Origin: Aquimonas voraii
GTDB taxonomy: Bacteria; Pseudomonadota; Gammaproteobacteria; Xanthomonadales; Xanthomonadaceae
NCBI RefSeq assembly: GCF_900101825.1
Contig: NZ_FNAG01000007.1
Coordinates: 62,001-126,000, forward strand
Direction: 5' to 3'
DNA: 64,000 nucleotides
Shown: one piece after another, positions 1 through 64,000 of the stretch
Position numbering within the stretch: the first letter of the stretch is position 1
Layout: each line of letters starts with the position of its first letter
Notes under the pieces: generated by a model
Database searches by the model: none
What the model was told of the DNA's origin: nothing
Seen by the model: only the letters and a program-made list of their open reading frames with translations
Made by a program: the position numbers and the translations under genes

Positions 1-1049
1 CGCGCGTGCGCGCCGCACTGCCGACGGCCGGCGTCGTCCACGCCGAGTGCGAGCACCGCGGCGACATAAGCCTCCTCGTCCGCGCTGGGCACGGCAGCAC
101 CATGCCGACCGTCACGCAGGTGCTCACGCGCCGCGCCGTAGTCGAAGGCGACCGTGGCGACGCCGCTGGCCATCGCTTCGAGAGTGACGTTGCCGAAGGT
201 CTCGGACAGGCTCGGGAACACGAAAAGATCAGCGCTGGCGAAGTGCGCGGCCAGCACCTCGCCGCGCAGCACGCCGGTGAAGAGGAAGTCGGGGTTGGCC
301 GCCGCCAGCTCGGCGCGCGCCGGGCCATCGCCCACGAACACGAAGCGCGCGTCCGGGCGCTGCCGCTGCAGGGCGCGGAAGGCGCGTACGGCGAGGCCCA
401 GGTTCTTTTCCGGCGCGATGCGTCCAACGTGGATCAGCAGCAGCTGCTCTGGCACGAGGCCCAGCGCCGCGCGCACGGACTCGGAGCGCCGCTGCGGCTG
501 GAACAGCTGGGTGTCGACGGCGCGTCGCAGCAGACGGGGATGCAGGAAACCGTTCGCCCGCAGAAACGCCTGCAGCTCGAGCGTGGGTACCAGGGTGGCT
601 CGCGCGCTGTTGTGGAAGCGTCGCATCCAGGCAAAAACCCAGGGGCGGAGGAAGCCGACACCGTAGCGGCTGGCGTAATCGTCAAAACGCGTATGAAAAC
701 CGGTGGCCACCGGAATCCCGAGTCGGTTCGCGGCCCGCACCGCCGACCAGCCGAGCGGGCCCTCGGTCGCCACATAGATCGCGTCGGGTCGCTGCGCCTG
801 CCAGCGCGAAAGCAGGCGACGCCCGGCGGGCAAACCGAAACGCAGGCCGGGGTAGCGCGGCAGCTCCGCCCCGGGCATCAGCAGTTCGTCGCCACGCGCC
901 TCGCTTTCGCTCTGGCGCGGCCGGACCACCTCGACCGCATGACCCAGCGCACGCAGCCCGCCCTCCAGCCCGGCGACGGTCAGGGCGACGCCGTTGACCT
1001 CGGGCGGATAGGTCTCGGTGACCAGCGAGAAGCGGCGCGCGTTCGACAT
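1..1049 (-). CDS. GT4-family glycosyltransferase, 3' end cut by window edge
   Basis: This gene runs off the left edge, so only the first ~349 residues are visible. The N-terminus reads MSNARRFSLVTETYPPEVNG, the usual start of a GT4 (GT-B fold) glycosyltransferase that carries a glycine/asparagine-rich first loop. A 'HVGRIAPEKNL' strand begins the second Rossmann half, and the E-x7-E donor-site motif is present as SLSETFGNVTLEAMASG. The closest familiar relatives are the GDP-mannose-dependent alpha-mannosyltransferases of the MgtA/PimB type; donor and acceptor cannot be read from sequence. It is probably cytosolic or membrane-associated and used in lipid or surface glycan synthesis. I chose the ATG at 1049; an in-frame ATG at 1073 would add eight residues, and neither has a strong ribosome binding site. 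No operon partner is visible on the right, where the next gene ends at 1316. Confidence 0.85.
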   Translation of the reverse strand, partial: MSNARRFSLVTETYPPEVNGVALTVAGLEGGLRALGHAVEVVRPRQSESEARGDELLMPGAELPRYPGLRFGLPAGRRLLSRWQAQRPDAIYVATEGPLGWSAVRAANRLGIPVATGFHTRFDDYASRYGVGFLRPWVFAWMRRFHNSARATLVPTLELQAFLRANGFLHPRLLRRAVDTQLFQPQRRSESVRAALGLVPEQLLLIHVGRIAPEKNLGLAVRAFRALQRQRPDARFVFVGDGPARAELAAANPDFLFTGVLRGEVLAAHFASADLFVFPSLSETFGNVTLEAMASGVATVAFDYGAAREHLRDGRHGAAVPSADEEAYVAAVLALGVDDAGRRQCGAHA

Positions 1050-1270
1050 GCCGCCAGCCTGTGCGGCGGCCATGTCGCTGCGGTGACGCGCGGGTTAAGT
1101 GCGGATGACAGCCGCTGGAGCGGAGACGCTCAGCCTAAGCCCGCTCAGTGCGATGAGGACGCAGGAACGGGCAAGCCATAACGCGGGCCGCTAATTGCAG
1201 CTCCGCGCCCCTCGCTCAGCCAAGGAACAGATCAGCCGCCAGGCGGGGCGCCTGGAAACGCCGCTCTGTC

Positions 1271-1305
1271 GAATCCCGAATCCCGAATCCCGAATCCCGA
1301 ATCCC
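1271..1305. repeat. Heptad tandem repeat, five units of GAATCCC
   Basis: Five perfect head-to-tail copies of GAATCCC lie 11 bp downstream of the stop codon of the enoyl reductase gene, in the spacer between it and the glycosyltransferase. On the transcribed (minus) strand it reads (GGGATTC)5. A related seven-copy tract lies at the other end of the same gene. Confidence 0.95.
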
Positions 1306-1315
1306 GGCTTCCGAG

Positions 1316-2308
1316 CTACTCCTCCGCCCCCGGCACCACCAGCACCTTGCCGCTGCGACCGCCGCGGGCGGCCTCGGCGACGGCTTCCTTGATCGCCGCC
1401 ACCGGGAAGGTCGCGGCGATGCGCGCCTGCAGCTGGCCCTGGGCGATCAGCCGGGTCAGCTCGCCATAGACCTCGGCCTGCTCGGCGCGAGTGGCATGGC
1501 GGAACCAGCGCGCCAGCCAGAAACCGACCAGGCGCACGTCGCGGAACACCAGCGAGCCGGCCGAGATCTGGCAGGGCTCGCCGCTCATCATTCCGTAGTT
1601 GACCACGGTACCGCCGCTGGCCACGCAGCGGGCCAGACGCTCAGTGGCCACGCCGCCAACCGCATCGATGCCGAGCCGGATCTTCGCCTTGCCGGTGGCC
1701 TCGGCCACGCGCTGGGCGAGGTCATCGCCATCGACCAGCAGCACATCGCCGGGCGCGTCCTGCATCTGTTCGATCGCCGAACCACGGCGGACGACGTTGA
1801 CGGTCTTGAGGCCACGCAGCTTGGCCAGCTCGATCAAATAGCCACCGACCGCCGAGTTGGCGGCATTCTGGATCACCCACTCACCGGGCTGCAGGTCGAC
1901 GAACTGGCGCAGCATCAGCAGCGCGGTCGGCGGATTGATCGCCAGCATCGCCAGCTGACGCGCATCGGCGCCTTCCGGCAGCGGCACGAACTGCGCGGCC
2001 GGCGCCTGCACATGCGTGCTCCAGGTACCGCAGCCCACCGGCAGCAGCACCAGCTGGCCCGCACTGAAGCCCTGCACGCCCTCACCCAGCTGCTCGACGC
2101 GGCCGACGCCCTCATTGCCGCCAATCGCCGGCAGCGGCGGCAGCTGGCCGTAGTCGCCGGTGAGCGTCAGCACATCGCTGGGGTTGATGGCCGCCGCCAC
2201 CACGCGCACGCGCAGTTCGCCGGGCGCAGGTGCGGGCAGCTCGAAGTCGACGGCGTGGATCACATCCTGCGGCACCGGGCCGCGGGTTTCGTATTGGGCG
2301 CGTTTCAT
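1316..2308 (-). CDS. MECR/ETR1-type 2-enoyl thioester reductase (MDR superfamily)
   Basis: A 330-residue medium-chain dehydrogenase/reductase without zinc ligands. It has the enoyl-thioester reductase signatures: NPSDVLTLTGDYG near the N-terminus (the Tyr in GDYG aligns with the catalytic Tyr of ETR1 proteins), GCGTWSTH, and the nucleotide-binding QNAANSAVGGYLIELAK in place of a classical GxGxxG. The family reduces trans-2-enoyl-CoA or -ACP to the saturated thioester with NADPH and is cytosolic. Annotation as a generic quinone oxidoreductase would also be possible. I chose the ATG at 2308 (MKRAQYETRG), preceded by GAGG at 7 nt spacing; a longer reading frame continues upstream but would be read through the heptad repeat tract. 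Both ends of the gene are bordered by heptad repeats within about 11 bp. Confidence 0.82.
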   Translation of the reverse strand: MKRAQYETRGPVPQDVIHAVDFELPAPAPGELRVRVVAAAINPSDVLTLTGDYGQLPPLPAIGGNEGVGRVEQLGEGVQGFSAGQLVLLPVGCGTWSTHVQAPAAQFVPLPEGADARQLAMLAINPPTALLMLRQFVDLQPGEWVIQNAANSAVGGYLIELAKLRGLKTVNVVRRGSAIEQMQDAPGDVLLVDGDDLAQRVAEATGKAKIRLGIDAVGGVATERLARCVASGGTVVNYGMMSGEPCQISAGSLVFRDVRLVGFWLARWFRHATRAEQAEVYGELTRLIAQGQLQARIAATFPVAAIKEAVAEAARGGRSGKVLVVPGAEE

Positions 2309-2318
2309 GTGAAGCCTC

Positions 2319-2367
2319 GGGAATCGGGAATCGGGAATCGGGAATCGGGAATCGGGAATCGGGAATC
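2319..2367. repeat. Heptad tandem repeat, seven units of GGGAATC, in a 5' leader
   Basis: Seven perfect copies of GGGAATC start 11 bp before the start codon of the enoyl reductase gene. In the mRNA it reads (GATTCCC)7 and ends just upstream of the GAGG ribosome binding site. The unit differs by one base from the exact reverse complement of the downstream tract. Length changes here would alter the leader but not the reading frame. Confidence 0.95.
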
Positions 2368-2509
2368 GGCGCGAGCGTAGCAAGCCCGGCGCCGACAGCC
2401 TCGCCCAACGCATTCTGTCGCTGGGCGAAATGCATTCCCCGCGGCACGGACATCGACGCGCCGGGCCCAGCGTCACCCAAAGCGCCCCCCACAGCCGACA
2501 CGCTGCGGC

Positions 2510-3592
2510 TCATCGTTCGCTGGGAGGTTCAGGCGCGAGCCCGGCTTCCATCAGCGACAGACGCAAGGCGGAAATCTCGGTGGCACCCGCTTCACGCATC
2601 CGCTGCATGACGAGACGCTGGTACCCCGGCTTCAGGAAGACCTCGGCCGCTCCTTGCTGCAGGTACTCGTATTGCAGTCTGGCCCGATCGGCACGCTCAC
2701 GCTCGACCTCATTGCGCGCGATGCGCCGCATCAGAGAGGAACCCAGGGCCAGATCGATCGCGGATTCCGCGTCCCCCGTAAGCAGCTCAGCGACGCGCCA
2801 GCAGTCCGCAAGCGCCACAGCCTCGATGCCGGAGTCGAGCGCGCCGCAGAACTCGATCAACGCCTGCAGGCGTGGCAGCGCCTCGGCGAACAGCAGGCCA
2901 GTTAGAAACACCTGCGTGGACTCGACGGGGCTTGGGTCGAAGTCCAGACCAGAGGACGGCCGCACATCGGCTGCCACATCAGCCAGTCGTTCAAGATCAG
3001 CGCGCAGACCCTCATACATGTGGGCGTCGAGGCGGGTGCTGTTTGCCGCGGCCTTTATCCGCTCCGGAGTCCAGGACTCGTCGCCAGAGGACAGCAGCCA
3101 GACCTGCAGGTTGTCGGGCTCTGTGCGTCGCAACTCGGCGATCGCGCGATCTCGCAGTTCGGGGGCTTCGCGCTGGAACAGATCCCAGGTCATGGCCCAC
3201 AGCAGCCTTGGATCCTCATGCGACCGCGAAGCCACCGAACTCAGCAGAGCCCGCACCCGATCACGTTCAGGCTGGGGTGGATCGAATCCCGACGCCGGGT
3301 CGCGACGGATGTCGCCGATCGAAAGCATGCGGGCGGCCAGCAGGCAGCTCGCAACCTCTCGTGCCGGCGGGCAGGCCCCCTCTGTCCGTTGGCCCATCAA
3401 AAGGCGCTCGGCGACTTCCTGCCAGTAGGCGTGCTCGGCTTTGCGGCTTGCCTCATCGCGCGCCGGCTCGTCCGAAGCCGCCATGCCATCGGGATCGGCA
3501 GCTGGGGTCGCGACTGCCGGGGACAGCACCCACGCGGGCAAGCCTAAAGCACAGGCCAAGAGATACGGGATCAAACGCATCGAAATCTTCAT
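2510..3592 (-). CDS. Secreted protein of unknown function
   Basis: I do not recognise this 360-residue protein. It begins MKISMRLIPYLLACALGLPA, a convincing signal peptide, and continues with a low-complexity Ala/Asp/Glu stretch. The body is helical and Arg/Glu/Leu-rich, with several cysteines (CPPAREVASCLL; EFCGAL; ADCWRV), and reads like helical-hairpin repeats (for example LRDRAIAELRRTEPDNLQVWLL), so a TPR-like export-side scaffold is possible. The ATG at 3592 gives the signal peptide at the N-terminus; an ATG at 3640 would bury it behind 16 residues. It stands alone between a same-strand reductase gene and a divergent amidohydrolase gene. Confidence 0.6.
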   Translation of the reverse strand: MKISMRLIPYLLACALGLPAWVLSPAVATPAADPDGMAASDEPARDEASRKAEHAYWQEVAERLLMGQRTEGACPPAREVASCLLAARMLSIGDIRRDPASGFDPPQPERDRVRALLSSVASRSHEDPRLLWAMTWDLFQREAPELRDRAIAELRRTEPDNLQVWLLSSGDESWTPERIKAAANSTRLDAHMYEGLRADLERLADVAADVRPSSGLDFDPSPVESTQVFLTGLLFAEALPRLQALIEFCGALDSGIEAVALADCWRVAELLTGDAESAIDLALGSSLMRRIARNEVERERADRARLQYEYLQQGAAEVFLKPGYQRLVMQRMREAGATEISALRLSLMEAGLAPEPPSER

Positions 3593-3752
3593 GTTCGGTT
3601 CCCAAGGGAAGGAGCCAAGCGTGACGTCGCGGTTGGTCATGCGTGACCGGCCACCCGCGCATCAGGACTTTACGGACATCGCCCACCGCCGTCTGCCGCC
3701 TACACTCGCCCTATGAGGGCCTGCCGGCCGACCCGCATTCCAGGAGTTGATC

Positions 3753-5063
3753 ATGCACATCCGCACCCCGCTCGCCGCCGCACTTTCGCTCTGCCTCGCC
3801 CTGCCCGCCTCGGCCGCTGATCTGCTGGTACAGGCCGGGCGCTTGCTGGACGCGCCGGGCACGGCGCCGCGTGCGGCCAGCACCCTGCATGTGCGCGACG
3901 GTCGCGTGGTCGAGGTGCGTGAGGGGCATCTGGATGCCGCAGCCTTCGGACTGGCGTCGGCCGAGGTGCTCGACCTGCGCGCCCACTTCGTGCTGCCCGG
4001 GCTGATCGACAGCCATGTGCATCTGTCGTCCGACAAGGGCGGCGTCGCCGGTCAGCTGGCCGGCGTGCAGATGAACCCGGTCGATGTCGCCTACGAGGCG
4101 CAGATGAATGCGCGCAAGACGCTGATGGCGGGTTTCACCACGGTGCGCAACCTCGGGGATTCCGACGGCGTGATCCGCGCCCTGCGCGATGCGGTCAAGG
4201 CTGGCAAGGTCGAGGGCCCGCGCATCCTCACCGCCAACAGCAGCATCTCGGCAACCTCGGGCCATGCCGATCCCACGCTGGGCTTCCGCAGTGACCTGCG
4301 CGCCGCGGTGAATCGCAACGGCAACGTCTGCGACGGCGTCGACGCCTGCCGGCGTGCGGTGCGCACGCAGATCTCGGAAGGTGCTGACGTGATCAAGATG
4401 ACGATCACGGGCGGCGTCAACAGCCGCATCGGTGCGGGCCTGGGCGTGCAGATGTTCGAGGACGAAGCCCGCGCCGTGGTCGAGACCGCGCGCATGTACG
4501 ACAAGAAGGTCGCTGTGCACGCGCACGGTGCGGATGGCATCAACCTCGCTTTGCGTCTGGGCGTGGATTCGATCGAGCACGGCACCCTGCTCGACGACGA
4601 CAGCCTGAAGCTGTTCCGCGACAGCGGCGCCTACTACGTGCCGACCCTGTCGACGGTCAACGGCTACCTGGAGCGGCTGGCCAGCAACCCCGAGGCCTAC
4701 ACCGGCGAGGTGCGCAGCAAGATCGACTGGCGCATCGGCATCACCGGCAAGGCGCTGGAGCGCGCGGTACCGGCGGGCGTGAAAATCGCCTTCGGTACCG
4801 ACGCCGGGGTCAGCCTGCACGGCCGCAACGCCGACGAGTTCGAGCTGCTGGTGAAGTTCGGCATGAGTCCGATGCAGGCGATCGAAGCCGCGACCACGCA
4901 CGCGGCCGATCTGCTCGGCTTGAAGGGCACGGTGGGCGCACTCACGCCGGGGCATGCGGCGGATCTGATCGCGGTCCAGGGCGATCCGCTGGCCGATGTC
5001 ACCGTGCTGAAGCAGGTCGACTGGGTGCTGCGCGACGGCCAGGTGCTGAAGCGCCCGGAGTAG
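3753..5063 (+). CDS. Exported metal-dependent amidohydrolase (imidazolonepropionase/prolidase-like)
   Basis: A 436-residue protein with a signal peptide (MHIRTPLAAALSLCLALPAS, cut near ASA) followed by the full amidohydrolase TIM-barrel motif set: DSHVHL (metal ligands H88 and H90), the bridging lysine in DVIKMTITGG, VHAHG, IEHGTLL, and the metal-binding Asp in FGTDAG. The small beta-sandwich composed of N- and C-terminal ends is intact (VLRDGQVLKRP at the end). Relatives include periplasmic Xaa-Pro dipeptidases and arginine carboxypeptidases of the Sgx9260 type, so a periplasmic peptide- or amide-hydrolysing enzyme is likely; the substrate is not predictable. AGGAG at 3742-3746 sits 6 nt before the chosen ATG. 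It converges with the hybrid kinase gene with only 6 bp between stop codons. Confidence 0.87.
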   Translation: MHIRTPLAAALSLCLALPASAADLLVQAGRLLDAPGTAPRAASTLHVRDGRVVEVREGHLDAAAFGLASAEVLDLRAHFVLPGLIDSHVHLSSDKGGVAGQLAGVQMNPVDVAYEAQMNARKTLMAGFTTVRNLGDSDGVIRALRDAVKAGKVEGPRILTANSSISATSGHADPTLGFRSDLRAAVNRNGNVCDGVDACRRAVRTQISEGADVIKMTITGGVNSRIGAGLGVQMFEDEARAVVETARMYDKKVAVHAHGADGINLALRLGVDSIEHGTLLDDDSLKLFRDSGAYYVPTLSTVNGYLERLASNPEAYTGEVRSKIDWRIGITGKALERAVPAGVKIAFGTDAGVSLHGRNADEFELLVKFGMSPMQAIEAATTHAADLLGLKGTVGALTPGHAADLIAVQGDPLADVTVLKQVDWVLRDGQVLKRPE

Positions 5064-5069
5064 GGCCGC

Positions 5070-8000
5070 TCAGCCGCCCAAGAGCCGCGTCATCAGGCTG
5101 CGCAGGGCCAGCGGCTTGAGCGGCTTGTGCAGCAGCCAGCAGCCTGCGTCGGCGACGTCCGCGCGCACCGCCTCGCTGTGGTCGGCGGTGATGATGGCGC
5201 AGGGAATCCGCGTTGCCGGCTCGCCCAACCGGCGACGCAGCTCGATGCCGGTCAGGTCGCCGTCGAGGTGGTAGTCGAACAGCAGCAGATCCGGCGGCGT
5301 CGACGCGAGCGCCGCGCGGATACTCGAGGGCTCGGTCAGCGCCAGCACCTCGCAGCCCCAGCCGCTCAGCAGGGCCTGCATGCCGGCGAGCACGCCCGGG
5401 TCGTTGTCGACCACCAGCACGCGCGCGCGCAGGCTCGGCTTCGCCGCGCGCGCCGGGCGGTCTCCTGCGGGTGCCTGCGGCTGCGCGCGCGGCACTTCAA
5501 CGGCGAAGCAGGTGCCGCGCTGCGGCTGCGAGCTGAGCGTGAGCGGCAGCGCCAGCAGGCGCGCGATTCTCTCGGCGATCGACAGCCCCAGCCCGAGGCC
5601 CTGACCGCCGCGGTCCAGCCGGCGGAACTCCTCGAAGATCAAGCGCTGATGCTCGGGCGCGATGCCCGGGCCCTGGTCGTAGACACCGATCGCGATGCGC
5701 CCCCCGCGCCGGCGCACGCCCAGCACCACGCGACCCGACTGTGCGTAGCGGACGGCGTTGGACAGGAAGTTCTGCAGCACGCGACGCAGCAGGTGGGGGT
5801 CGGTGCGCACCCACACATGCGTGCGCGTGGCACGCAGGCGCAGGCCCTTGTCCTGTGCCATCAGGCTGAACTCGGACGCCAGCCCCTGCAGCAGCGGATC
5901 GAGCGCGAAATCCTCGATCTTCGGCACCAGCCCGCCGGCATCGAGGCGCGAGACATCGAGCAGGCCGGACAGCAGGGTCTCGGCCGAGCTGAGCGCCGCA
6001 TCGATCTGGCCCAGCGAATCGCGCACCGCCGGCTCGCTGCTGCGCTGCTGCAGGGCATGGGTGAACAGGTGCGCGGCGTTCAGCGGCTGCGCGAGGTCGT
6101 GGCTGATCGCAGCCAGGAATCGGCTCTTGGCCTGGTTGGCGCGCTCGGCCTCGGCGCGCGCGGCGCGGTATTCGGCGGTGCGCTCGGCGACGCGCTGCTC
6201 AAGGGTTTCATTGACCTGCTTCAGCGCGGCCTCGGCCCGCCGGAATTCGGTGACGTCGGTGAACGTTGCCACGAAGCCGCCGCCGGGCATCGGGTTGCCG
6301 CGGATCTCGACGATGCGCTCGTCAGGAAAGCGCCGCTCGGTGACGTAGGCGGTACCGGCGCGCATGTGGGCGATGCGCTTGTCCACCTCGCGCTCGATCT
6401 CGACGCCTCCAGCCAGGCCGCGCTGCAGGTTGTGCCGCACCAGCTCGGCCACCGGCACCCCGACCCGCAGCAGGTGATCCGAGAAACCGAACAGGCGCTG
6501 GTAGACCCCGTTCCAGGCGACGAGGCGCAGATCCGCATCGACCACGCTGATGCCCTGGGCCATGTTCTCCAGCGCCGCTTCCAGCAGGCGCTGGTTGAAG
6601 CGCAGCGCGTCGCTGGCCTCGCCGACGATGGCGGCGACGGTGTCGAGGTCGCGCCCATGCGCGCGCCTTGCCGCATCCAGCAGCAGGCGGGCCGAGGCCG
6701 CGCCCAGCACCGTGGCGAGCTCCGCTTCGATGCGCGCCTCGGCCGCGCCATCGACCAGGCTGTCGTCCTCGCCCGCCGGCAGCAGCGTGGCCAAGCGGGG
6801 CGTTGCAATGAAGCGGCCGGCGACTTCACCGAGGGTGCGGCGGTCGAGCGCGGCCAAGGGCCGCCGCTCGGCTTCGCCGCGCGCGCGCAGAGCCAGGGCC
6901 CAGGTCACCGCGCTGGCCAGCAGCAGGCTCAGCACCAGGGCGCGCGTGGTACGGCTCCAGCCCTCAAGACCAAGAAAGGTGTCGGGCGCGAAGGGCCCCG
7001 AGCGCAGCCAGTCGACCGGGCCGCCGAAGCCCTCCAGCAGGCTGGGCAGCAACAGCAGCCAGCACCACAGCGCAAAGCCGGCCAGCAGACCGGCGAGCAC
7101 GGCGCGCGGCGGCGTCTGCGGTCGCCACAGCGCAAAGCCCAGCGCCGGCGCGAGCGTGGCAACCGCCGAAAAGCTCAGCGCGCCGATGTCGGCCAGCGCT
7201 TCGGAGCCGGCGATGGCGCGGCTGTACAGCCAGGCCAGCAGCACCACGGCCAGGATGATCAGGCGCCGCTGCAGCAGCACGCTGCCGCGCAGGTTGCCGC
7301 CGGCACGCTGGCTCCAGCTGCCGCGCAGCAGCAGCGGCGCCAGCCAGTGGTTGCCGATCATCAGGCTGAGCGCCAGGGTCGACAGGATCACCATGCCGGT
7401 CGCCGCCGACAGTCCACCCAGGAACGCCAGCAGGGCCATGCCGCTGTCGCCGCCGGACAAAGGCAGTGCCAGCACGTAGAGGTCCGAAGGCACGCCCAGC
7501 GGTGCCAGCACGGCCGAGCCGGCGGCGGCGATCGGCAGCACCGGCAGGGCGATCAGCAGCATGTACAGCGGGAACAGCCAGCGTGCGGTGCGCAGGTGCT
7601 GTTGCTCGCGGCACTCGACCACGCCGACGTGGAACTGGTGCGGCAGGGTGAACATGGCGAGCACGCCCAGCGCGATCAGCGCGGGGAAGCCGCTGGCGCC
7701 GTCGGCCACAGGCGTCGGCGGCGTGCTGACGTCGAAGTTCGCCGCGACGTAGCCCCCCAGCAGCAGCATGGCCGCCAGCTTGAGCAGCGATTCGACCGCC
7801 ATGGCCAGCACCAGGCCGCGGTTGTGCTCGGCGGCGCTGGCGCTGCGCGCGCCGAACAGGATGGCGAACAGGCCCATCGCCAGGGCCACGTAGAGTGCGC
7901 TGTCCTGCCAGGCCGGCGTATCCAGCGCGCTGCCGCGGGTGAGCAGGCTGAAGCTCATCGCCACCGCCTTCAACTGCAGGGCGATGTAGGGCAACACGCC

Positions 8001-8369
8001 GAGCACGGCGATCAGGGTGACGACCGCCGCGAGGGCGGAGCTCTTGCCGAGCCGTGTCGCGATGAAGTCGGCCAGCGAAGTCGCGCGATGCGCCTGGGCA
8101 AGCTTGACCAGCTTCATCAGCAGACCGATGCCCAGCGCGTAGAGCAGCATCGTGCCGATGAAGGTCGGCGGCAGCCACCAGCCGGAGCGCGCAGCCTGGG
8201 TGACGGTGCCGTAGAAGGTCCAGCTGGTGCAGTAGACCGCCAGAGAAAGGCTGTAGATCCACGACCACTGGCGCTCGAGAAGCGCAGGCCGGCGCTCGCC
8301 CAGCACGGCCGCACCGAACAGCAGGCCCAGCCAGAGCAGGCCGGCGCCGAGCAGCAGGGCCTCGCTCAT
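5070..8369 (-). CDS. Hybrid histidine kinase with SLC5/SSSF transporter-like domain (CrbS/CbrA type)
   Basis: A 1099-residue membrane sensor. Residues 1 to about 500 form a sodium/solute symporter-like (SLC5) domain with roughly 12-13 hydrophobic segments. A PAS domain follows (about 600-710, including LLEAALENMAQGISVVD), then a coiled segment and the HisKA phosphoacceptor AAISHDLAQPLNAA with His near 756. The HATPase (NFLSNAVRYA, DQGPGIAPEH, GLGLGLSIAERIA) and a C-terminal receiver domain with phosphorylatable Asp near 1032 (LLLFDYHLDG) complete it. The domain order matches CrbS, which controls acetate use, and CbrA. In those families substrate sensing or transport by the SLC5 domain tunes the kinase. 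Its partner regulator is not adjacent. It begins 16 bp after the esterase gene on the same strand and is probably cotranscribed with it. Confidence 0.88.
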   Translation of the reverse strand: MSEALLLGAGLLWLGLLFGAAVLGERRPALLERQWSWIYSLSLAVYCTSWTFYGTVTQAARSGWWLPPTFIGTMLLYALGIGLLMKLVKLAQAHRATSLADFIATRLGKSSALAAVVTLIAVLGVLPYIALQLKAVAMSFSLLTRGSALDTPAWQDSALYVALAMGLFAILFGARSASAAEHNRGLVLAMAVESLLKLAAMLLLGGYVAANFDVSTPPTPVADGASGFPALIALGVLAMFTLPHQFHVGVVECREQQHLRTARWLFPLYMLLIALPVLPIAAAGSAVLAPLGVPSDLYVLALPLSGGDSGMALLAFLGGLSAATGMVILSTLALSLMIGNHWLAPLLLRGSWSQRAGGNLRGSVLLQRRLIILAVVLLAWLYSRAIAGSEALADIGALSFSAVATLAPALGFALWRPQTPPRAVLAGLLAGFALWCWLLLLPSLLEGFGGPVDWLRSGPFAPDTFLGLEGWSRTTRALVLSLLLASAVTWALALRARGEAERRPLAALDRRTLGEVAGRFIATPRLATLLPAGEDDSLVDGAAEARIEAELATVLGAASARLLLDAARRAHGRDLDTVAAIVGEASDALRFNQRLLEAALENMAQGISVVDADLRLVAWNGVYQRLFGFSDHLLRVGVPVAELVRHNLQRGLAGGVEIEREVDKRIAHMRAGTAYVTERRFPDERIVEIRGNPMPGGGFVATFTDVTEFRRAEAALKQVNETLEQRVAERTAEYRAARAEAERANQAKSRFLAAISHDLAQPLNAAHLFTHALQQRSSEPAVRDSLGQIDAALSSAETLLSGLLDVSRLDAGGLVPKIEDFALDPLLQGLASEFSLMAQDKGLRLRATRTHVWVRTDPHLLRRVLQNFLSNAVRYAQSGRVVLGVRRRGGRIAIGVYDQGPGIAPEHQRLIFEEFRRLDRGGQGLGLGLSIAERIARLLALPLTLSSQPQRGTCFAVEVPRAQPQAPAGDRPARAAKPSLRARVLVVDNDPGVLAGMQALLSGWGCEVLALTEPSSIRAALASTPPDLLLFDYHLDGDLTGIELRRRLGEPATRIPCAIITADHSEAVRADVADAGCWLLHKPLKPLALRSLMTRLLGG

Positions 8370-8385
8370 GCGCGCTCAGCCCGGC

Positions 8386-9411
8386 TCAGACTCCGAGCGC
8401 CTCGAGCGCACGCGCCATCCAGCGCAGCTGAGCGCCCTCGCGGGTGTCGTAGTGCTCGCCGGTGTAGCCCCACCAGTCCCAGCATGCGTTCGGATTCAGA
8501 GGCGCGAAGCTCGCGCGGGTCTGCGGATAGAGTACGACCACCCCGTAGGCATCGGCCCAGCGGTTGAAGCCGCCCTCGCGCACGAAGGCCTCGCCAACTT
8601 TGTCGGCGTTCTGCTGGCAGCCGTGGAAGGCCAGCAGCAGGCCGCAGCTTTCGCTCTCGCACTGCGGCGGCACGTAGAGGTAGCCGCTGTCGGCGAGGAT
8701 CGGGTCGGGGCCGTCGCCATTCAGCGCGCTCTGGCTGAAGCTGCGCAGCTGGCCCGCCGGTTCTTTCGCCGGGCGCGGCGGCGCGCCGAAGAGTTGCTCG
8801 AACGCGAGGCCCGGCGCATCGAGCCCGCAGCGGCCGATGTAGGGCGCGGGCGGGTCGAGGCATTCATCGCCCTCGCCCGCCAGCGGCAGCAGGTGACCGA
8901 AGGCGCCGTCCAGTCGCGCCTCCACGACCAGTGTCGGCACGTCCTGCTGCAGCGCGCGATAGAGCTCGACGGCCGCGGCGCCCACCGCAGGAGCCACCTT
9001 GCGGTCCTCGCGTCCGTGCAGCACCAGCACGCGATCGCCGTCCAGCCCCTGCAGCGGCGCCAGCGCACCGGCCGCCGCACGCTCGCGCACGCGTTCGGCG
9101 AGTGCAACGCTGTCGGGCGCCGCCGGCTGCGCCTGCATGCAGGGCCCGAGCGCGGCGTTGAGGTCGCCCTGCGCGCAGCCGTAGGGGCCGCCAGCGATCA
9201 GCGCTGCGCCGTGGATGCGCTCGGCATACGCAAGGTGCACCTGCGCCGCCATGTAGGCACCGGAGGACAGCCCCGCCACGGCAACGCGCTCGGCGTCGAT
9301 GCGCAGCGCAGGCAAGGGCGGCGTCTCCGCTTGGCTGCTGCAGGCGGCCAGCATCGCAAGCAGGCAGGCCGAGAGGGAAAGACGGGCGATCGCGGCGGCA
9401 ACGGGGTTCAT
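8386..9411 (-). CDS. Lipoprotein PHB-depolymerase-type esterase (type 2 catalytic order)
   Basis: A 341-residue alpha/beta hydrolase exported as a lipoprotein: the signal peptide ends in the lipobox LAAC (Cys24). The lipase box GLSSG places the nucleophile at Ser49, followed by candidates Asp136 (HGREDRKV) and His173 (AFGHLLPL). The oxyanion-hole motif HGCQQ comes last, at about 263. This order (lipase box first, oxyanion hole last) is the permuted type 2 arrangement described for extracellular poly(3-hydroxybutyrate) depolymerases. A substrate-binding domain of the usual kind is absent, so it may prefer oligomers or amorphous polymer. The ATG at 9411 has GAGGTG at about 8 nt. Neighbours are a TonB receptor upstream and the SLC5-kinase 16 bp downstream. 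Other polyester or aromatic-ester substrates remain possible. Confidence 0.8.
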   Translation of the reverse strand: MNPVAAAIARLSLSACLLAMLAACSSQAETPPLPALRIDAERVAVAGLSSGAYMAAQVHLAYAERIHGAALIAGGPYGCAQGDLNAALGPCMQAQPAAPDSVALAERVRERAAAGALAPLQGLDGDRVLVLHGREDRKVAPAVGAAAVELYRALQQDVPTLVVEARLDGAFGHLLPLAGEGDECLDPPAPYIGRCGLDAPGLAFEQLFGAPPRPAKEPAGQLRSFSQSALNGDGPDPILADSGYLYVPPQCESESCGLLLAFHGCQQNADKVGEAFVREGGFNRWADAYGVVVLYPQTRASFAPLNPNACWDWWGYTGEHYDTREGAQLRWMARALEALGV

Positions 9412-9424
9412 CGGAAGGCACCTC

Positions 9425-9460
9425 AAAAAAAGCGGCCGGGCCTCGCGGGAGGCACCGGCC
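9425..9460 (-). terminator. Rho-independent terminator after the TonB receptor gene
   Basis: On the minus strand a GGCCGG...CCGGCC outer stem and GCCTC...GAGGC inner stem (positions 9434-9460, one bulge, CCGC loop) are followed by seven uninterrupted T residues. It lies between the receptor stop codon and the esterase start codon, so the two genes are probably separate transcription units or coupled only by read-through. Confidence 0.85.
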
Positions 9461-9496
9461 GGTGCGGGGGGAGCCGCTTGGAAAATTACCGGCGCA

Positions 9497-11671
9497 TCAG
9501 AAATCGTACGTGGCCGTCAGGCTGTAGGTGCGCGGCGCGCCGTAGAAGCCGGTCAGGATGCCGAGCGCGCCGATGTTGTAGCCGGTGGTGCGGTATTCCT
9601 TGTCGGCCAGGTTGGCGCCTTCCAGAGCGAAGCGCCAGGCGCCGGCGGTCTGCCAGATCAGGCCCGCGGACACCAGCCCGTAGCCGGGCTGCTTGATGGC
9701 TTCGGACAGGTCGGTGGTCGGGTAGACCTCGCTCTGGTAGCTGTAGCTCAAGCGGGTCGACAGGTTGCCGCCGCTGGCCAGTGGCAGCGAGTGCAGGGCG
9801 CTGATCGCCATCGAACGCTCGGGTGCGTTGGTGAAGCGCTGGTTGCCGGCAACGTTGACGTTGTTGGTGATGAACTCGTCGTACTTCGCATCGAGCCACG
9901 CGAAGTTGCCCTGCAGGCTGAAGTTCTGCGTCAGCAGCGCCTGGTATTCGAGCTCCACGCCCTTGACGGTGCCCTCGCCGGCGTTGGTGAAGTCGCCGAA
10001 GAAGATCGGCGGGTTGCTGCCCGGCACCTCGGTGAACACCGACAGCTGGATATCCTTGTAGTCGCTGTTGAAGTAGGCGAGGTTGACGAACAGCCGGCTG
10101 TCGAAGAAGGCGTTCTTGGCACCGATCTCGAAGGTGGTCACCGTCTCGTCGTCGAAGGGCAGGCGCGAACGCGGCACCGCCGTAGCCTGGGCGCGGATGT
10201 TGAAGCCGCCCGACTTGAAGCCGCGGCTGGCCAGCGCGTACAGCAGCACTTCATCGCTCAGCTTGAAATCCAGAGAGACCTTGGGCGAGAAGTTCTGGAA
10301 GCTGACCGAATCCTCGAAGTCAGCCGCCACCACGCCGTTCGGGCGGGTGAAGGTGGCATCGGTATAGCCGATGTTGTAGACGTCGGCGGTCTTCTTCTCG
10401 TCGGTGTAGCGGCCACCCACGGTGAGTGCCCAGCGCTCGGCGAAGTCCCAGGTGAACTCGCCGTAGACCGCCACACTGTCGGTATCGACCACGCCCTGGG
10501 TGTCGCCGAAAGACAGGCCGAAGAAATTGTTCAGCACCTGGCCACCGGCCGAGCCGGTGAACCAGTACAGACCGGCAACGCCGCGCACGGCCCCGGCCGC
10601 GTCGTAATTGAGCTGGAATTCCTGCGAGGTCTGGTCGTCCGAGTAGAACGCCTTGACGTCGGCGATGGTGTTCGGAAGCGTGTCGAAATCGATATTGGTC
10701 TCGGTGTCCGACTCGCGATAGGCGGTGACCGACTTCAGCACCCAGGCATCACCGAGGTTCCAGCTGAAGGTGGCCGAGGCGCCCTTCATCGAAGTGTCGT
10801 TGACGTTGGGCATGCCGTTGCGCACGTCGTAGCGATCGTTGAGAGGGAGCAGCGTCGGCGCCGCAAAGTTCGGGCCCAGCATCTTGGCGCCGCGCACCCC
10901 GCTCTGGTCATCCATCCAGTCGACGGTGAACTTGGCGCTGAAGTCCGGCGAGCCGAGGTAGCCCAGGGTGGCGCGCGCGGCGAGGATCTCCTTGTCCGAA
11001 ACGTCCTGTCCGGTGCGCACGTTTTCGCCGAAACCGTCGCGCGACAGCGAGGCCACCGCCACGCGGGTGACCCAGCCCGCCCCGAGCGGCAGGTTGACGC
11101 TGGCCTTGGCGTCCAGCTGGCTGTAATTGCCGACGGTGACCGAGCCGCGGCCATAGAAGTCCTCTTCCAGCGCCGAGGACACGTACTTGATCGCGCCGCC
11201 AATCGTGTTCTTGCCGTACAGCGAGCCCTGCGGGCCACGCAGCACTTCGATGCGCTCGACGTCGAACACATCCAGCAGGGCGCCCTGCGGGCGGGCGATG
11301 TAGACGTCATCGAGGTAGAGACCCACTCCGGGATCGACACCCCAGAGCGGATCGCTCTGGCCGACGGCACGGATGTAGGCGGTCAGCGTGCTGGAGGAGC
11401 CGCGCGCCGCATAGACGGTGAGGTTGGGCACGAAGCTGTCGAGATCGCTGATGTCCTCGACGTTGAGCTTGTCGAGGCCGTCGGCCGTGAATGCCGTCAC
11501 CGCCACCGGCACTTCCTGCAGGGACTCCTCGCGCTTGCGCGCCGAGACCGTGATGGCGTCGAGCGTGTTCGGCTTCGCCTCCTCGCCCTGCGCGGGCGCC
11601 TGCTGCGCGTGGACGGCGTACGGTGCGGCCAGCAGTGCACCGATGATGAAGCTGAGCGGCTTGCGCATCAT
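9497..11671 (-). CDS. TonB-dependent outer-membrane receptor
   Basis: A 724-residue receptor. It has a signal peptide ending near AVHAQQA, a TonB-box-like DAITVSARKREESLQEVPVA segment at about 37-57, and a complete plug domain (LRGPQGSLYGKNTIGGAIKYVS). The 22-stranded barrel ends in the classical aromatic C-terminus (SLTATYDF). It resembles the large 'FecA-unlike' receptor group of xanthomonads and sphingomonads that take up carbon oligomers rather than siderophores; the ligand cannot be read directly. GGAGGGG lies about 7 nt upstream of the ATG at 11671. It is divergent from the GntP-type permease across a 184 bp spacer with a palindrome, and upstream of the PHB-depolymerase-like esterase, which suggests oligomer uptake as its job. 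Confidence 0.9.
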   Translation of the reverse strand: MMRKPLSFIIGALLAAPYAVHAQQAPAQGEEAKPNTLDAITVSARKREESLQEVPVAVTAFTADGLDKLNVEDISDLDSFVPNLTVYAARGSSSTLTAYIRAVGQSDPLWGVDPGVGLYLDDVYIARPQGALLDVFDVERIEVLRGPQGSLYGKNTIGGAIKYVSSALEEDFYGRGSVTVGNYSQLDAKASVNLPLGAGWVTRVAVASLSRDGFGENVRTGQDVSDKEILAARATLGYLGSPDFSAKFTVDWMDDQSGVRGAKMLGPNFAAPTLLPLNDRYDVRNGMPNVNDTSMKGASATFSWNLGDAWVLKSVTAYRESDTETNIDFDTLPNTIADVKAFYSDDQTSQEFQLNYDAAGAVRGVAGLYWFTGSAGGQVLNNFFGLSFGDTQGVVDTDSVAVYGEFTWDFAERWALTVGGRYTDEKKTADVYNIGYTDATFTRPNGVVAADFEDSVSFQNFSPKVSLDFKLSDEVLLYALASRGFKSGGFNIRAQATAVPRSRLPFDDETVTTFEIGAKNAFFDSRLFVNLAYFNSDYKDIQLSVFTEVPGSNPPIFFGDFTNAGEGTVKGVELEYQALLTQNFSLQGNFAWLDAKYDEFITNNVNVAGNQRFTNAPERSMAISALHSLPLASGGNLSTRLSYSYQSEVYPTTDLSEAIKQPGYGLVSAGLIWQTAGAWRFALEGANLADKEYRTTGYNIGALGILTGFYGAPRTYSLTATYDF

Positions 11672-11773
11672 GTGGATTCCCCTCCAGGACTTTCTGGGTT
11701 TCGCGGCGCCTGGGCGACGGGCGCAGGCTGCCGATGCTGCGCAAGCCTAGGTGCGGGCCGACAGGCGGGCACT

Positions 11774-11787
11774 TGTACCTTCGTACA
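11774..11787. promoter_or_regulatory. Operator-like palindrome in the receptor/permease divergent promoter
   Basis: TGTAC-N4-GTACA is a perfect interrupted palindrome in the 184 bp between the receptor and permease start codons, about 69 bp before the permease ATG. Its AT-rich arms stand out in GC-rich sequence. A shared repressor or activator site is an inference. Confidence 0.45.
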
Positions 11788-11855
11788 GTGACGGCGCGCA
11801 GCCTGCTCTGCGAATACTCGCCGCCGTCGACTGCATTCCTTCGCGTGCCCTGCCC

Positions 11856-13169
11856 ATGCTCAGCCTGATCGGGCTCATCACCGCCCTGCTGCTCCTGATG
11901 CTGCTGACCATTCGCGGCATGAACCTGTTCGTCGCCACGCCGCTCTGCGCGCTGCTGGTCGCGATCACGTCGGACATCGCGCTGCTGCCGCCGCTGGCCG
12001 GCGAAGGTCAGGCCAATGTGGTGACCGCCTACATGGGTGGCTTCACCAGCTTCATCGCCAGCTGGTTCTTCATGTTCCTGCTGGGCTCGATCTTCGGAAA
12101 GCTCATGGAGGACACCGGTGCGGCCGACAGCGTGGCGCGCTGGATCGTCACCGGCATCGGCGCGCAGCGCGCGGCGCTGGCGGTGGTGGTGGCCTGCGCA
12201 ATCCTGACCTACGGCGGCGTCAGCCTGTTCGTGGTGGCGTTTTCGGTGTACCCGACCGCGCTCGCCCTGTTCCGCGAGGCCGACCTGCCGCGGCGCTTCA
12301 TCCCGGCGGCGCTGGCCTTCGGCTCGGTGACCTTCACCATGACTTCGGCGGGTTCGCCCGAGATCCAGAACTGGATTCCCATCCAGTACCTCGGCACCAC
12401 GCCCTGGGCCGCCTGGCAGGCCAGCCTGATCACTGCGGTGTTCATGGCGCTCACCGGCTATGCCTGGCTGGTGTGGATGCTGAAGCGCGCCAAGCGGCGC
12501 GGCGAGCACTTCGAAGCCCGCGACAACGATCCGCAGCCGCGGGACATCACCCTGCCCCCGGTGTGGCGGGCGCTGGTGGGCCCGGCACTGGTGCTGGTGG
12601 TCAGCTTCGTCTTCCACGACAGCCTGCAGACCTCGGCTCTGATCCTTGCCCTGCTGGCCGGCTGCGTCGGCGTCTATGCACTCTGCTTCCGCTCGCGTCG
12701 GGATCCGGGCAAGGCGATTGCCGAAGGCAGCACGGGCGCGCTGATCGCGATCGGCAACACCGCCGCCGTGGTGGGTTTCGGCGCGGTCGCCAAGGTGGCG
12801 CCGGCCTTCATGCTGGTGGTCGACTGGGTGACCCACCTGCCCGGCGGCGGCCTGGTCAGCGCCGCCGTGGCGGTGAGCCTGGTCGCTGCGATCACCGGTT
12901 CGGCTTCGGGCGGCCAGGTCATCGCCCTGCCCATCCTCGCGCCGATCTTCCTCGGCCAAGGCGTGAATCCGGACCAGCTGCACCGCTCGGTCGCCATCTC
13001 TTCGGGCGTGCTCGACTCGCTGCCGCACAACGGCTATGTGGTCACCACGATCCGCGCGATCTGCGGTGAAACCCATCGCGCCGCCTACGGCCCGATGGCG
13101 GCGCTGACCGTGCTCGTACCGGGCCTGGGCCTCGCCCTGTGTCTGCTGCTGTTCGCGCTGGGACTCTGA
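11856..13169 (+). CDS. GntP-family permease, possibly for 3-hydroxybutyrate
   Basis: A 437-residue polytopic inner-membrane protein with about 12-14 hydrophobic segments. Family signatures are LTYGGVSLFVVAFSVYP, FTMTSAGSPEIQNWIP, the glycine-rich ALIAIGNTAAVVGFGAVAK and the C-terminal GVLDSLPHNGYVVTTIRAICGETH. GntP proteins are proton symporters for gluconate and other hydroxy acids, and a branch in pseudomonads lies in D-3-hydroxybutyrate utilisation loci. The nearby PHB-depolymerase-type esterase favours that substrate here, but this is context only; citrate- or gluconate-like acids cannot be excluded. The start ATG at 11856 gives MLSLIGLITALLLLMLL, the first membrane helix; longer frames begin with non-hydrophobic sequence. 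Confidence 0.85.
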   Translation: MLSLIGLITALLLLMLLTIRGMNLFVATPLCALLVAITSDIALLPPLAGEGQANVVTAYMGGFTSFIASWFFMFLLGSIFGKLMEDTGAADSVARWIVTGIGAQRAALAVVVACAILTYGGVSLFVVAFSVYPTALALFREADLPRRFIPAALAFGSVTFTMTSAGSPEIQNWIPIQYLGTTPWAAWQASLITAVFMALTGYAWLVWMLKRAKRRGEHFEARDNDPQPRDITLPPVWRALVGPALVLVVSFVFHDSLQTSALILALLAGCVGVYALCFRSRRDPGKAIAEGSTGALIAIGNTAAVVGFGAVAKVAPAFMLVVDWVTHLPGGGLVSAAVAVSLVAAITGSASGGQVIALPILAPIFLGQGVNPDQLHRSVAISSGVLDSLPHNGYVVTTIRAICGETHRAAYGPMAALTVLVPGLGLALCLLLFALGL

Positions 13170-13275
13170 GACTGCGGTGCTTGCCTGCGTCCCTTGCCGA
13201 ATCAACGGACACCTTGCGCCTGGCGCAGAGCGGGGCCAACAGAATCAGCCGCCCTGATCGCAAGCCAGCGACGGG

Positions 13276-14730
13276 CTAGCGGGTTGGCTGGGCCTCGAAT
13301 CCATCCGCGAACATCGGACCGGAAGATTCGGCGGCCAGCTGGATCGCCAGCAGCGCGTCGATGCGTCCATGACCCGCGACCGGATTCGGATACGTGGTCG
13401 GTGCCACTCCGCCACAGGTCTGGCTGAGGCTCATCGGCACCACCGCGCGCGTCAGAAGCGCCTCCAGCGCCTCGGGGTTGCGCCGGTACTGCGGATAGGC
13501 CGACATCACCAGGGCAGCAACGCCCGCCACATGCGGTGCCGCCATGCTGGTGCCGGTCATGCTGCCGTAGCCGCCACTGTTCAGGGCCGAACGGATCGTG
13601 GTGCCCGGGGCGCTCAGGTCGGGCTTCATGCGTCCGCTGCCGTCGATCGTGACCGGGCCGCGTGAGCTGCTGCTGTTGATGGTGCCGTCGAGACGGCTGT
13701 TGCCGACGGTGAGCGAGCCCGCGAAGTAGGCTGGCGGATCGGTGATCGAACCGCAGGCGGATCCGGAATTGCCTGCCGCCGCAACGAACAGGATGCCGGC
13801 GGCACGCAGATTGTTGACCGCCGCTTCCAGCAGCGCGCTCTGCTGCGTGGTGCAGCCTTCGCTCGGCGGGCAGCCCCAAGAGTTGTTGATGACGTGCGGG
13901 GCGAGCAGCGGCTGCGGGTTCTGGCCGGCGGCATCGGTCGGCGCCAGGAACCAGTCCATGCATTCGAGGTAGGTCGCCGGCGAGCCGTCGCCCGCATTCA
14001 TGTTGCGGCAGGCGATCCACTTCGCCTGTGGGGCGATGCCGATCTGGTTGCTGCCGGCGAGGCCCACCATGGTGCCGACCGTGTGGCTGCCGTGCGAGTG
14101 GTCATCACAGGGCACAGGGCTGTCGGCACCGCAGCTGCTGCCGGTGGCATGCACGGCATCGTGCCAGTGATAGGCATGGCTGACCGTGCCGCCGCTGTTG
14201 CCGCGGTACTGCTGGATCAGGGCCTCGTGGTCCCAGCGCACGCCGGTGTCGGCGCCGGCCACGGTGATGCCCTGCCCTTCGTGGCCCAGGGCCCAGACCT
14301 CGGGCACGCGGATCAGGCTGAGGCTGGCTTCCGCCGCCAGGACCGAGGCGCCGGCTTCAATCGCCTTGATGGGCTCGGGAAGCTGCGGCTTGAAACTGCG
14401 CTCCGGCACGACCGCGGCGACGCCCGCCTCCGCGGCCAAGGCAGCGCCTGCGCCCGCCGGCAATTCCATCAGGCTGGCATTGACCACCGTGTAGTGGCGC
14501 AGCAGGCGTCCGCCTTGGGCCTGGGCCAGCCGCGCCGCGCGCTCGCGCTGCGAAGCCGCCGCGGCGCTGAGCCTGCGCCAGGCTTCCATGGCGCGATTGT
14601 CGCCCTGCAGGTCCGCCACCGGCCGCAGATCCGCCTGCGATTCCCAGACGACCAGCACCGGACCGGCCTCGTTTACGGCAGCGTTGGCAGCGCCGGGACC
14701 GGCGAGCAGAGCAAGTGCGAGGCTGAGCAT
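13276..14730 (-). CDS. Secreted subtilisin-like serine protease (S8) with a C-terminal FADGFE motif
   Basis: A 484-residue protein with a short signal peptide (residues 1 to about 17), an inhibitor-like prodomain (to about 120) and an S8 catalytic domain. The triad is Asp161 (GADTGV), His213 (SHGSHTVGT) and Ser395 (TGTSMAAPH), with the oxyanion Asn in INNSWG. Cysteine pairs suggest a disulfide-stabilised extracellular enzyme. The C-terminus carries GPMFADGFE just before the end, a short acidic-aromatic motif I associate with exported proteins of this bacterial group, of unknown role. The reading frame is closed by a stop ten codons upstream, so ATG 14730 is the only reasonable start, although the signal peptide lacks a basic n-region. 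It is followed downstream by a convergent permease gene. Confidence 0.9.
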   Translation of the reverse strand: MLSLALALLAGPGAANAAVNEAGPVLVVWESQADLRPVADLQGDNRAMEAWRRLSAAAASQRERAARLAQAQGGRLLRHYTVVNASLMELPAGAGAALAAEAGVAAVVPERSFKPQLPEPIKAIEAGASVLAAEASLSLIRVPEVWALGHEGQGITVAGADTGVRWDHEALIQQYRGNSGGTVSHAYHWHDAVHATGSSCGADSPVPCDDHSHGSHTVGTMVGLAGSNQIGIAPQAKWIACRNMNAGDGSPATYLECMDWFLAPTDAAGQNPQPLLAPHVINNSWGCPPSEGCTTQQSALLEAAVNNLRAAGILFVAAAGNSGSACGSITDPPAYFAGSLTVGNSRLDGTINSSSSRGPVTIDGSGRMKPDLSAPGTTIRSALNSGGYGSMTGTSMAAPHVAGVAALVMSAYPQYRRNPEALEALLTRAVVPMSLSQTCGGVAPTTYPNPVAGHGRIDALLAIQLAAESSGPMFADGFEAQPTR

Positions 14731-14894
14731 GGGGACGTCCGTGGCGAGGCTGCCGGGGCTTCAGGCTAAACCATCGCCGTCCCGATCGCGCCGATGCTCA
14801 CGCTGACCGTGCGGCGCGCGGCGTGGTGGGAGCCCACGTCGACGCCCGGCGCCCACGCGCTGCACGGGCGCGGGACCGCGTGCAGCGCGAGGCG

Positions 14895-14924
14895 CCCACA
14901 CAAGACCTGCAGGCCTTGTGTGGG
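14895..14924 (-). terminator. Hairpin just after the DUF4397 gene
   Basis: CCCACACAAG and CTTGTGTGGG form a perfect 10-bp stem around a 10-nt loop, six bases beyond the stop codon of the DUF4397 gene. There is no clear T tract, so it may be a weak terminator or an mRNA-end stabiliser. Confidence 0.5.
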
Positions 14925-14930
14925 CTCCGA

Positions 14931-16055
14931 TCAGAACGAACAGACTCCCGAGGGCGTCAGGTTGACCAGCGGGATGCTGCGCGTCGGCTGGCCATCAAGG
15001 CGGATTTCGGCCACTGCGGTGCGGCAATCCTCGAAGTCGACACGAACCCGCCCGACCTGGGTGGTCTGCACGGGGTCGGAAGCGAGGAAGCGTCCACCGG
15101 TGGTGTTCAGCACGGCCAGCTCGGCGCTGCGATTGTTGAAGCCGCCGCCTGTCGCCGCGGTCGCACCGAGACCCGCGGCCGCACTGTCCAGGGTGAACCA
15201 GATCTTGTTGCCGTTGGCATCAAAGGCGTACCAGCTGCCGAGCAGGCGGTTCTCATCGGGCTTGGGCGTGAAAGCGAAGCCCTGGCCATTGAACTCCGGC
15301 GTGTACCAGTGGCCGCTGACCGAGGCATCGACCGGCGCTTCGGTGGGCAGCGCCCCCAGCGGCAGAGCGGTGAACCCGAGCGGCTGGTTGACCCCATCGC
15401 CGGTGGCCAGCACCGACAGCACCGCGCCTGCAGGCAGATCGACGGGCGCGAGGTCGATCAGGTTGCGGCTGCCATCGGGCGTGGCCACCTTGAGGTCGTA
15501 GTTGCCGGCGGGAATCTCGAGATAGCCGCTGGCCGCGAAGAAGGGCACCTCGCTCAGCCCACCCACCACGGCGCCACGGTCCGTGCGGATCGACACGGCG
15601 GTGGAGGCCGCATCCGGCCCGAAGGGCGCGGCATGGATGACGCGCAGCTTGAGGTTGCCGGAAGCGGGCGGGCGGTTGTCGTCGACCAGCGGCTGCAGGG
15701 CCAAGGGCTGGCCGTTGGCGCCGCCGGTCGCAAGCACGGTGTAGTCGGTGTTGTCGGTGAGGGTGACGCTGGCGCGGATCGCCACCGTGGTGGTGCCGGT
15801 CGGTAGCACCTCCAGCGTGTAGGCGCCGGCCGGCAGCGCGATGTAGTTGGTGAACTCGCCGTAGCGCACATTGGTGAGCGCGGTGGTGCCGTTGATGCGC
15901 ACGTCGACGGCGGTGGCCGCGAGGCTGTCGCTGAAGGGCGCGAAATGACCAACCAGGACGCGGGCATCGGCCAGCGCAAGCGTGGGTGCGAGCATCAGCA
16001 GGCTGGTGAAGCCAATCGACAGCAGGGGAGCGCAGGTCTTCTTGATTGTGTTCAT
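14931..16055 (-). CDS. Secreted DUF4397 protein with a C-terminal WY-rich module
   Basis: A 374-residue exported protein: MNTIKKTCAPLLSIGFTSLL begins a signal peptide cut near ALA. Two tandem DUF4397 beta-sandwich domains follow (about 20-115 and 120-215), recognisable by VLVGHFAPFSDSLAATAVDV and LRVIHAAPFGPDAASTAVSI. The C-terminal 130 residues contain SGHWYTPEFNGQGFAFTPK and LLGSWYAFDANGNKIWFTL, a module that also recurs in the large subtilase of this window, and end with a Cys pair. DUF4397 domains are usually on cell-surface or secreted proteins and are thought to bind; no enzyme motif is visible. The ATG at 16055 has GGAG at about 8 nt; an upstream TTG start is less likely. It lies between a subtilase gene and a two-component system, all on one strand. 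Confidence 0.82.
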   Translation of the reverse strand: MNTIKKTCAPLLSIGFTSLLMLAPTLALADARVLVGHFAPFSDSLAATAVDVRINGTTALTNVRYGEFTNYIALPAGAYTLEVLPTGTTTVAIRASVTLTDNTDYTVLATGGANGQPLALQPLVDDNRPPASGNLKLRVIHAAPFGPDAASTAVSIRTDRGAVVGGLSEVPFFAASGYLEIPAGNYDLKVATPDGSRNLIDLAPVDLPAGAVLSVLATGDGVNQPLGFTALPLGALPTEAPVDASVSGHWYTPEFNGQGFAFTPKPDENRLLGSWYAFDANGNKIWFTLDSAAAGLGATAATGGGFNNRSAELAVLNTTGGRFLASDPVQTTQVGRVRVDFEDCRTAVAEIRLDGQPTRSIPLVNLTPSGVCSF

Positions 16056-16325
16056 GAGGGTCTCCAAAAGGTCACGCCGGAACTGCGGCGCGCCGAACTT
16101 GTACCCAGCTGAACGTCAATCCGCTTTGCAGGGAACCTGAAGCGCACCTCAAGACGCGGCCACATCGCGTGCACGCAGCTCAAGAGCCCGTGCGCGCCCC
16201 CCTCAAGACGCCGTGCGCGATGGCGGACCAGCGGCCGGCAGCGGGGGGACGAGCGGCACGGCCCCACGTGCGCGGTGCTGCGGGCGCCGCCTGTCGCTCG
16301 TTCGCGGAACAGCCAGCGTGTGTGC

Positions 16326-17651
16326 TCAGGCCGGGCCGAGCGCAGCCGTCGTGCGTGCATCCGACACCGCCGGGAAGCGCACGCGCGCGCAGGTGCCCTT
16401 GCCGGCCTCGCTCTCCAGGGTGACCGGCCAGCCGAAGCGGGTCGACAGGCGACGCACGATGGTCAGCCCCACGCCTTGGCCACCTTCCTTGCGCATGCCG
16501 CCGCGGAAGAAGGGATCGAAGGCACGCTCCAGCTCCTCAGGCGTCATCCCGCAGCCGGTGTCCTGCACGCAGACATGGTCCGCGTGGATGTGCACCACCA
16601 CGCTGCCCTGCTCGGTGTAGGCGCAGGCGTTGCGGATGAGGTTCGACAGGATCACCCGCAGCACGCGCGGGCTGCCGTGCAGCGAGAAGGCTGCATGCTC
16701 CTCGACCCGCAGGTCGACGGGCTTCTCGCCCAGCAGCGGCCGCACTTTCTCGACCTCGTCCGCCACCACTTCGTTGATGACGAAATCCTCTTCCGGCAGG
16801 TCGGCATCTCCCTCTCGGGCGAGGATCAGGAAGGATTCGATCAGGCCCTCCATGTCGCGCGCGGAGCCGAGGATGCGCTTGATCTGGCGCTTGGCGTAGG
16901 GCGGCAGCTCGTCTTCGGCGCAGAGCATGTCGCAGGCGATGCGGATGACGGTGAGCGGGCTGCGCAGCTCGTGGCTGGCGTCCCGGGTGAAATCGCGTTC
17001 GCGCTGCACGAAGGCGTCGATGCGCGAGGCGAACTCGTGCAGGGCCTGGGCCAGCACCAGCACCTCGCCTTCGACGTCCAGCGGCAGCTGCTCGGGCGAA
17101 AGCGCCTCCAGGTTGGGCTTCTTCGGATCCCAGTGCTGGACCACGCCCGCCAGCCAGATCACCGGCGACACCGCGCGGCGCGAGATGCGGTAGGTGGCCC
17201 AGGCGATGATGTAGATCACCACCAGCACCAGCACCAGCGGCACCGCGCCGAAGAAGAACGCGAGCGCGTTGACCTGCTCTGCATCGAACACCAGCAGCAG
17301 GGTGCCACCCTCGCCCTCCTGCACCAGCACCAGCGAACCGCCGCGCTCGGCCGGCAGGCTGTAGTAGCCGGGAACAAGGCCACGCAGATTCTCGGGCAGC
17401 ACGTTCTCGCTCTCACCGTGTCGCTGCAGATACCCCTGCATGTTGTAAGTGTCGGGCGGCATTGCAGTGGGGTCGCGGGCGAGGCGCGCGCGGAAATGCG
17501 CGGCCTCATCGGTCAGCGCACGCTGGATGAGCACGTCCTTGAGCACGGCTGAGGCACCGTACACGCCGAGCACGGTGGCGCAGCTGATGGCGGCGATCTG
17601 GAGGATGAAGGCCGCCCAGATCTTGCGGCGCAGGCCGGTGGAGATGCGCAT
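16326..17651 (-). CDS. Membrane sensor histidine kinase
   Basis: A 441-residue kinase. One membrane helix near 12-36, a periplasmic sensor of about 90 residues, and a second strongly hydrophobic helix (131-152) precede the cytoplasmic part. The phosphoacceptor His227 lies in DASHELRSPLTVIR. The ATP-binding domain shows NLIRNACAYTEQG, DTGCGM and GQGVGLTIVRRL. Its partner is the OmpR-family regulator encoded upstream on the same strand, but 327 bp separate them, and that spacer holds a strong terminator and two heptad repeat tracts, so the kinase may have its own promoter or depend on read-through. The start ATG at 17651 is 10 bp from a heptad tract. The sensed signal is unknown. Confidence 0.9.
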   Translation of the reverse strand: MRISTGLRRKIWAAFILQIAAISCATVLGVYGASAVLKDVLIQRALTDEAAHFRARLARDPTAMPPDTYNMQGYLQRHGESENVLPENLRGLVPGYYSLPAERGGSLVLVQEGEGGTLLLVFDAEQVNALAFFFGAVPLVLVLVVIYIIAWATYRISRRAVSPVIWLAGVVQHWDPKKPNLEALSPEQLPLDVEGEVLVLAQALHEFASRIDAFVQRERDFTRDASHELRSPLTVIRIACDMLCAEDELPPYAKRQIKRILGSARDMEGLIESFLILAREGDADLPEEDFVINEVVADEVEKVRPLLGEKPVDLRVEEHAAFSLHGSPRVLRVILSNLIRNACAYTEQGSVVVHIHADHVCVQDTGCGMTPEELERAFDPFFRGGMRKEGGQGVGLTIVRRLSTRFGWPVTLESEAGKGTCARVRFPAVSDARTTAALGPA

Positions 17652-17661
17652 TGTCTTAGCC

Positions 17662-17689
17662 GGGATTCGGGAGTGGGGATTCGGGATTC
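17662..17689. repeat. Heptad tract (GGGATTC-like, four units) next to the kinase start
   Basis: Units are GGGATTC, GGGAGTG, GGGATTC and GGGATTC. The tract ends 10 bp from the kinase ATG. Its transcript is complementary at about 24 of 28 positions to the tract at 17942-17969, so the two could form a long-range stem enclosing the terminator. Confidence 0.9.
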
Positions 17690-17815
17690 GCTGCCGGCGG
17701 CGTCGATGCTGCGGGCTCGGCGAGCATGTCGCACAGCGATGGAGGTGGCCGTGAAGCGACTTGGACTGCTCGCTGCAACGATACCGACTGCACCAGCGAT
17801 TGGAGCGCTTGCCAA

Positions 17816-17855
17816 CGAAAAGAAAAGCGGGCTCCGCGCATTGCGCGGAGCCCGC
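17816..17855 (-). terminator. Rho-independent terminator between regulator and kinase genes
   Basis: A perfect 13-bp stem, GCGGGCTCCGCGC against its complement with a 3-nt loop (17827-17855), is followed on the minus strand by TTTTCTTTTC. It would end the response regulator transcript before the kinase gene. Confidence 0.85.
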
Positions 17856-17941
17856 GTGTCGGTCGTATGGCCGTTGCGCGAGCGAAACACCGGTCTTGGG
17901 ATCAGCGCGCTGCAACGCCTCCTGCCACGCGCTGCTTTTGC

Positions 17942-17969
17942 GAATCCCGAATCCCGAATCTCCAATCCC
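17942..17969. repeat. Heptad tract (GAATCCC-like, four units) after the regulator stop
   Basis: Units are GAATCCC, GAATCCC, GAATCTC and CAATCCC, starting 9 bp beyond the regulator stop codon and inverted relative to the tract at 17662-17689. Confidence 0.9.
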
Positions 17970-17978
17970 GGCTCAGAA

Positions 17979-18704
17979 TCACCCCACCCGCTGCGCCGGC
18001 TCGGTCTCCAGTTCGGCAAGGCGGTAGCCTGCGCTGTGGATGGTGTGCAGCAGCTGCTTCTCGAAGGGTTTGTCGATCACCTTGCGCAGGTTGTAGAGAT
18101 GGCTGCGCAAGGTGTCGGAATCGGGCAGCGCATCGCCCCAGATCTCGCGCTCGATGTCGCGACGGCTGACCACGCGCGGCGACTCGCGCATCAGGATGGT
18201 GAGCAGCTTGAGGCCGATCGGCGAAAGCTGGAGATCGCGCCCGCCGCGGGTCAGGCGCAGGGTCGCGGTGTCCAGCACCAGGTCACCGACCTTGAGCACC
18301 TCGGCGCTGACCTGGCGGCGATCGCGGCGGATCAGCGCGCGCACGCGGGCTTCGAGTTCCTGGATGGCGAAAGGCTTGACCAGGTAATCGTCGCCGCCGG
18401 CTTCGAGGCCACGGACCTTGTCGTCGAGCGTGTCGCGCGCGGTCAGCATCAGCACCGGCGTGGACTTCTTCGCCTCCTGGCGCAGGCGGCGGCAGACTTC
18501 GAGGCCGTCGATGCGCGGCAGCATCAGGTCGAGCACGATGACGTCGTAGCTGTTCTCGACGGCGAGGCGCAGGCCGTCGGCGCCGTCGCTGGCGTAGTCG
18601 ACGCCGAAGCCTTTGCGCTCCAGGTACTCACCCACCATTTCCGAGATGTTGCGGTTGTCCTCGATGAGGAGGATCAGCCCTTGGGATTCTTCGCGTGACT
18701 TCAT
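17979..18704 (-). CDS. OmpR/PhoB-family response regulator
   Basis: A 241-residue two-domain regulator. The receiver domain has acidic residues at IEDN (15-17), the phosphoacceptor Asp59 in IVLDLMLP, and the conserved Lys in YLVKPF. The C-terminal winged-helix DNA-binding domain ends SHLYNLRKVIDKPFEKQLLHTIHSAGYRL. It pairs with the histidine kinase downstream. The ATG at 18704 follows a spacer with a palindromic TTCAC-N4-GTGAA element 22-35 bp upstream, which may be an autoregulatory site. A terminator lies between it and the kinase gene, so the regulator can be made without the kinase. Targets are unknown. Confidence 0.93.
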   Translation of the reverse strand: MKSREESQGLILLIEDNRNISEMVGEYLERKGFGVDYASDGADGLRLAVENSYDVIVLDLMLPRIDGLEVCRRLRQEAKKSTPVLMLTARDTLDDKVRGLEAGGDDYLVKPFAIQELEARVRALIRRDRRQVSAEVLKVGDLVLDTATLRLTRGGRDLQLSPIGLKLLTILMRESPRVVSRRDIEREIWGDALPDSDTLRSHLYNLRKVIDKPFEKQLLHTIHSAGYRLAELETEPAQRVG

Positions 18705-18725
18705 GGCCGTGCTCCGGGGGTCGTT

Positions 18726-18739
18726 TTCACGGACGTGAA
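18726..18739. promoter_or_regulatory. TTCAC-N4-GTGAA palindrome upstream of the response regulator
   Basis: A perfect interrupted palindrome lies 22-35 bp before the regulator ATG, and a further TTCACG-like copy occurs about 32 bp farther upstream on the transcribed strand. Position and repetition suggest an operator, possibly for autoregulation; this is not proven by the sequence. Confidence 0.35.
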
Positions 18740-18860
18740 TTGACCACGGGCCGGGTGAGTCGGGCGTGAACCCTCGTTGACGCCGCAAAGAGGATCCGTG
18801 ATCCCCCGCGGCATGGCCGCGCCAGCAAGGCCGCCCCTGCGCAGAACCACATCCGACAGG

Positions 18861-18892
18861 CGAAAACAACGCGCCCCGGCAAGCCGGGGCGC
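18861..18892 (-). terminator. Rho-independent terminator after the CsgG-like gene
   Basis: A perfect 10-bp stem GCGCCCCGGC/GCCGGGGCGC with a 2-nt AA spacer (18871-18892) is followed on the minus strand by GTTGTTTTCG. It is 28 bp beyond the stop codon of the CsgG-like gene. Confidence 0.8.
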
Positions 18893-18920
18893 GTCGATGG
18901 ACGGTGGGATGGAGCAGCTT

Positions 18921-19640
18921 TCAGTCAACGCTGAGGGAGCTGCGGGTGCGCTCGCGACGGCGATCGTCGGCGGCATCGAACTCGCGCATGCAGCGATCCT
19001 GCTTGACCATCACGCATTCGAGGTAGTCGGTGATCATCACCAGGGCCGCACGGATCGCCTTGCCGGCAGGGGTGTTGTTCTCGTTGGCCAGGGCGCCGCC
19101 GAAGCCGCCGCGGTACAGACCGACGCTCATGCCGCCGCTTTTGGCCTCGCCCTCGATGGTGCGGACGAACTCGATCTCGCCGGTCTCGGTATTGACCACC
19201 CGCAGGTCGACGGCCACGTAGGCCTTGCTCGACTTCCCACCCAGCGAGACGCCGCGGAAGCTGATGCCACCCCCGGTGCTCGCGGTGTCCTCTTCGTAGC
19301 TGGTCACGGTGCCCATGATCAGGTACTTGGCGCCGGTCAGCTGGCCGATGCGGGCGCCCTGGCCGGGGGCCATGCGCCCGGACGCAGCAAGGTTCTGCTC
19401 CTGCAGCACCGATTCGAGGCGCGAGCGCTCGACCACGCTGAACGCGCGCGTGGCGACCAGTTCGTTCGACAGCATGCCCGACAGTTCCCAACCCACGCCG
19501 CCGCGCCACCAACCGGCACCCGACTCGTTCTTGAACTCGTCGACCGCCACCGTGATGCGTTCGCCACGCTGGGCGCTCGCCGGCGGTATGCCAACCAGCG
19601 CCGCCACTGCCAGAACGCAGGCCATCATCGACTTCATCAT
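18921..19640 (-). CDS. Periplasmic CsgG/HfaB-like protein
   Basis: A 239-residue exported protein whose core reads ITVAVDEFKNESGAGWWRGGVGWELSGMLSNELV, FSVVERSRLESVLQEQNL and GAKYLIMGTVTSYEED, the hallmarks of the CsgG fold. The signal peptide (MMKSMMACVLAVAALVG...ASA) ends in a signal peptidase I site with no lipobox cysteine, unlike the curli secretion lipoprotein CsgG. It also lacks the obvious transmembrane beta-hairpins, and no curlin or CsgE/F genes are nearby. A role as a soluble envelope or outer-membrane assembly factor, like the many orphan CsgG-domain proteins, is more likely than secretion. GGGAGGAG lies 6 nt before the ATG at 19640. It is monocistronic, with its own terminator. 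Confidence 0.82.
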   Translation of the reverse strand: MMKSMMACVLAVAALVGIPPASAQRGERITVAVDEFKNESGAGWWRGGVGWELSGMLSNELVATRAFSVVERSRLESVLQEQNLAASGRMAPGQGARIGQLTGAKYLIMGTVTSYEEDTASTGGGISFRGVSLGGKSSKAYVAVDLRVVNTETGEIEFVRTIEGEAKSGGMSVGLYRGGFGGALANENNTPAGKAIRAALVMITDYLECVMVKQDRCMREFDAADDRRRERTRSSLSVD

Positions 19641-19798
19641 TGCGACTCCTCCCTGTTGAACCCTGGGCAGCGCCCGGTCGCGGACGTCACCCCCGAAAAC
19701 CCCGCGTGAAAGCCTACGCCTTCGCCGCGGACTCAGACAGCACTAACGTGGCAGGGCGAGGAAATGCGCCATCCCACGGCCACCGGCGGCGGCCCCGT

Positions 19799-20632
19799 TC
19801 AGGAAGGGTCGCGATTCCAGAGGATCTGGAAGCGGTCGGCGTCGAGCTGAGCCGGGAAGCGTTGGCGATGGGCACGCAGGCCCTCGGCGTCGAGGCGGGT
19901 GGTCACCACCTGCGGCAGGGCGCCGAGCTCGACCAGGGGCTGACCCAGGGCATCGAGCGCGACGCTGTCTCCCGCATAGGCAATCGCGTTGCCATCGACG
20001 CCCACGCGATTCACACCGACCACGCAGGCCAGATTCTCGATGGCGCGCGCGCGCAGCAGGGTCTGCCAGGCGTAGCGGCGGGCGGCCGGCCAGTTGGCGA
20101 CCCACAGGATCAGGTCGTAGTCGAAGCGCTGCGCGGCCTCGTCGAAAACGTTGCGGGCGAACACCGGGAAACGCAGGTCGTAGCAGACCTGCAGGCAGAT
20201 TCGCCAGCCGCACCACTCCACCACCCGCTTCGGCCCGCCGGCGGCATAGCGCTCGTGCTCGCCGGCCATGCGGAACAGGTGGCGCTTGTCATAGTGGGCA
20301 AGAGCGCCATCGGGCGTGGCGAACAGCAGACGGTTGAACACGTGGTCGCCTGCGCGGATCACCATCGAGCCGGTGATCGCGGCACCGACCTCGACGGCGA
20401 GCCCGCGCAGCCAGGCCACGCTGGGGCCGTCCATGGTTTCGGCCTCGCCGATGGCCTCGTTGGAGAAGCCCGAGGTGAAGGTCTCGGGCAGCACGACGAG
20501 ATCTGTCTGGCCGGCCAGCGGCCGCACCAGCTCGCCGTAGAGGGCGCGGTTGGCGGCGGCGTCGTGCCAGACGGTGGCGGCCTGCACCAGCGAAACGCGC
20601 AGGTCGCGGCTCGGAGCGGTGGGAGCATTCAT
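19799..20632 (-). CDS. Omega-amidase (nitrilase superfamily, YafV/Nit2 type)
   Basis: A 277-residue carbon-nitrogen hydrolase with the catalytic Glu50 (VLPETF), Lys116 (YDKRHLF) and Cys150 (QVCYDLRFP). Family members hydrolyse alpha-ketoglutaramate and alpha-ketosuccinamate to the dicarboxylic keto acid plus ammonia, in the cytosol. The gene starts 4 bp after the stop codon of a methionine/glutamine-type aminotransferase gene. That pairing is a known functional unit: the transaminase uses glutamine as amino donor and the omega-amidase removes the keto product, making methionine regeneration from its keto acid irreversible. Names used elsewhere are mtnU or yafV. Confidence 0.9.
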   Translation of the reverse strand: MNAPTAPSRDLRVSLVQAATVWHDAAANRALYGELVRPLAGQTDLVVLPETFTSGFSNEAIGEAETMDGPSVAWLRGLAVEVGAAITGSMVIRAGDHVFNRLLFATPDGALAHYDKRHLFRMAGEHERYAAGGPKRVVEWCGWRICLQVCYDLRFPVFARNVFDEAAQRFDYDLILWVANWPAARRYAWQTLLRARAIENLACVVGVNRVGVDGNAIAYAGDSVALDALGQPLVELGALPQVVTTRLDAEGLRAHRQRFPAQLDADRFQILWNRDPS

Positions 20633-20636
20633 GGGC

Positions 20637-21785
20637 TCAGACCTTCGCCAGACGCTCGACCGCTGCGGCCATGGTGGCCTCGGTCTTGGCGAAGCACAGT
20701 CGGATCACCCGCTGGTGGGCGGGCGCCTCGGCGTAGAACGGCGACAGCGGAATCGCGGTGACGCCCTTCTCGACGGTGAGCCAGCGACAGAACTCGAGGT
20801 CGTCCATGTCCGAGATCGCCGAGTAGTCGACCAGTTGGAAGTAACCGCCGGGCACCGGCAGGCACTCGAAGCGGGTGGCAGCAAGCTGGGCACGGAAGGC
20901 GTCGCGCTTGCGCTGGTAGAAGTCCGGAAGCTCCAGATGATGCTCGGGATGCTGTTCCAGCATCTCAGCCAATGCCCACTGCGCCGGCGCGAAGCTGCAG
21001 AAGGTCAGGTACTGGTGGACCTTGCGGAACTCGGCGGTCAGTGCCGCCGGTGCCACGGCATAACCCAGCTTCCAACCGGTGCAGTGGTAGGTCTTGCCGA
21101 AGCTCGACACCACGAAGCTGCGCGCGGCGAGCTCGGGGTGGCGCAGCACGCTCATGTGCGGAGCGCCGTCGAACACGATGTGCTCGTAGACCTCGTCGGA
21201 GAGCACGAAGATGCCGGTGTCGCGAACGATGTCGGCGAGCGCATCAAGATCGGCCTGGGCGAACACCGCGCCCGAGGGGTTGTGCGGCGAGTTGACGAGG
21301 ATCATCCGCGTCTTCGGCGTCACCGCTTCGCGCACGCGCTGCCAGTCGACGCTGAAGTCGCCTGGTTTCAGCGGAATGTGCACAGCGACGCCGCCGGCGA
21401 GATCGACCGCCGGTTCGTAACAGTCGTAGCAGGGGTCGAGCAGGATCACCTCCTCGCCCGGCCGCACCACCGCGTGGATCGCGGCGAAGATCGCCTCGGT
21501 GGCACCGCTGGTGACGGTGATCTCGCGCTCGGCGTCGATCTTCGCGCCGTAGAGCGCCAGCGTCTTCGCCGCGATCTGTTCGCGCAGCGGAGCGACGCCA
21601 TGCATCGGCGCGTACTGGTTGCGGCCAGCGCGCATGGCGCGCACCAGCGCGTCCTGCAGGAAGGCCGGCGTCTCGAAATCGGGAAAACCCTGGCCCAGGT
21701 TGACCGCACCGTGCTGGGCGGCCAGCTGCGACATCACGGTGAAGATGGTGGTGCCCACCTTGGGCAGCTTGGTCTCGATCTGCAT
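20637..21785 (-). CDS. Methionine/glutamine-type aminotransferase (YbdL/KAT-like, PLP class I)
   Basis: A 382-residue fold-type I aminotransferase beginning MQIETKLPKVGTTIFTVMS. Key motifs are LGQGFPDF, the GATEAIFAA loop, NSPHNPSG, SDEVYEHI, and the PLP lysine (about 231) in SSFGKTYHCTGWKLGY, ending in a substrate-domain Arg (RVIRLCF). The SFGKTYH sequence is that of YbdL and kynurenine/glutamine transaminases, which prefer methionine, glutamine or aromatic amino acids and their keto acids. It is the first gene of a two-gene unit with the omega-amidase. I chose the ATG at 21785; the upstream open frame is not conserved-looking. Confidence 0.9.
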   Translation of the reverse strand: MQIETKLPKVGTTIFTVMSQLAAQHGAVNLGQGFPDFETPAFLQDALVRAMRAGRNQYAPMHGVAPLREQIAAKTLALYGAKIDAEREITVTSGATEAIFAAIHAVVRPGEEVILLDPCYDCYEPAVDLAGGVAVHIPLKPGDFSVDWQRVREAVTPKTRMILVNSPHNPSGAVFAQADLDALADIVRDTGIFVLSDEVYEHIVFDGAPHMSVLRHPELAARSFVVSSFGKTYHCTGWKLGYAVAPAALTAEFRKVHQYLTFCSFAPAQWALAEMLEQHPEHHLELPDFYQRKRDAFRAQLAATRFECLPVPGGYFQLVDYSAISDMDDLEFCRWLTVEKGVTAIPLSPFYAEAPAHQRVIRLCFAKTEATMAAAVERLAKV

Positions 21786-21945
21786 CGTGCTCTCGCGGGC
21801 GGCGTCGAAGGGGCGCGCAAGGGTAGCGGAATCACCCGCGGTCGGAGGCATTGGCGGCGTGACACCCGCGCGCGAAAGCCATTGGCCCGCATCGATCACT
21901 CTCCCGCAAGCACGCCTGCCGGAGCGAATCCACGCCTGCTCCGGC

Positions 21946-24900
21946 TCAGGGAGGGCAACCGAGACTGCTGGATAGACGATTCATCGGATGGCTGCGCACC
22001 CAGCTCCCGGACAGCGGCGGCGCGAAGTCGATGGCGGTGTCGAGCCGCACCGGCTGCCCATTGGCATAGACGACCTCAAGGCCGCCCGCCGGCTGCGATT
22101 GCAGCGCGCCGTACTCACACAGCGGGCAGTTGCCACGGAACTGCAGCAGCTCGATCGGGCCCGCGCCGAACGGTCGACCCGTGCCCAGCACCCAACGCGG
22201 CCAACCCCCCTCGTCGTAGAGGAAGCTGGCCACCGTCTCGGCCTCGGGCGACACCTCGAGGCTGTAACCGAAGCCGGAGTTCGAGAAGTCGTACCAGAGG
22301 CCGTTGAGGTCCAGGGCCTGGCCCTGTGCCGCGGCGCAGCGCTGGCTGCCGATCCACTGCAGGGGCTCGCTGCCGAACTGTCCGTCCAGTTCGTAGGCGA
22401 ACTGCAGGCGCTCATTGGCGATCGGCGCGAGCACCAGCCGGCCGACCTCTACTCCGCGCGACACGCTGCCGTTCCAGGTCATACGCAGGATCGGCGCCGA
22501 CCATCGCGCGTCCGCGCCCCCGGGCGCCGGCGCCGAGCCGATGTACCAGGTCGGCGTGCCGTCTTCGAGGTAGGTGTACCAGACATAGCCCCAGCTGCTG
22601 CCGAACTGGTACAGAAACAGGCCAGACCCGCTGCGCTGCGGGTTGTACCAGGCACCGAAACGTGGCTGTACAAGGCGCGGAGCATCGAGCTCCAGCCTCA
22701 CCGACACCGTGGCGGACTCGGCCCCGGTGTTGCGGAGGATCGCCCACATGCGGCCGGGCGCGAGCTGGGCGCGGGCGAGCTCTACCCCCACCCCGCTACC
22801 GACCACGCCATTGCCCGCGGCCGAGAGGTTCGGCGGGGGCGAGGCGAAAGGCATGCTCGGAGCCCCGTCGCGCGCGACGTCGATACGGACGTCGGAAGCG
22901 CCCCGGGTGGACACTTGCATCCGACTCGCCTCGGCCGGCAGGTCGATGAAGAACGCCGTACGCGTCTCGCCGGGCGCCAGGCTTACGCTGAGCTCCTCGC
23001 CCTCCAGCAGCGGGCGCGGCGTGGCCAAGGATTCGTCCCGGCGCAGGCTGACCGGAATGCGAGCGAAGGCCTCGGCGCCTGCCCGCGCACGCAGGCTCAG
23101 CAGGAAGGCGCGCGGCTCTGCCGCCCGCCAGTCCGGAGCGTTCCATGACAGCCGAAGCGGAATCGCGCTGCCGGCAGGTGCCAGGGCAGGCGCCGTCGCG
23201 ACGACCTGGCGCCCCGCCGCGGGCTGCGGATCCAGCAGGGCGGCGCGCAGCTCCACCTCGGTCTCGGACTGGCCCGAGCCGGATTCGTTGCGGGCCATGA
23301 CCCAGACCTTGTTCAGGCTGCCAGTCTGGGCAAGATCCAGCTCACAGCGCGGCGCGCTGCCGCGCGTGTTGCAAAGCTGCTCGACCTCGTCCGGGCGCCC
23401 GTTGCCGTTGTAATCGATGCCTGCATACAGGCCCAGCGACGCATCGCCGGCCGCCGAGGCCACGGCACTGAGGCGGAAGCGCCGCGGCGCCGCCGAGGCC
23501 GCCGGCAAATCCAGAAGCAGGCTTGCGGCCGCCGACTGCGGGCCGGTGTAGGCGCTGCCGATGGCGGCCGCACCCAGGCGGCGACGTTCGACGCGGACCG
23601 GCACCAGGGCCCCCGCTTCGATCTGCAGATCCGCCAAGGCCGCAAGCCCGGACAGGCTGAGCACGCGCAGTCCGGCATCGGCCACCGCGCCCAGATCAAG
23701 GCGCTCGGGTAGCTCACCCGGGTCCGCGTAGATCGCCAAAGGCAGGCTGAGTACGCCGGGGGCGTCAAGCCGGGTCAGCTTGACCTCGCCATCCAACCAC
23801 TGGCCGATATCCGCGCCTTGTCCAAGGTCGATGGCGATGTCCAAGCGCCGGCTGGCGCCGGCCGCCAGCTCAAAGCTTTCCGGCTGCACGCGGGCGATGC
23901 CGCCCGGCAGGCGCACGCTGGCCTGCCAGCGGCCACCTCCGGCCACGTCGCGCAGGGTGCGCGACAGGCTGCAACTGCCGCGGCAGCGCTCGTGCAGGAG
24001 CCCGGGCAGGTTGAGCTGGCGCGGCTCCCCGCCCAGCGCCGGCCGCGCCTGCCGGAACTCGGTGCCCGAAACCTCGAGCGCCAGCCCCACCCGCGCCGCC
24101 GCCGCCACGTCCAGGCCGCCCGCGCCGACGTCGATGCGCCGCGCCGGCGAGACCGCGTCATCGGCGACCAGTCCCGAGCGGGCACTGAGCATGAGGGCCG
24201 ACTGGATCTGGTCGACCCGCCATTCCGGGCGCAGCGCGCGCAGCAGGGCCGCCGCACCGGCCACATGCGGGGCCGCCATCGAAGTGCCGCTCATCGTACG
24301 GAAGCTGCTGCCCGTGGGCGCGGCCGCGAGGATGCTGGTGCCCGGTGCGGCTATCGAGGGCAGCATCACACCGCCGTAGCTGATCGGGCCGCGCCCGCTG
24401 CTGGCGGCGAGGCGATCGCCGAGGCTGGGATCCTCGATCAGGCGGGCACCCTCGATGCGCGCGCGCTCGCCGCCGGCGAAAAGCCAGGCCTTGAGCTGCT
24501 CGCCGGCGCGGTAGCCGAGATGGGTCGAAGGCAAGGAATGGGCGTCGGCGAACACCGTCTCGCCATCGCCAACGGTATTGAGCAAGATCATGCCGCCGCC
24601 GCCGGCGCGGCGGACGTTGTCGCTCTTGGCCAGCCGCGCCTGGGTGCCGCGCAGGCAGACCACGATCTCGCCGTTGAACCGGTTCGGATTGCCTGCCCAA
24701 GGATTGCTGCTGCCATCCGGCTGGCTGTTACTGTCCAGCCCCAGCCCCTCGCCGGTGCCGCAGCCGGGGAAATCGGTGGGGAAGACGACCTTGGCTGGCC
24801 CGTAGCCCGGGGTCGAACCCGCACCCAGTAGGCTCCCGCCGCCCGGCGCCGGCGCCGTACCGCCGTTGAAATCCAGCAGGCGGCTGCCGATGCTGCGGTC

Positions 24901-26046
24901 ATGGCTGATGTTGGCGACGCTGATCACCCAGGGCGAATTGCCGGGCGAGGTGACGCTGCCGGGCTCAGGGCCTTCGTTGCCGGCTGCCACCACCGGCACG
25001 ATGCCGGCCTCGCGCGCCGCCAGCAGGGCCAGCGCGTCGCTGCTGGCCCAGGGGTCGCGCGGCGTTCCGCCGATCGAGTAGTTGATGACGTCGACCCCGT
25101 CGGCCACCGCGGCATTGATCGCCGCAACCAGCCAGCTGCCCAGGCAATCGGCCTCGACTTCGCAGGCCTTGTACGAGGCGAGGTGGGCATGCGGCGCCAC
25201 GCCCGACACTTCACGTTCGAGGGCCTGCCCGGCCACGTTCACGGCGGCACGCAGGCGATTGCCCACCGCGGTGCCAGCGACATGCGAGCCGTGGCCGTCT
25301 AGATCGAGGCCGTTGTCCGGCTCCTTGCTGCTGGTGCCGGTGGAAAGATCGCGCAGCACCACCAGCTTGCCGTTGCAGGGCGGACTGTTCGCACTGGCAC
25401 AGAGCGAGGGCGCGACGCTGCGCGCGAAGCTGTGGACATGTCCGTCGATCGGCCCCTGCCCGGCAAAGGAGGGGTGCGCGGCGTTCAGTCCTGTATCGAT
25501 GACCCCGACCAGCACCCCTGCGCCGCGCGTCGGCGCACCGGCGGCGCCGGACCAGACGGCCGGCGCGCCAACCCAAGCTGGGCCGGCATCAGTCATCGGC
25601 TGGCGCACGAAATCCGCTTCAACCCGGCTGACGCCAGGCAGCGCAGACAGGCGCTCGGCCTCGGTCGGTGTCAGCTCCAGCACGACGGCATTCAGCACCA
25701 GGTCGATCGAAGCCAGCGGCTTGAGCTCGCGGCCCAACGCGCTGCCGGCGGACTTCTCGAAAGTCGCGCGCTCGTCCGCCAGAAAGCCGCGATAGGCCTT
25801 GACCTCCGCGCTCGCGACGTCCAGTCGGGTCTTGCCGGCCGTGCCCGGGTGGGTTGGCGCAAGCGCGCGCTTGCGCGGATCCGCCGCCCCCGCGAACCCC
25901 TCGAACAGGGCCGTGGGCGGCGACTGCAGGTGGACGATGTAGCGCTGCGCTGCATCGCCATCGCCCGGATCGGCGACGACGCGGGCCGTTGGCGTCAATG
26001 AGAGCGCCAGCAGGCTCGACAGCAGGAGAGGACGAAGGACGGGCAT
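21946..26046 (-). CDS. Large secreted subtilase with PA insertion and C-terminal WY modules
   Basis: A 1366-residue exported protease. After a signal peptide and an I9-type propeptide (RYIVHLQSPP to about residue 150) comes an S8 domain with Asp184 (VIDTGLN), His252 (DLDGHGSHVAGTA) and Ser589 (SGTSMAAPHVAG). Between His and Ser lies a protease-associated (PA) insertion of about 140 residues (NRFNGEIVVCLRGTQARLAKSD), as in plant and lactocepin-type subtilases. A fibronectin-like region, Cys-containing linkers and several beta-sandwich segments follow to about 1120. The last 240 residues hold two WY-rich modules (FGAWYNPQRSGSGLFLYQF; NGLWYDFSNSGFGYSLEV) like that of the DUF4397 protein. It is expected to degrade extracellular protein for nutrition. 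No operon partner. Confidence 0.92.
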   Translation of the reverse strand: MPVLRPLLLSSLLALSLTPTARVVADPGDGDAAQRYIVHLQSPPTALFEGFAGAADPRKRALAPTHPGTAGKTRLDVASAEVKAYRGFLADERATFEKSAGSALGRELKPLASIDLVLNAVVLELTPTEAERLSALPGVSRVEADFVRQPMTDAGPAWVGAPAVWSGAAGAPTRGAGVLVGVIDTGLNAAHPSFAGQGPIDGHVHSFARSVAPSLCASANSPPCNGKLVVLRDLSTGTSSKEPDNGLDLDGHGSHVAGTAVGNRLRAAVNVAGQALEREVSGVAPHAHLASYKACEVEADCLGSWLVAAINAAVADGVDVINYSIGGTPRDPWASSDALALLAAREAGIVPVVAAGNEGPEPGSVTSPGNSPWVISVANISHDRSIGSRLLDFNGGTAPAPGGGSLLGAGSTPGYGPAKVVFPTDFPGCGTGEGLGLDSNSQPDGSSNPWAGNPNRFNGEIVVCLRGTQARLAKSDNVRRAGGGGMILLNTVGDGETVFADAHSLPSTHLGYRAGEQLKAWLFAGGERARIEGARLIEDPSLGDRLAASSGRGPISYGGVMLPSIAAPGTSILAAAPTGSSFRTMSGTSMAAPHVAGAAALLRALRPEWRVDQIQSALMLSARSGLVADDAVSPARRIDVGAGGLDVAAAARVGLALEVSGTEFRQARPALGGEPRQLNLPGLLHERCRGSCSLSRTLRDVAGGGRWQASVRLPGGIARVQPESFELAAGASRRLDIAIDLGQGADIGQWLDGEVKLTRLDAPGVLSLPLAIYADPGELPERLDLGAVADAGLRVLSLSGLAALADLQIEAGALVPVRVERRRLGAAAIGSAYTGPQSAAASLLLDLPAASAAPRRFRLSAVASAAGDASLGLYAGIDYNGNGRPDEVEQLCNTRGSAPRCELDLAQTGSLNKVWVMARNESGSGQSETEVELRAALLDPQPAAGRQVVATAPALAPAGSAIPLRLSWNAPDWRAAEPRAFLLSLRARAGAEAFARIPVSLRRDESLATPRPLLEGEELSVSLAPGETRTAFFIDLPAEASRMQVSTRGASDVRIDVARDGAPSMPFASPPPNLSAAGNGVVGSGVGVELARAQLAPGRMWAILRNTGAESATVSVRLELDAPRLVQPRFGAWYNPQRSGSGLFLYQFGSSWGYVWYTYLEDGTPTWYIGSAPAPGGADARWSAPILRMTWNGSVSRGVEVGRLVLAPIANERLQFAYELDGQFGSEPLQWIGSQRCAAAQGQALDLNGLWYDFSNSGFGYSLEVSPEAETVASFLYDEGGWPRWVLGTGRPFGAGPIELLQFRGNCPLCEYGALQSQPAGGLEVVYANGQPVRLDTAIDFAPPLSGSWVRSHPMNRLSSSLGCPP

Positions 26047-26350
26047 GGACGCGGCATCGTTCAGGGCGAGGGGGCGGGCGGGCGCGTCGGGCGCGGCTTC
26101 TGTATCAACCCGGCCAAGGCAGTGTAACTAGCGGATGGAAAAGCGAAAGTGCAGATCTGTAGCGCGAATGTAGTCGATCCGCAGCCCCGCCCCCGAAATC
26201 GGAGAGCGGCGCCGATAACGCAATCAAATCAAGCACATCGCCAAGGCGCCACCATCCCGGATCGCAGCCGCGGCGGATCCGTGGGGGCAGCCGCAGCCTG
26301 ACAACCAGACTTGATCCAGCGCATCGACGCCCCCTGCCACCGCCGGTAGC
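26047..26350. other. Divergent promoter region of the subtilase and ccm operon
   Basis: The 304 bp have no supported gene. The central part (about 26115-26180) is less GC-rich than its surroundings and is the likely place for both divergent promoters, but no clear -35/-10 pair or operator could be assigned by eye. Confidence 0.5.
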
Positions 26351-27055
26351 ATGCGCGCCCAGATGAACACCCCCCTCCTGACAGACATCGAGCCCGAGCG
26401 CGCGCCGCCGCTGCTCCAGGTTCGCCAGCTGGCCTTTGCCCGCAACGACGACCCGATCTTCGGACCGCTCGATTTCCACGTCGACGCCGGCGAAGCGGTG
26501 CTCGTCCACGGCGCCAACGGCCGCGGCAAGACCACCCTGCTGCGCGTGCTGGCCGGCCTGCTGCCGGCGCAGTCCGGCGAGGTCAGCATCGACGGCCTTC
26601 CGGCCAGTCGCGAAGCGGTGGCGCGCAGCTGCGCCCTGCTCGGCCATCTGCTCGGCCACAAGGGTGAACTCACCGCCGAGGAGAATCTGCGTTTCGCCCG
26701 CGGCCTGTTCGGCCAGCGGCCGGGCATCTCGCCGGTAACCGCGCTGGCCGCGGTCGGCCTCGCCGGCTTCGAGGACAGCCCGGCGCGCCAGCTGTCAGCG
26801 GGCCAGAAGAAGCGCCTCGCGCTGGCGCGGCTGCTGCTGGTGCCGGCCCGGCTGTGGCTGCTCGACGAACCCTACGCCAACCTGGACCTTGAAGGCATCG
26901 ATCTGGTCAATCGCCTCGTCGCCCACCACCTGGGCCGCGGCGGCGCGGCGCTGATCACCAGCCACGGTGCCTACGCCACCGGCGCCGTGCGTACCCGCAC
27001 CCTCAGCCTCGATCCGCTGCCGGCGAACGATGCCATGGAGACCACGCATGGCTGA
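26351..27055 (+). CDS. ccmA: Cytochrome c maturation ATPase CcmA
   Basis: A 234-residue ABC ATPase with Walker [10 protein letters not shown], signature [14 protein letters not shown] and Walker [16 protein letters not shown]. With CcmB it forms the transporter-like ATPase that releases holo-CcmE from CcmC/D in System I cytochrome c maturation, at the cytoplasmic face of the inner membrane. ATGs at 26351 and 26363 are both in frame and either could be the start. It heads a tightly packed nine-gene ccm operon and overlaps ccmB by 8 bp. Confidence 0.95.
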
Positions 27056-27731
27056 TTCCTCCGCACTCACCGCCTTCGGCGCAATCATCCGCCGCGACCT
27101 GCTGCTGGTCTGGCGTCGCCGCGGCGACGCCCTGAACCCGGTGCTGTTCGCCCTGCTGGTCGCCACCCTGTTCCCGCTGGCGATCGGCCCCGAGAAATCC
27201 ACCTTGGCCCTGATCGCGCCCGGCGTGGTCTGGGTGGCCCTGCTGCTCTCGGGCCTGCTGTCGCTGGACACCCTGTTCCGCGGCGATCTGGAGGATGGCA
27301 GCCTCGAGATGCTGCTGCTGGCCCCGCAGCCGCTGGCGCTGATGCTGTTCGGCAAGGTGCTGGTGCACTGGCTGACCACCTCGGTGCCGCTGCTGATCGC
27401 CACCCCGCTGCTGGCCGAGCTGCTGTACCTGCCGCATGAGCTGCTGCCGGTGCTGATGACCTCACTGCTGCTGGGCACGCCGCTGCTCAGTCTGGTCGGC
27501 GGCATCATCGTCGCCTTGACTGTCGGCATGCGGCGCTCGGGTATGCTGCTGGCCTTGCTGGCGCTGCCCCTGTACGTGCCCATCCTCATCCTCGGGGCGG
27601 GCTGCGTGGCGGCTGCCGCGCAGGGGCTGCCCTACACCGGCGCCCTGCTCCTGCTGGGTGCCGGCCTGGCCCTCCTGACCATTCTCGCGCCGCTGGCCAC
27701 GGCCACCGCGCTTCGGATCGCGATGACATGA
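27048..27731 (+). CDS. ccmB: Cytochrome c maturation membrane protein CcmB
   Basis: A 227-residue protein with six hydrophobic segments and the CcmB-typical start [30 protein letters not shown], plus [23 protein letters not shown]. It is the membrane partner of the CcmA ATPase. Its ATG at 27048 lies inside the ccmA end and its stop overlaps the ccmC start (ATGA), indicating translational coupling. Confidence 0.96.
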
Positions 27732-28477
27732 ACCCCGTCCTGCTGTGGTTCCACAAGATGGGCTCGCCGCCCAATTTCTATGCCTTCGCCGGGCGCTGCC
27801 TGCCCTGGCTGTACGGCATCGCCATCCCGATGATCCTGTGGGGCTGCTGGGCCGGCCTGTATGAAGTGCCGGCCGACTACCAGCAGGGCGACACCTTCCG
27901 GATCATCTTCGTGCACGTGCCGGCGGCCTGGATGAGCCTGTTCATCTACGGCGTGATGGCGGTCAATGCCTTCATCGCCCTGGTTTGGCGGATCAAGCTG
28001 TCCGAGCAGCTGGCGATGAACTGCGCGCCGATCGGTGCGGCCTTCACGGCGATCACCCTGCTGACCGGCGCGATCTGGGGCAAGCCGATGTGGGGCACCT
28101 GGTGGACCTGGGATGCGCGCCTGACTTCCGAGCTGGTCCTGCTCTTCCTCTACCTCGGCGTGATGGGCCTGTACGCCGCCATCGAGGATCGCCGCGCCGC
28201 CGCCCGCGCCGCCAGCTTCCTGGCCTTGATCGGCTTCGTGAACGTGCCGATCGTGCATTTCTCGGTGGAGTGGTGGAACACCCTGCACCAGGGCGCGACC
28301 ATCCGCCTGTTCGGCAAGTCAAGCATGGACCCGAGCATGATCGCGCCGCTGATCGCACTCGCTTTCGGCACCAAGCTTTGGTTCATGGGCTCGCTGCTGG
28401 CACGTACCCGCGTTGCCATTGCCGAGGCCGAGCGCAGCAAGGAGTGGGTGCGTCGGGCGCTGGGAGGTGCGGCATGA
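27728..28477 (+). CDS. ccmC: Haem-handling protein CcmC
   Basis: A 249-residue six-helix membrane protein containing the tryptophan-rich WWD motif (WGTWWTWDARLTSELVL) that presents haem on the periplasmic side. The conserved haem-ligand histidines are in IIFVHVPAAWMS and VEWWNTLHQG. CcmC loads haem covalently onto the CcmE histidine. It overlaps ccmB and ccmD by 4 bp each. Confidence 0.97.
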   Translation: MNPVLLWFHKMGSPPNFYAFAGRCLPWLYGIAIPMILWGCWAGLYEVPADYQQGDTFRIIFVHVPAAWMSLFIYGVMAVNAFIALVWRIKLSEQLAMNCAPIGAAFTAITLLTGAIWGKPMWGTWWTWDARLTSELVLLFLYLGVMGLYAAIEDRRAAARAASFLALIGFVNVPIVHFSVEWWNTLHQGATIRLFGKSSMDPSMIAPLIALAFGTKLWFMGSLLARTRVAIAEAERSKEWVRRALGGAA

Positions 28478-28665
28478 GCGGCTGGCTGGACATGGGCGAA
28501 TACAGCGCCTTCGTATGGGCCTGTTTCGCCATCTTCTTCGTCTTCCTGCTCTGGGATCTCGTGCAGCCGGCCTGGCGCTTGCGCCGCCTGCAGCGCGAGA
28601 TCGCCCTGCGCGCGCGTCGCGAGGCGGCCCGCTCGGCGACCACGACCGAGCATCCGATTCCCTGA
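28474..28665 (+). CDS. ccmD: Small membrane protein CcmD
   Basis: A 63-residue protein with one hydrophobic helix (YSAFVWACFAIFFVFLLW) followed by a basic tail (RLRRLQREIALRARREA), exactly the CcmD pattern. It stabilises the CcmC-CcmE complex and helps release holo-CcmE. Its ATG overlaps the ccmC stop, and the ccmE start follows after 10 bp. Confidence 0.93.
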   Translation: MSGWLDMGEYSAFVWACFAIFFVFLLWDLVQPAWRLRRLQREIALRARREAARSATTTEHPIP

Positions 28666-28675
28666 GGAGCCCCCC

Positions 28676-29227
28676 ATGAACCCCGTGCGCAAGCGTCGCC
28701 TGATTGTCGCCAGTCTGATCCTGGGCGCCGGCCTCGTGGCCGGTAGCCTGGTCGCCCTGGCCCTGCAGGAAAACCTGAACTACCTGCATTCGCCGACTGA
28801 AGTCATGGCCGGCAAGGCGCCCGAGTCGGGGGTGTTCCGACTGGGCGGCGTCGTGCTGGAGGAAAGCGTCGAGAGCGGCCGCGTCGAGGCCACCCGCGAG
28901 GTCGAATACCGCTTCAAGGTGACCGACCGCGAGGCCGACTTCCCCGTGGTCTACCGCGGCGTGCTGCCCGACCTGTTCCGCGAGGGCCAGAGCGTGATCG
29001 CCAAGGGCCGCATCGAGGAGGGCGTGTTCGTCGCCACCCAGGTGCTGGCCAAGCACGACGAGACCTACATGCCCGCCGAGGTCGCCGACAAGATGACCCA
29101 GGCGCGGATCGCCCGCGCCGAAAAGCTGAAGCAGGAAGCGGAAGCCCTGCGTGCGGGCGACGATGCCGTGGAAGCCGTCGAAGCCGCGCCCGCAAGCCCG
29201 CCCGCCGACGGCAAGAGCGGCTACTGA
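28676..29227 (+). CDS. ccmE: Haem chaperone CcmE
   Basis: A 183-residue periplasmic haem chaperone anchored by one N-terminal helix (about 8-30). The haem-binding His127 and nearby Tyr131 are in LAKHDETYMP. The OB-fold core (YRFKVTDREADFPVVYRGVLPDLFREGQSVIAKG) is complete, and the C-terminal tail is Ala/Glu-rich and longer than in Escherichia coli. AGGAG lies upstream of the ATG. Confidence 0.97.
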   Translation: MNPVRKRRLIVASLILGAGLVAGSLVALALQENLNYLHSPTEVMAGKAPESGVFRLGGVVLEESVESGRVEATREVEYRFKVTDREADFPVVYRGVLPDLFREGQSVIAKGRIEEGVFVATQVLAKHDETYMPAEVADKMTQARIARAEKLKQEAEALRAGDDAVEAVEAAPASPPADGKSGY

Positions 29228-29258
29228 TGCGGCCTGAGCCGCGCCCGAGATCGATGGC

Positions 29259-31238
29259 ATGACCCCTGAACTTGGCAACTTCGCCCTGGTGCTGGCCCTG
29301 GTGCTGGCCCTGGTGCAGTCCTCCCTGCCCCTGTACGGCGCCTGGCGCGGTCACGCCGGGCTGATGGCGCTGGCGCGCTCGACCGCCTACGGGCAGTTCG
29401 CCTTCTTGCTGCTGAGCTACCTGATCCTGACCGCGGCCTTCATCCAGCAGGATTTCTCGGTCGCCTACGTGGCCAACAACAGCAACACCCTGCTGCCCAT
29501 GATGTACCGCATCTCGGCCGTGTGGGGCGCGCACGAGGGCTCGCTGCTGCTGTGGGTGCTGATCCTCGCGATGTGGACGGTGGCGGTGGCCGCGTTCTCG
29601 CGCAGCCTGCCCCTGCACGTGGTGGCGCGGGTGCTGGCGGTCATGGGCTGGGTCAGCGTCGGCTTCCTGCTGTTCACTCTGCTCACCTCGAACCCCTTTG
29701 ATCGCCTGCTGCCGGCGCCGCCCGAGGGCCGCGACCTCAACCCGCTGCTTCAGGACCCGGGCCTGATCTTCCACCCGCCGATGCTCTACGCCGGCTACGT
29801 CGGCTTCGCGGTGGCCTTCGCCTTCGCCATCGCGGCCCTGCTGGGCGGCCAGATGGACGCGCAGTGGGTGCGCTGGAGCCGGCCGTGGACGAACGTGGCC
29901 TGGGCTTTCCTTACGCTCGGCATCGGTCTCGGCAGCTGGTGGGCCTATTACGAACTGGGCTGGGGCGGCTGGTGGTTCTGGGACCCGGTCGAGAACGCCA
30001 GCTTCATGCCCTGGCTGGTGGGCACCGCACTGATCCATTCGCAGGCGGTGACCGAGAAGCGCGGCAGCTTCGCCGGCTGGACCCTGCTGCTGGCCATTGC
30101 CGCGTTCTCGCTGTCCCTGCTGGGCACCTTCCTGGTCCGCTCGGGCGTGTTGACCTCGGTGCATGCCTTCGCCTCGGACCCCGAGCGCGGCATCTTCATC
30201 CTCATCTTCCTGCTGGTTGTGGTCGGCGGCTCGCTGCTGCTGTACGCGCTCCGCGCCGGCGGCATCGAGCGCGGCAAGCCGGCCGCGCCGCTGTCGCGCG
30301 ACACCCTGCTGCTGGTCAACAACCTGCTGTTCAGCGCATCCACCGCAATGGTGCTGATCGGGACGCTGTACCCGCTGCTGGCCGATGCCCTGAATCTCGG
30401 CAAGATGTCGGTGGGCCCGCCCTACTTCAGCCTGCTGTTCACCGCGCTGATGGTGCCGGTGGTGCTGCTGATGCCCTTTGGCCCCTTCTCGCGCTGGCAG
30501 CAGGAGCAATGGGGCCGTTTCGCTCCTCTCGTCAAGCTGGCGTTCTCGCTGACCGTGCTGGTGACTGCCCTGGCCTTCTTCAGCATCGAGGACGGCACGC
30601 TCAAGACCTGGGCGGGCGTGGCAGGGGCCACCTGGGTGATGGCCGGCACCGCGCTCTACGCCTGGAAGCGCTGGCAGTCCGCGCCGGCCGGCCGCCGCTT
30701 TACTGCCGAGATAAGCGGCATGCTGCTCGCGCACTTCGGTGTCGGCGTGTTCGTCGCCGGCGTGCTGCTGGTGGAAAGCACCAGCATCGAGCGCGACCTG
30801 GCGCTGAAGCCGGGCGAGGCGACCGAGCTGCGCGGCTTCCGCTTCGAGTTCGAGGGCGTGGCCCACCGCGAGGGCCCGAATTTCGATGCCGACCGCGGCA
30901 CCGTCCACATCTATGTCGATGACCGCCGGATCGCCACGCTGCACCCCGAAAAGCGCGCGTACAAGAGCGGCGGCCAGATCATGACCGAGGCCGGCATCGA
31001 CCCCGGTGTCACCCGCGACCTCTACGTCGCGCTCGGCGAGCCGCTCGGCGATGGCCAAGCCTGGTCGGTGCGGGTCTACGTCAAGCCCTTCATCCGCTGG
31101 ATCTGGTTCGGCGCCCTGCTGATGACGATCGCCGGTTTCGTGGTGGCTTTCGATCGGCGTTTCCGCCGGGTGCCTGCGGCTGAAACGCTGCCCATTCCGG
31201 CCAGCACGACGCCCGAAGCGCTCGGAGCCCGCGCATGA
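29259..31238 (+). CDS. ccmF: Cytochrome c haem lyase subunit CcmF
   Basis: A 659-residue membrane protein of about 15 helices with the WWD motif (WGGWWFWDPVENASFMPWLVGTALIHS) and conserved haem-ligand histidines (VWGAHEGSLLLW; LIFHPPMLYAGYVG; TSVHAFASDP). With CcmH and CcmI it ligates haem from CcmE to the CXXCH motif of apocytochromes in the periplasm. The stop codon overlaps the ccmG start. Confidence 0.97.
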   Translation: MTPELGNFALVLALVLALVQSSLPLYGAWRGHAGLMALARSTAYGQFAFLLLSYLILTAAFIQQDFSVAYVANNSNTLLPMMYRISAVWGAHEGSLLLWVLILAMWTVAVAAFSRSLPLHVVARVLAVMGWVSVGFLLFTLLTSNPFDRLLPAPPEGRDLNPLLQDPGLIFHPPMLYAGYVGFAVAFAFAIAALLGGQMDAQWVRWSRPWTNVAWAFLTLGIGLGSWWAYYELGWGGWWFWDPVENASFMPWLVGTALIHSQAVTEKRGSFAGWTLLLAIAAFSLSLLGTFLVRSGVLTSVHAFASDPERGIFILIFLLVVVGGSLLLYALRAGGIERGKPAAPLSRDTLLLVNNLLFSASTAMVLIGTLYPLLADALNLGKMSVGPPYFSLLFTALMVPVVLLMPFGPFSRWQQEQWGRFAPLVKLAFSLTVLVTALAFFSIEDGTLKTWAGVAGATWVMAGTALYAWKRWQSAPAGRRFTAEISGMLLAHFGVGVFVAGVLLVESTSIERDLALKPGEATELRGFRFEFEGVAHREGPNFDADRGTVHIYVDDRRIATLHPEKRAYKSGGQIMTEAGIDPGVTRDLYVALGEPLGDGQAWSVRVYVKPFIRWIWFGALLMTIAGFVVAFDRRFRRVPAAETLPIPASTTPEALGARA

Positions 31239-31780
31239 TCCAGCGTCTGTTGCCGCTGATCGTGTTCCTGCTGCTGGCCGCCCTGCTCGGTGCCGGCATC
31301 TGGCTGTCGGCCGTTCGCGATCCCAACGCGATCCCCTCGCCGCTGATCGGCAAGGCGGCGCCGGCCTTCGAACTGCCCAGCCTGCACGAGCCCGACCGGC
31401 TCGTGCGCAGCGAGGAGCTGCTGGGCCGGCCCTACCTGCTCAACGTGTTCGGCAGCTGGTGCCCGGGCTGTCGTGACGAGCATCCGGTGATCGAACGGCT
31501 CGCCCGCAGCGGACAGCTGCCGGTGGTGGGCTTCAACTGGAAGGACGAGCGCGCGGACGCCCTGCGCTGGCTCAACCAGTTCGGCGACCCCTATGCGCTG
31601 ATCGTGGTCGACTTCGAAGGCCGCACCGCCATCGACTACGGCGTGTATGGCGCCCCCGAGAGCTTCCTGATCGGCGCCGACGGCACCGTGCTGTACAAGC
31701 ACATCGGCCCCATCACCTGGGCGGACATCGAGCGCGAGATCCTGCCGAGACTTGCCGGCGCTGGCGGAGTCAGTCCATGA
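31235..31780 (+). CDS. ccmG: Thiol:disulfide oxidoreductase CcmG (DsbE)
   Basis: A 181-residue thioredoxin-fold protein anchored by one N-terminal helix. The active site is SWCPGC (Cys76 and Cys79) in place of the more common WCPTC, followed by the acidic KDERADALRWL stretch and the cis-Pro region YGAPESFLIG typical of CcmG. It keeps apocytochrome c and CcmH cysteines reduced. It overlaps both neighbours by 4 bp. Confidence 0.96.
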   Translation: MIQRLLPLIVFLLLAALLGAGIWLSAVRDPNAIPSPLIGKAAPAFELPSLHEPDRLVRSEELLGRPYLLNVFGSWCPGCRDEHPVIERLARSGQLPVVGFNWKDERADALRWLNQFGDPYALIVVDFEGRTAIDYGVYGAPESFLIGADGTVLYKHIGPITWADIEREILPRLAGAGGVSP

Positions 31781-32214
31781 GCCGCCTGCTCGCGGCGATG
31801 CTGGGCCTGCTGCTCAGCCTGTCGGCCGTGGCCATCGACCCGCTGCCCTTCCGCGACCAGGCCGAGGAGGACCGCTTCCGCAAGCTGGCTGCCGAGCTGC
31901 GCTGCGTGATGTGCCAGAACCAGTCGCTGGCCGACTCCAACGCGATGATCGCGCAGGACCTGCGGCGCGAGGTGTTCAACCTGATGCGCGAAGGCAGGAG
32001 CGACCAGCAGATCAAGGACCACCTGGCCGCGCGCTACACCGACTTCGTGCTGTACCGACCGCCGCTGCAAGGCGCGAACTGGCTGCTGTGGCTGGCTCCG
32101 GCGGGCGTGCTGGTGGCCGGCGCCATTGCGCTTGCGGTGATCGTCCGCCAGCGCAGCCGCGGTCTGAAGGGCGAATCCGCCGAGCGCGACTCCACCACCG
32201 ACGAGGAGTGGTAA
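31777..32214 (+). CDS. ccmH: Cytochrome c maturation thiol protein CcmH
   Basis: A 145-residue protein with a signal peptide, the redox motif LRCVMCQNQS (Cys43 and Cys46) and a C-terminal membrane helix (WLLWLAPAGVLVAGAIALAVIV). It corresponds to the N-terminal half of E. coli CcmH; the TPR half is a separate gene (ccmI), as in pseudomonads. It resolves the mixed disulfide with the apocytochrome before haem ligation. Confidence 0.96.
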   Translation: MSRLLAAMLGLLLSLSAVAIDPLPFRDQAEEDRFRKLAAELRCVMCQNQSLADSNAMIAQDLRREVFNLMREGRSDQQIKDHLAARYTDFVLYRPPLQGANWLLWLAPAGVLVAGAIALAVIVRQRSRGLKGESAERDSTTDEEW

Positions 32215-32219
32215 ACCCG

Positions 32220-33386
32220 ATGTTCTGGATCCTGGCCGCGGTGCTTGGCATCGCTGCGCTCGCCTTCGTGCTGCGCCCCCTGTTGAAGCCCCCCGTGCTC
32301 GACGAGCACGCCGACAAGCGGCGCGCGTTGCGCGCGGCGGCCGCGGCCGGCGCGATTGGCGAGGACGAGCTGCACGAGCGTCTGCTGGCGCTTCCCGTCG
32401 AACCCGCTCCGCAACCGACGCCGGTTGGGGTCGTCATGGCCATGGCCGTGCTGGTGCCCGCGCTGGGCTTCGGGCTGTATCTGCAGGTCGGCTCTCCGGA
32501 GGCCCTCGATCCCGCGGCGCAGGTGGCGCCACCGGCGCCCACCACCATGGAGGAAGCCATCGCCGCGCTCGAGGCCCGTCTTGCGGCTGAGCCCAACGAT
32601 GTCGAGGGCTGGGTGCTGCTGGGCCGCAGCCGCCGGGCGCAGGAGGATTTCGCCGCCGCCGAAGCGGCGATGGCCAAGGCCTATGCGCTGGCGGCCGACA
32701 ACGTAGAAGTGCAGATCGACTATGCCGAGGCCAAGGCCTTGGCCACGCCGAGTCGCCGCTTTCAGGGCGAATCGTTGGCCCTGCTCCAGCAGGCCTATGC
32801 GCGCGAGCCAGGCAATGCCCGCGCGGCCTGGCTGCTGGGTATCGCCGCCATGCAGGACGGGCGTCCGGCCGATGCGGCGAAACTGTGGGAGCCGATCCTG
32901 GCGCAGATGCCGGCGGACGCGCCCGCGCGCCCCGCGCTGACCCGCCAGATCAACGACGCCCGCCAGCAGGCGGGGCTCGCGCCGCTGCCCGAGGCCAGCG
33001 CGCCGACGGCGGCAGCGGCCACGCCCTCGGTCGAGTCCACCGGCGCACGCATCGAGGTCGCGGTCGAATTGGCCGCGGAACTCGCCGCGCAGGTGCCGGC
33101 CGACGCCGTGCTGTTCGTGTTCGCACGCGCGCCAGAGGGCCCGCGCGCACCGCTGGCGATCCAGCGACTTTCCGCCGCATCGCTGCCGACGACGCTTGTG
33201 CTGGATCAAAGCATGGGCATGATCGAGGGCATGAATCTCGGCACCTTTCCTGAAGTCGTGGTCGGCGCGCGGATCTCGGCCAGCGGCAATGCCAGCCCTC
33301 AGAGCGGCGATCTTGAAGGCCTGAGCGAGCCGCTACCGGTCAGCACGGGCCGCGCCCGCGTCGTCATTGATCGCGTACTGCCGTGA
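32220..33386 (+). CDS. ccmI: Apocytochrome c chaperone CcmI
   Basis: A 388-residue protein with two membrane helices (MFWILAAVLGIAALAFVL; VVMAMAVLVPALGFGLYL) joined by a short CcmI-1 region, then periplasmic TPR repeats (MEEAIAALEARLAAEPNDVEGWVLLGRSR and following). The C-terminal beta-rich part ends RARVVIDRVLP. CcmI binds the C-terminal helix of apocytochrome c and feeds it to CcmF/H. The ATG at 32220 is preceded by GAGGAG at a slightly long 11 nt; a GTG at 32209 overlapping ccmH is an alternative. Its stop overlaps the metX start (GTGA). Confidence 0.93.
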   Translation: MFWILAAVLGIAALAFVLRPLLKPPVLDEHADKRRALRAAAAAGAIGEDELHERLLALPVEPAPQPTPVGVVMAMAVLVPALGFGLYLQVGSPEALDPAAQVAPPAPTTMEEAIAALEARLAAEPNDVEGWVLLGRSRRAQEDFAAAEAAMAKAYALAADNVEVQIDYAEAKALATPSRRFQGESLALLQQAYAREPGNARAAWLLGIAAMQDGRPADAAKLWEPILAQMPADAPARPALTRQINDARQQAGLAPLPEASAPTAAAATPSVESTGARIEVAVELAAELAAQVPADAVLFVFARAPEGPRAPLAIQRLSAASLPTTLVLDQSMGMIEGMNLGTFPEVVVGARISASGNASPQSGDLEGLSEPLPVSTGRARVVIDRVLP

Positions 33387-34501
33387 CCGAGTTCATTCCG
33401 CCCGCCACCCGCTGGTTCGACCTGCCCTCGCCGTTTCCGATGAAGCGCGGCGGCTGTCTCGATGGCGGCCGTCTGGCCTACGAGACCTGGGGCACGCTCA
33501 ACGCCGAGCGCAACAATGCGGTGCTGGTCCTCACCGGGCTCTCGCCCAGCGCACACGCGGCCAGCCATCCCGACGATCCGGAATCGGGCTGGTGGGAAGC
33601 AATGATCGGCCCCGGCAAGCCGATCGATACCGGTCGCTGGTTCGTGATCTGCGTGAACTCCCTCGGCAGTTGCCGCGGCAGCAGCGGCCCGGCCTCGATC
33701 AATCCGGCCACGGGCAAGCCCTGGCGGCTGTCCTTCCCCGAGCTGTCCGTGGAGGACGGCGCGCGCGCGGCCTATGCGCTGGTGCGGGGCCTCGGCATCG
33801 AACAGCTCGATACCGTGGTCGGCTGCTCGATGGGCGGCATGACCTCCCTGGCCTTCCTGCTGCAGCATCCGCTGGCGGCGCGGCGCATGCTCAACGTCTG
33901 CGGCGCGGCCCACGCCCTGCCCTTCTCGATCGCCGTGCGTTCGCTGCAGCGCGAGGCGATCCGCCTCGATCCGCTGTGGAACGGCGGCGACTACAGCGAT
34001 TCGGCCTATCCCGAGAACGGCATGCGCATCGCCCGCAAACTGGGCGTGCTGACCTATCGCTCGGCGATCGAATGGCACGGACGCTTCGGCCGCGTGCGGT
34101 TGGACAGCGAGCTGCGCGAGGACGACCCCTTCGGCCAAGAGTTCCAGGTCGAGAGCTATCTCGAGGGCCATGCGCGGCGCTTCATCCGCCAGTTCGACCC
34201 GAACTGCTACCTCTACCTGTCGCGCTCGATGGACTGGTTTGACTGCGCCGAATACGGCGAGGGCGACGTGCTGCGCGGGCTGGCGCGCATCCGCCTGCAG
34301 CAGGCGCTGGTGATTGGCGTCGAAACCGACATCCTGTTCCCGATCGAGCAGCAGGCGCAGATCGCCGAAGGCCTGCGCCGCGGCGGCGCCGACGTGCACT
34401 TCGCCAGCCTGCCCTCGCCGCAGGGCCATGACGCCTTCCTGGTCGACTTCGAGCGCTTCGGCCCGCTGATCCAGGATTTCATGCGCGCCGCCGCTGGCTA
34501 G
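33383..34501 (+). CDS. metX: MetX-type homoserine/serine O-acyltransferase
   Basis: A 372-residue alpha/beta hydrolase with nucleophile Ser149 in VVGCSMGGM, the CoA/substrate segment NSLGSCRGSSGPASINP, and the catalytic His in PQGHDAFLVD. MetX proteins acylate homoserine for methionine synthesis, but members from this part of the gammaproteobacteria have been shown to use succinyl-CoA, and a xanthomonad branch acts on L-serine in cysteine synthesis. I cannot separate these from sequence alone. The start is GTG at 33383, overlapping the ccmI stop by four bases, so translation is coupled to the end of the cytochrome c maturation operon. A hairpin lies 52 bp after the stop. Confidence 0.9.
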   Translation: MTEFIPPATRWFDLPSPFPMKRGGCLDGGRLAYETWGTLNAERNNAVLVLTGLSPSAHAASHPDDPESGWWEAMIGPGKPIDTGRWFVICVNSLGSCRGSSGPASINPATGKPWRLSFPELSVEDGARAAYALVRGLGIEQLDTVVGCSMGGMTSLAFLLQHPLAARRMLNVCGAAHALPFSIAVRSLQREAIRLDPLWNGGDYSDSAYPENGMRIARKLGVLTYRSAIEWHGRFGRVRLDSELREDDPFGQEFQVESYLEGHARRFIRQFDPNCYLYLSRSMDWFDCAEYGEGDVLRGLARIRLQQALVIGVETDILFPIEQQAQIAEGLRRGGADVHFASLPSPQGHDAFLVDFERFGPLIQDFMRAAAG

Positions 34502-34552
34502 TCGCCGAAGCGGTGCGGCAGGCGCCGCGGCGCGATCCCCACGCCAAAACGC

Positions 34553-34578
34553 GAACACCCCGCACGGGCGGGGTGTTC
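34553..34578. terminator. Bidirectional terminator between metX and the bTHX gene
   Basis: A perfect 11-bp stem GAACACCCCGC/GCGGGGTGTTC with a 4-nt loop. On the minus strand it is followed by GCGTTTTGG, which makes it a better terminator for the bTHX gene than for metX, whose direction lacks a T tract. Confidence 0.75.
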
Positions 34579-34615
34579 GGAACGCCTGCGGCGGCCATTG
34601 ACCGCTGCGCGGAGC

Positions 34616-34771
34616 TCAGGCCTTCTTGCGGGCCGGGGCCTTCTTGGCCGGAGCCACCGGCGCGGCCGGAACGACCGACTTGGCCGTCGCCTTGCTACCG
34701 TGCGGACGGGCGTTGCCGTAGCTGCCGTTGTAGATCTTGCCCTTGCGGGTGCGGGTATCGCCCTTGCCCAT
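34616..34771 (-). CDS. 30S ribosomal protein bTHX with an extended basic tail
   Basis: A 51-residue basic protein that reads MGKGDTRTRKGKIYNGSYGN at the start, the bTHX signature (GKGD-x-x-T-R-x-G-K-I-x-x-G-S-Y-G). bTHX sits in the small subunit near the head and stabilises 16S rRNA helices. The protein continues with an Ala/Pro/Lys tail of about 25 residues (ending KKAPARKKA) that the short Thermus protein lacks and that resembles histone H1-like tails. GAGGAG lies 7 nt before the ATG and a terminator follows the stop, so this is a self-contained small gene. It was missed by simple length cut-offs. Confidence 0.9.
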   Translation of the reverse strand: MGKGDTRTRKGKIYNGSYGNARPHGSKATAKSVVPAAPVAPAKKAPARKKA

Positions 34772-34928
34772 GATGTGCTCCTCGGAACTGTGTTAAAGCG
34801 GGTCGCTTCGGAAAGCCGCGTAGCCTACCACCTCGGGCGGGCCGCGCAAACCGCGAAGCAGCCCAACGCCAGCCCGCGCATCGGCGATGCCTCGCCGCCT
34901 GCGACGATCGCCGCCACCCGGAACTGAC

Positions 34929-35417
34929 ATGACAGAAAGCCGCCTTGCCCGCCGTCTCCGCCAGCTTGACCGCCTGCCGGCCGTCCTGCGCCCGTGGCTG
35001 CGCGACCGGGTGCTGGGCCGCGCGGTTCCCCTGGTGGGAACCGCCGGCATTCACTTCGAGCAGGTCAACGGCGAAGGAGTGATCCTGCGCCTCGCCAACC
35101 GTCGCCGCGTACAGAACCACATCGGCGGCGTCCATGCCGCCGCCATGGCCCTGCTGGCGGAGACGGCCAGCGGCTTCTGCCTGGGCTGGCATCTGCCGGA
35201 CGACCGCCTGCCGCTGATCAAGAGCCTGCAGGTCGACTTCCTGCGCCGCACCCAGGGCGCACTGCAGGCAAGCTCAAAGCTCGATCCGGCGCAGATTGCG
35301 CATGTCCTGGCCGCGCCCAAGGGGGAACTGCTGGTGCCCGTGGAGGTGAGCGACGAGACGGGCGAAGTGCCCATAGCCTGTCGAATGCTCTGGGCCTGGG
35401 TGCCCCGCGCGCGCTGA
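34929..35417 (+). CDS. Hotdog-fold thioesterase (DUF4442/PaaI-like)
   Basis: A 162-residue protein with the hotdog core GIHFEQVNGEGVILRLANRRRVQNHIGGVHAAAMALLAETASGF. The HIGGVHAAAMALLAE stretch is the long helix that carries the catalytic Asp/Glu region in acyl-CoA thioesterases of the DUF4442 and PaaI groups. No signal peptide is present. The substrate is unknown. The ATG at 34929 follows ...CGGAACTGAC, with a poor ribosome binding site. It lies alone between bTHX (divergent) and a repeat-like spacer with a terminator. Confidence 0.8.
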   Translation: MTESRLARRLRQLDRLPAVLRPWLRDRVLGRAVPLVGTAGIHFEQVNGEGVILRLANRRRVQNHIGGVHAAAMALLAETASGFCLGWHLPDDRLPLIKSLQVDFLRRTQGALQASSKLDPAQIAHVLAAPKGELLVPVEVSDETGEVPIACRMLWAWVPRAR

Positions 35418-35433
35418 GCGCCAGCCCGCCATT

Positions 35434-35590
35434 GGCAGCATGTTGAAAACTCCCTTCCGGGGAGTTCTTCAAGTCGGCGGTCCGGCGCCGATCCGCACCG
35501 CCTCACGACAAATCAATCGCTTACGCGCTTGCTTCGTCGTCCCGGCCATCCCTGGCTGGCCCAGCAGGCTGCTTTTCAACAGCCTGCTCG
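35434..35590. mobile_element. Degenerate MITE-like element with inverted ends
   Basis: The segment starts GGCAGCATGTTGAAAAC and ends with sequence whose reverse complement is AGCAGGCTGTTGAAAAGC, so 14 or so of 17 end positions match (core TGTTGAAAA). There is no coding capacity and no obvious target duplication. It lies in an intergenic spacer. The TGTTGAAAA-containing ends look like those of a miniature inverted-repeat element, but one element alone does not prove mobility. Confidence 0.4.
35448..35466 (+). terminator. Terminator-like hairpin after the thioesterase gene
   Basis: AACTCCC and GGGAGTT arms with a short loop (35448-35454 and 35460-35466) are followed by CTTC and preceded by AAAA. 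It is 30 bp after the thioesterase stop codon. The stem is short, so confidence is moderate. Confidence 0.5.
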
Positions 35591-35621
35591 GCGGGGAATC
35601 GAGGATCAACCGAGATTCGGC

Positions 35622-36092
35622 TCAATCGTGCCGACAGGCCGCGTCGTGGATATGCGCAGCGCGCTGCAGACGCAGGTTGCGCAGGTGGGCGAAGGCGATG
35701 AAGGTCCCGCCCAAGGTCATGAGCACGGCATGCAGCACCAGATCGTGGTGCCAGTGCCCGAAACTGCCGAACCAGATCAGGCCAAGGCCGGGTGCCGCAA
35801 GCACCATCGCCGAGCGCCGCCGATGGCGCCTGAACCCATGAGCAAGGCTGGCGATGGCCAGCAAGGTCGCGAACACCACGAAACCGCGTTCCAGCCACTC
35901 CGAGGCCAGCAGGCTGGAGCCCAGCGCCGGCAGCACGGCCAGCAGAAAGGGCCAGGACGCGCAGTGCACGGCGCAGACCGCCGAGGCGATGGCGCCGATA
36001 CGGTCCGCACGCTCGCCGAGTTCGACTCCGCGAACCTGCGAAGAGTCGGCCGCGGCAAGCGAGGATTCGAGACAGGCGCTGGTCGATGACAT
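35622..36092 (-). CDS. MerC-like membrane protein, likely zinc-linked
   Basis: A 156-residue protein with three or four hydrophobic segments and the MerC-type motif SAVCAVHCASWPFLLAVLP (Cys40 and Cys44). The C-terminus is His-rich (HIHDAACRHD). Classical MerC imports mercury, but MerC-domain proteins also occur in zinc-regulated loci, and here a Zur-box-like site lies 53 bp before its start codon, shared with the divergent ZnuD-like receptor. A role in zinc transport or handling across the inner membrane is therefore more likely than mercury resistance; no mer operon is present. Confidence 0.8.
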   Translation of the reverse strand: MSSTSACLESSLAAADSSQVRGVELGERADRIGAIASAVCAVHCASWPFLLAVLPALGSSLLASEWLERGFVVFATLLAIASLAHGFRRHRRRSAMVLAAPGLGLIWFGSFGHWHHDLVLHAVLMTLGGTFIAFAHLRNLRLQRAAHIHDAACRHD

Positions 36093-36144
36093 CAGGATTT
36101 CCGGGCGGTGAGGGGCGCGCGTGGACTGCCACGGCCCAGTGAGG

Positions 36145-36157
36145 GTGATAGTATAAC
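36145..36157. promoter_or_regulatory. Zur-box-like operator between the MerC-like and ZnuD-like genes
   Basis: GTGATAGTATAAC matches the gammaproteobacterial Zur core GTTAT-N3-ATAAC at nine of ten defined positions. It is 53 bp from the MerC-like start and 78 bp from the receptor start. A further GTTATAAC half-palindrome lies near 36216-36223, just before the receptor ribosome binding site. The zur gene itself is encoded about 9 kb to the right. Confidence 0.7.
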
Positions 36158-36235
36158 GTCCAATTTCGAGACCGAGGGCGCTGCCGCGCCCTTGTTTTTG
36201 CCCAACAAAAGCAACGTTATAACAACGGAGCCTCT

Positions 36236-38323
36236 ATGCCGCGTCATCCGCTCAGCCTCGCCGTCGCCGTCCTCCTGCCGGGCCTTGCGCTTGGACAGAA
36301 CCCAGGCAGGGCATCGCACGATCTTGACCGTGCAAAGCAACTCGACGAACTGATCGTCACCGCCAGCCCGCTGCGCTCGAACGCCGAGAACGTCGTGCAG
36401 CCGGTCGAGATCCTGGCCGGCGAGACCCTGGACGACCGTCGCGCCGGCACCTTGAGCGAGACGCTGTCCGGCGTGCTAGGCGTGCAGACCTCATTTTTCG
36501 GCACCGGCGTCGGCCGGCCGATCATTCGTGGCCAGGAAGGCGCGCGCGTGCAGGTGCTGAACGAAGGCATCGGCAGCCTCGACGCCTCGACGACGAGCGT
36601 GGACCACGCGGTGAGCATCGATCCGTTCCTGGCGGACCAGATCGAGGTGCTGAAGGGCCCGGCCACGCTTCTGTACGGCCCGGGCGCGATCGGCGGCGCC
36701 GTGAACGTCGTCGATGGTCGGGTTCCCACGTTGCTACCCGAGGCAGCGATCAGCGGCCGCGCCGAACTTCGCGCGGGCAGCGTCGCCGACGAGCGCAGCG
36801 GCATGCTCCGTCTGGACGGGGCGCGCGGCCGCATCGCCTGGCATCTCGACGGCTTCCGCCGCGACACCGCCGACTACGAGATCCCGGGCTACGCGCGGCA
36901 TGCGCACGACGATGCGCATGAGGAGCATGACGAGCCCGGACACGAGGACGAGGAGAATCCCTTTGGCCTGCTGCCGAACAGCGCGGTCGACAGCCGCGGC
37001 GGCGCCGCAGGCGCCAGCTACATCGGCGAACGTGGCTTCATAGGGCTTGCGCTGAGCCGCTTCGAATCCCTGTACGGCGTGCCCGGCCACGCCCACCACG
37101 CGCACGAAGAGGACCACGACCCTGCGCATGGCCTCGACAAGGCCGAAGAAGAGGAAGAAGAGGTGCGCATCGATCTCGGGCAGACGCGCTGGGATCTGAA
37201 GGCGGGCCTGTTCAATCCCCTTGCCGGCATCGAGTCGATGAACCTCCGCATCGGCGCCAACAACTATCGGCATTTCGAACTGGAGGGCGAGGAGATCGGC
37301 ACCCGCTTCGACAACGACGCCGTGGAAGCCCGCGCGGATCTCGTGCATGCCCCCATCGGCGGCTGGCAAGGCGCGCTTGGCGTGCAGACCTCGCGCCGCG
37401 ACTTCAGCGCGCTGGGCGAAGAAGCTTTCGTGCCGCCCTCGCTGTCGCGCGACCTCGGCCTGTTTCTGATCGAGGAGCAGAACCTCGACCGCTGGAAGCT
37501 GGAATGGGGCCTGCGCGCGGACCGCGTGCGGATCGAGGCGGATGGCCATGAGCGCCGCAGCTTCTCCGGCTTCAGCGCCTCCGCCGGCGCGCTGTTCCGC
37601 CTCAACGAGGCACTGCACTTCAGCGCCGGCTTCGATCGCGCGGAGCGCGCCCCGAACGCCGAGGAACTGTTCTCGGACGGGCCACACCTGGCGACCCGCG
37701 CCTACGAGCTCGGCAATGCCGCGCTCGGCAGTGAGACCGCCCGCCAGCTCGAACTGGGTCTGCACCTGCACGCCGGTCCGCTGAGCGGCAAGCTGTCGGC
37801 GTACCGCAACCGGATCGACGACTTCATCTACCAGGCAAACACCGGCGCAGAGGAAGAGGGCCTGCCGGTGCTGCAGTGGTCGCAGGCCGATGCAACCTTC
37901 CACGGCATCGAGGGCGAGCTGAAGTGGGCGATGTTCGACAATGCCAGCGGCGCGTGGAGCCTGCGCCTGTCTGGCGATGCGGTAAATGCCAGCCTGGATG
38001 CCGGCGGCGCGCTGCCGCGAATCGCCCCCGACCGCACCGGCCTCGCCTTGGACTGGAGGCTGCAGGGCTGGCGCGCCAGCATCGATGCGCAGCGCTACGC
38101 GACCCAGAATGCGGTCGCCGAGTTCGAGGAGCCCACCGCCGGTTTCAGTCTGCTGAACGCCAGCGTGGCCTACCACTGGGACGTGCAGAACTTTGGCTGG
38201 GAAGTCTTCCTGCGCGGCAGCAACCTCGGCAACCGTGAGGCGCGCATGCACACCTCGGCGCTGAAGGAGGACGCCCCGCTGCCCGGCCGCAATCTGGTGG
38301 TCGGCCTGCGCGCGTTCTTCTGA
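36236..38323 (+). CDS. ZnuD-like TonB-dependent zinc receptor
   Basis: A 695-residue outer-membrane receptor with signal peptide, TonB-box-like DELIVTASPLRS (about 37-48), a complete plug (LKGPATLLYGPGAIGGAVNVVDG) and a barrel ending GRNLVVGLRAFF. Two extracellular loops are extraordinarily rich in His, Asp and Glu (about 221-241 and 285-309), including HAHDDAHEEHDEPGHEDEE, as in ZnuD zinc receptors, where such loops capture zinc. ATG 36236 has GGAG at 6 nt. A Zur-like operator upstream supports induction under zinc starvation. Nickel or other metals cannot be excluded on sequence alone. Confidence 0.88.
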   Translation: MPRHPLSLAVAVLLPGLALGQNPGRASHDLDRAKQLDELIVTASPLRSNAENVVQPVEILAGETLDDRRAGTLSETLSGVLGVQTSFFGTGVGRPIIRGQEGARVQVLNEGIGSLDASTTSVDHAVSIDPFLADQIEVLKGPATLLYGPGAIGGAVNVVDGRVPTLLPEAAISGRAELRAGSVADERSGMLRLDGARGRIAWHLDGFRRDTADYEIPGYARHAHDDAHEEHDEPGHEDEENPFGLLPNSAVDSRGGAAGASYIGERGFIGLALSRFESLYGVPGHAHHAHEEDHDPAHGLDKAEEEEEEVRIDLGQTRWDLKAGLFNPLAGIESMNLRIGANNYRHFELEGEEIGTRFDNDAVEARADLVHAPIGGWQGALGVQTSRRDFSALGEEAFVPPSLSRDLGLFLIEEQNLDRWKLEWGLRADRVRIEADGHERRSFSGFSASAGALFRLNEALHFSAGFDRAERAPNAEELFSDGPHLATRAYELGNAALGSETARQLELGLHLHAGPLSGKLSAYRNRIDDFIYQANTGAEEEGLPVLQWSQADATFHGIEGELKWAMFDNASGAWSLRLSGDAVNASLDAGGALPRIAPDRTGLALDWRLQGWRASIDAQRYATQNAVAEFEEPTAGFSLLNASVAYHWDVQNFGWEVFLRGSNLGNREARMHTSALKEDAPLPGRNLVVGLRAFF

Positions 38324-38636
38324 TCGGCTCTGAGACCAGCAAGACTGCCCGCATCCCGCGCTCCGGCCATGTCGGCCGGAGCGTCGCGGGCGCGGGCACA
38401 CCTGCGAATCGAAGGCCGTGGGGATAGCCCGCCGTAGTGGTTAAGAAGCGGCAGATGCGCGCCGTCCATGGCGCGCCCGAAACTCTGCACAGGCAGAGGG
38501 ATGAAGCGCGAAGCCTCAAAGCGGCTCGCGATGAAAAGCCCAGATCATAAGGACGCCAATGGGGAGGACACGCACGGAATGAGGCGATGGCAGCGCGCAG
38601 CGCAGGACGCGGTCGACGGCCCCGCGTGACAGCGAA
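38324..38636. other. Spacer without a recognised gene
   Basis: Apart from the hairpin at 38359-38383 and a shorter GGCGCG-type stem near 38460-38475, I see nothing in these 313 bp: no RNA motif, no reading frame with a convincing start, no heptad repeats. Confidence 0.5.
38359..38383 (+). terminator. Strong hairpin after the ZnuD-like gene
   Basis: CGCTCCGGCC and GGCCGGAGCG form a perfect 10-bp stem with a 5-nt loop, 35 bp after the receptor stop codon. A T tract is lacking, so termination may need Rho or the hairpin may protect the mRNA 3' end. Confidence 0.55.
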
Positions 38637-38855
38637 TCAACGCACGCTGGCGCTGGCGCCCGCCGAAGACGAAAGCCCGCGCGGCGCGACGGGCGCATGC
38701 AGGGCCAACTGCAGGGCCAGGCTTAGCAGACCCAGCAGCAGGAAGAACGAGACCAGGGTCCGCCGCAGACGCAGTACGTTGCGCGCGGGATGCACGCCGG
38801 TCAGCCAGAACGCGCCGCCTGCCAGCAGCAGGAAGGCGAAGCAGAGAATCAGCAT
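38637..38855 (-). CDS. Small two-helix membrane protein of unknown function
   Basis: A 72-residue protein with two hydrophobic segments (LILCFAFLLLAGGAFWLTGV and LVSFFLLLGLLSLALQLAL) joined by a basic loop (HPARNVLRLRRT). I do not recognise a family. GAGGAGG at about 8 nt before the ATG supports translation. It follows the exported 188-residue gene on the same strand after 91 bp and may be cotranscribed. Confidence 0.6.
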   Translation of the reverse strand: MLILCFAFLLLAGGAFWLTGVHPARNVLRLRRTLVSFFLLLGLLSLALQLALHAPVAPRGLSSSAGASASVR

Positions 38856-38946
38856 CGGACACCTCCTCGAATGGCTTGCTCACATCCTCCGGTCGGAACC
38901 GCAGGCGCCGGGCCTGCCTGGCACCTGCGGGGACCGTCCATCGCCG

Positions 38947-39513
38947 CTAGTCGCGCAGCGGCACATCCCACAGCAGCACGCCATCGCGCAGGCTCAGCAG
39001 GTGCTCGCCGGCCTCAACACCAGGGCCCAGGCGCAGGCTGCGCGCGCGCACGCCGCCAACGCCGTCGGCCAGCAGATCAGTCACTTCGCCAACGATGTCG
39101 AGGCGCCAGCGGATCTGGCCGCCGTCCATCGCCACTGCCAGCAGCTGGGTGCGGGTCTCCTGCCCTTCCATCTCGCCGCCGCGGGCAAGCGCGAGGTAGA
39201 GCAGCTCGCGGTCGTCGACGAGCGCGGTCACCGCGCCTTCGCCGAGACCGAGGATCCAGGCTGTGCGGCCCTGCGCATCAAAAAACCTGAGTTCCACCTC
39301 TGGCGGTTGCCGGCTGTCATCGGCCACCAGCCGCTCGCTGACCAGCACGGTGTTGCCGCGGGCGTCCGCCCACAGTCCGCGCGCGCTGAGCTCACCCGAA
39401 ACAGCCGGCGCCGCCTGCACGTCGGCACTGCCGGACTGCACGGCGCTGACCAGGGCCGCCAGCGTCAGGGCCAGTACGGCGATCGGCACCAGGGCACGCA
39501 CGGAGAACGACAT
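38947..39513 (-). CDS. Exported or membrane-anchored protein of unknown function
   Basis: A 188-residue protein with one N-terminal hydrophobic segment (LVPIAVLALTLAALVSAVQ) followed by a beta-rich domain (GLWADARGNTVLVSERLVADD, WILGLGEGAVTALVDDRELLYLALA, LLSLRDGVLLWDVPL). The pattern of repeated short strands ending in W/L-D resembles PQQ-like or WD-like beta-propeller blades, but only two or three could be present. GAGGAAA lies upstream of the ATG. It is divergent from the kinase that heads the next operon, with about 230 bp between starts, so it could be controlled with it. Confidence 0.55.
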   Translation of the reverse strand: MSFSVRALVPIAVLALTLAALVSAVQSGSADVQAAPAVSGELSARGLWADARGNTVLVSERLVADDSRQPPEVELRFFDAQGRTAWILGLGEGAVTALVDDRELLYLALARGGEMEGQETRTQLLAVAMDGGQIRWRLDIVGEVTDLLADGVGGVRARSLRLGPGVEAGEHLLSLRDGVLLWDVPLRD

Positions 39514-39743
39514 CGGCGGTTTCCTCGCAGGGGCGCCGCGGGGCGGCTTTCTGGCCTGTAGGAAACCACGTGCCTGCCGCGCATTCAGTCCGCCAAATGT
39601 GGCGCCTGCGTAGGCCCGGCCGGGCAGCGCTCCGCATGTGTGCGCAGTTTGTACGGGCTTTGTAGCGCCGGCCTCGGCAGCGTCGTCACCGTGCTAGCGT
39701 GCGCATCCTCGACAGCACGCCTCCGCCCACCCAACAACACGCC

Positions 39744-41318
39744 GTGTCCAGCCTGTTCGTCCGCCTCTACGTGGGCCTGATCCTGGCGATGCTGCTGATC
39801 GCCGGCGGCGTGGTGGCGACGCTCAGCCTGCTCGAAGCCCAGCGCGCCGCGCGCTACCGCGAGGCCGTGCTGTCGGCGCCGATGCAGCTGATGGCCGAGG
39901 GCGTCGCCCGCCACGCGGGCGAGGAACGGCAGCGCTGGATCGACATCGCTGCACGCCTGCTGACCTCCGAACTGCGGGTGGAGACCACGCCGCAGCCGCC
40001 GAGCGAGCTGGTGGTCGAGCGCATGGGCGAGCAGCAACACCGCGCCCGTCTCGCCCTGCCCGGCAGCGACAACGAGCAGCTCGTGCTGCTGTTCCAGAAC
40101 TGGACTGAACAGCAGTGGCGGGCCACGACCTTCCTGCTGCTCAACGAACTGGGCCGTCTGCCGGCTGGCGAACAGCGTGAGGCCCTGCAGCGGATCGCCG
40201 ACCGCCTGCCCTACCCGCTGCGCCACCTGGGGCTCGACGAGGTCGATCTCGACCCGCGCCAGCGCGAGCGCATCGCCGCCGGCGAAGTGGTGATGCAGAT
40301 CGAATGGCGCGACGGCGGGCGCCCCAGCACACGCTTCTTCGCGCCCTATGGCGAGCGTGGCGACGTGCTGGCCGTAGGCCCGGTGCCGAGCCTTGGACCG
40401 CTGCCGGCCTCGACGGTGCTGATGCTGATCGTGGCGGCCGCATTGGCGTTCTCGGGCGTCGCCGTGTGGGCCATCCGCACGCTGGAGCGACGGCTGCAGC
40501 ACATCGACCGCGCACTGGCGCGCTTCGGCGCTTCCGACTTCGAACTCGGCGAGCTGGGCCCAGCCTCCCCCGATGCCATCGGCCGCCTGGCCCAGACCAC
40601 CCACCGCATGGCCGGGCGCATCCGCAGCCTGCTTCGATCCCAGCAGGAACTGGTGCAGGGCATCTCGCACGACCTGCGCACGCCGGTGGCGCGGGTGCGC
40701 CTGCGCCTCGAACTGCTGCAGGCCGATGCCAGCCAGCAGGAGCGCATCGCCGGCATCCGCCGCGACCTCGACGAACTGGAAAGCCTGATCGACGCCGCGA
40801 TCACGTATTCGCGCCTCGACGAGGGCGGGATTGTGCTCGCCTCGCAGCCCATCGATGTCGCCCAGGAGCTGCGCGCGGTGGTGCAGGACCAGCGTGTGCT
40901 GGCGCGGGACATCGAGCTCTCGACCGATCTGCAGGTGCCGGCGCGGCCGCTTGCCGCCGATCGTGCCCTGCTCAGGCGGGCGGTGCAGAACCTGCTGGGC
41001 AACGCCCTGCGGCATGCGCGCTCGCGCGTCGAGGTTGAACTGCGCGAAGCGGTCAGCGGAATCAGGATCGCGATCGAGGACGACGGCCCGGGCGTGCCCG
41101 AGAGCCAGCGCGAGCGCATTTTCGAGCCGTTCTCACGACTGGACGAGAGCCGCAGCAAGGCCTCCGGGGGTTACGGGCTCGGGCTGGCGATCGTCCGCCG
41201 GATCGCCGAGCGGCACGGCGGCCGGATCGCCTGCGGCGCTGCCCGTCTCGGCGGGGCCCGCTTCGAGCTGGAGCTGCCCTGGGGGATCGCCAGCGCCCAC
41301 TCGCCTGCACATCCATGA
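39744..41318 (+). CDS. RstB-like sensor histidine kinase
   Basis: A 524-residue membrane kinase: helix at about 5-29, a periplasmic domain of about 200 residues, a second helix (STVLMLIVAAALAFSGVAVW) and a HAMP domain (RALARFGASDFELGELGPAS). The phosphoacceptor His309 lies in QGISHDLRTPVARVRLRLELL, with ATPase motifs NLLGNALRHARSR, DDGPGVPESQ and GGYGLGLAIVRRIA. The arrangement and HDLRTPVARVR sequence are those of RstB kinases. I favour GTG 39744 (SSLFVRLYVG), as RstB-type proteins begin just before this helix; GTG 39699 would add 15 residues. Its regulator is encoded two genes downstream rather than next to it. Confidence 0.88.
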   Translation: MSSLFVRLYVGLILAMLLIAGGVVATLSLLEAQRAARYREAVLSAPMQLMAEGVARHAGEERQRWIDIAARLLTSELRVETTPQPPSELVVERMGEQQHRARLALPGSDNEQLVLLFQNWTEQQWRATTFLLLNELGRLPAGEQREALQRIADRLPYPLRHLGLDEVDLDPRQRERIAAGEVVMQIEWRDGGRPSTRFFAPYGERGDVLAVGPVPSLGPLPASTVLMLIVAAALAFSGVAVWAIRTLERRLQHIDRALARFGASDFELGELGPASPDAIGRLAQTTHRMAGRIRSLLRSQQELVQGISHDLRTPVARVRLRLELLQADASQQERIAGIRRDLDELESLIDAAITYSRLDEGGIVLASQPIDVAQELRAVVQDQRVLARDIELSTDLQVPARPLAADRALLRRAVQNLLGNALRHARSRVEVELREAVSGIRIAIEDDGPGVPESQRERIFEPFSRLDESRSKASGGYGLGLAIVRRIAERHGGRIACGAARLGGARFELELPWGIASAHSPAHP

Positions 41319-41337
41319 ACAGCTACACTCGCGCGCT

Positions 41338-41706
41338 ATGAAGACCCTGCCTCTCGCGCTGTTGGCTGTCCTGACCTGCCCGGCCCTGGCGTCCGCCCAG
41401 GCCGCAGACCCCGCAGCCGACGCCCGCGAAACCACGCCCGACAAGGCCATGGCGCTCGCGACGGTGGCTGCCAAGCCCGCTGCCGAGGACTGGGGCATCT
41501 GGAACCGCGCGCCGCGGCGCGCCGGGCGCGATCCGCTGCTGGCTCTGGGCCAGCGCGAGCGCGCCCCCACCCCCGAACCGATCGACGCCGCCGCCCGCGG
41601 CGATTCCACCTCCGGCACCGCCGGCCGTGGCGACATCGATCTGAATGCCTGGGACAGCGGCCGCATCGAACTGCCGCCGCCGCCCAAGCCCGATGCTGGC
41701 AACTGA
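41338..41706 (+). CDS. Small exported protein between kinase and barrel genes
   Basis: A 122-residue protein with a clear signal peptide (MKTLPLALLAVLTCPALASA) and an otherwise charged, Ala/Pro-rich sequence with no cysteines: EDWGIWNRAPRRAGRDPLLALGQRER and DIDLNAWDSGRIELPPPPKPD. It looks intrinsically disordered. I know no family for it. It starts 19 bp after the kinase gene and its end overlaps the next start, so it is part of the operon. A role as a periplasmic signal, modulator or client of the beta-barrel protein is a guess from context. Confidence 0.65.
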   Translation: MKTLPLALLAVLTCPALASAQAADPAADARETTPDKAMALATVAAKPAAEDWGIWNRAPRRAGRDPLLALGQRERAPTPEPIDAAARGDSTSGTAGRGDIDLNAWDSGRIELPPPPKPDAGN

Positions 41707-43024
41707 GCGCGGTCCAAGCCGCCCCTCCCTACCCCACGCCCCCTGGCTGCGCACGCCGCTGCGGGTTCTGTGTGCCTGCATCTGCCTGCTGGCGCTGGCC
41801 GCGCCCGCGCCCGCCGTATCGTTCGACTGCAGCGATGCGGACCGCTGCCTGCAGTCCGCCTTGGAGGCGCGAGAGCGCGAGGGCGAACAGGCTGCGCTCG
41901 CCCGGCTCGACGTCCTGATCGCCACCCACCCACAACGCCTGCGAGCGCGCGCCGAACGTGCGCTGAGCCTGTACCGCCTGCATCGCATGCAGGAAAGTAT
42001 CGATGAGATTGACGGTTTGCTCGCCCGCGATCTGCCGCGCAACGTGCGCGCCAACCTGCAGGCTCTGCGCGACGAAGCCCGCTACCGCCTGACCTCGCGC
42101 TCGACCACCCGCTTCGGCCTGCGCGTCGCGCTGGGCCATGACGACAATGTCGCCAGCTTCGCCGACTTCGATGCCCGTCGCGAAGGCAGCAGCACGGCGA
42201 TCGGCACAATTGGAGGGCGGCCCGACGAGTACGCCGAGGCCGGCGGCCGCATACGTCTGCGCAGCGTCGGCGTCGGCCGCTTCAACAGCCGCTTCGACGC
42301 CGACCTCAACCTGCGCAACTACCACCGTGAGAACGCATTCGACCTGCAGGACCTGCGCCTGCGCGGCGGCGTCGAGTGGCGGCCGAGCGGCCTGTTCGGC
42401 ATGTCGCTGGCGCCCGGCCTGCGCCACCTGCGCCGCGCCGACGATGCCCTGCTGAGCGACGGCAGCCTAGAGCTGGCGGCAGGCCTGAGCCATGACCCGC
42501 TGTCGCTGCGGCTCGGCGTGGAGCGCGCCTGGCGTCGCTACGACAGCTCAGCCTTCAGCGGCCTCGATGCCGACCACTGGGCCGGCAGCCTGCGCAGCCA
42601 ACTGCTGTTCGGCCGCGAGATCCAGTGGTGGGTGGCTCTGGATCTGGAGTACCGCGAAGAGGCCGCGCGCAACCCGGTGCAGTCGCGCGACCTCAAGCGC
42701 TCAAGCCTGCATGCCGGCCGCAGCAGCGAGCACCAGGAGTGGTCGCTGAGCCTCGATGACAGCCGCTACCGCTATGGCGGACGCAACCAGCCCCCCTTCG
42801 CCTATCTGCCGGGGTTCGCGGTCGCCGACGGCGACCCGCCAAGCCCGGTGGCGGTCGGCGTCGACCGCTTGATCTATCGCAGCCTGGAAGCACGCTACCG
42901 CTACCACCTCGACACGCGCTGGAGCCTGCAGCTGCGACTGCGACGGCAGCTGTCGGCGATTGGCGGCGTCGAGACCTCCTTGGACCGCACCAGCATCGAC
43001 ATCGGCATCGAATGGAACCGTTGA
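41693..43024 (+). CDS. TPR-like plus outer-membrane beta-barrel protein (SLAM/DUF560-like architecture)
   Basis: A 443-residue exported protein. After a signal sequence with a short hydrophobic core (RVLCACICLLALAAPAPA), about 100 helical residues look like TPR repeats (EGEQAALARLDVLIATHPQRLRARAERALSLYRLHRM). From about 130 on, alternating-pattern strands dominate (RFGLRVALGHDDNVASFADF, RSVGVGRFNSRFDADLNLRN, LRLGVERAWRRYD, IDIGIEWNR), consistent with a 12-16-stranded barrel. N-terminal TPR plus barrel is the layout of surface lipoprotein assembly modulators and of PgaA/BcsC ends; which, if either, is uncertain. The ATG lies inside the preceding gene and the stop overlaps the regulator start (TGATG). 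Confidence 0.68.
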   Translation: MLATERGPSRPSLPHAPWLRTPLRVLCACICLLALAAPAPAVSFDCSDADRCLQSALEAREREGEQAALARLDVLIATHPQRLRARAERALSLYRLHRMQESIDEIDGLLARDLPRNVRANLQALRDEARYRLTSRSTTRFGLRVALGHDDNVASFADFDARREGSSTAIGTIGGRPDEYAEAGGRIRLRSVGVGRFNSRFDADLNLRNYHRENAFDLQDLRLRGGVEWRPSGLFGMSLAPGLRHLRRADDALLSDGSLELAAGLSHDPLSLRLGVERAWRRYDSSAFSGLDADHWAGSLRSQLLFGREIQWWVALDLEYREEAARNPVQSRDLKRSSLHAGRSSEHQEWSLSLDDSRYRYGGRNQPPFAYLPGFAVADGDPPSPVAVGVDRLIYRSLEARYRYHLDTRWSLQLRLRRQLSAIGGVETSLDRTSIDIGIEWNR

Positions 43025-43788
43025 TGAGCGAATTCGCTGACACCGACAACCCGCGCCTGCTGGTCGTCGAGGACGACCCCGAACTCGGCAGCCTGCTGCA
43101 GGAATACCTGGGCGCGCAGGGCTACAGGGTCGACCTCGAACCGAATGGACGCGCCGCCGTCCAGCGCATCCTCGGCGAACCCTATGCGCTGGTGATCCTC
43201 GACCTCATGCTGCCGGGCGAAGATGGCTTCGGCATCTGCCGGCAGGTGCGGCCCCACTTCCACGGCCGCATCCTGATGCTGACCGCGCGCGAGGACAGCA
43301 TCGACCAGGTGCTGGGCCTGGAGCTGGGCGCCGACGACTACGTGCGCAAGCCGGTCGAACCGCGCGTGTTGCTGGCGCGGGTGCGCGCCCTGCTGCGGCG
43401 GGAACTGGCGGCCGGCAACTCCCTGCCCGGCGCCGCGCCCACCGCCTCGATACAGGCGCCGGCGGTGCTCAGCGTCAGCGGCATCACCCTCGACGAGGGC
43501 GCGCATGAGGTGCGCGTGCACGGCGAGCCGGTCGACCTCACCGAGGCCCAGTTCGGCCTGCTGAGGCTGTTCCTGAAGAATGCCGGAGTGGTGTTGTCGC
43601 GGCAGGAGCTGTTCAGCGGGCTGCGCGGCATCGACTACGACGGCCAGAACCGCGGTATCGATCTGCTGGTCTCGCAGCTGCGCGCTCGCATCGGCGACGA
43701 TCCCACCCAGCCGCGCCTGATCAAGACCATCCGCGCCCGCGGTTACCTGTTCGCCCGGCCGGGCGAAGAGCCGCGCGGCGAGGGCTGA
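43024..43788 (+). CDS. RstA-like OmpR-family response regulator
   Basis: A 254-residue regulator: receiver domain with VVEDDPELG, phosphoacceptor Asp60 in LVILDLMLPGEDG, and conserved Lys in YVRKPVEPRVLLARVRALLRR. An Ala/Pro linker precedes the winged-helix domain (VDLTEAQFGLLRLFLKNAG, LRARIGDDPTQPRLIKTIRARGYLF). It is the natural partner of the RstB-like kinase three genes upstream, forming a kinase-unknown-barrel-regulator operon. The ATG at 43024 overlaps the barrel gene stop; an in-frame ATG at 43012 is less likely. Confidence 0.9.
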   Translation: MSEFADTDNPRLLVVEDDPELGSLLQEYLGAQGYRVDLEPNGRAAVQRILGEPYALVILDLMLPGEDGFGICRQVRPHFHGRILMLTAREDSIDQVLGLELGADDYVRKPVEPRVLLARVRALLRRELAAGNSLPGAAPTASIQAPAVLSVSGITLDEGAHEVRVHGEPVDLTEAQFGLLRLFLKNAGVVLSRQELFSGLRGIDYDGQNRGIDLLVSQLRARIGDDPTQPRLIKTIRARGYLFARPGEEPRGEG

Positions 43789-43804
43789 CGCGGCGCCGAA
43801 TGGC

Positions 43805-45478
43805 CTACTCGTAGTTGTCGACGGCCTCTTCGTCGCCGAGCGGCTCCTCGGCGCTTTCGACTTCGCTGCCGATCCGCGCGTCCTCCAGCGCGTCCGCCGG
43901 CGCCTCGCCGTTGGCGGGTGGACGCCCGGCGTCCTCCTCGTAGGGCAGCACCGCCTGGCCGGTCTCGGCCTGGTTGACCGCCCCGGTCTCGCTGGTTTCC
44001 TCGCCGAGGTGGAAGATCGCATAGCCCGGCAGCACCACCTGGTTCAGGGCCATGCCGATCACCCGCCCGGACACGCTGGCGACGATGTCGGTTTCGGCGT
44101 TCTCCAGCGGATCGACGATCACCCCGATGCGCTGGCCGCGCTGCACGCGGTCGCCGAGCGCCACGTCGCTGATCAGCATGCCGCCACGGTTGGCGCGCAC
44201 CCAGCGAGACTCGTAGAAGATCGCCTGCGGCTCCAGCCACTCCGGGCTGTCGCGCACCATGCCCAGTTTGTGCAGCAGGGTCAGCACGGCCTGCAGGCCG
44301 GCGTCGATCTCGCGCGGCTGCAACTCACCGGGGCCGCCGACCTCGAAGGTGACGGCAGGAATACCGGCCTGGGTCGCGGCCACCCGCAGCATGCCGCGCG
44401 AGCCTGCGCTGTGCAGCACCGGCGTGGCGCCGAAGCCGCGGGTGAACTCAAGCACATGCGGGATGCGCAGGTCGGCACGCACCTGCGGCAGGTTGATGCG
44501 GTCGAAGCTGCCGGTGTGCATATCGACCAGGGCATCGCAGTGGCGCGCCAACTGGTCAAAGAAGCTGTAGGCGATACGCGAGGCGATGCTGCCGGTCGGG
44601 CTGCCCGGGAAGAAACGATTGAGGTCGCGCCGGTCCGGCAGGTAGCGCGAGTTGCGGCTGAAGCCGAACAGGTTGACCACCGGCACGCCGACCACCGTGC
44701 CTGCCAGCGGGCTGGGCGCGACCTGCGACATCACCCGCCGCACCACTTCGACCCCATTCAACTCGTCGCCGTGCACGGCGGCGGTGAGGCAGAGCACAGG
44801 CCCCTGACGATCGCCGTGGACCACGTCCACCGGCGTGCGCATGTCGCCGCCGGCATAGGTCTGGCTGGCATTCCAGTACAGACGCGTGCGCGTGCCGGGC
44901 GCGACCTCGGCACCGAGCAGACTGAAGGCACGGATCAGCCGCGGGCCGACGAAGTCGCGGCTGTCCGGGTCGCCGGCGGGCTCGACCGCCGGCGGACCTG
45001 CATCCGGCTGCCCCGGCCAGTCGTAGGCCAGGCGTAGCCGGGTGGCCTCATCAAGCTCGGCGCTCTGGACAGCCTCGTCGGCTTCGTCCGCCGGCGATGT
45101 TCCCACTGCGTCCATGCCGGCGCCTGCGGGGCCGTCCGGCGGCGACGGCATGGGCGGACCGACGAATTGCGGATGCCCCGGGGTGGCGGCCGCTGCGCCG
45201 CCCTCAAGCGCGGGCGGCAAGGCTTCGGGCAGGACCTCGGTCTGCGCCCGCGCATCCTGCTCCAGCGCAGGCAGCGGCACGGTCTCGCCCCCTTGCGGCG
45301 GGTCGACGGCGACCGGATCCGGCCATGGCCCCAGCTCGATCGGCGGCGTGAGCCGCTGCTGCGGAGGCTCGACCGCCTGGGTCAGGCCAGCGGCCAGCGC
45401 GAGCAGCAGGGCGCACCCGCTTCGCCGGCCCGCGGCGAGACCGCGGCGGGCAGCGCGGGATGCCTCAGCGGGCCGCAT
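43805..45478 (-). CDS. Exported aspartoacylase/AstE-family metallopeptidase-like protein
   Basis: A 557-residue protein with a signal peptide, a disordered Pro/Ala/Glu linker of about 130 residues, and a zinc carboxypeptidase-like domain of the succinylglutamate desuccinylase/aspartoacylase family. The zinc motif is AVHGDELNGVEV (His236 and Glu239) with the third ligand in CDALVDMHTGS. A small barrel-like C-terminal domain (NRGGMLISDVALGDRVQRGQRIGVIVDP) resembles a biotinyl-lipoyl fold, as in other family members. The last 70 residues are strongly acidic (ending EEPLGDEEAVDNYE). Periplasmic location is unusual for this family and the substrate is unknown. The ATG at 45478 lies inside the end of zur (14 bp overlap). 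Confidence 0.8.
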   Translation of the reverse strand: MRPAEASRAARRGLAAGRRSGCALLLALAAGLTQAVEPPQQRLTPPIELGPWPDPVAVDPPQGGETVPLPALEQDARAQTEVLPEALPPALEGGAAAATPGHPQFVGPPMPSPPDGPAGAGMDAVGTSPADEADEAVQSAELDEATRLRLAYDWPGQPDAGPPAVEPAGDPDSRDFVGPRLIRAFSLLGAEVAPGTRTRLYWNASQTYAGGDMRTPVDVVHGDRQGPVLCLTAAVHGDELNGVEVVRRVMSQVAPSPLAGTVVGVPVVNLFGFSRNSRYLPDRRDLNRFFPGSPTGSIASRIAYSFFDQLARHCDALVDMHTGSFDRINLPQVRADLRIPHVLEFTRGFGATPVLHSAGSRGMLRVAATQAGIPAVTFEVGGPGELQPREIDAGLQAVLTLLHKLGMVRDSPEWLEPQAIFYESRWVRANRGGMLISDVALGDRVQRGQRIGVIVDPLENAETDIVASVSGRVIGMALNQVVLPGYAIFHLGEETSETGAVNQAETGQAVLPYEEDAGRPPANGEAPADALEDARIGSEVESAEEPLGDEEAVDNYE

Positions 45479-45971
45479 TCACCGCCCCGCAGTCAGCGCA
45501 CAGGCCGTGCACTTCGAGCGTCTGCGCGTGCGGCTCGAAGCCGAGTGCGCGCGCCTGCTGCAGCAGCAGGCGGGTCACCGCCTCGTCTTCCAACTCCACG
45601 GTAGCGAGGCAGCGCTTGCAGATCAGGAAGGGCACCGAATGCTGGTGGCGCGGATGGTGGCAGCCGACGAAGGCGTTGATCGATTCCAGCTTGTGGATGA
45701 AGCCGTTCTCGAGCAGGAAATCGAGCGCGCGGTAAACCGTGGGCGGCGCCACCGGACCGCGCTCGTCACGCATCTGCTCCAGCAAGGCGTAGGCCTTGAC
45801 CGGCTTTTCCGCTTCGGCGATCAGGCGCAGCACCTGCTCACGCAAATGGGTCAGGCGCAGGCCACGCTCACGGCACACCGACGCCACCTCGGCGAGGTAG
45901 GCGGCGGCGTCATGGACATGGCTTTCGGGGTGGCTGCAGGCCTGCTGGCCGGGCGCGTGCGAGTGCGACAT
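45465..45971 (-). CDS. zur: Zinc uptake regulator Zur (Fur family)
   Basis: A 168-residue Fur-family regulator with a His-rich N-terminus (MSHSHAPGQQACSHPESHVHDA). The winged-helix segment LTHLREQVLRLIAEAEKPVKAYALLEQM and PTVYRALDFLLENGFIHKLESINAFVGCHHPRHQHSVPFLICKRC contain the Zur-type sensory histidines. Two CXXC pairs are present (CKRC and CADC), forming the structural zinc site. The LESINAFVGC form separates it from Fur and PerR. It represses zinc-uptake genes when zinc is plentiful; a Zur-like box lies between the MerC-like and ZnuD-like genes of this window. The start at 45971 is ATG. Confidence 0.92.
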   Translation of the reverse strand: MSHSHAPGQQACSHPESHVHDAAAYLAEVASVCRERGLRLTHLREQVLRLIAEAEKPVKAYALLEQMRDERGPVAPPTVYRALDFLLENGFIHKLESINAFVGCHHPRHQHSVPFLICKRCLATVELEDEAVTRLLLQQARALGFEPHAQTLEVHGLCADCGAVNAAR

Positions 45972-46035
45972 GGGCCGGGATCATAGCACCGCCCCCCAAG
46001 GCCTCCGGCCCCGCCGCAGCAGCCCGGCGACAGGC

Positions 46036-47430
46036 TCAGCCGATACGTGCCAGGGCCTCTTCGAGGCGCTTGAGGGCACCGGCGCGACCCGCCAGGTAAA
46101 CCGTGTGCTCGATCGAGGGCGAGACCGTGCCGCCGGTGGTGGCAACGCGCAGCGGCTGGGCAACCTTGCCCATGCCCAACTCCAGTGCGGCGGCGGTGGC
46201 CTCCAGCGCGCCGTGCACGGCGGCCGGGCTCCACTCGGCCAGCGCGGCAAAGCGCGCGTGGGCCTCGCGCAGCACAGCCGCCGCCGGCTTCATGTGCTTC
46301 TCGACCGCAGCCTCGTCCCAGGCCTGGATCGGCCGGTACCAGAGCGCCGCGCGCTCGGCCATTTCCTTCAGGGTCTTGACGCGATCGCGCAGGGCGACCA
46401 CCACGTCGGCGGGGTTCGGCCCCGAGGCGAGGTCGTAGCCCGCCTGCTCCAGATGCCAGTGCAGGTGCTTCGCGACCTCGGCCGGATCGTCGGTCTTGAG
46501 ATAGTGCTGATTCAGCCAGGCCAGCTTGTCGAAATCGAAGCGCGACGCCGCGCGGTTGACGTCGTCGATCCGGAACAGGCGGATCATCTCCTCGATCGAG
46601 AAGATCTCCTGGTCACCGTGGCTCCAGCCCAGACGCACGATGTAGTTCAGCAGCGCGTGCGGCAGGTAGCCGTCGTCGCGGTACTGCATCACGCTCACCG
46701 CACCATGGCGCTTGCTCAGCTTGGCGCCGTCGGCCCCCAGGATCATCGGCAGGTGCGAGAAGCGCGGCACCGCCGCACCGAGTGCCTCGTACAGGTTGAT
46801 CTGGCGCGGGGTGTTGTTGACGTGGTCGTCGCCGCGGATGACGTCGGTGATGCCCATGTCGAGGTCGTCGATGACCACCGCGAAATTGTAGGTCGGGTAG
46901 TCGTCCGAGCGGATCAGGACCAGGTCATCCAGCTCGGTGTTCGACCACTCGATGCGACCCTTCACGCGGTCGTCGAAGACCACGCTGCCCGCCAGTGGGT
47001 TCTTCAGGCGGATGACCCGGTTGGGGTCGTCGCGGCGCGGCAGGTTGAGTTCGCGCGAGCGACCGTCGTAGCGGGGTTTCTCGCCGCGCTCGGCGGCGGC
47101 GGCGCGCATCGCGTCGATTTCCTCGCGGGTCTCATAGGCGTAGTAGGCCTTGCCGGCCTGCACCAGCTCCGAGGCCACCTGGCGGTAGCGCTCCAGCCGA
47201 TGGGTCTGGAAGATCGGGCCTTCGTCCGCCTCCAGGCCAAGCCAGCGCATGCCGTCGAGAATCGCGTCCACGGCCTCCTGGGTGCTGCGTTCGCGATCGG
47301 TGTCCTCGATGCGCAGCACGAACTGCCCGCCTTCGTGGCGCGCGGCGAGCCAGCAATAGAGCGCCGTGCGGGCGCCGCCGATGTGCAGGTAGCCGGTGGG
47401 ACTGGGAGCGAAGCGGGTGCGACAGGTCAT
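46036..47430 (-). CDS. gltX: Glutamyl-tRNA synthetase
   Basis: A 464-residue class I synthetase beginning [20 protein letters not shown], with the HIGH-type motif at about 16-19 and the KMSKS-type motif as KLSKRHGA. The Rossmann fold, the connective peptide ([40 protein letters not shown]) and the helical C-terminal anticodon region are complete. It charges tRNA-Glu in the cytosol. The ATG at 47430 is chosen by family N-terminus. It lies divergently from the periplasmic PPIase gene. Confidence 0.96.
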
Positions 47431-47629
47431 GGCGGGGCCGGGCGGCGAAAACGGGCGCGGATTGTAGCAGCGCCATCGGGAACCTCCGGCCGCGGGCAGG
47501 GGTCCAGCGGCGCGCGGCGCGACCCGCTTGCTGCCTACAATGCCAGGCCCGGCCCTCACGGCCGGCGCCGGCCGTCGCCGCCGAGCGCACCACCGTCATC
47601 CGATTCCCTTCGCCCAACGAGGAGCCGAC

Positions 47630-48277
47630 ATGCTTCGCAGCCTTGCCCTGACGCTCGCCTTCCTGCCCTTCGCCAGCTTCGCGCAGGACACCGCCCCCAG
47701 CGCCGCCGCGGCGCCGGCGCCCGCACCCGCCGCCAGCGAGCAGCCGGCCGCCCCCGCGCCGCGCGTCGCGCTCACCACCAATCTCGGCCGCATCGTCATC
47801 GAGCTCGACCCGGTCAAGGCGCCGAAGTCTTCCGAGAACTTCCTGCAGTACGTGCGTGACGGCTTCTACGCCGGCACCGTGTTCCACCGCGTCATTCCGG
47901 GCTTCATGGCCCAGGGCGGCGGCTTTACTGCCGACCTGCAGCTGAAGCCGACCCGCGCGGCGATTCCGAACGAGGCCAACAACGGTCTGTCCAACCTGCG
48001 CGGTACGGTCGCGATGGCGCGCACCAACGATCCGCACTCCGCCACCGCGCAGTTCTTCATCAACGTGGTCGACAACCAGCGCCTCGACTTCGTCTCCGAG
48101 CAGGACGGCCTGTGGGGTTACGCGGTGTTCGGCAAGGTCGTCGAAGGCATGGAGGTGGTCGACAAGATCATCGCCATCCCGACCGGCGGCCAGGGCCCGC
48201 TGCCGCGCGACGTGCCGCTGGAGCCGGTGCTGATCGAGAGCGCCGAGATCGTCGCCGAGGCACCCGCCGCCGGCTGA
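47630..48277 (+). CDS. Periplasmic peptidyl-prolyl cis-trans isomerase (cyclophilin)
   Basis: A 215-residue cyclophilin with a signal peptide ([18 protein letters not shown]), an Ala/Pro-rich linker and a complete cyclophilin core: [37 protein letters not shown] (catalytic Arg), [13 protein letters not shown] and [16 protein letters not shown]. It catalyses proline isomerisation of envelope proteins. GGAG precedes the ATG at 47630. The lpxH gene follows on the same strand, the ppi-lpxH neighbourhood known from enterobacteria, but a hairpin separates them. Confidence 0.93.
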
Positions 48278-48285
48278 GGCACCGC

Positions 48286-48308
48286 GGGCCCGGCACCGCG
48301 CCGGGCCC
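48286..48308 (+). terminator. Hairpin between the PPIase gene and lpxH
   Basis: GGGCCCGGC/GCCGGGCCC form a perfect 9-bp stem around ACCGC, 8 bp after the PPIase stop. No T tract follows, so termination may be partial. Confidence 0.55.
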
Positions 48309-48343
48309 GTCCACCCCCTGAGTCACCGCTGACCGAGGCCGGC

Positions 48344-49054
48344 GTGAGCCATCACTTCATCTCCGACCTGCACCTTGACGCGACGCGTCCCGAAATCACC
48401 GAACTGTTCCTGCGCTTCCTGCGTGATGAGGCCCAGCAGGCCGAGGCGCTGTACATCCTGGGCGACCTGTTCGAGGCCTGGATCGGCGACGACGCACCCG
48501 GCGAGTTGGGCATCGAGGTGGCGCGCGCGCTTTCGGCCTGCGCCCGCGCCGGCACGCGCCTCGCCTTCATGCGCGGCAATCGCGATTTCCTGCTGGGCAC
48601 GGCCTATGCCCGCAGCGCGAGCCTGCAGCTCCTGCCCGACCCCTGCGTGGTCACGCTCGATGGCGAACCCACCCTGCTGCTTCATGGCGACCTGCTGTGC
48701 ACGGCCGACCTCGCCTACCAGCGCTTCCGCGCCGAATGCCGGAAGCCGGAATGGAAGGCGGCTTTCCTCGCCCGCCCGCGCGCCGAGCGCGAGGCCTTCG
48801 CCGCGCAGGCGCGCGGGGAGAGCCAGCGCTACCAGGCCTCGCTCGAGTCCGACACCACCGACGCCCAGCCCGGCGCGGTCGCCGAGATGCTCACCCTCTA
48901 CGGCGTGCGGCGCATGATCCACGGCCACACCCATCGACCGGCGGTCCACGAGCTGCCTGGCGGGGCGCGCCGCTACGTGCTGGGCGACTGGTACGAACAG
49001 GGCAGCGTGCTGCGCGTGCGCGGCGACCACTGGCAGCTGGACCGGCTCGGATAG
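48344..49054 (+). CDS. lpxH: UDP-2,3-diacylglucosamine diphosphatase LpxH
   Basis: A 236-residue calcineurin-like phosphoesterase with the five metal motifs: [37 protein letters not shown] and [11 protein letters not shown]. LpxH cleaves UDP-2,3-diacylglucosamine to lipid X in lipid A synthesis, at the cytoplasmic face of the inner membrane. The start is GTG at 48344 ([13 protein letters not shown]). The Arg/Glu-rich insertion around 130-170 is the usual LpxH helical lid. Confidence 0.95.
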
Positions 49055-49150
49055 GGCCGCAGGCATTCGCTCTCTGCCCGCGCCTGCGGCTTGACGCAGC
49101 CGCTGCGATCCGGGCTGTTATCCTCCCCCACCGTACGCCGGAGCACGGAC

Positions 49151-49648
49151 ATGCTGCCCTCCCCTCGCGACGCCTTCGCCCTTGCCGCTCGATGGATGCT
49201 CCTGGCCGTGCTCGCCGGATTGGTCGGTGCCTGCGCAAGCGGCGGCCCCAAGAAGCGCATCTTCCCGCCCAGCGCGAGCGTGCAGGAGCTGCGCGTGCTT
49301 GCGGACGGACGCTGGGAGCTGCAGCTGCGCGTGCAGAACTTCAGCACCGTGGCGACGCGCTTCGACCGTGTCGAAGCCGAGCTCGTCCTCGGCGGCGAGC
49401 CCGCGGCCCGCATCGACGAGGTGATCGACGACACGTTTCCCGCCAGCAGCGCCGAGGTCATCAGGATCGAGCTGCAGGCCTCGGCGAGCGCCGCCGAAGC
49501 TGTGCGCAGCGCGCTCGACAGCCGCCGCGGACTTGGCTACCGGCTCGAGGGCCATCTCACCACCAGCGAGCCCGGCAACCGCCGCGATCGCTTCGAATTC
49601 GACAGCGCGCTGACCCCGATGCCGGGGCTCGAAGGCGTGCTGCGCTGA
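49151..49648 (+). CDS. LEA type 2-like lipoprotein
   Basis: A 165-residue lipoprotein: lipobox LVGACASGG places the lipidated Cys near residue 28. The rest is one immunoglobulin-like LEA14/WHy-type domain (VQELRVLADGRWELQLRVQNFSTVATRFDRVEAELVLGGEPAARIDE). Such envelope proteins are thought to protect or stabilise the outer membrane under stress; the exact role is unknown. It sits between lpxH and an acyl-CoA dehydrogenase gene on the same strand, 27 bp before the latter. Confidence 0.75.
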   Translation: MLPSPRDAFALAARWMLLAVLAGLVGACASGGPKKRIFPPSASVQELRVLADGRWELQLRVQNFSTVATRFDRVEAELVLGGEPAARIDEVIDDTFPASSAEVIRIELQASASAAEAVRSALDSRRGLGYRLEGHLTTSEPGNRRDRFEFDSALTPMPGLEGVLR

Positions 49649-49675
49649 CCCACCACCTCACTGCGAGACTCCTCC

Positions 49676-51472
49676 ATGAACAGCTACCGCGCTCCCGTCC
49701 GCGACCTGCGCTTCGCCCTGCATGACCTGGTCGGCCTCGAGGCCCACGCGGCCAAGCTGCCCGGCGGCGAGAACTTCAACCGCGAGCTGGTCGACGCGGT
49801 GCTCGACGAGGCGGCGCGGTTCGCCGAGCAGGTGCTGGCGCCGCTCAACATGAGCGCCGACGCCGAGGGCTGCACGCACGACAAGGACAGCGGTGCGGTG
49901 CGCACGCCGAAAGGTTTTCGCGAGGCCTACGCGCAGTTCGTCGAAGGCGGCTGGAGCGGCCTGACCGCGCCCGAGGAGTTCGGCGGCCAGGGTCTGCCTG
50001 AGCTGGTCGGCGCGGCCTTCAAGGAAATGCTGGACGCCGCCAACCTGAGCTGGGGCAACTACCCGCTGCTTTCGCACGGCGCCACCGAAGCGCTCAAGCA
50101 CCACGGCGAAGCCTGGCAGCAGGAGGTGTTCCTGAAGCCGATCGTCGAGGGCCGCTGGACCGGCACCATGTGCCTGACCGAGCCGCACTGCGGCTCCGAC
50201 TTGGCTCTGCTGAAGACCCGCGCCGAACCCCAGGCCGACGGCAGCTATGCCGTCACCGGCACCAAGATCTTCATCACCGGCGGCGAGCACGACCTGACCG
50301 ACAACATCGTGCATCTGGTGCTGGCGCGCCTGCCGGACGCGCCGGCCGGCACCAAGGGCATCTCGCTGTTCATCGTGCCCAAGCTCAAGGTGGCGCGCGA
50401 CGGCACCGTCGGCGAGCGCAACCCGGTGCGCTGCGGCAGCATCGAGCACAAGATGGGCATCCACGGCTCGGCCACCTGCGTGATGAACTTCGACGGCGCC
50501 CAAGGCTGGCTGATCGGCCAGCCCAACAAGGGCTTGAATGCCATGTTCACCATGATGAACTCGGCGCGCCTGGCGGTCGGCATCCAAGGTCTTGGGCTGA
50601 TCGACCGCGCTTACCAGAACGCACTGGCCTACTCGCGCGACCGCCTGCAGATGCGCTCTCTGTCGGGCCCGAAGCGCCCGGACAAGCCGGCCGATCCGCT
50701 GATCGTGCACCCGGACATCCGCCGCATGCTGCTGACCTGCAAGGCCTTCGCCGAGAGCGGCCGGGCGCTGGCCCTGCACGCGGCCAGCCTCGTCGACCTG
50801 GTCGACAAAGCACAGACGCCGGAGGCGCGCGCCGAAGCCGATGCCCTGCTCAGCTTCCTCACCCCGATCGTCAAGGGCGTGCTGACAGAGGCTTCGGTGG
50901 AGTGCACTTACCACGCTCTGCAGTGCTTCGGTGGCCACGGCTACGTGCGCGAGTGGGGCATGGAGCAGCTGGCCCGCGACGCGCGCATCACCACCATCTA
51001 CGAGGGCACGACGCAGATTCAGGCACTCGACCTGCTGGGCCGCAAGGTGATCCAGCAGCAGGGCGCCGGCTTCAAACTGTTCCTCGGCATGATCGTCGAC
51101 TTCTGCAGCGCCAATACCGGCAAGCCGGAGATGGCCGAGTTCATCGCGCCGCTGGCGCAGTCCGCGCAGGACTGGCAGCAGCTGACCCTGGAAATCGCCC
51201 AGCGCGTACAGAAGAATCCCGAGGAGCTGGGAGCGGCCGCGGTCGACTACCTGTTCTATTCCGGCTACGTCACCCTGGCCTACTGGTCCGCACGCGCGGT
51301 CGCCGCCGCCGATGCCGGCGGCCACGCCGACGACTTCCGCGTTGCCAAGCGCGAGACGGCGCGCTTCTTCTTCAAGCGCCTGCTGCCGCGCACGCTCAGC
51401 CACGCGGCGACCCTTCGCGCGGGCAGCGACAGCCTGATGGCGCTCGACGAAACGCTGTTCGCCATCGCCTGA
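49676..51472 (+). CDS. Acyl-CoA dehydrogenase (long, DmdC/FadE-like)
   Basis: A 598-residue flavoprotein. Motifs include [19 protein letters not shown] and [17 protein letters not shown] in the FAD/substrate domain, [18 protein letters not shown], and the catalytic glutamate (about 443) in [19 protein letters not shown]. The C-terminal extension of about 130 residues is the acyl-CoA dehydrogenase C-terminal domain found in the 3-methylmercaptopropionyl-CoA dehydrogenase (DmdC) and long FadE groups. It oxidises an acyl-CoA at C2-C3 with an electron-transfer flavoprotein; chain length or methylmercapto specificity cannot be assigned. The start [13 protein letters not shown] is typical. Confidence 0.9.
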
Positions 51473-51509
51473 GGCTTGGGGCGTGCCGGCAGCCGCCGGC
51501 CCGCCCTTC

Positions 51510-51529
51510 CCCCGTCCGCGCGGACGGGG
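51510..51529. terminator. Perfect palindromic hairpin after the acyl-CoA dehydrogenase gene
   Basis: A 20-bp self-complementary run (10 bp per arm, arm CCCCGTCCGC) lies 37 bp after the stop codon and about 40 bp before the next start. TAAAAC follows. It probably limits read-through into the GNAT gene. Confidence 0.55.
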
Positions 51530-51570
51530 TAAAACAGTGCTTCCTCCACTGCACGCTTGCACGCGAACCA

Positions 51571-52059
51571 ATGCACATCCAGGCCGGTGACACCGAGCTT
51601 CTGATCCGTTCCGCCGAAGCCGACGACGACGAGTTCATCCTTGGGCTGGTCGAACGCCTCGTCGATTTCGAGCTGCCCAAGTGGCGCAAGAAGAACGTGG
51701 TCTCGGAAGGCATCCGCCGCGACCTGGTCAAGCATCTGGAGAACCAGCCCCCGGGTTCCTTCCTGTTCGTGGCCGAAGACGCCGGGAGCGGCAAGCGCCT
51801 GGGCTTCCTGCACCTGCAGACCGTGACCGACTTCTTCACCGGCCACCTCAACTGCCACATCTCGGACATCGCCGTCGCCAAGGGCGCCGACGGCCAAGGC
51901 ATCGGCCGCGCGATGATCGGCTACGCCGAGGATTTTGCCCGCGAGCATCGCTGCGAGCGGCTCACGCTCGCCGTCTTCCCCGGCAATGCGCGCGCGCGCG
52001 AACTGTACGAGGGCGTCGGTTTCGGGGTCGAACTGCTGCGCATGGCGAAGCCGCTCTGA
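51571..52059 (+). CDS. GNAT-family N-acetyltransferase
   Basis: A 162-residue acetyltransferase with LLIRSAEADDDEFILGLVERLVDFE at the start, the acetyl-CoA-binding motif A region ISDIAVAKGADGQGIGRAMIGYAEDFAREH, and the motif B segment LAVFPGNARARELYEGVGFGVELLRM. The substrate is unknown. ATG 51571 is the first in-frame start. It is not closely linked to the HNH gene, 240 bp downstream. Confidence 0.88.
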   Translation: MHIQAGDTELLIRSAEADDDEFILGLVERLVDFELPKWRKKNVVSEGIRRDLVKHLENQPPGSFLFVAEDAGSGKRLGFLHLQTVTDFFTGHLNCHISDIAVAKGADGQGIGRAMIGYAEDFAREHRCERLTLAVFPGNARARELYEGVGFGVELLRMAKPL

Positions 52060-52245
52060 GCTCCCGCGGCAGCCACTGGAGCGCCAGCACCCAACGGTGC
52101 CTGCGCGCTCACCCACCGCTCGCCCAAAACCGATATGCTCCGGCCATCCTCGCGCGTGCCCGGGCAATGGCATGGCGCATGGCCTGCTGAGCGTGCGTCG
52201 CTACGCGTGCGGCTTTGAGCGACGTTCCATCTTCCGGCTATGGCC

Positions 52246-52267
52246 CGGCCTCGCCTCCGCGAGGCCG
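52246..52267 (+). other. Stem-loop in the leader of the HNH gene
   Basis: CGGCCTCGC/GCGAGGCCG form a perfect 9-bp stem with a CTCC loop, 32 bp before the HNH start codon. No T tract follows. A leader-structure role is possible but unproven. Confidence 0.45.
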
Positions 52268-52298
52268 CGTCGTCCCTGAAGTCCGGAAGGAGCGCAGC

Positions 52299-52901
52299 AT
52301 GCAGCGAGCGGCAGCCCAGCTTCACGCCCTGGAACGCACCCGCGTCCTCTCTTTGGATGCGCACGGACGCATCCTCGACTGGATGAGCTGGCAGGAGGCC
52401 GTCTGCCTCTATGTCCGCGAGGCAGTGGCCTGGACCCTCGGCCAACCCTGTGCCGTCGTCCATGGCGGCTACAGCCGGGCGAAGGGCAGCCAGAGCATCA
52501 TCGAGTTGCACCCGATCGTCGCAGCCCGCGGACACGCCCGCCCCGCCGCCATCGACCCCTCGCCGACCCTCAACAACGGCGCGCTGTTCGCCCGCGACCG
52601 CCACCTTTGCCTGTACTGCGGCGGCCACTTCAACCGCCATGAACTGACCCGCGACCACGTCGTGCCGACCTCGCGCGGCGGCCGCGACGTCTGGACGAAC
52701 GTGGTCTCCGCCTGCGTCGCCTGCAATCTGCGCAAGGGCAACCGGACCCCCCAAGAAGCCCGCATGCCGCTGCTGGCGGTGCCCTACCGGCCGAGCTGGG
52801 TCGAGCACCTGATCCTGTCGAACCGCAACATCCTCGCCGACCAGATGGAATTCCTGCGCAGTCACCTGCCCAAGCGCAGCTTGAATCCGCCGGTGAATTG
52901 A
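52299..52901 (+). CDS. HNH endonuclease-fold protein
   Basis: A 200-residue protein with the HNH/zinc motif CLYCGGHFNRHELTRDHVVPTSRGG followed by NVVSACVACNLRKGNRTPQEA: two CXXC pairs and the catalytic DH-N-N pattern are intact. The first 90 residues contain a helical RILDWMSWQEAVCLYVREAVAW segment of unknown role. This standalone HNH protein is widespread in xanthomonads and many other proteobacteria; whether it cuts DNA in the cell is not established. ATG 52299 has GGAAGGAG at about 7 nt upstream. Confidence 0.88.
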   Translation: MQRAAAQLHALERTRVLSLDAHGRILDWMSWQEAVCLYVREAVAWTLGQPCAVVHGGYSRAKGSQSIIELHPIVAARGHARPAAIDPSPTLNNGALFARDRHLCLYCGGHFNRHELTRDHVVPTSRGGRDVWTNVVSACVACNLRKGNRTPQEARMPLLAVPYRPSWVEHLILSNRNILADQMEFLRSHLPKRSLNPPVN

Positions 52902-53032
52902 CGCTCGCAGCGCTTTCATCAACACTGCGCGGCTGTTTCACGCGGCCCGACAGTGCCGGCGGCGCGCGCAGCAAAGACCGAAACCAGATTCCCGTGCGGC
53001 CCCGCCAGCGCCGCACGCCAGGGGGGAAAATC

Positions 53033-54127
53033 ATGGCCCAGATCCGCAAGTTCAGCCTGTCCGGCTTCAGCCGGGCGGACGAGGCGAGCTTCAGCGAGCT
53101 GTTCAAATCCGCCGCGCGCCGCGCGGCGACGGGCGCCAGCCTGGTCGCCGAAGCCGAAGCCGAAGCCCTGATCATCGACGCCGATTCGATCTACGGGCAG
53201 ATGGGCCTGATGCAGGCGCAGAACTCCGGCAAGCTGCTGATCGCGATCACCGCCGGCAGCCGCGTCGACGCCGACCACCGGCTCAGCAGCCCGGTCAGCG
53301 AAGAGGCTCTGGCCGAACTCCTTGGCAGGGTCTCCGCCGGAGCCTCGCGCCCGGACGCCACCGCGGGCGCACCGTCTCCGGCAGCGGCTGCGGCGTCCGC
53401 CACCAGTGCGCGACTCGAAGCCAGACCGAGCCCAGCTCCGGCGCCACGCGTGCAAGCGGCGGCCAAGGCTGCGCCGCCGCCCGCACCGGCACCGGCACCG
53501 GCACCGGCACCGGCACCCCAGGCTGCCACGGGCGGCGAAACCGCGAAAAGCGAAGCGCCGAGAGAGCGCAGCCTGTTCGAGCACCTGCAGCCGGGCATGC
53601 TCAGTCAGCCGGTGATGATCGAGCGCGGGGCGGCACCCCCTCTGGTGATCGACCCCGCCAACCGCAGCTATCTCGGCGGCGCTTCGCTCAAGCCCTATGT
53701 CGAGTACCTGTCCGCACCCATCCCGGCCCAGGCCATCAAGCCCGTGCCGACGTCACGCCTGACCGAACTGGAAGCACAGCTCGGCGGCCGCCAGCCGATC
53801 CAGCGCCTGCTGTGGCTGGCTGCCCTGCATGCCGGGGAAGGCCAGCTGATCGGCTTCGACCCCGCCACCCGCTTCAAGCTGGGCAAGTGGCCGCAGATCG
53901 AGCGCGAGTTCCCCAAGCACTTCCGTATCGCCACGGTGATGATGAAGGCCCCGGCCACGGTGGACGAGATCGCCGCCGCTTCGGGCGCCAGCCGTGAGGA
54001 GGTTTGCGACCTGCTGAACGCCTACCTCGCCACCGGCTTCGCCGAACCGGAACAGGTCCAGGCCAGCGTCGCGGCTGAGACCGCGCGAACCGGACTGCTG
54101 GATCGACTGCGTGGATTGAGGGGCTGA
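53033..54127 (+). CDS. Uncharacterised protein: receiver-like N-domain, Pro-Ala linker, winged-helix-like C-domain
   Basis: A 364-residue cytosolic protein. Residues 1 to about 100 look like a degenerate receiver domain (ALIIDADSIYGQMGL, LLIAITAGSRVDADHRL) without the phosphoacceptor and Lys. A 110-residue linker follows, with a (Pro-Ala) run encoded by six near-perfect GCACCG hexamers (53483-53518). The C-terminal 150 residues hold LTELEAQLGGRQPIQRLLWLAALHAGEGQLIGFDP and a winged-helix-like ATVDEIAAASGASREEVCDLLNAYLATG. I do not know its function. It stands alone, with a heptad repeat tract directly after its stop codon. Confidence 0.6.
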   Translation: MAQIRKFSLSGFSRADEASFSELFKSAARRAATGASLVAEAEAEALIIDADSIYGQMGLMQAQNSGKLLIAITAGSRVDADHRLSSPVSEEALAELLGRVSAGASRPDATAGAPSPAAAAASATSARLEARPSPAPAPRVQAAAKAAPPPAPAPAPAPAPAPQAATGGETAKSEAPRERSLFEHLQPGMLSQPVMIERGAAPPLVIDPANRSYLGGASLKPYVEYLSAPIPAQAIKPVPTSRLTELEAQLGGRQPIQRLLWLAALHAGEGQLIGFDPATRFKLGKWPQIEREFPKHFRIATVMMKAPATVDEIAAASGASREEVCDLLNAYLATGFAEPEQVQASVAAETARTGLLDRLRGLRG

Positions 54128-54133
54128 AGCGCC

Positions 54134-54168
54134 GGGATTGGGGATTGGGGATTGGGGATTGGGGATTT
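54134..54168. repeat. Heptad tract, five units of GGGATTG
   Basis: Four perfect GGGATTG units and a GGGATTT, beginning 6 bp after the stop codon of the preceding gene. It is inverted relative to the tract at 54282-54309, with 113 bp between them. Confidence 0.95.
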
Positions 54169-54281
54169 GCGAGCCCATGGTGCCACCCCGAGGTCTCTAG
54201 ATTCCGCTGCGCTCGTCCACCCAGCCGGGTGTGTTTGATGCCCCAGGCTGAACGCGAGCACACCGCAGCTGCGCTTTGATC

Positions 54282-54309
54282 GAATCCCGAATCCCCAATC
54301 CCGAATCCC
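54282..54309. repeat. Heptad tract, four units of GAATCCC
   Basis: Units GAATCCC, GAATCCC, CAATCCC and GAATCCC, the inverted partner of 54134-54168. It lies 60 bp before the dxs start, in the dxs leader or promoter region. Confidence 0.95.
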
Positions 54310-54369
54310 ACGCGCCCCTCGGGGCGCGCCGCTGTTGCCCTCCCCCCCGCGAGGCCGGACAATTCGCGG

Positions 54370-56271
54370 ATGATCGACCCCAATCGCTATCCCCTGCTGG
54401 CGCGCATCGACGCGCCCGCGCAGCTGCGTGAGCTCTCCGAAGACCAGCTGCCCCAGGCCGCCGCCGAACTGCGCGCCTACCTAATCGAATCCGTCGGCAA
54501 GAGCGGCGGTCACTTCGGCGCCGGGCTCGGCGTGGTCGAGCTCACCGTCGCCCTGCACTGGGCCTTCAACACACCCGACGACCGTCTGGTCTGGGACGTC
54601 GGCCACCAGTGCTACCCGCACAAGATCCTCACCGGCCGCCGCGACACGATCCACACGGTCAAGCAGAAGGACGGCGTCGCACCGTTCCCGAAGCGCGAGG
54701 AAAGCGCCTACGACACCTTTGGCGTTGGCCACAGTTCGACCTCGATCTCGGCCGCGCTGGGCATGGCCATCGCCTGTCAGGCCAAGGGCGACCCGCGCAA
54801 GGTCGTGGCCGTCATCGGCGATGGCGCGATGACCGCGGGCATGGCCTACGAGGCGCTCAACCACGCCGGGGGCATGGAGCCCCCCCCAAACCTGCTGGTC
54901 ATCCTCAACGACAACCGGATGTCGATCTCCGAGAACGTGGGCGGCATGACCAAGATGTTCGGCCGCATCAGTGCCAGCCGCACCCTCAATGCCATGCGCG
55001 AGGGCGGCAAGAAGCTGCTGGGCTCGAAGCGCAGCAACCCGGCGGCGCGCTTCGTGCGGCGCTGGGAGGAGCACTGGAAGGGCATGTTCGTGCCCTCCAC
55101 CCTGTTCGAGGAGATGGGCTTCCATTACACCGGGCCCATCGATGGTCACGACCTCGGTCAGCTGGTTGGCGCGCTGAACACGCTGAAGACCCTCGACGGC
55201 CCGCAGCTGCTGCACGTCATCACCACCAAGGGCAAGGGCTACGAGCTGGCCGAGGGCGATCAGATCGGCTACCACGCGGTCGGCCCCTTCGATCCGGACA
55301 AGGGTCTGGTGGCCAAGGGTGGCGCCAAGAAGCCCACCTACACCGACGTGTTCTCGGACTGGCTGTGCGACATGGCTGCCGCCGACCCGCAGCTGATGGG
55401 CATCACCCCGGCGATGCGCGAGGGCTCGGGCCTGGTGCGCTTCAGCAAGGAATACCCCGCCCGCTATTTCGATGTCGCGATCGCCGAGCAGCACGCGGTC
55501 ACGCTCGCAGCAGGCATGGCCTGCGAGGGCGCGAAGCCGGTGGTGGCGATCTACTCGACCTTCCTGCAGCGCGCCTACGACCAGCTGATCCATGACGTCG
55601 CCCTCCAGGACCTCGACGTGCTGTTCGCCATCGACCGCGCCGGCGTGGTCGGACCGGACGGTGCCACGCACGCCGGCACCTTCGATCTGTCCTACCTGCG
55701 CTGCATCCCCAACATGCTGGTGATGGCGCCGGCTGACGAGAACGAGTGCCGGCAGATGCTGAGCACCGGCTTTCGTCATCAAGGCCCGGCGGCCGTGCGC
55801 TACCCGCGTGGCACCGGTCCCGGCGTGGCGGTTCTGCCAAACCTCGACACCCTGCCGATCGGCCGCGCCGACCTGCGCCGTCGCGGTCGCCGCCTCGCGA
55901 TCCTGAGCTTCGGCGCCCTGTTGCCTGCGGCACTGGCGGCAGGCGAGTCGCTCGACGCCACGGTCGTCAACATGCGCTTCGTGCGCCCGTTGGACCGCGA
56001 GCTGGTGCTGGAGCTGGCGCGCAACCACGAAGCTTTCGTGACGCTCGAAGACAACGCCGTGCTCGGCGGCGCCGGCAGCGGCGTAGCCGAGCTGCTGGCT
56101 GCCGAAGGCGTGCAGCTGCCGGTGCTGCACCTTGGCCTGCCCGACGAGTACCTGGAGCATGCCGGCCGCGAGGAGCTGCTGGCCATGGTCGGCCTGGATG
56201 CGGCAGGCGTGCTCGCCAGCATCCGCGCGCGCTTTCCGGAAGTGGCGCCGGCCAAGGTGGTGGGCGGCTGA
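54370..56271 (+). CDS. dxs: 1-deoxy-D-xylulose-5-phosphate synthase
   Basis: A 633-residue thiamine diphosphate enzyme with [18 protein letters not shown], the ThDP motif [18 protein letters not shown]...[13 protein letters not shown], the transketolase pyrimidine domain [18 protein letters not shown] and [26 protein letters not shown]. It condenses pyruvate and glyceraldehyde 3-phosphate in the first step of the MEP isoprenoid pathway and feeds thiamine and pyridoxal synthesis. It is monocistronic, ending at a bidirectional terminator. Confidence 0.97.
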
Positions 56272-56296
56272 GCCTGGCGCTTCACCATGTTCCAAC

Positions 56297-56326
56297 GAAA
56301 ACGCCCCGCATCAGCGGGGCGTTTTC
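56297..56326. terminator. Bidirectional rho-independent terminator for dxs and ahpF
   Basis: A perfect 13-bp stem GAAAACGCCCCGC against GCGGGGCGTTTTC with an ATCA loop. The run of A before and T after it serves both converging genes. Confidence 0.92.
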
Positions 56327-56352
56327 ATTTGCAGCAATGCTGGTGCCGAGCT

Positions 56353-57930
56353 TCAGGCCGCCTTGGCCTGCTCACCCGGCGCGCTGGCGCGCATCAGGTG
56401 GTCGAAGGCGCCCAGCGCCGCGGTGGCGCCTGCGCCCATGGCGATGATGATCTGCTTGTAGGGCACGGTGGTGCAGTCGCCGGCTGCGTACACCCCAGGC
56501 AGCGAGGTCTTGCCGTGGGCGTCGATCTCGATCTCGCCGCGCGGCGACAGGTTGAGCGTGCCGCGCAGCCACTCGGTGTTCGGCAGCAGGCCGATCTGCA
56601 CGAAGATGCCTTCCAGCTCGATGTGCTGGATCTCGAGACTGCCGCGGTCCCGATAGTTCAGGCCGGTGACCTTCTGGCCGTCGCCCAGCACCTCGGTGGT
56701 CTGCGCGTTCACGAGAATCTGGACATTCGGCAGGCTGCGCAGCTTGCGCTGCAGCACTTCGTCGGCGCGCAGCTTGCTGTCGAATTCGATCAGGGTGACA
56801 TGGCTGACGATGCCGGCGAGATCAATCGCCGCCTCGACGCCGGAGTTGCCGCCGCCGATCACCGCCACGCGCTTGCCGCGGAACAGCGGACCGTCGCAGT
56901 GCGGGCAGTAGGCCACGCCCTTGTTCCGGTACTGCTCCTCGCCGGGCACGCCCATCTGCCGCCAACGCGCGCCGGTCGACAGCACCACGCTGCGCGCCTT
57001 GAGCGAGGCGCCGCTTTCGAGCTTGATCTCGACCAGACCATCGGCACCGGCCGGCATCAGCTCGGCGGCGCGCTGCAGCGGCATCACGTCGACCTCGTAC
57101 TCCTTGACGTGCTGCTCCATCTGCGCGACCAGCTTCGGCCCTTCGGTGTGGTTGACCGAGATGAAGTTCTCGATGCCCAGCGTGTCCATCACCTGGCCGC
57201 CGAAACGCTCGGCGACGAGGCCCGTTCGGATGCCCTTGCGGGCCGCGTAGATCGCCGCGGACGCGCCGGCCGGGCCGCCGCCGACGACCAGCATGTCGAA
57301 GGCGTCCTTGGCGGCGATCTTCTCAGCCGCGCGAGCGACGGCACCGGTGTCGAGCTTGGCCAGGATCTCGGCGAGCGTCATGCGGCCGCTGGCCCAGGGC
57401 TGGCCGTTCAGATAGACGCTCGGCACGGCCATCACCTGGCGCTGCTCGACCTCGTTCTGGAACAGCGCGCCATCGATGGCGACGTGCTTCACGCTAGGGT
57501 TCAGCACGGCCAGCAGGTTCAGGGCCTGAACGACATCCGGGCAGTTCTGGCAGGACAGCGAGAAGTAGGTTTCGAACACGTAGTTGCCGGCGAGCGCCTT
57601 GGCCTGCTCGATGACCTCGGCCTCTTCGCGCGGCGGATGGCCGCCCACCTGCAGCAGGGCCAGCACCAGCGAGGTGAACTCATGGCCCATCGGCAGGCCG
57701 GCGAAAGCGACCGCGGTATCGGTGCCGGCACGACGGATCTCGAACGAGGGCACGCGCTCGGCGGCGAGCGTGCCGACCGTGACCTTGTCCGAGAGCGCAG
57801 CGATGTCTTCGATCAGGGCGCGCAGTTCCTGCGAGGACTCGCCAGCGTCGAGGGCAGCGTTCACCTCGATCGGCAGCTGCAGCTTCTCCAGGTAGGCGGC
57901 GAGTTGGGTCTTCAGGTGGGCGTCGAGCAT
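56353..57930 (-). CDS. ahpF: Alkyl hydroperoxide reductase subunit F
   Basis: A 525-residue flavoprotein disulfide reductase. The N-terminal double thioredoxin-fold domain has the redox pair [11 protein letters not shown]. The FAD domain begins [19 protein letters not shown], and the active-site pair is [16 protein letters not shown]. The NADH-binding [15 protein letters not shown] is intact. It passes electrons from NADH to AhpC. AGGAG lies 7 nt before the ATG at 57930. It follows ahpC by 226 bp on the same strand, probably one operon under the OxyR-like promoter before ahpC, and ends at a terminator shared with dxs. Confidence 0.97.
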
Positions 57931-58156
57931 GGCGGTACTCCTGGGGACGGGAGGCTCGGGGACAGGCGGGCTTGCGCCTGCGATCTCAAAGGACTGGAGA
58001 CGGCAGGCGCAAACGCGCTTGACGGAGACGGGACAGGGCCCGGAGAACCCTGCCCCGACTCTCGCCGGGACAGGTGAGGCGGCACCGATGCGATGCCTCG
58101 GGCCCGGTCGCCGCGCCGGGATGCGGTCGCGGCGACGGGCCTCTTGGACGTGCTGC

Positions 58157-58720
58157 TTAGATCTTGCCGACCAGGTCCAGCGACGGAGCCAGGGTCTTGG
58201 CGCCTTCCTTCCACTTGGCCGGGCAGACCTGGCCGGGGTTGGCGGCGGTGTACTGCGCCGCCTTCAGCTTGCGCAGGGTCTCGGAGACGTCACGCGCGAT
58301 CTCGTTGCTGTGCACTTCGGCGGTCTTGATCACGCCTTCCGGGTTGATGATGAAGGTGCCGCGCAGGGCCAGGCCTTCTTCTTCGATGTGCACGCCGAAG
58401 GCGCGGGTCAGCTGGTGGGTCGGGTCGCCGACCAGCGGGAACTTGGCCTTGCCGACCGCCGGCGAGGTCTCATGCCACACCTTGTGCGAGAAGTGGGTGT
58501 CGGTGGTGACGATGTAGACCTCGGCACCCGCCTTCTGGAATTCGGCGTAGTTCTCGGCGGCGTCCTCGACTTCGGTCGGGCAGTTGAAGGTGAAGGCGGC
58601 CGGCATGAAGATCAGGACCGACCACTTGCCCTTCAGGCTGGCGTCGGTGACTTCGATGAACTTGCCGTTGTGGAAAGCCTGGGCCTTGAAGGGCTGGACC
58701 TGGGTGTTGATGAGAGACAT
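58157..58720 (-). CDS. ahpC: Alkyl hydroperoxide reductase subunit C (peroxiredoxin)
   Basis: A 187-residue typical 2-Cys peroxiredoxin with peroxidatic Cys47 ([12 protein letters not shown]) and resolving Cys166 ([11 protein letters not shown]). It reduces hydrogen peroxide and organic peroxides using AhpF. The ATG at 58720 has AGGAG at 7 nt. An OxyR-like site about 105-120 bp upstream points to peroxide induction. Confidence 0.98.
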
Positions 58721-59108
58721 CTGAGATCTCCTGGGGTGGGGGTTGGGAAAGTTGGATGAATCGAACAGGACGCAATGGTAGGCAGGGCCTATCATTGGGT
58801 AAAGAAGATTGTGTGAATTGCTGCGATAGCGAAAACCTATCAAAGCAGCTGTGGAGGACTTGATAAGGGCGCTCTTCCGGCCCTCAGGCGAAAATCCCGA
58901 GAGCCATCACCCAGAAGACAGCCTCGGTAAGCCCAAGCCATAGGGCGCGTCAATGCTTCAGCGCAGCGTGGGCAGGGCGCTTGCTGGAGCGCAACAAGCG
59001 TCGGGGCCTGCGGCCAGAAGCGCCAAGGCAGACTCCCCCTGCGCCACCGCAAACCTGACGGCATGCCGTTAGAGACCCCCGGGTGGCGGGGCGAGCAGCG
59101 GCCAGGAC
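58721..59108. other. Promoter region of ahpC and downstream spacer of a regulator gene
   Basis: The 388 bp hold the ahpC promoter with the OxyR-like operator at 58826-58840. The remaining 260 bp up to the orphan regulator stop codon hold no supported gene; GC-rich dyads are present but no clear terminator. Confidence 0.6.
58826..58840 (-). promoter_or_regulatory. OxyR-like operator upstream of ahpC
   Basis: ATAG-N7-CTAT, the OxyR half-operator, lies about 106 bp upstream of the ahpC start codon, with a GATAGG-like -10 candidate and TTCACA-like -35 candidate between it and the gene. The second half-operator of the full four-element site is not clear. Confidence 0.65.
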
Positions 59109-59807
59109 TCAGCCGGCTTCCAGGCGGTAGCCGTGCTGATAGACGGCGTTCAGGCGCCAGCCGTGCTCGCCTGCAAGTTCCAGCTTCTTGCGCAGGCGGC
59201 TGATATGGGTGTCGACGGTACGGGTCGCGACGTCGCTGCGGATGTTCCACACGCCTTCCAGCAGGGCTTCGCGACTGACCACGCGACCACGGCGGCGGAA
59301 CAGGAAGGCCGCGAGGTCGAACTCGCGCTCGGTCAGACTGATATCGCGGCCGTTCATGCTGATGCGCCGGCGGCTGTAATCGATCACGTAGGGCGGCAGT
59401 TCCTCGACGCTGGCCGCGTCCTGGCCGAGGCCCACGCGACGCAGCATGGCATCGACGCGGGCCAGCAGCTCGCCCTGACGAGGCGGCTTCGACAGGTAGT
59501 CGTCGGCGCCGGCGCGGAGGCCGGCGACCACGTCGGCTTCGTCGTTGCGCGCGGTCAGGAAGATCACCGGCAAGCGGGTGTGTCCGTCGCGGCGCAGCCA
59601 GGTGAGGATGTCGAGCCCACTCTCGTCGGGCAGGTTCCAGTCAAGGAGGAGGAGGTCCACCGACTCCATGCCGAGGCGTCGACGGAAATCGCCCGCATCC
59701 TCATAGTGGCGCACGGTGAAGCCGGCCTGCTCCAGCCAGAACCCGTAGAGTGCTGCCTGATCCGGATCGTCTTCGACCAGCCCGACCAAGCCTGCCGCTT
59801 CAGCCAT
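59109..59807 (-). CDS. Orphan OmpR-family response regulator
   Basis: A 232-residue regulator with acidic pocket VEDDPDQ, phosphoacceptor Asp56 in LLLLDWNLPDESG, and YLSKPPRQGELLARV as the beta5 region. The winged-helix domain ends VDTHISRLRKKLELAGEHGWRLNAVYQHGYRL. No kinase gene is adjacent, so its partner must be encoded elsewhere. I chose the ATG at 59807 (MAEAAGLVGLVEDD); an ATG 54 bp upstream would precede the receiver fold by an unlikely 18 residues. Confidence 0.88.
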   Translation of the reverse strand: MAEAAGLVGLVEDDPDQAALYGFWLEQAGFTVRHYEDAGDFRRRLGMESVDLLLLDWNLPDESGLDILTWLRRDGHTRLPVIFLTARNDEADVVAGLRAGADDYLSKPPRQGELLARVDAMLRRVGLGQDAASVEELPPYVIDYSRRRISMNGRDISLTEREFDLAAFLFRRRGRVVSREALLEGVWNIRSDVATRTVDTHISRLRKKLELAGEHGWRLNAVYQHGYRLEAG

Positions 59808-59931
59808 GTACCCGCTCCCGAAAGCTGTGGCCCGGAGGTGCGCCGCGACCGGCGCCTGCAAAACGCAGACCAGCGGCTGAGATCGCGCGACGGAGGTCCG
59901 GGCTAAAAAAATGTGACGGCACTATAGCGGC

Positions 59932-60747
59932 TCACTCCGTCTCCTGCAGCAGTGACGAATAGCCCATACGGAAGTCACTGAATCGCGGGAGGAAACCGGC
60001 GCGAAGCAGGCGTTTCGGGAGGATTCTCCGGCCGCTGTCCGGCCCGGGCGCCAGACTCGGGGGCTGCCGCCCGAGGCGGGTGGCCAGCCAGGTCAGCACT
60101 TCATCCTCGCGTGTCGGGCAGCCATCGCTGACGATCACGCTCCCGGTCAATCCGGGACGATCCAGGCAAAACTCCAGCGCGGCGGCGGCATCCTCGGCAT
60201 GGATACGGTTGCTCCAGTGCGGCCGGGCCGCGGTTTCACTGACCGCTCGCCGCAGCATCATCCGGCGCCCCGGACCGTAGATGCCGCTGAAGCGCAGCGC
60301 GAGCATGGAAGGCACACGCACCGCCAGCGCCTGCTCGGCCTCCAGCAGCACGCGCCCGTTGAAGCCATCGGGAACCGCCGGGGTATCGTCATCGATGAAG
60401 CGGCCGTCATCGCCGCCATACACCGCCGTGCTGGACGCGAACAGCCAGCGCGGGCAGCGCCCCCCCAGCGCGTCAGCCAGGTTGAGCGGCGCCATGATGT
60501 AGGCGCGGCGATAGCCGGCTTCATCACGGCTGTCAGGCGTGAGCGTGCACACCACCGCATCCAGGGCTTCGGGAAGCCCGTCCAGCGTCGTCGGGTCGAG
60601 CAGGTCGGCGCGCAGCAGGGTGAGGCCAGGCAGCCCCTCGCAGGGTGATCGGCGCAGTCCGAAAACCGTGTCGCCGCGCGCCAGCAGCCTGCGCGCCAGC
60701 CGCTGCGCGAGATCACCGAAGCCTGCGAGCAGGATGCGCCGACTCAT
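59932..60747 (-). CDS. NAD(P)-dependent SDR/epimerase-like protein (YeeZ type)
   Basis: A 271-residue Rossmann protein with the nucleotide motif LLAGFGDLAQRLARRLLARG, TLTPDSRDEAGYRRAYI, the SSTAVYG strand (Ser and Tyr of the catalytic region) and LRFSGIYGPGR. It belongs to the atypical extended SDR group that includes YeeZ, often in outer-membrane or sugar-nucleotide contexts; activity is unknown. It lies between an orphan regulator and the exosortase-like gene. Confidence 0.82.
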   Translation of the reverse strand: MSRRILLAGFGDLAQRLARRLLARGDTVFGLRRSPCEGLPGLTLLRADLLDPTTLDGLPEALDAVVCTLTPDSRDEAGYRRAYIMAPLNLADALGGRCPRWLFASSTAVYGGDDGRFIDDDTPAVPDGFNGRVLLEAEQALAVRVPSMLALRFSGIYGPGRRMMLRRAVSETAARPHWSNRIHAEDAAAALEFCLDRPGLTGSVIVSDGCPTREDEVLTWLATRLGRQPPSLAPGPDSGRRILPKRLLRAGFLPRFSDFRMGYSSLLQETE

Positions 60748-60776
60748 GGGGCGATGAGGCCGAGGGCGCTCCGCGC

Positions 60777-61304
60777 TCAGGCCGCGGCCGGCTCACCTGG
60801 GCCCGCGGCCGGCGGCGGTCGCCGAGGCGTCTTCGGCAGATAGCGCAGCCAGATCAGCCAGACCGCCAGCGCATCCAGCACGATCAGCGCCTGCCACAGG
60901 TAGAGATGGAACCAGTCGAAGGCGACCTGGCTCCACTGGCCCATGTAGAACAAGCTGATGATGCGCACCAGGTTCAGCGCCTGGATGCAGAAGAAGCCGA
61001 TCACCGCCCCGATCAGTTTGTGCTTCCAAGGCGAGGGAAAGGCGATCAGCGCCGAGATCAGGATGATGACCGCCTCGATGCCGTCGCAGCCCGGCGCGAT
61101 CGCCACCGCGAAGCCATTGGTCGTGCTCTGGATGATCACGCCCTCGGCATGCACGTTCGGGTCGAACATCATGATGAGGTGGGCGCTGATGTCGGCCAGC
61201 ACCCCGGTGAAGGGCTCGGTGACGTACTTGGTGCCGAAGGTGCTGATGCGCGCGGCGAACAGCGTGACCAGCAGGCCCATGAAGATCAGGAAGAAGCGGA
61301 GCAT
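60777..61304 (-). CDS. XrtH-like exosortase (membrane sorting transpeptidase)
   Basis: A 175-residue polytopic membrane protein with the exosortase catalytic triad in order: Cys73 (APGCDGIEAVIIL), Arg114 (NLVRIISLF) and His133 (WFHLYLWQAL). The short length and GCDGIEA context fit XrtH, whose targets carry IPTLxxWG-CTERM tails. Exosortases cleave C-terminal PEP-CTERM-like sorting signals and transfer the protein to a periplasmic or surface glycolipid. No target with such a tail was seen in this window. The ATG at 61304 starts the first helix directly. It is divergent from aroK. Confidence 0.85.
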   Translation of the reverse strand: MLRFFLIFMGLLVTLFAARISTFGTKYVTEPFTGVLADISAHLIMMFDPNVHAEGVIIQSTTNGFAVAIAPGCDGIEAVIILISALIAFPSPWKHKLIGAVIGFFCIQALNLVRIISLFYMGQWSQVAFDWFHLYLWQALIVLDALAVWLIWLRYLPKTPRRPPPAAGPGEPAAA

Positions 61305-61349
61305 CGGGAACACCCGGGTAAGACCAGCCGGCGATGCTAGCATCCGCCC

Positions 61350-61931
61350 ATGAATCCCGCGTCGAACCTCATCCTCGTCGGGCCGATGGGCGCCGGCAAG
61401 AGCACGATCGGGCGGCGCCTGGCCAAACGCTTCGGCCTGTCCTTCATCGATCTCGACCGCGAGATCGAGCAGCGCTGCGGCGCGCGCATTCCGCTGATCT
61501 TCGAGCACGAGGGGGAGGCCGGCTTCCGCGAGCGCGAACATGCGGCGCTTGCGGACGTGCTGGCGAGCCATGCCGCGGGCCTGCTCCTCGCCACCGGCGG
61601 TGGCGCCATCCTGAGGGCCGACAATCGCGCCCTGCTGCGCGCCGGCGGCTTCGTGGTCTGGCTGCGTACGAGCGTCGCCGAACAGCTGAAACGACTGCGC
61701 AACGACGGCAGCCGCCCGCTGCTGACGGTGCCGGATCGCGACCAGCGGCTGGCCGCCATGGCCGAGTTGCGCGACCCCCTCTATCGAGACGCCAGTGATC
61801 TCGTGTTCGAATCGAACCAGCCGCATGTCGGCGCTGCCGCCGATCGCCTCGCCCGCGTGCTCGACCGCCGCTGGCAGCGCCCCGCTACATCCCTGCCTCT
61901 TTCCGGACTCGAATCCCGTGCGCAGCCTTGA
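61350..61931 (+). CDS. aroK: Shikimate kinase
   Basis: A 193-residue P-loop kinase with Walker [22 protein letters not shown] (shikimate-binding Asp), LATGGGAIL, and the adenine lid [13 protein letters not shown]. It phosphorylates shikimate in aromatic amino acid synthesis. Its end overlaps the aroB start, the classical aroK-aroB operon. The ATG at 61350 is chosen by family start. Confidence 0.96.
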
Positions 61932-62997
61932 GGTCAAGCTCGCCGAGCGCAGCTATCCGATCCACGTGGGCCCCGGCCTGCTGCAGGACGCTGCACTGTG
62001 GCGTCCGCTGCTGCCCGGCCGGCAGGTGCTGGTGATCAGCGACGACCACGTCGCCCGCCACTACCTGCAGCGCGTGCGCGCCGGCCTCGACGGACTCGAC
62101 CACGCCAGCTTCGTGCTGCCTCCCGGCGAGGAGGAGAAGACGCTCGCCCGCTTCGGCGAGGCCATCGATGCGCTGGCCGGGCTGCGCGCCAATCGCGATG
62201 CCTGCGTGATCGCGCTCGGCGGTGGCGTGGTCGGCGACCTCGCCGGCTTCGCTGCGGCCTGCTGGATGCGCGGCATCGCCTTCGTGCAGATGCCGACCAC
62301 CCTGCTGGCCATGGTCGATTCCTCGGTCGGCGGCAAGACCGCGGTCGACCTGCCGCAGGGCAAGAACCTCGTCGGCGCCTTCCACCAGCCGCGCGCGGTG
62401 ATCGCCGACACCGACACCCTCGCCACCCTGCCCGATCGCGAGCTGCGCGCGGGCCTGGCCGAGGTGGTGAAGTACGGAGCTATCTTCGATGCGGGCTTTC
62501 TCGACTGGCTGGACGAGCATGCCGATGCGCTGCTGGCGCGTGACGCCGATGCCCTGGCCGAGGCCATCCTGCGCAGCTGTCGCTACAAGGCCGACGTGGT
62601 TGCCCGCGACGAGACCGAACAGGGCGAGCGCGCCCAGCTGAACTTCGGCCACACCTTCGGCCATGCGCTGGAGACCGCCGGCGGCTACGAGCGCTTTCGT
62701 CACGGCGAGGCGGTGGCCCTGGGCATGGTGATCGCGGCACGGCTCTCGGCGCAGCTCGGTCGCGCGCCGGCTGCGGACGCGCAGCGACTGTCGGACCTGC
62801 TCGCTCGCTTCGGCCTGCCGGTCGAGATCCCGGCCGGGTTCGATCCGGCCTACCTGCTGCAGCTGATGCGGCTGGACAAGAAGTCCCTGTCCGGCCGGCT
62901 GCGCCTGATCCTGTGGCGGAACGCGGGCGCGGCCGAGATCGTGTCCGGCGTCGAGGACGCAGCCATTCTCGCAGCGCTCGCCGACAGCGCAGGCTGA
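61918..62997 (+). CDS. aroB: 3-dehydroquinate synthase
   Basis: A 359-residue NAD- and metal-dependent synthase with [23 protein letters not shown]-like core (here [14 protein letters not shown]), [43 protein letters not shown] and the zinc-ligand [12 protein letters not shown]. It is the second step of the shikimate pathway. The start is GTG at 61918, overlapping aroK by 14 bp, so the two are translationally coupled. Confidence 0.97.
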
Positions 62998-63143
62998 CCC
63001 TCCGAGCCAGTTCGCGGGCCGCGGCCAGAGGCTTGCGCGCGCCCTCCGCAGTGACTCGGTTCATTCATTGAACAGTTGAGCGAGGTCCAGAAGGCCGGGC
63101 ATGGCCATGCTGCAATCGTCTGGCCGATCCTTGGAGCCCCCGC

Positions 63144-64000
63144 ATGCCCGCCGCCACGCCTCGGACAGCGCCCACCGCCGCCGGAACGCCCCCGCCCTGG
63201 CACGCGCTGAGGTCTGACCAGGCCCTGCAGGCCTTGGCCAGCAGCAGCGAAGGCATCGACAGCGCGGAAGCCTCGCGCAGGCTGGCGGCACAGGGTCCCA
63301 ACCGGCTGCCCGAACCGCCCCGCCGCAGCGCGCTGCGGCGCCTGCTCGTACAGTTCAACAACCTGCTGATCCATGTCCTGCTGGCGGCGGGCTTTGTGGT
63401 ACTGCTGCTCGGGCACACCGTGGATGCCGCGGTCATCTTCGGCGTGGTGGTGCTGAACGCCGTGATCGGCTTTCTGCAGGAGGGCCGCGCCGAGAATGCG
63501 CTGGCGGCGATCCGCGGCCTGATCGATCCGCGCTGCCAGGTGCTGCGCGACGGCCAGCGCGTCTCGCGGCCGGCGGAAGACCTGGTCCCGGGCGACGTGG
63601 TGCTGCTGGAGGCCGGCGACCGGGTCCCGGCCGACCTGCGCCTGCTGCTGGCCAACCGCCTGCGCATCGACGAAGCCCTGCTGACCGGCGAATCGGTCGC
63701 CGCCGAGAAGACCATGGTTCCGGTGCCCGCCAACAGCGCGCTCGGCGACCGTCGCTGTCTGGCCTTCAGCGGCACCCTGGTCGCGACCGGCAGCGCGCGC
63801 GGCCTGGTGGTTGCGACCGGCGCCGCCACCGAGCTCGGCCACATCAGCACCTTGCTCGGCGCGGTGCAGACCCTGCGCACACCCTTGGTCGAGCGCATGG
63901 ACCGCTTCGCCCGCCAGCTCACGGTGTTCATCCTGGTCGTCTCGGTGCTGGTGCTGCTGCTGGCGGTCTGGCTGCACGGTACCGACTGGACCGAGGCCTT
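63144..64000 (+). CDS. P-type cation-transporting ATPase, 3' end cut by window edge
   Basis: The first 285 residues of a P-type ATPase. The N-terminal cation ATPase domain reads PPPWHALRSDQALQALASS; two helices follow (NNLLIHVLLAAGFVVLL and DAAVIFGVVVLNAVIGFLQE). The actuator domain has PGDVVLLEAGDRVPADLRLL and the dephosphorylation motif LTGESV, and the next helix starts FARQLTVFILVVSVLVLLL. The phosphorylation (DKTG) and ATP-binding domains lie beyond the edge. The start resembles the P2 group (calcium or other divalent ions, or sodium/potassium); the ion cannot be assigned. The chosen ATG at 63144 has no strong ribosome binding site. Confidence 0.85.
   Translation, partial: MPAATPRTAPTAAGTPPPWHALRSDQALQALASSSEGIDSAEASRRLAAQGPNRLPEPPRRSALRRLLVQFNNLLIHVLLAAGFVVLLLGHTVDAAVIFGVVVLNAVIGFLQEGRAENALAAIRGLIDPRCQVLRDGQRVSRPAEDLVPGDVVLLEAGDRVPADLRLLLANRLRIDEALLTGESVAAEKTMVPVPANSALGDRRCLAFSGTLVATGSARGLVVATGAATELGHISTLLGAVQTLRTPLVERMDRFARQLTVFILVVSVLVLLLAVWLHGTDWTEA

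Follow-up and report, generated by a model that had tools for sequence, protein, structure and literature searches.

CpxP is a folded helical dimer that serves a sensor kinase as an accessory protein in the periplasm. In the RstB/RstA two-component system the classic RstA box is TACA-N6-TACA, as given in PMC4117788. Slam-type translocon proteins of type XI secretion (T11SS; SlipAM, PF04575; TPR_Slam, PF24575) are 14-stranded and their known cargo ends in an eight-stranded barrel according to PMC8406197, and neighbouring genes have been used to predict T11SS cargo (PMC12282271). "Histidine kinase" and "two-component" are not mentioned in the main texts of two T11SS papers, and among the titles and abstract openings seen in an open-licence library no description was found of a unit made of kinase, small protein, TPR-barrel and regulator.

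Such a unit was found in the window, i.e. the whole stretch of 64,000 nucleotides from Aquimonas voraii that was analysed, where the four proteins are encoded by consecutive genes on the forward strand (Table 1). It resembles RstB/RstA in the best NCBIfam matches of the kinase (RstB, 276.7 bits, best of 89 matching families) and of the regulator (RstA, 204.6 bits, best of 97), and in having a TACA direct repeat that presumably serves as the site of the regulator. The RstB-like and RstA-like labels of the first-pass annotation thus describe the nearest relatives but not family membership, since the cut-offs of 478 and 330 bits, respectively, are not reached. Further differences from RstB/RstA are that the kinase and not the regulator comes first and that two exported genes lie between them. 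The box spacing in the window is N7, against N6 in the classic form. With Slam the barrel protein shares an export signal, a short TPR domain, a predicted 14-strand barrel and a whole-length profile match when it is aligned with its relatives from a distant family (f150); it differs by having no PF04575 match and very low identity, by being embedded in a two-component operon and by having no known cargo type adjoining. By analogy, the small protein may be compared with CpxP, as it is exported, encoded beside the kinase and conserved with it in a presumably autoregulated unit, but it is a low-complexity chain.

The four-gene operon is under purifying selection

The first-pass annotation had claimed four tightly coupled genes. 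The gap of 19 bp between the kinase and small genes and the 14 bp overlap of the small and barrel genes were confirmed, and a second species of the genus (G003) carries the identical four genes with identical gaps (19, -14 and -13). The proposed regulator start at a TGATG junction did not hold: the ATG of this junction (43022-43026; start 43024) is missing in G003, and the start common to both species is the ATG at 43012 (MEPL[MN]SE...). The junction is probably not the regulator start and, because the shared ATG replaces 43024, the barrel and regulator genes overlap by 13 bp. The kinase starts with GTG in both species. Substitutions between the window and G003 are concentrated at third codon positions and dN/dS was 0.066 for the kinase, 0.216 for the small protein, 0.174 for the barrel protein and 0.129 for the regulator; the operon is real and purifying selection acts on it. 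An overlap of the small gene with the barrel gene recurs in 14 of 15 loci, and in the remaining one 5 bp separate them; these counts rest on mechanically chosen gene starts.

Table 1. Genes, domains and candidate sites of the operon (positions in the window).
Feature	Position	Strand	Remark
RstA-box-like direct repeat TACAAA-N5-TACAAA, candidate regulator site	39648..39664	-	divergent intergenic region 39514-39743
Candidate -10 element TG-C-TAGCGT	39695..39700	+	letters identical in G003; putative
Kinase, membrane histidine kinase, RstB-like	39744..41318	+	524 aa; 93% identity with the G003 kinase
Sensor region, residues 27-232	39822..40439	+	AlphaFold2 model; ends take in parts of membrane helices
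LNELGR motif of sensor	40140..40157	+	found in kinases with a motif-bearing small protein
Small exported protein	41338..41706	+	122 aa; N-terminus hydrophobic like a signal peptide, remainder a low-complexity chain
WGIW (WGxW motif)	41491..41502	+	WGxW common to some other small proteins (7/16 rows)
TPR/barrel protein, exported, predicted outer-membrane	41693..43024	+	443 aa; apparent distant SlipAM relative through f150 relatives
TPR-type helices, residues 49-134	41837..42094	+	structure model
14 predicted beta strands, residues 138-441	42104..43015	+	structure model
OmpR-type response regulator, RstA-like	43012..43788	+	start 43012 common to window and G003

Conservation of gene order and the kinase tree

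The arrangement in which the kinase gene is followed by those for the small exported protein, the TPR-barrel and finally the regulator is also found in G459 (locus L031) and in further members of f150, a distant family of the same bacterial class. In the kinase-first loci of the clade an exported-looking gene lies directly behind the kinase in 23/23 cases with a visible next gene, and these span four families of the bacterial class (f1, f150, f213 and f62), many of the loci being near copies or close relatives. The export calls for the genes behind the kinase were based on N-terminal hydrophobicity. The barrel then follows in 15 of the 23 loci. It is missing in L046 and none was seen in the six class B loci, one of which ends at a contig edge; in all of these the exported neighbour of the kinase remains. 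Given that the partner persists where no barrel was seen, the link between kinase and exported protein is tighter than that between barrel and small protein, and judging from these gene contents the barrel appears dispensable for the kinase-partner link.

In the kinase tree the 23 kinase-first rows lie on one side and 11 regulator-first rows on the other (branch support 98/96). A second, quick tree, to which L051 was added and from which the long branches L103, L061 and L049 were left out, holds the split for 22 rows (SH-aLRT 97). L051 has the order kinase, kinase, regulator and is kinase-first with no exported gene between; it was placed outside the clade among the regulator-first rows, at a weakly supported fork (71). 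Adjacent kinases and regulators lacking the middle genes, which the first-pass annotation had said would make the insertion incidental, do exist in the form of regulator-first pairs, which a supported branch of the tree separates from the clade; L051 also falls outside it, with weak placement. A single clade of class A kinases was rejected (p-AU 4.5e-8). Class B is nested inside class A, which implies a loss of the barrel or more than one gain of it.

The sensor-profile search covered a sample of the bacterial class that holds few members of the window's own order. Near copy L090 was left out of analysis A8, A9 and A11 were run without L090, L099, L100, L106 and L101 or the remoter regulator-first kinases, and the gene-order counts do not include L085 (a second match in G1032; flanks not included).

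Repeats upstream of the operon

The TACAAA-N5-TACAAA repeat upstream of the kinase is likewise present in G003, and when both genomes were searched whole its perfect form occurred once per genome (G000 and G003). Any TACA-N6/7-TACA was found in this region in 1/300 dinucleotide shuffles. RstA-box-like TACA repeats lie upstream of the operon in 14/16 loci, none being found at L031 or L046; the spacing is N7 in the window, G003, L095, L096 and L097, N6 in L047, L048 and L087-L092, and both in L093. The promoter region contains 5.3 boxes per kb, compared with 0.09 per kb elsewhere (5.4 vs 0.13 per kb when the window genus is left out), i.e. an enrichment of 42-58 times over the rest of these loci. 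The phosphorylated regulator may bind the direct repeats. A sigma-70 consensus scan upstream of the kinase found no promoter. Boxes of this kind also face, in many f150 relatives, a divergently transcribed gene for a trypsin-family protease, which adjoins 11 class A loci (all f150); the window operon has neither a protease nor a Cys-containing protein next to it.

The sensor region and the small exported protein

The AlphaFold2 model of the sensor region (pLDDT 91.4, pTM 0.82) had no Foldseek match at E 0.001. A second look gave borderline fold matches to 9heh (Z 8.2, rmsd 2.7, 90 residues) and 8ju7_A (Z 7.9, rmsd 2.7, 93 residues), which suggest two lobes, a PDC/CitA-like one and then one resembling the ParS sensor domain. 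The motif LNE[LI]G[RH] is present in 16/17 kinases when class A, L046 and L093 are counted together, the sole miss (L101) being broken off by a contig end, and in 0/6 of class B and 0/11 regulator-first kinases; by these counts it appears to track the motif-bearing small protein.

Neither Pfam nor NCBIfam gave a match for the small protein with an E value up to 1, and the barrel protein had two sub-threshold Pfam matches and no NCBIfam match. In sequence the small protein seems to resemble those of the other loci only weakly. A profile including WGxW scored 7.7 bits with it vs 7.6 bits for the best of 2000 shuffles; WG.W alone occurred in 117/20000 shuffles and the full ordered motif pattern in none, although this pattern was composed after the sequences had been viewed. 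A C-terminal motif, GVGxxGxxExxxNxLDxSxL, was dropped for the window protein because its profile score was not above shuffles. Beyond residue 25 the protein carries 15 acidic and 13 basic residues and is thus nearly neutral. Several class A partners are acidic, and those of class B are Asp/Glu repeat proteins with 53-64% acidic residues (36% in the cut L061 frame).

The TPR/barrel protein is probably a distant SlipAM relative

The structure model of the barrel protein, of middling confidence (pLDDT 72.9, pTM 0.55), consists of TPR helices and 14 strands and agrees with the first-pass description as a TPR-plus-beta-barrel protein. TPR_9 matched it below threshold (E 0.02), and TPR_Slam was sub-threshold in the relatives P0007, L095, L097 and L101. 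PF04575 gave no match at E 1 or better in the protein itself and none at E 1e-5 in its own genome.

When 14 barrels were compared with six SlipAM-type proteins by hhalign, the profiles matched with 99.8% probability (E 3.8e-28, 381 columns). One of the six, L036, has no PF04575 match, and the comparison was repeated on the other five, all PF04575 members, with 99.7% (E 6.1e-27, 380 columns). The barrel part of the 14-barrel set gave 98.1%. The controls gave 2.1% for reversed profiles, at most 0.5% for five shuffles, 0.2% for a TonB receptor and 64% over 110 columns for one other outer-membrane protein, the shuffle and other profile controls having been run with the six-protein set. The barrel part of the window genus alone gave 1.4 to 4.7% against SlipAM and 26.6%, no clear match, against the f150 barrels; at full length the genus matched the f150 barrels with 98.1% over 368 columns. 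It is this full-length match that ties the genus to the f150 barrels and thereby to SlipAM, and on profile evidence the protein thus appears to be a distant relative of Slam/T11SS proteins, at very low identity. The structural neighbours of the model were porins (chitoporin, CymA, OmpG) and polysaccharide-export TPR-barrels (PelBC, BcsC), and Slam was not among the 50 fold matches listed; these matches say little on function because equal-sized barrels look alike.

Used as a single-sequence query, the window barrel found matches in 8/299 genomes of the order, two of which belong to the genus itself. Of the remaining six, which include L018 and L019, four (L020-L023) were dropped as relatives since their BLAST matches were only short and local (E 5e-5 to 1e-3); the frames of L020-L022 look unrelated or antisense. 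A scan of genome contigs found no barrel relatives, a second scan with the sensor profile had Endozoicomonas sp. G2_1 as its sole match, and no plasmid record matched the L047 barrel.

Possible functions of the unit

Its conservation in distant bacteria suggests that the cluster works as a unit and links sensing with something on the cell surface. We consider it about evenly balanced whether this is an autoregulated, envelope-sensing two-component unit with built-in export parts. The kinase would monitor the periplasm via its two-lobed sensor, with the small exported protein, encoded directly behind it and lacking recognised domains, as its partner. The two would be in contact, most likely with the small protein as a periplasmic input or feedback partner, so that the signal would pass from it to the kinase. 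The co-produced SlipAM-type TPR-barrel would sit in the outer membrane and handle the small protein by binding it, threading it out or displaying it, and the kinase would thereby read the state of that surface export step. The phosphorylated regulator, acting on the upstream TACA repeats, would then raise the amounts of all four proteins.

A rather unlikely alternative is that the middle proteins are outputs only, the kinase sensing something else and the small protein being cargo secreted or displayed by the barrel, as in type XI secretion. The profile relation to SlipAM, the 14 strands described for T11SS proteins, the near-constant overlap of the small and barrel genes and the practice of predicting T11SS cargo from neighbouring genes all fit it. 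On the other side, the exported partner stays where no barrel was seen, as in L046 and class B, and a 122-residue protein with no family match is unlike cargo that ends in an eight-stranded barrel. We think it improbable that the barrel acts as an ordinary envelope-stress output, a channel for solutes or an exit pore for polysaccharides, with the small protein as a periplasmic helper: its structural neighbours would suit such a pore, but the profile comparison favours SlipAM, the TPR part is short, there are 14 strands vs 16 in PgaA, and reading the open-frame lists of the regions around the operons, without a dedicated search, revealed no gene for a polysaccharide synthase.

ParS is a sensor of cationic peptides, and the resemblance of the second sensor lobe to it, together with the strongly acidic class B partners and several acidic ones of class A, would agree with a cation or peptide buffer, in which the strongly acidic versions of class B would take up divalent cations or cationic peptides and the kinase would sense how far they are filled. 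This seems quite doubtful given that the window protein is near neutral and the ParS match borderline (Z 7.9). Least probable is an incidental arrangement of genes with no shared function. Related kinases and regulators do also form plain pairs, as in the 11 regulator-first loci of the tree, and L051 has no middle genes; against this stand the order conserved across the families of the bacterial class, the one-sided kinase tree and the shared promoter boxes. That the middle genes are not incidental, as first proposed, is upheld by the exported-looking gene in all 23 loci with a visible next gene, across four families, and by the translocon-related barrel.

Beyond the autoregulated unit favoured above, we tentatively suggest, as a possibility that is rather less likely, a form of envelope signalling not described before, in which a two-component pair has its own translocon-type barrel in the outer membrane and a small exported messenger dedicated to it, the kinase measuring the messenger's passage across the outer membrane. 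The unit would be spread over distant Gammaproteobacteria-like families and, in f150, be coupled via regulator-type boxes to the trypsin-family protease and the Cys-containing exported protein.

In this clade of RstB-like kinases the gene directly after the kinase encodes an exported, low-complexity partner, in most of the loci seen together with a SlipAM-related barrel. This bears on the input of RstB-type kinases and on what T11SS-type barrels carry beyond the best-studied cluster. With the regulator boxes and the motifs of the sensor and of the small proteins as concrete sites, both questions become testable in one operon.

The four-gene operon

All four genes that the first-pass annotation had placed here, encoding a kinase, a small exported protein, a TPR/barrel protein and a regulator, were found at the claimed position on the + strand. 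The gaps are 19, -14 and -13 bp in gene order, the last counted from the regulator start at 43012 that is common to the window genome (G000) and its sister species G003. The first two junctions agree with that annotation; its TGATG regulator start, absent in G003, is probably not the true one. Across the four genes dN/dS between these two genomes was 0.066 to 0.216, which indicates purifying selection, and the small open frame is therefore a real gene. The labels RstB-like and RstA-like hold for the closest families and not for the family cut-offs (kinase 276.7 bits vs 478; regulator 204.6 bits vs 330). The family search proposed for the two middle proteins gave zero Pfam or NCBIfam matches at E 1 for the small protein and two sub-threshold Pfam matches for the barrel protein, including TPR_9 at E 0.02.

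Features of the operon region and of related loci
Feature	Locus	Position	Strand	Remark
Kinase gene	window	39744-41318	+	
Small exported protein gene	window	41338-41706	+	
TPR/barrel protein gene	window	41693-43024	+	
Regulator gene	window	43012-43788	+	shared start
TACAAA-N5-TACAAA repeat	window	39648-39664		intergenic, before operon; also in G003
TonB-dependent receptor	window	36236-38323		Pfam; His/Asp/Glu-rich stretches, ZnuD-like by look
Exported-looking protein, 188 aa	window	38947-39513	-	divergent; 85% identical in G003
Barrel end ...EWNR	window	43013-43024		
AstE/AspA-type family protein	window	43805-45478	-	PF24827; convergent with operon
Fur-family regulator	window	45465-45971		Pfam
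Exported Cys-containing protein	L087	8709-9011		GCT...C[RK].MP stretch; equivalents in f150 relatives
Exported Cys-containing protein	L096	4539-4997		same
Asp/Glu-repeat exported protein	L098	6752-8287		behind clade kinase
Asp/Glu-repeat exported protein	L099	7353-9014		same
Asp/Glu-repeat exported protein	L100	4830-6227		same
Asp/Glu-repeat exported protein	L106	4392-5963		same
Asp/Glu-repeat exported protein	L102	4794-6095		same
Asp/Glu-repeat exported protein	L061	8888-9523		same

Distribution and gene order

Within the window's own order the operon was seen in the genus alone (60 relatives; 299 genomes). The barrel and the kinase (at E 1e-60) were each matched in 2 of the 60 relatives, and the barrel search of the 299 genomes reported eight, two of them believable; two further genus members, each about 75% complete, gave zero barrel or kinase matches. 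In the class sample the kinase was found at E 1e-60 in 6/369 genomes, and besides the window four of these loci were plain regulator-kinase pairs and one, L031 in genome G459, had the window's order. A sensor profile made from these kinases (A4) matched 8/295 genomes in G459's order. Four of these loci were kinase-first and had an exported gene, another three were regulator-first pairs, and the last, L051, had two kinase genes followed by a regulator. A second profile (A5) matched 8/369 class genomes, kinase-first in three (G000, G459, G613) and regulator-first in five. In G459's family f150, which we guess to be an Alteromonas/Colwellia-like, mostly marine group, it gave 24 matches in 17/147 genomes, all of which except L085 were inspected with their flanks.

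The window's gene order was shared by 15 loci (class A: window, L013, L031, L047, L048, L087-L092, L095-L097, L101), eight of which carry, between barrel and regulator, an additional exported Cys-containing protein (about 100-130 aa). Six loci (class B: L098-L100, L102, L106 and, up to the contig end, L061) have a kinase, one very acidic exported protein and a regulator. In L046 the barrel is missing and the operon consists of kinase, small protein and regulator. L094 is cut off by the contig end, and its visible part comprises the kinase, an LDxS-bearing small protein and the beginning of a further exported-looking gene; in L093 the kinase lies at the contig edge. The question whether the middle genes always adjoin a homologous kinase had a divided answer: an exported-looking protein lies directly behind the kinase in 23/23 clade loci with a visible next gene, a whole barrel gene in 15 of the 23, and plain regulator-first pairs also exist; the independent cases are fewer than 23 because many loci are near relatives (L089-L092; L098-L100 and L106; L047 and L048; window and L013). 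Export was called from N-terminal hydrophobicity, and some intergenic gaps are uncertain because starts were chosen mechanically.

Kinase tree and sensor

In a tree of 34 kinases, the 23 kinase-first and 11 regulator-first kinases were split by a branch with support 98/96. The sample is not random, since the regulator-first rows were gathered by the same searches as the rest. A quick tree with the L051 kinases and without three long rows kept 22 kinase-first rows together (SH-aLRT 97) and placed the L051 kinases outside. Class A as a single clade was rejected on the kinase tree (p-AU 4.5e-8). In class A together with L046 and L093, 16/17 kinases carried the sensor motif LNE[LI]G[RH], and the sole miss (L101) is truncated at a contig end; 0/6 class B and 0/11 regulator-first kinases had it. 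The periplasmic part was modelled with high confidence (pLDDT 91.4) as two lobes with borderline matches, the first to a PDC/CitA-type sensor domain (best Z 8.2, rmsd 2.7, 90 residues) and the second to the ParS sensor domain (Z 7.9, rmsd 2.7, 93 residues).

Candidate regulator boxes

The repeat before the operon resembles the classic RstA box, given as TACA-N6-TACA in PMC4117788, in being a TACA direct repeat and differs in spacing (TACAAA-N5-TACAAA). A genome search of G000 and G003 gave a single perfect TACAAA copy per genome, in either case at this operon, and one additional site per genome with one mismatch; the backwards control had zero matches. TACA-N6/7-TACA was present upstream of the operon in 14/16 loci tested (L101 and L094 left out; zero in L031 and L046). 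Pre-operon DNA (5,635 bp) had 30 sites and the rest of the sequence at these loci (252,378 bp) had 23, so that the upstream density was 58 times higher, or 42 times if the window and G003 are excluded. The composition of intergenic DNA differs, and chance was gauged by per-locus dinucleotide shuffles, of which 0 to 43 of 300 contained any box (window 1/300, G003 0/300). Zero of five class B promoters and one of four regulator-first pairs had a box.

The barrel protein and the small exported protein

The AlphaFold2 model of the barrel protein, from a 14-sequence alignment (pLDDT 72.9, pTM 0.55), has a signal-like helix, TPR-type helices at 49-134 and 14 strands at 138-441; the Slam/T11SS outer-membrane family SlipAM is described as 14-stranded vs 16 in PgaA (PMC8406197). 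Structural neighbours of the barrel part were porins (e.g. CymA, Z 17.9, rmsd 4.6, 265 residues), and those from Foldseek include the TPR-barrels PelBC and BcsC. In profile comparisons the 14 barrels matched five PF04575 members (L107-L111) at 99.7% (E 6.1e-27, 380 columns), and at 99.8% with the addition of L036, a SlipAM-type comparison protein without PF04575 match. The window pair matched the f150 barrels at 98.1% over 368 columns, and these matched the five members at 99.7% over 376 columns. Compared directly with the five, the window pair gave 94.8% over 114 columns, confined to the TPR half, and the window barrel part alone gave 1.4%, and 26.6% against the f150 barrels. Controls gave 2.1% (reversed SlipAM), at most 0.5% (five column shuffles), 0.2% (TonB receptor) and 64% over 110 columns (one other outer-membrane protein). 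On these stepwise comparisons and controls the window barrel protein is a distant SlipAM relative, reached via its relatives and below Pfam grade. Known T11SS cargo has a common C-terminal eight-stranded barrel (PMC8406197), with which cluster 3 proteins are reported to co-occur rarely (PMC12282271).

The barrels of this genus lack the terminal Phe of the other 13 in the set. The SlipAM-type genes of L107, L108, L109 and L111 (4/5 PF04575 loci) and of L036 adjoin FecR-like genes, confirmed by Pfam in L107 and L036, both tested, and called by look in L108, L109 and L111.

Among the 16 small-protein rows a GVGxxG...LDxS stretch was recognisable in 13 and WGxW in seven (window, L013, L031, L095, L096, L097, L101). 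With the C-terminal motif profile the window protein scored no higher than shuffled sequences, and with the WGxW-inclusive profile it reached 7.7 bits (best of 2000 shuffles 7.6; L046, L047 and L089 17 to 22 bits). Its sequence relation to the other small proteins is weak, and the claim of homology draws more on operon position, size and export signal than on the sequence itself. Asp and Glu make up 53-64% of the class B exported proteins (36% of the truncated L061 frame), which are possible cation or cationic-peptide buffers.

Neighbouring genes

A trypsin-family gene (PF00089) adjoins 11 class-A loci. It is divergent from the operon in L047, L048, L087-L092, L095 and L097, and in all of these except L095 the intergenic region has boxes in both directions; in L096 it lies on the same strand ahead of the kinase (protease, Cys protein, kinase, small protein, barrel, regulator) with one box ahead of it. 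The Cys-containing protein, which adjoins operon or protease in f150 relatives, is without Pfam family; our guess is a protease inhibitor or chaperone. Neither gene was adjacent to the operon in the neighbourhoods of the window, L031 or L046. The window operon is flanked, a few kb off on either side, by the TonB-dependent receptor and the Fur-family regulator, possibly a zinc-uptake neighbourhood. The divergent 188 aa protein has zero Pfam matches, and its gene, with the candidate box in the common intergenic region, could be a regulator co-target.

Interpretation

We class the operon as neither an RstAB system nor a type XI secretion system, since in each comparison some of the traits that define the system were checked and found lacking. 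We infer regulator binding, contact between kinase and small protein, transport by the barrel and the direction of signalling. The small protein would act primarily as signal partner of the kinase and secondarily as client of the barrel; we rank its roles in this order because an exported protein still accompanies the kinase at loci where the barrel is missing. The simplest reading of the operon is an autoregulated two-component unit that brings its own exported partner and, in most cases, a translocon-related barrel as well.
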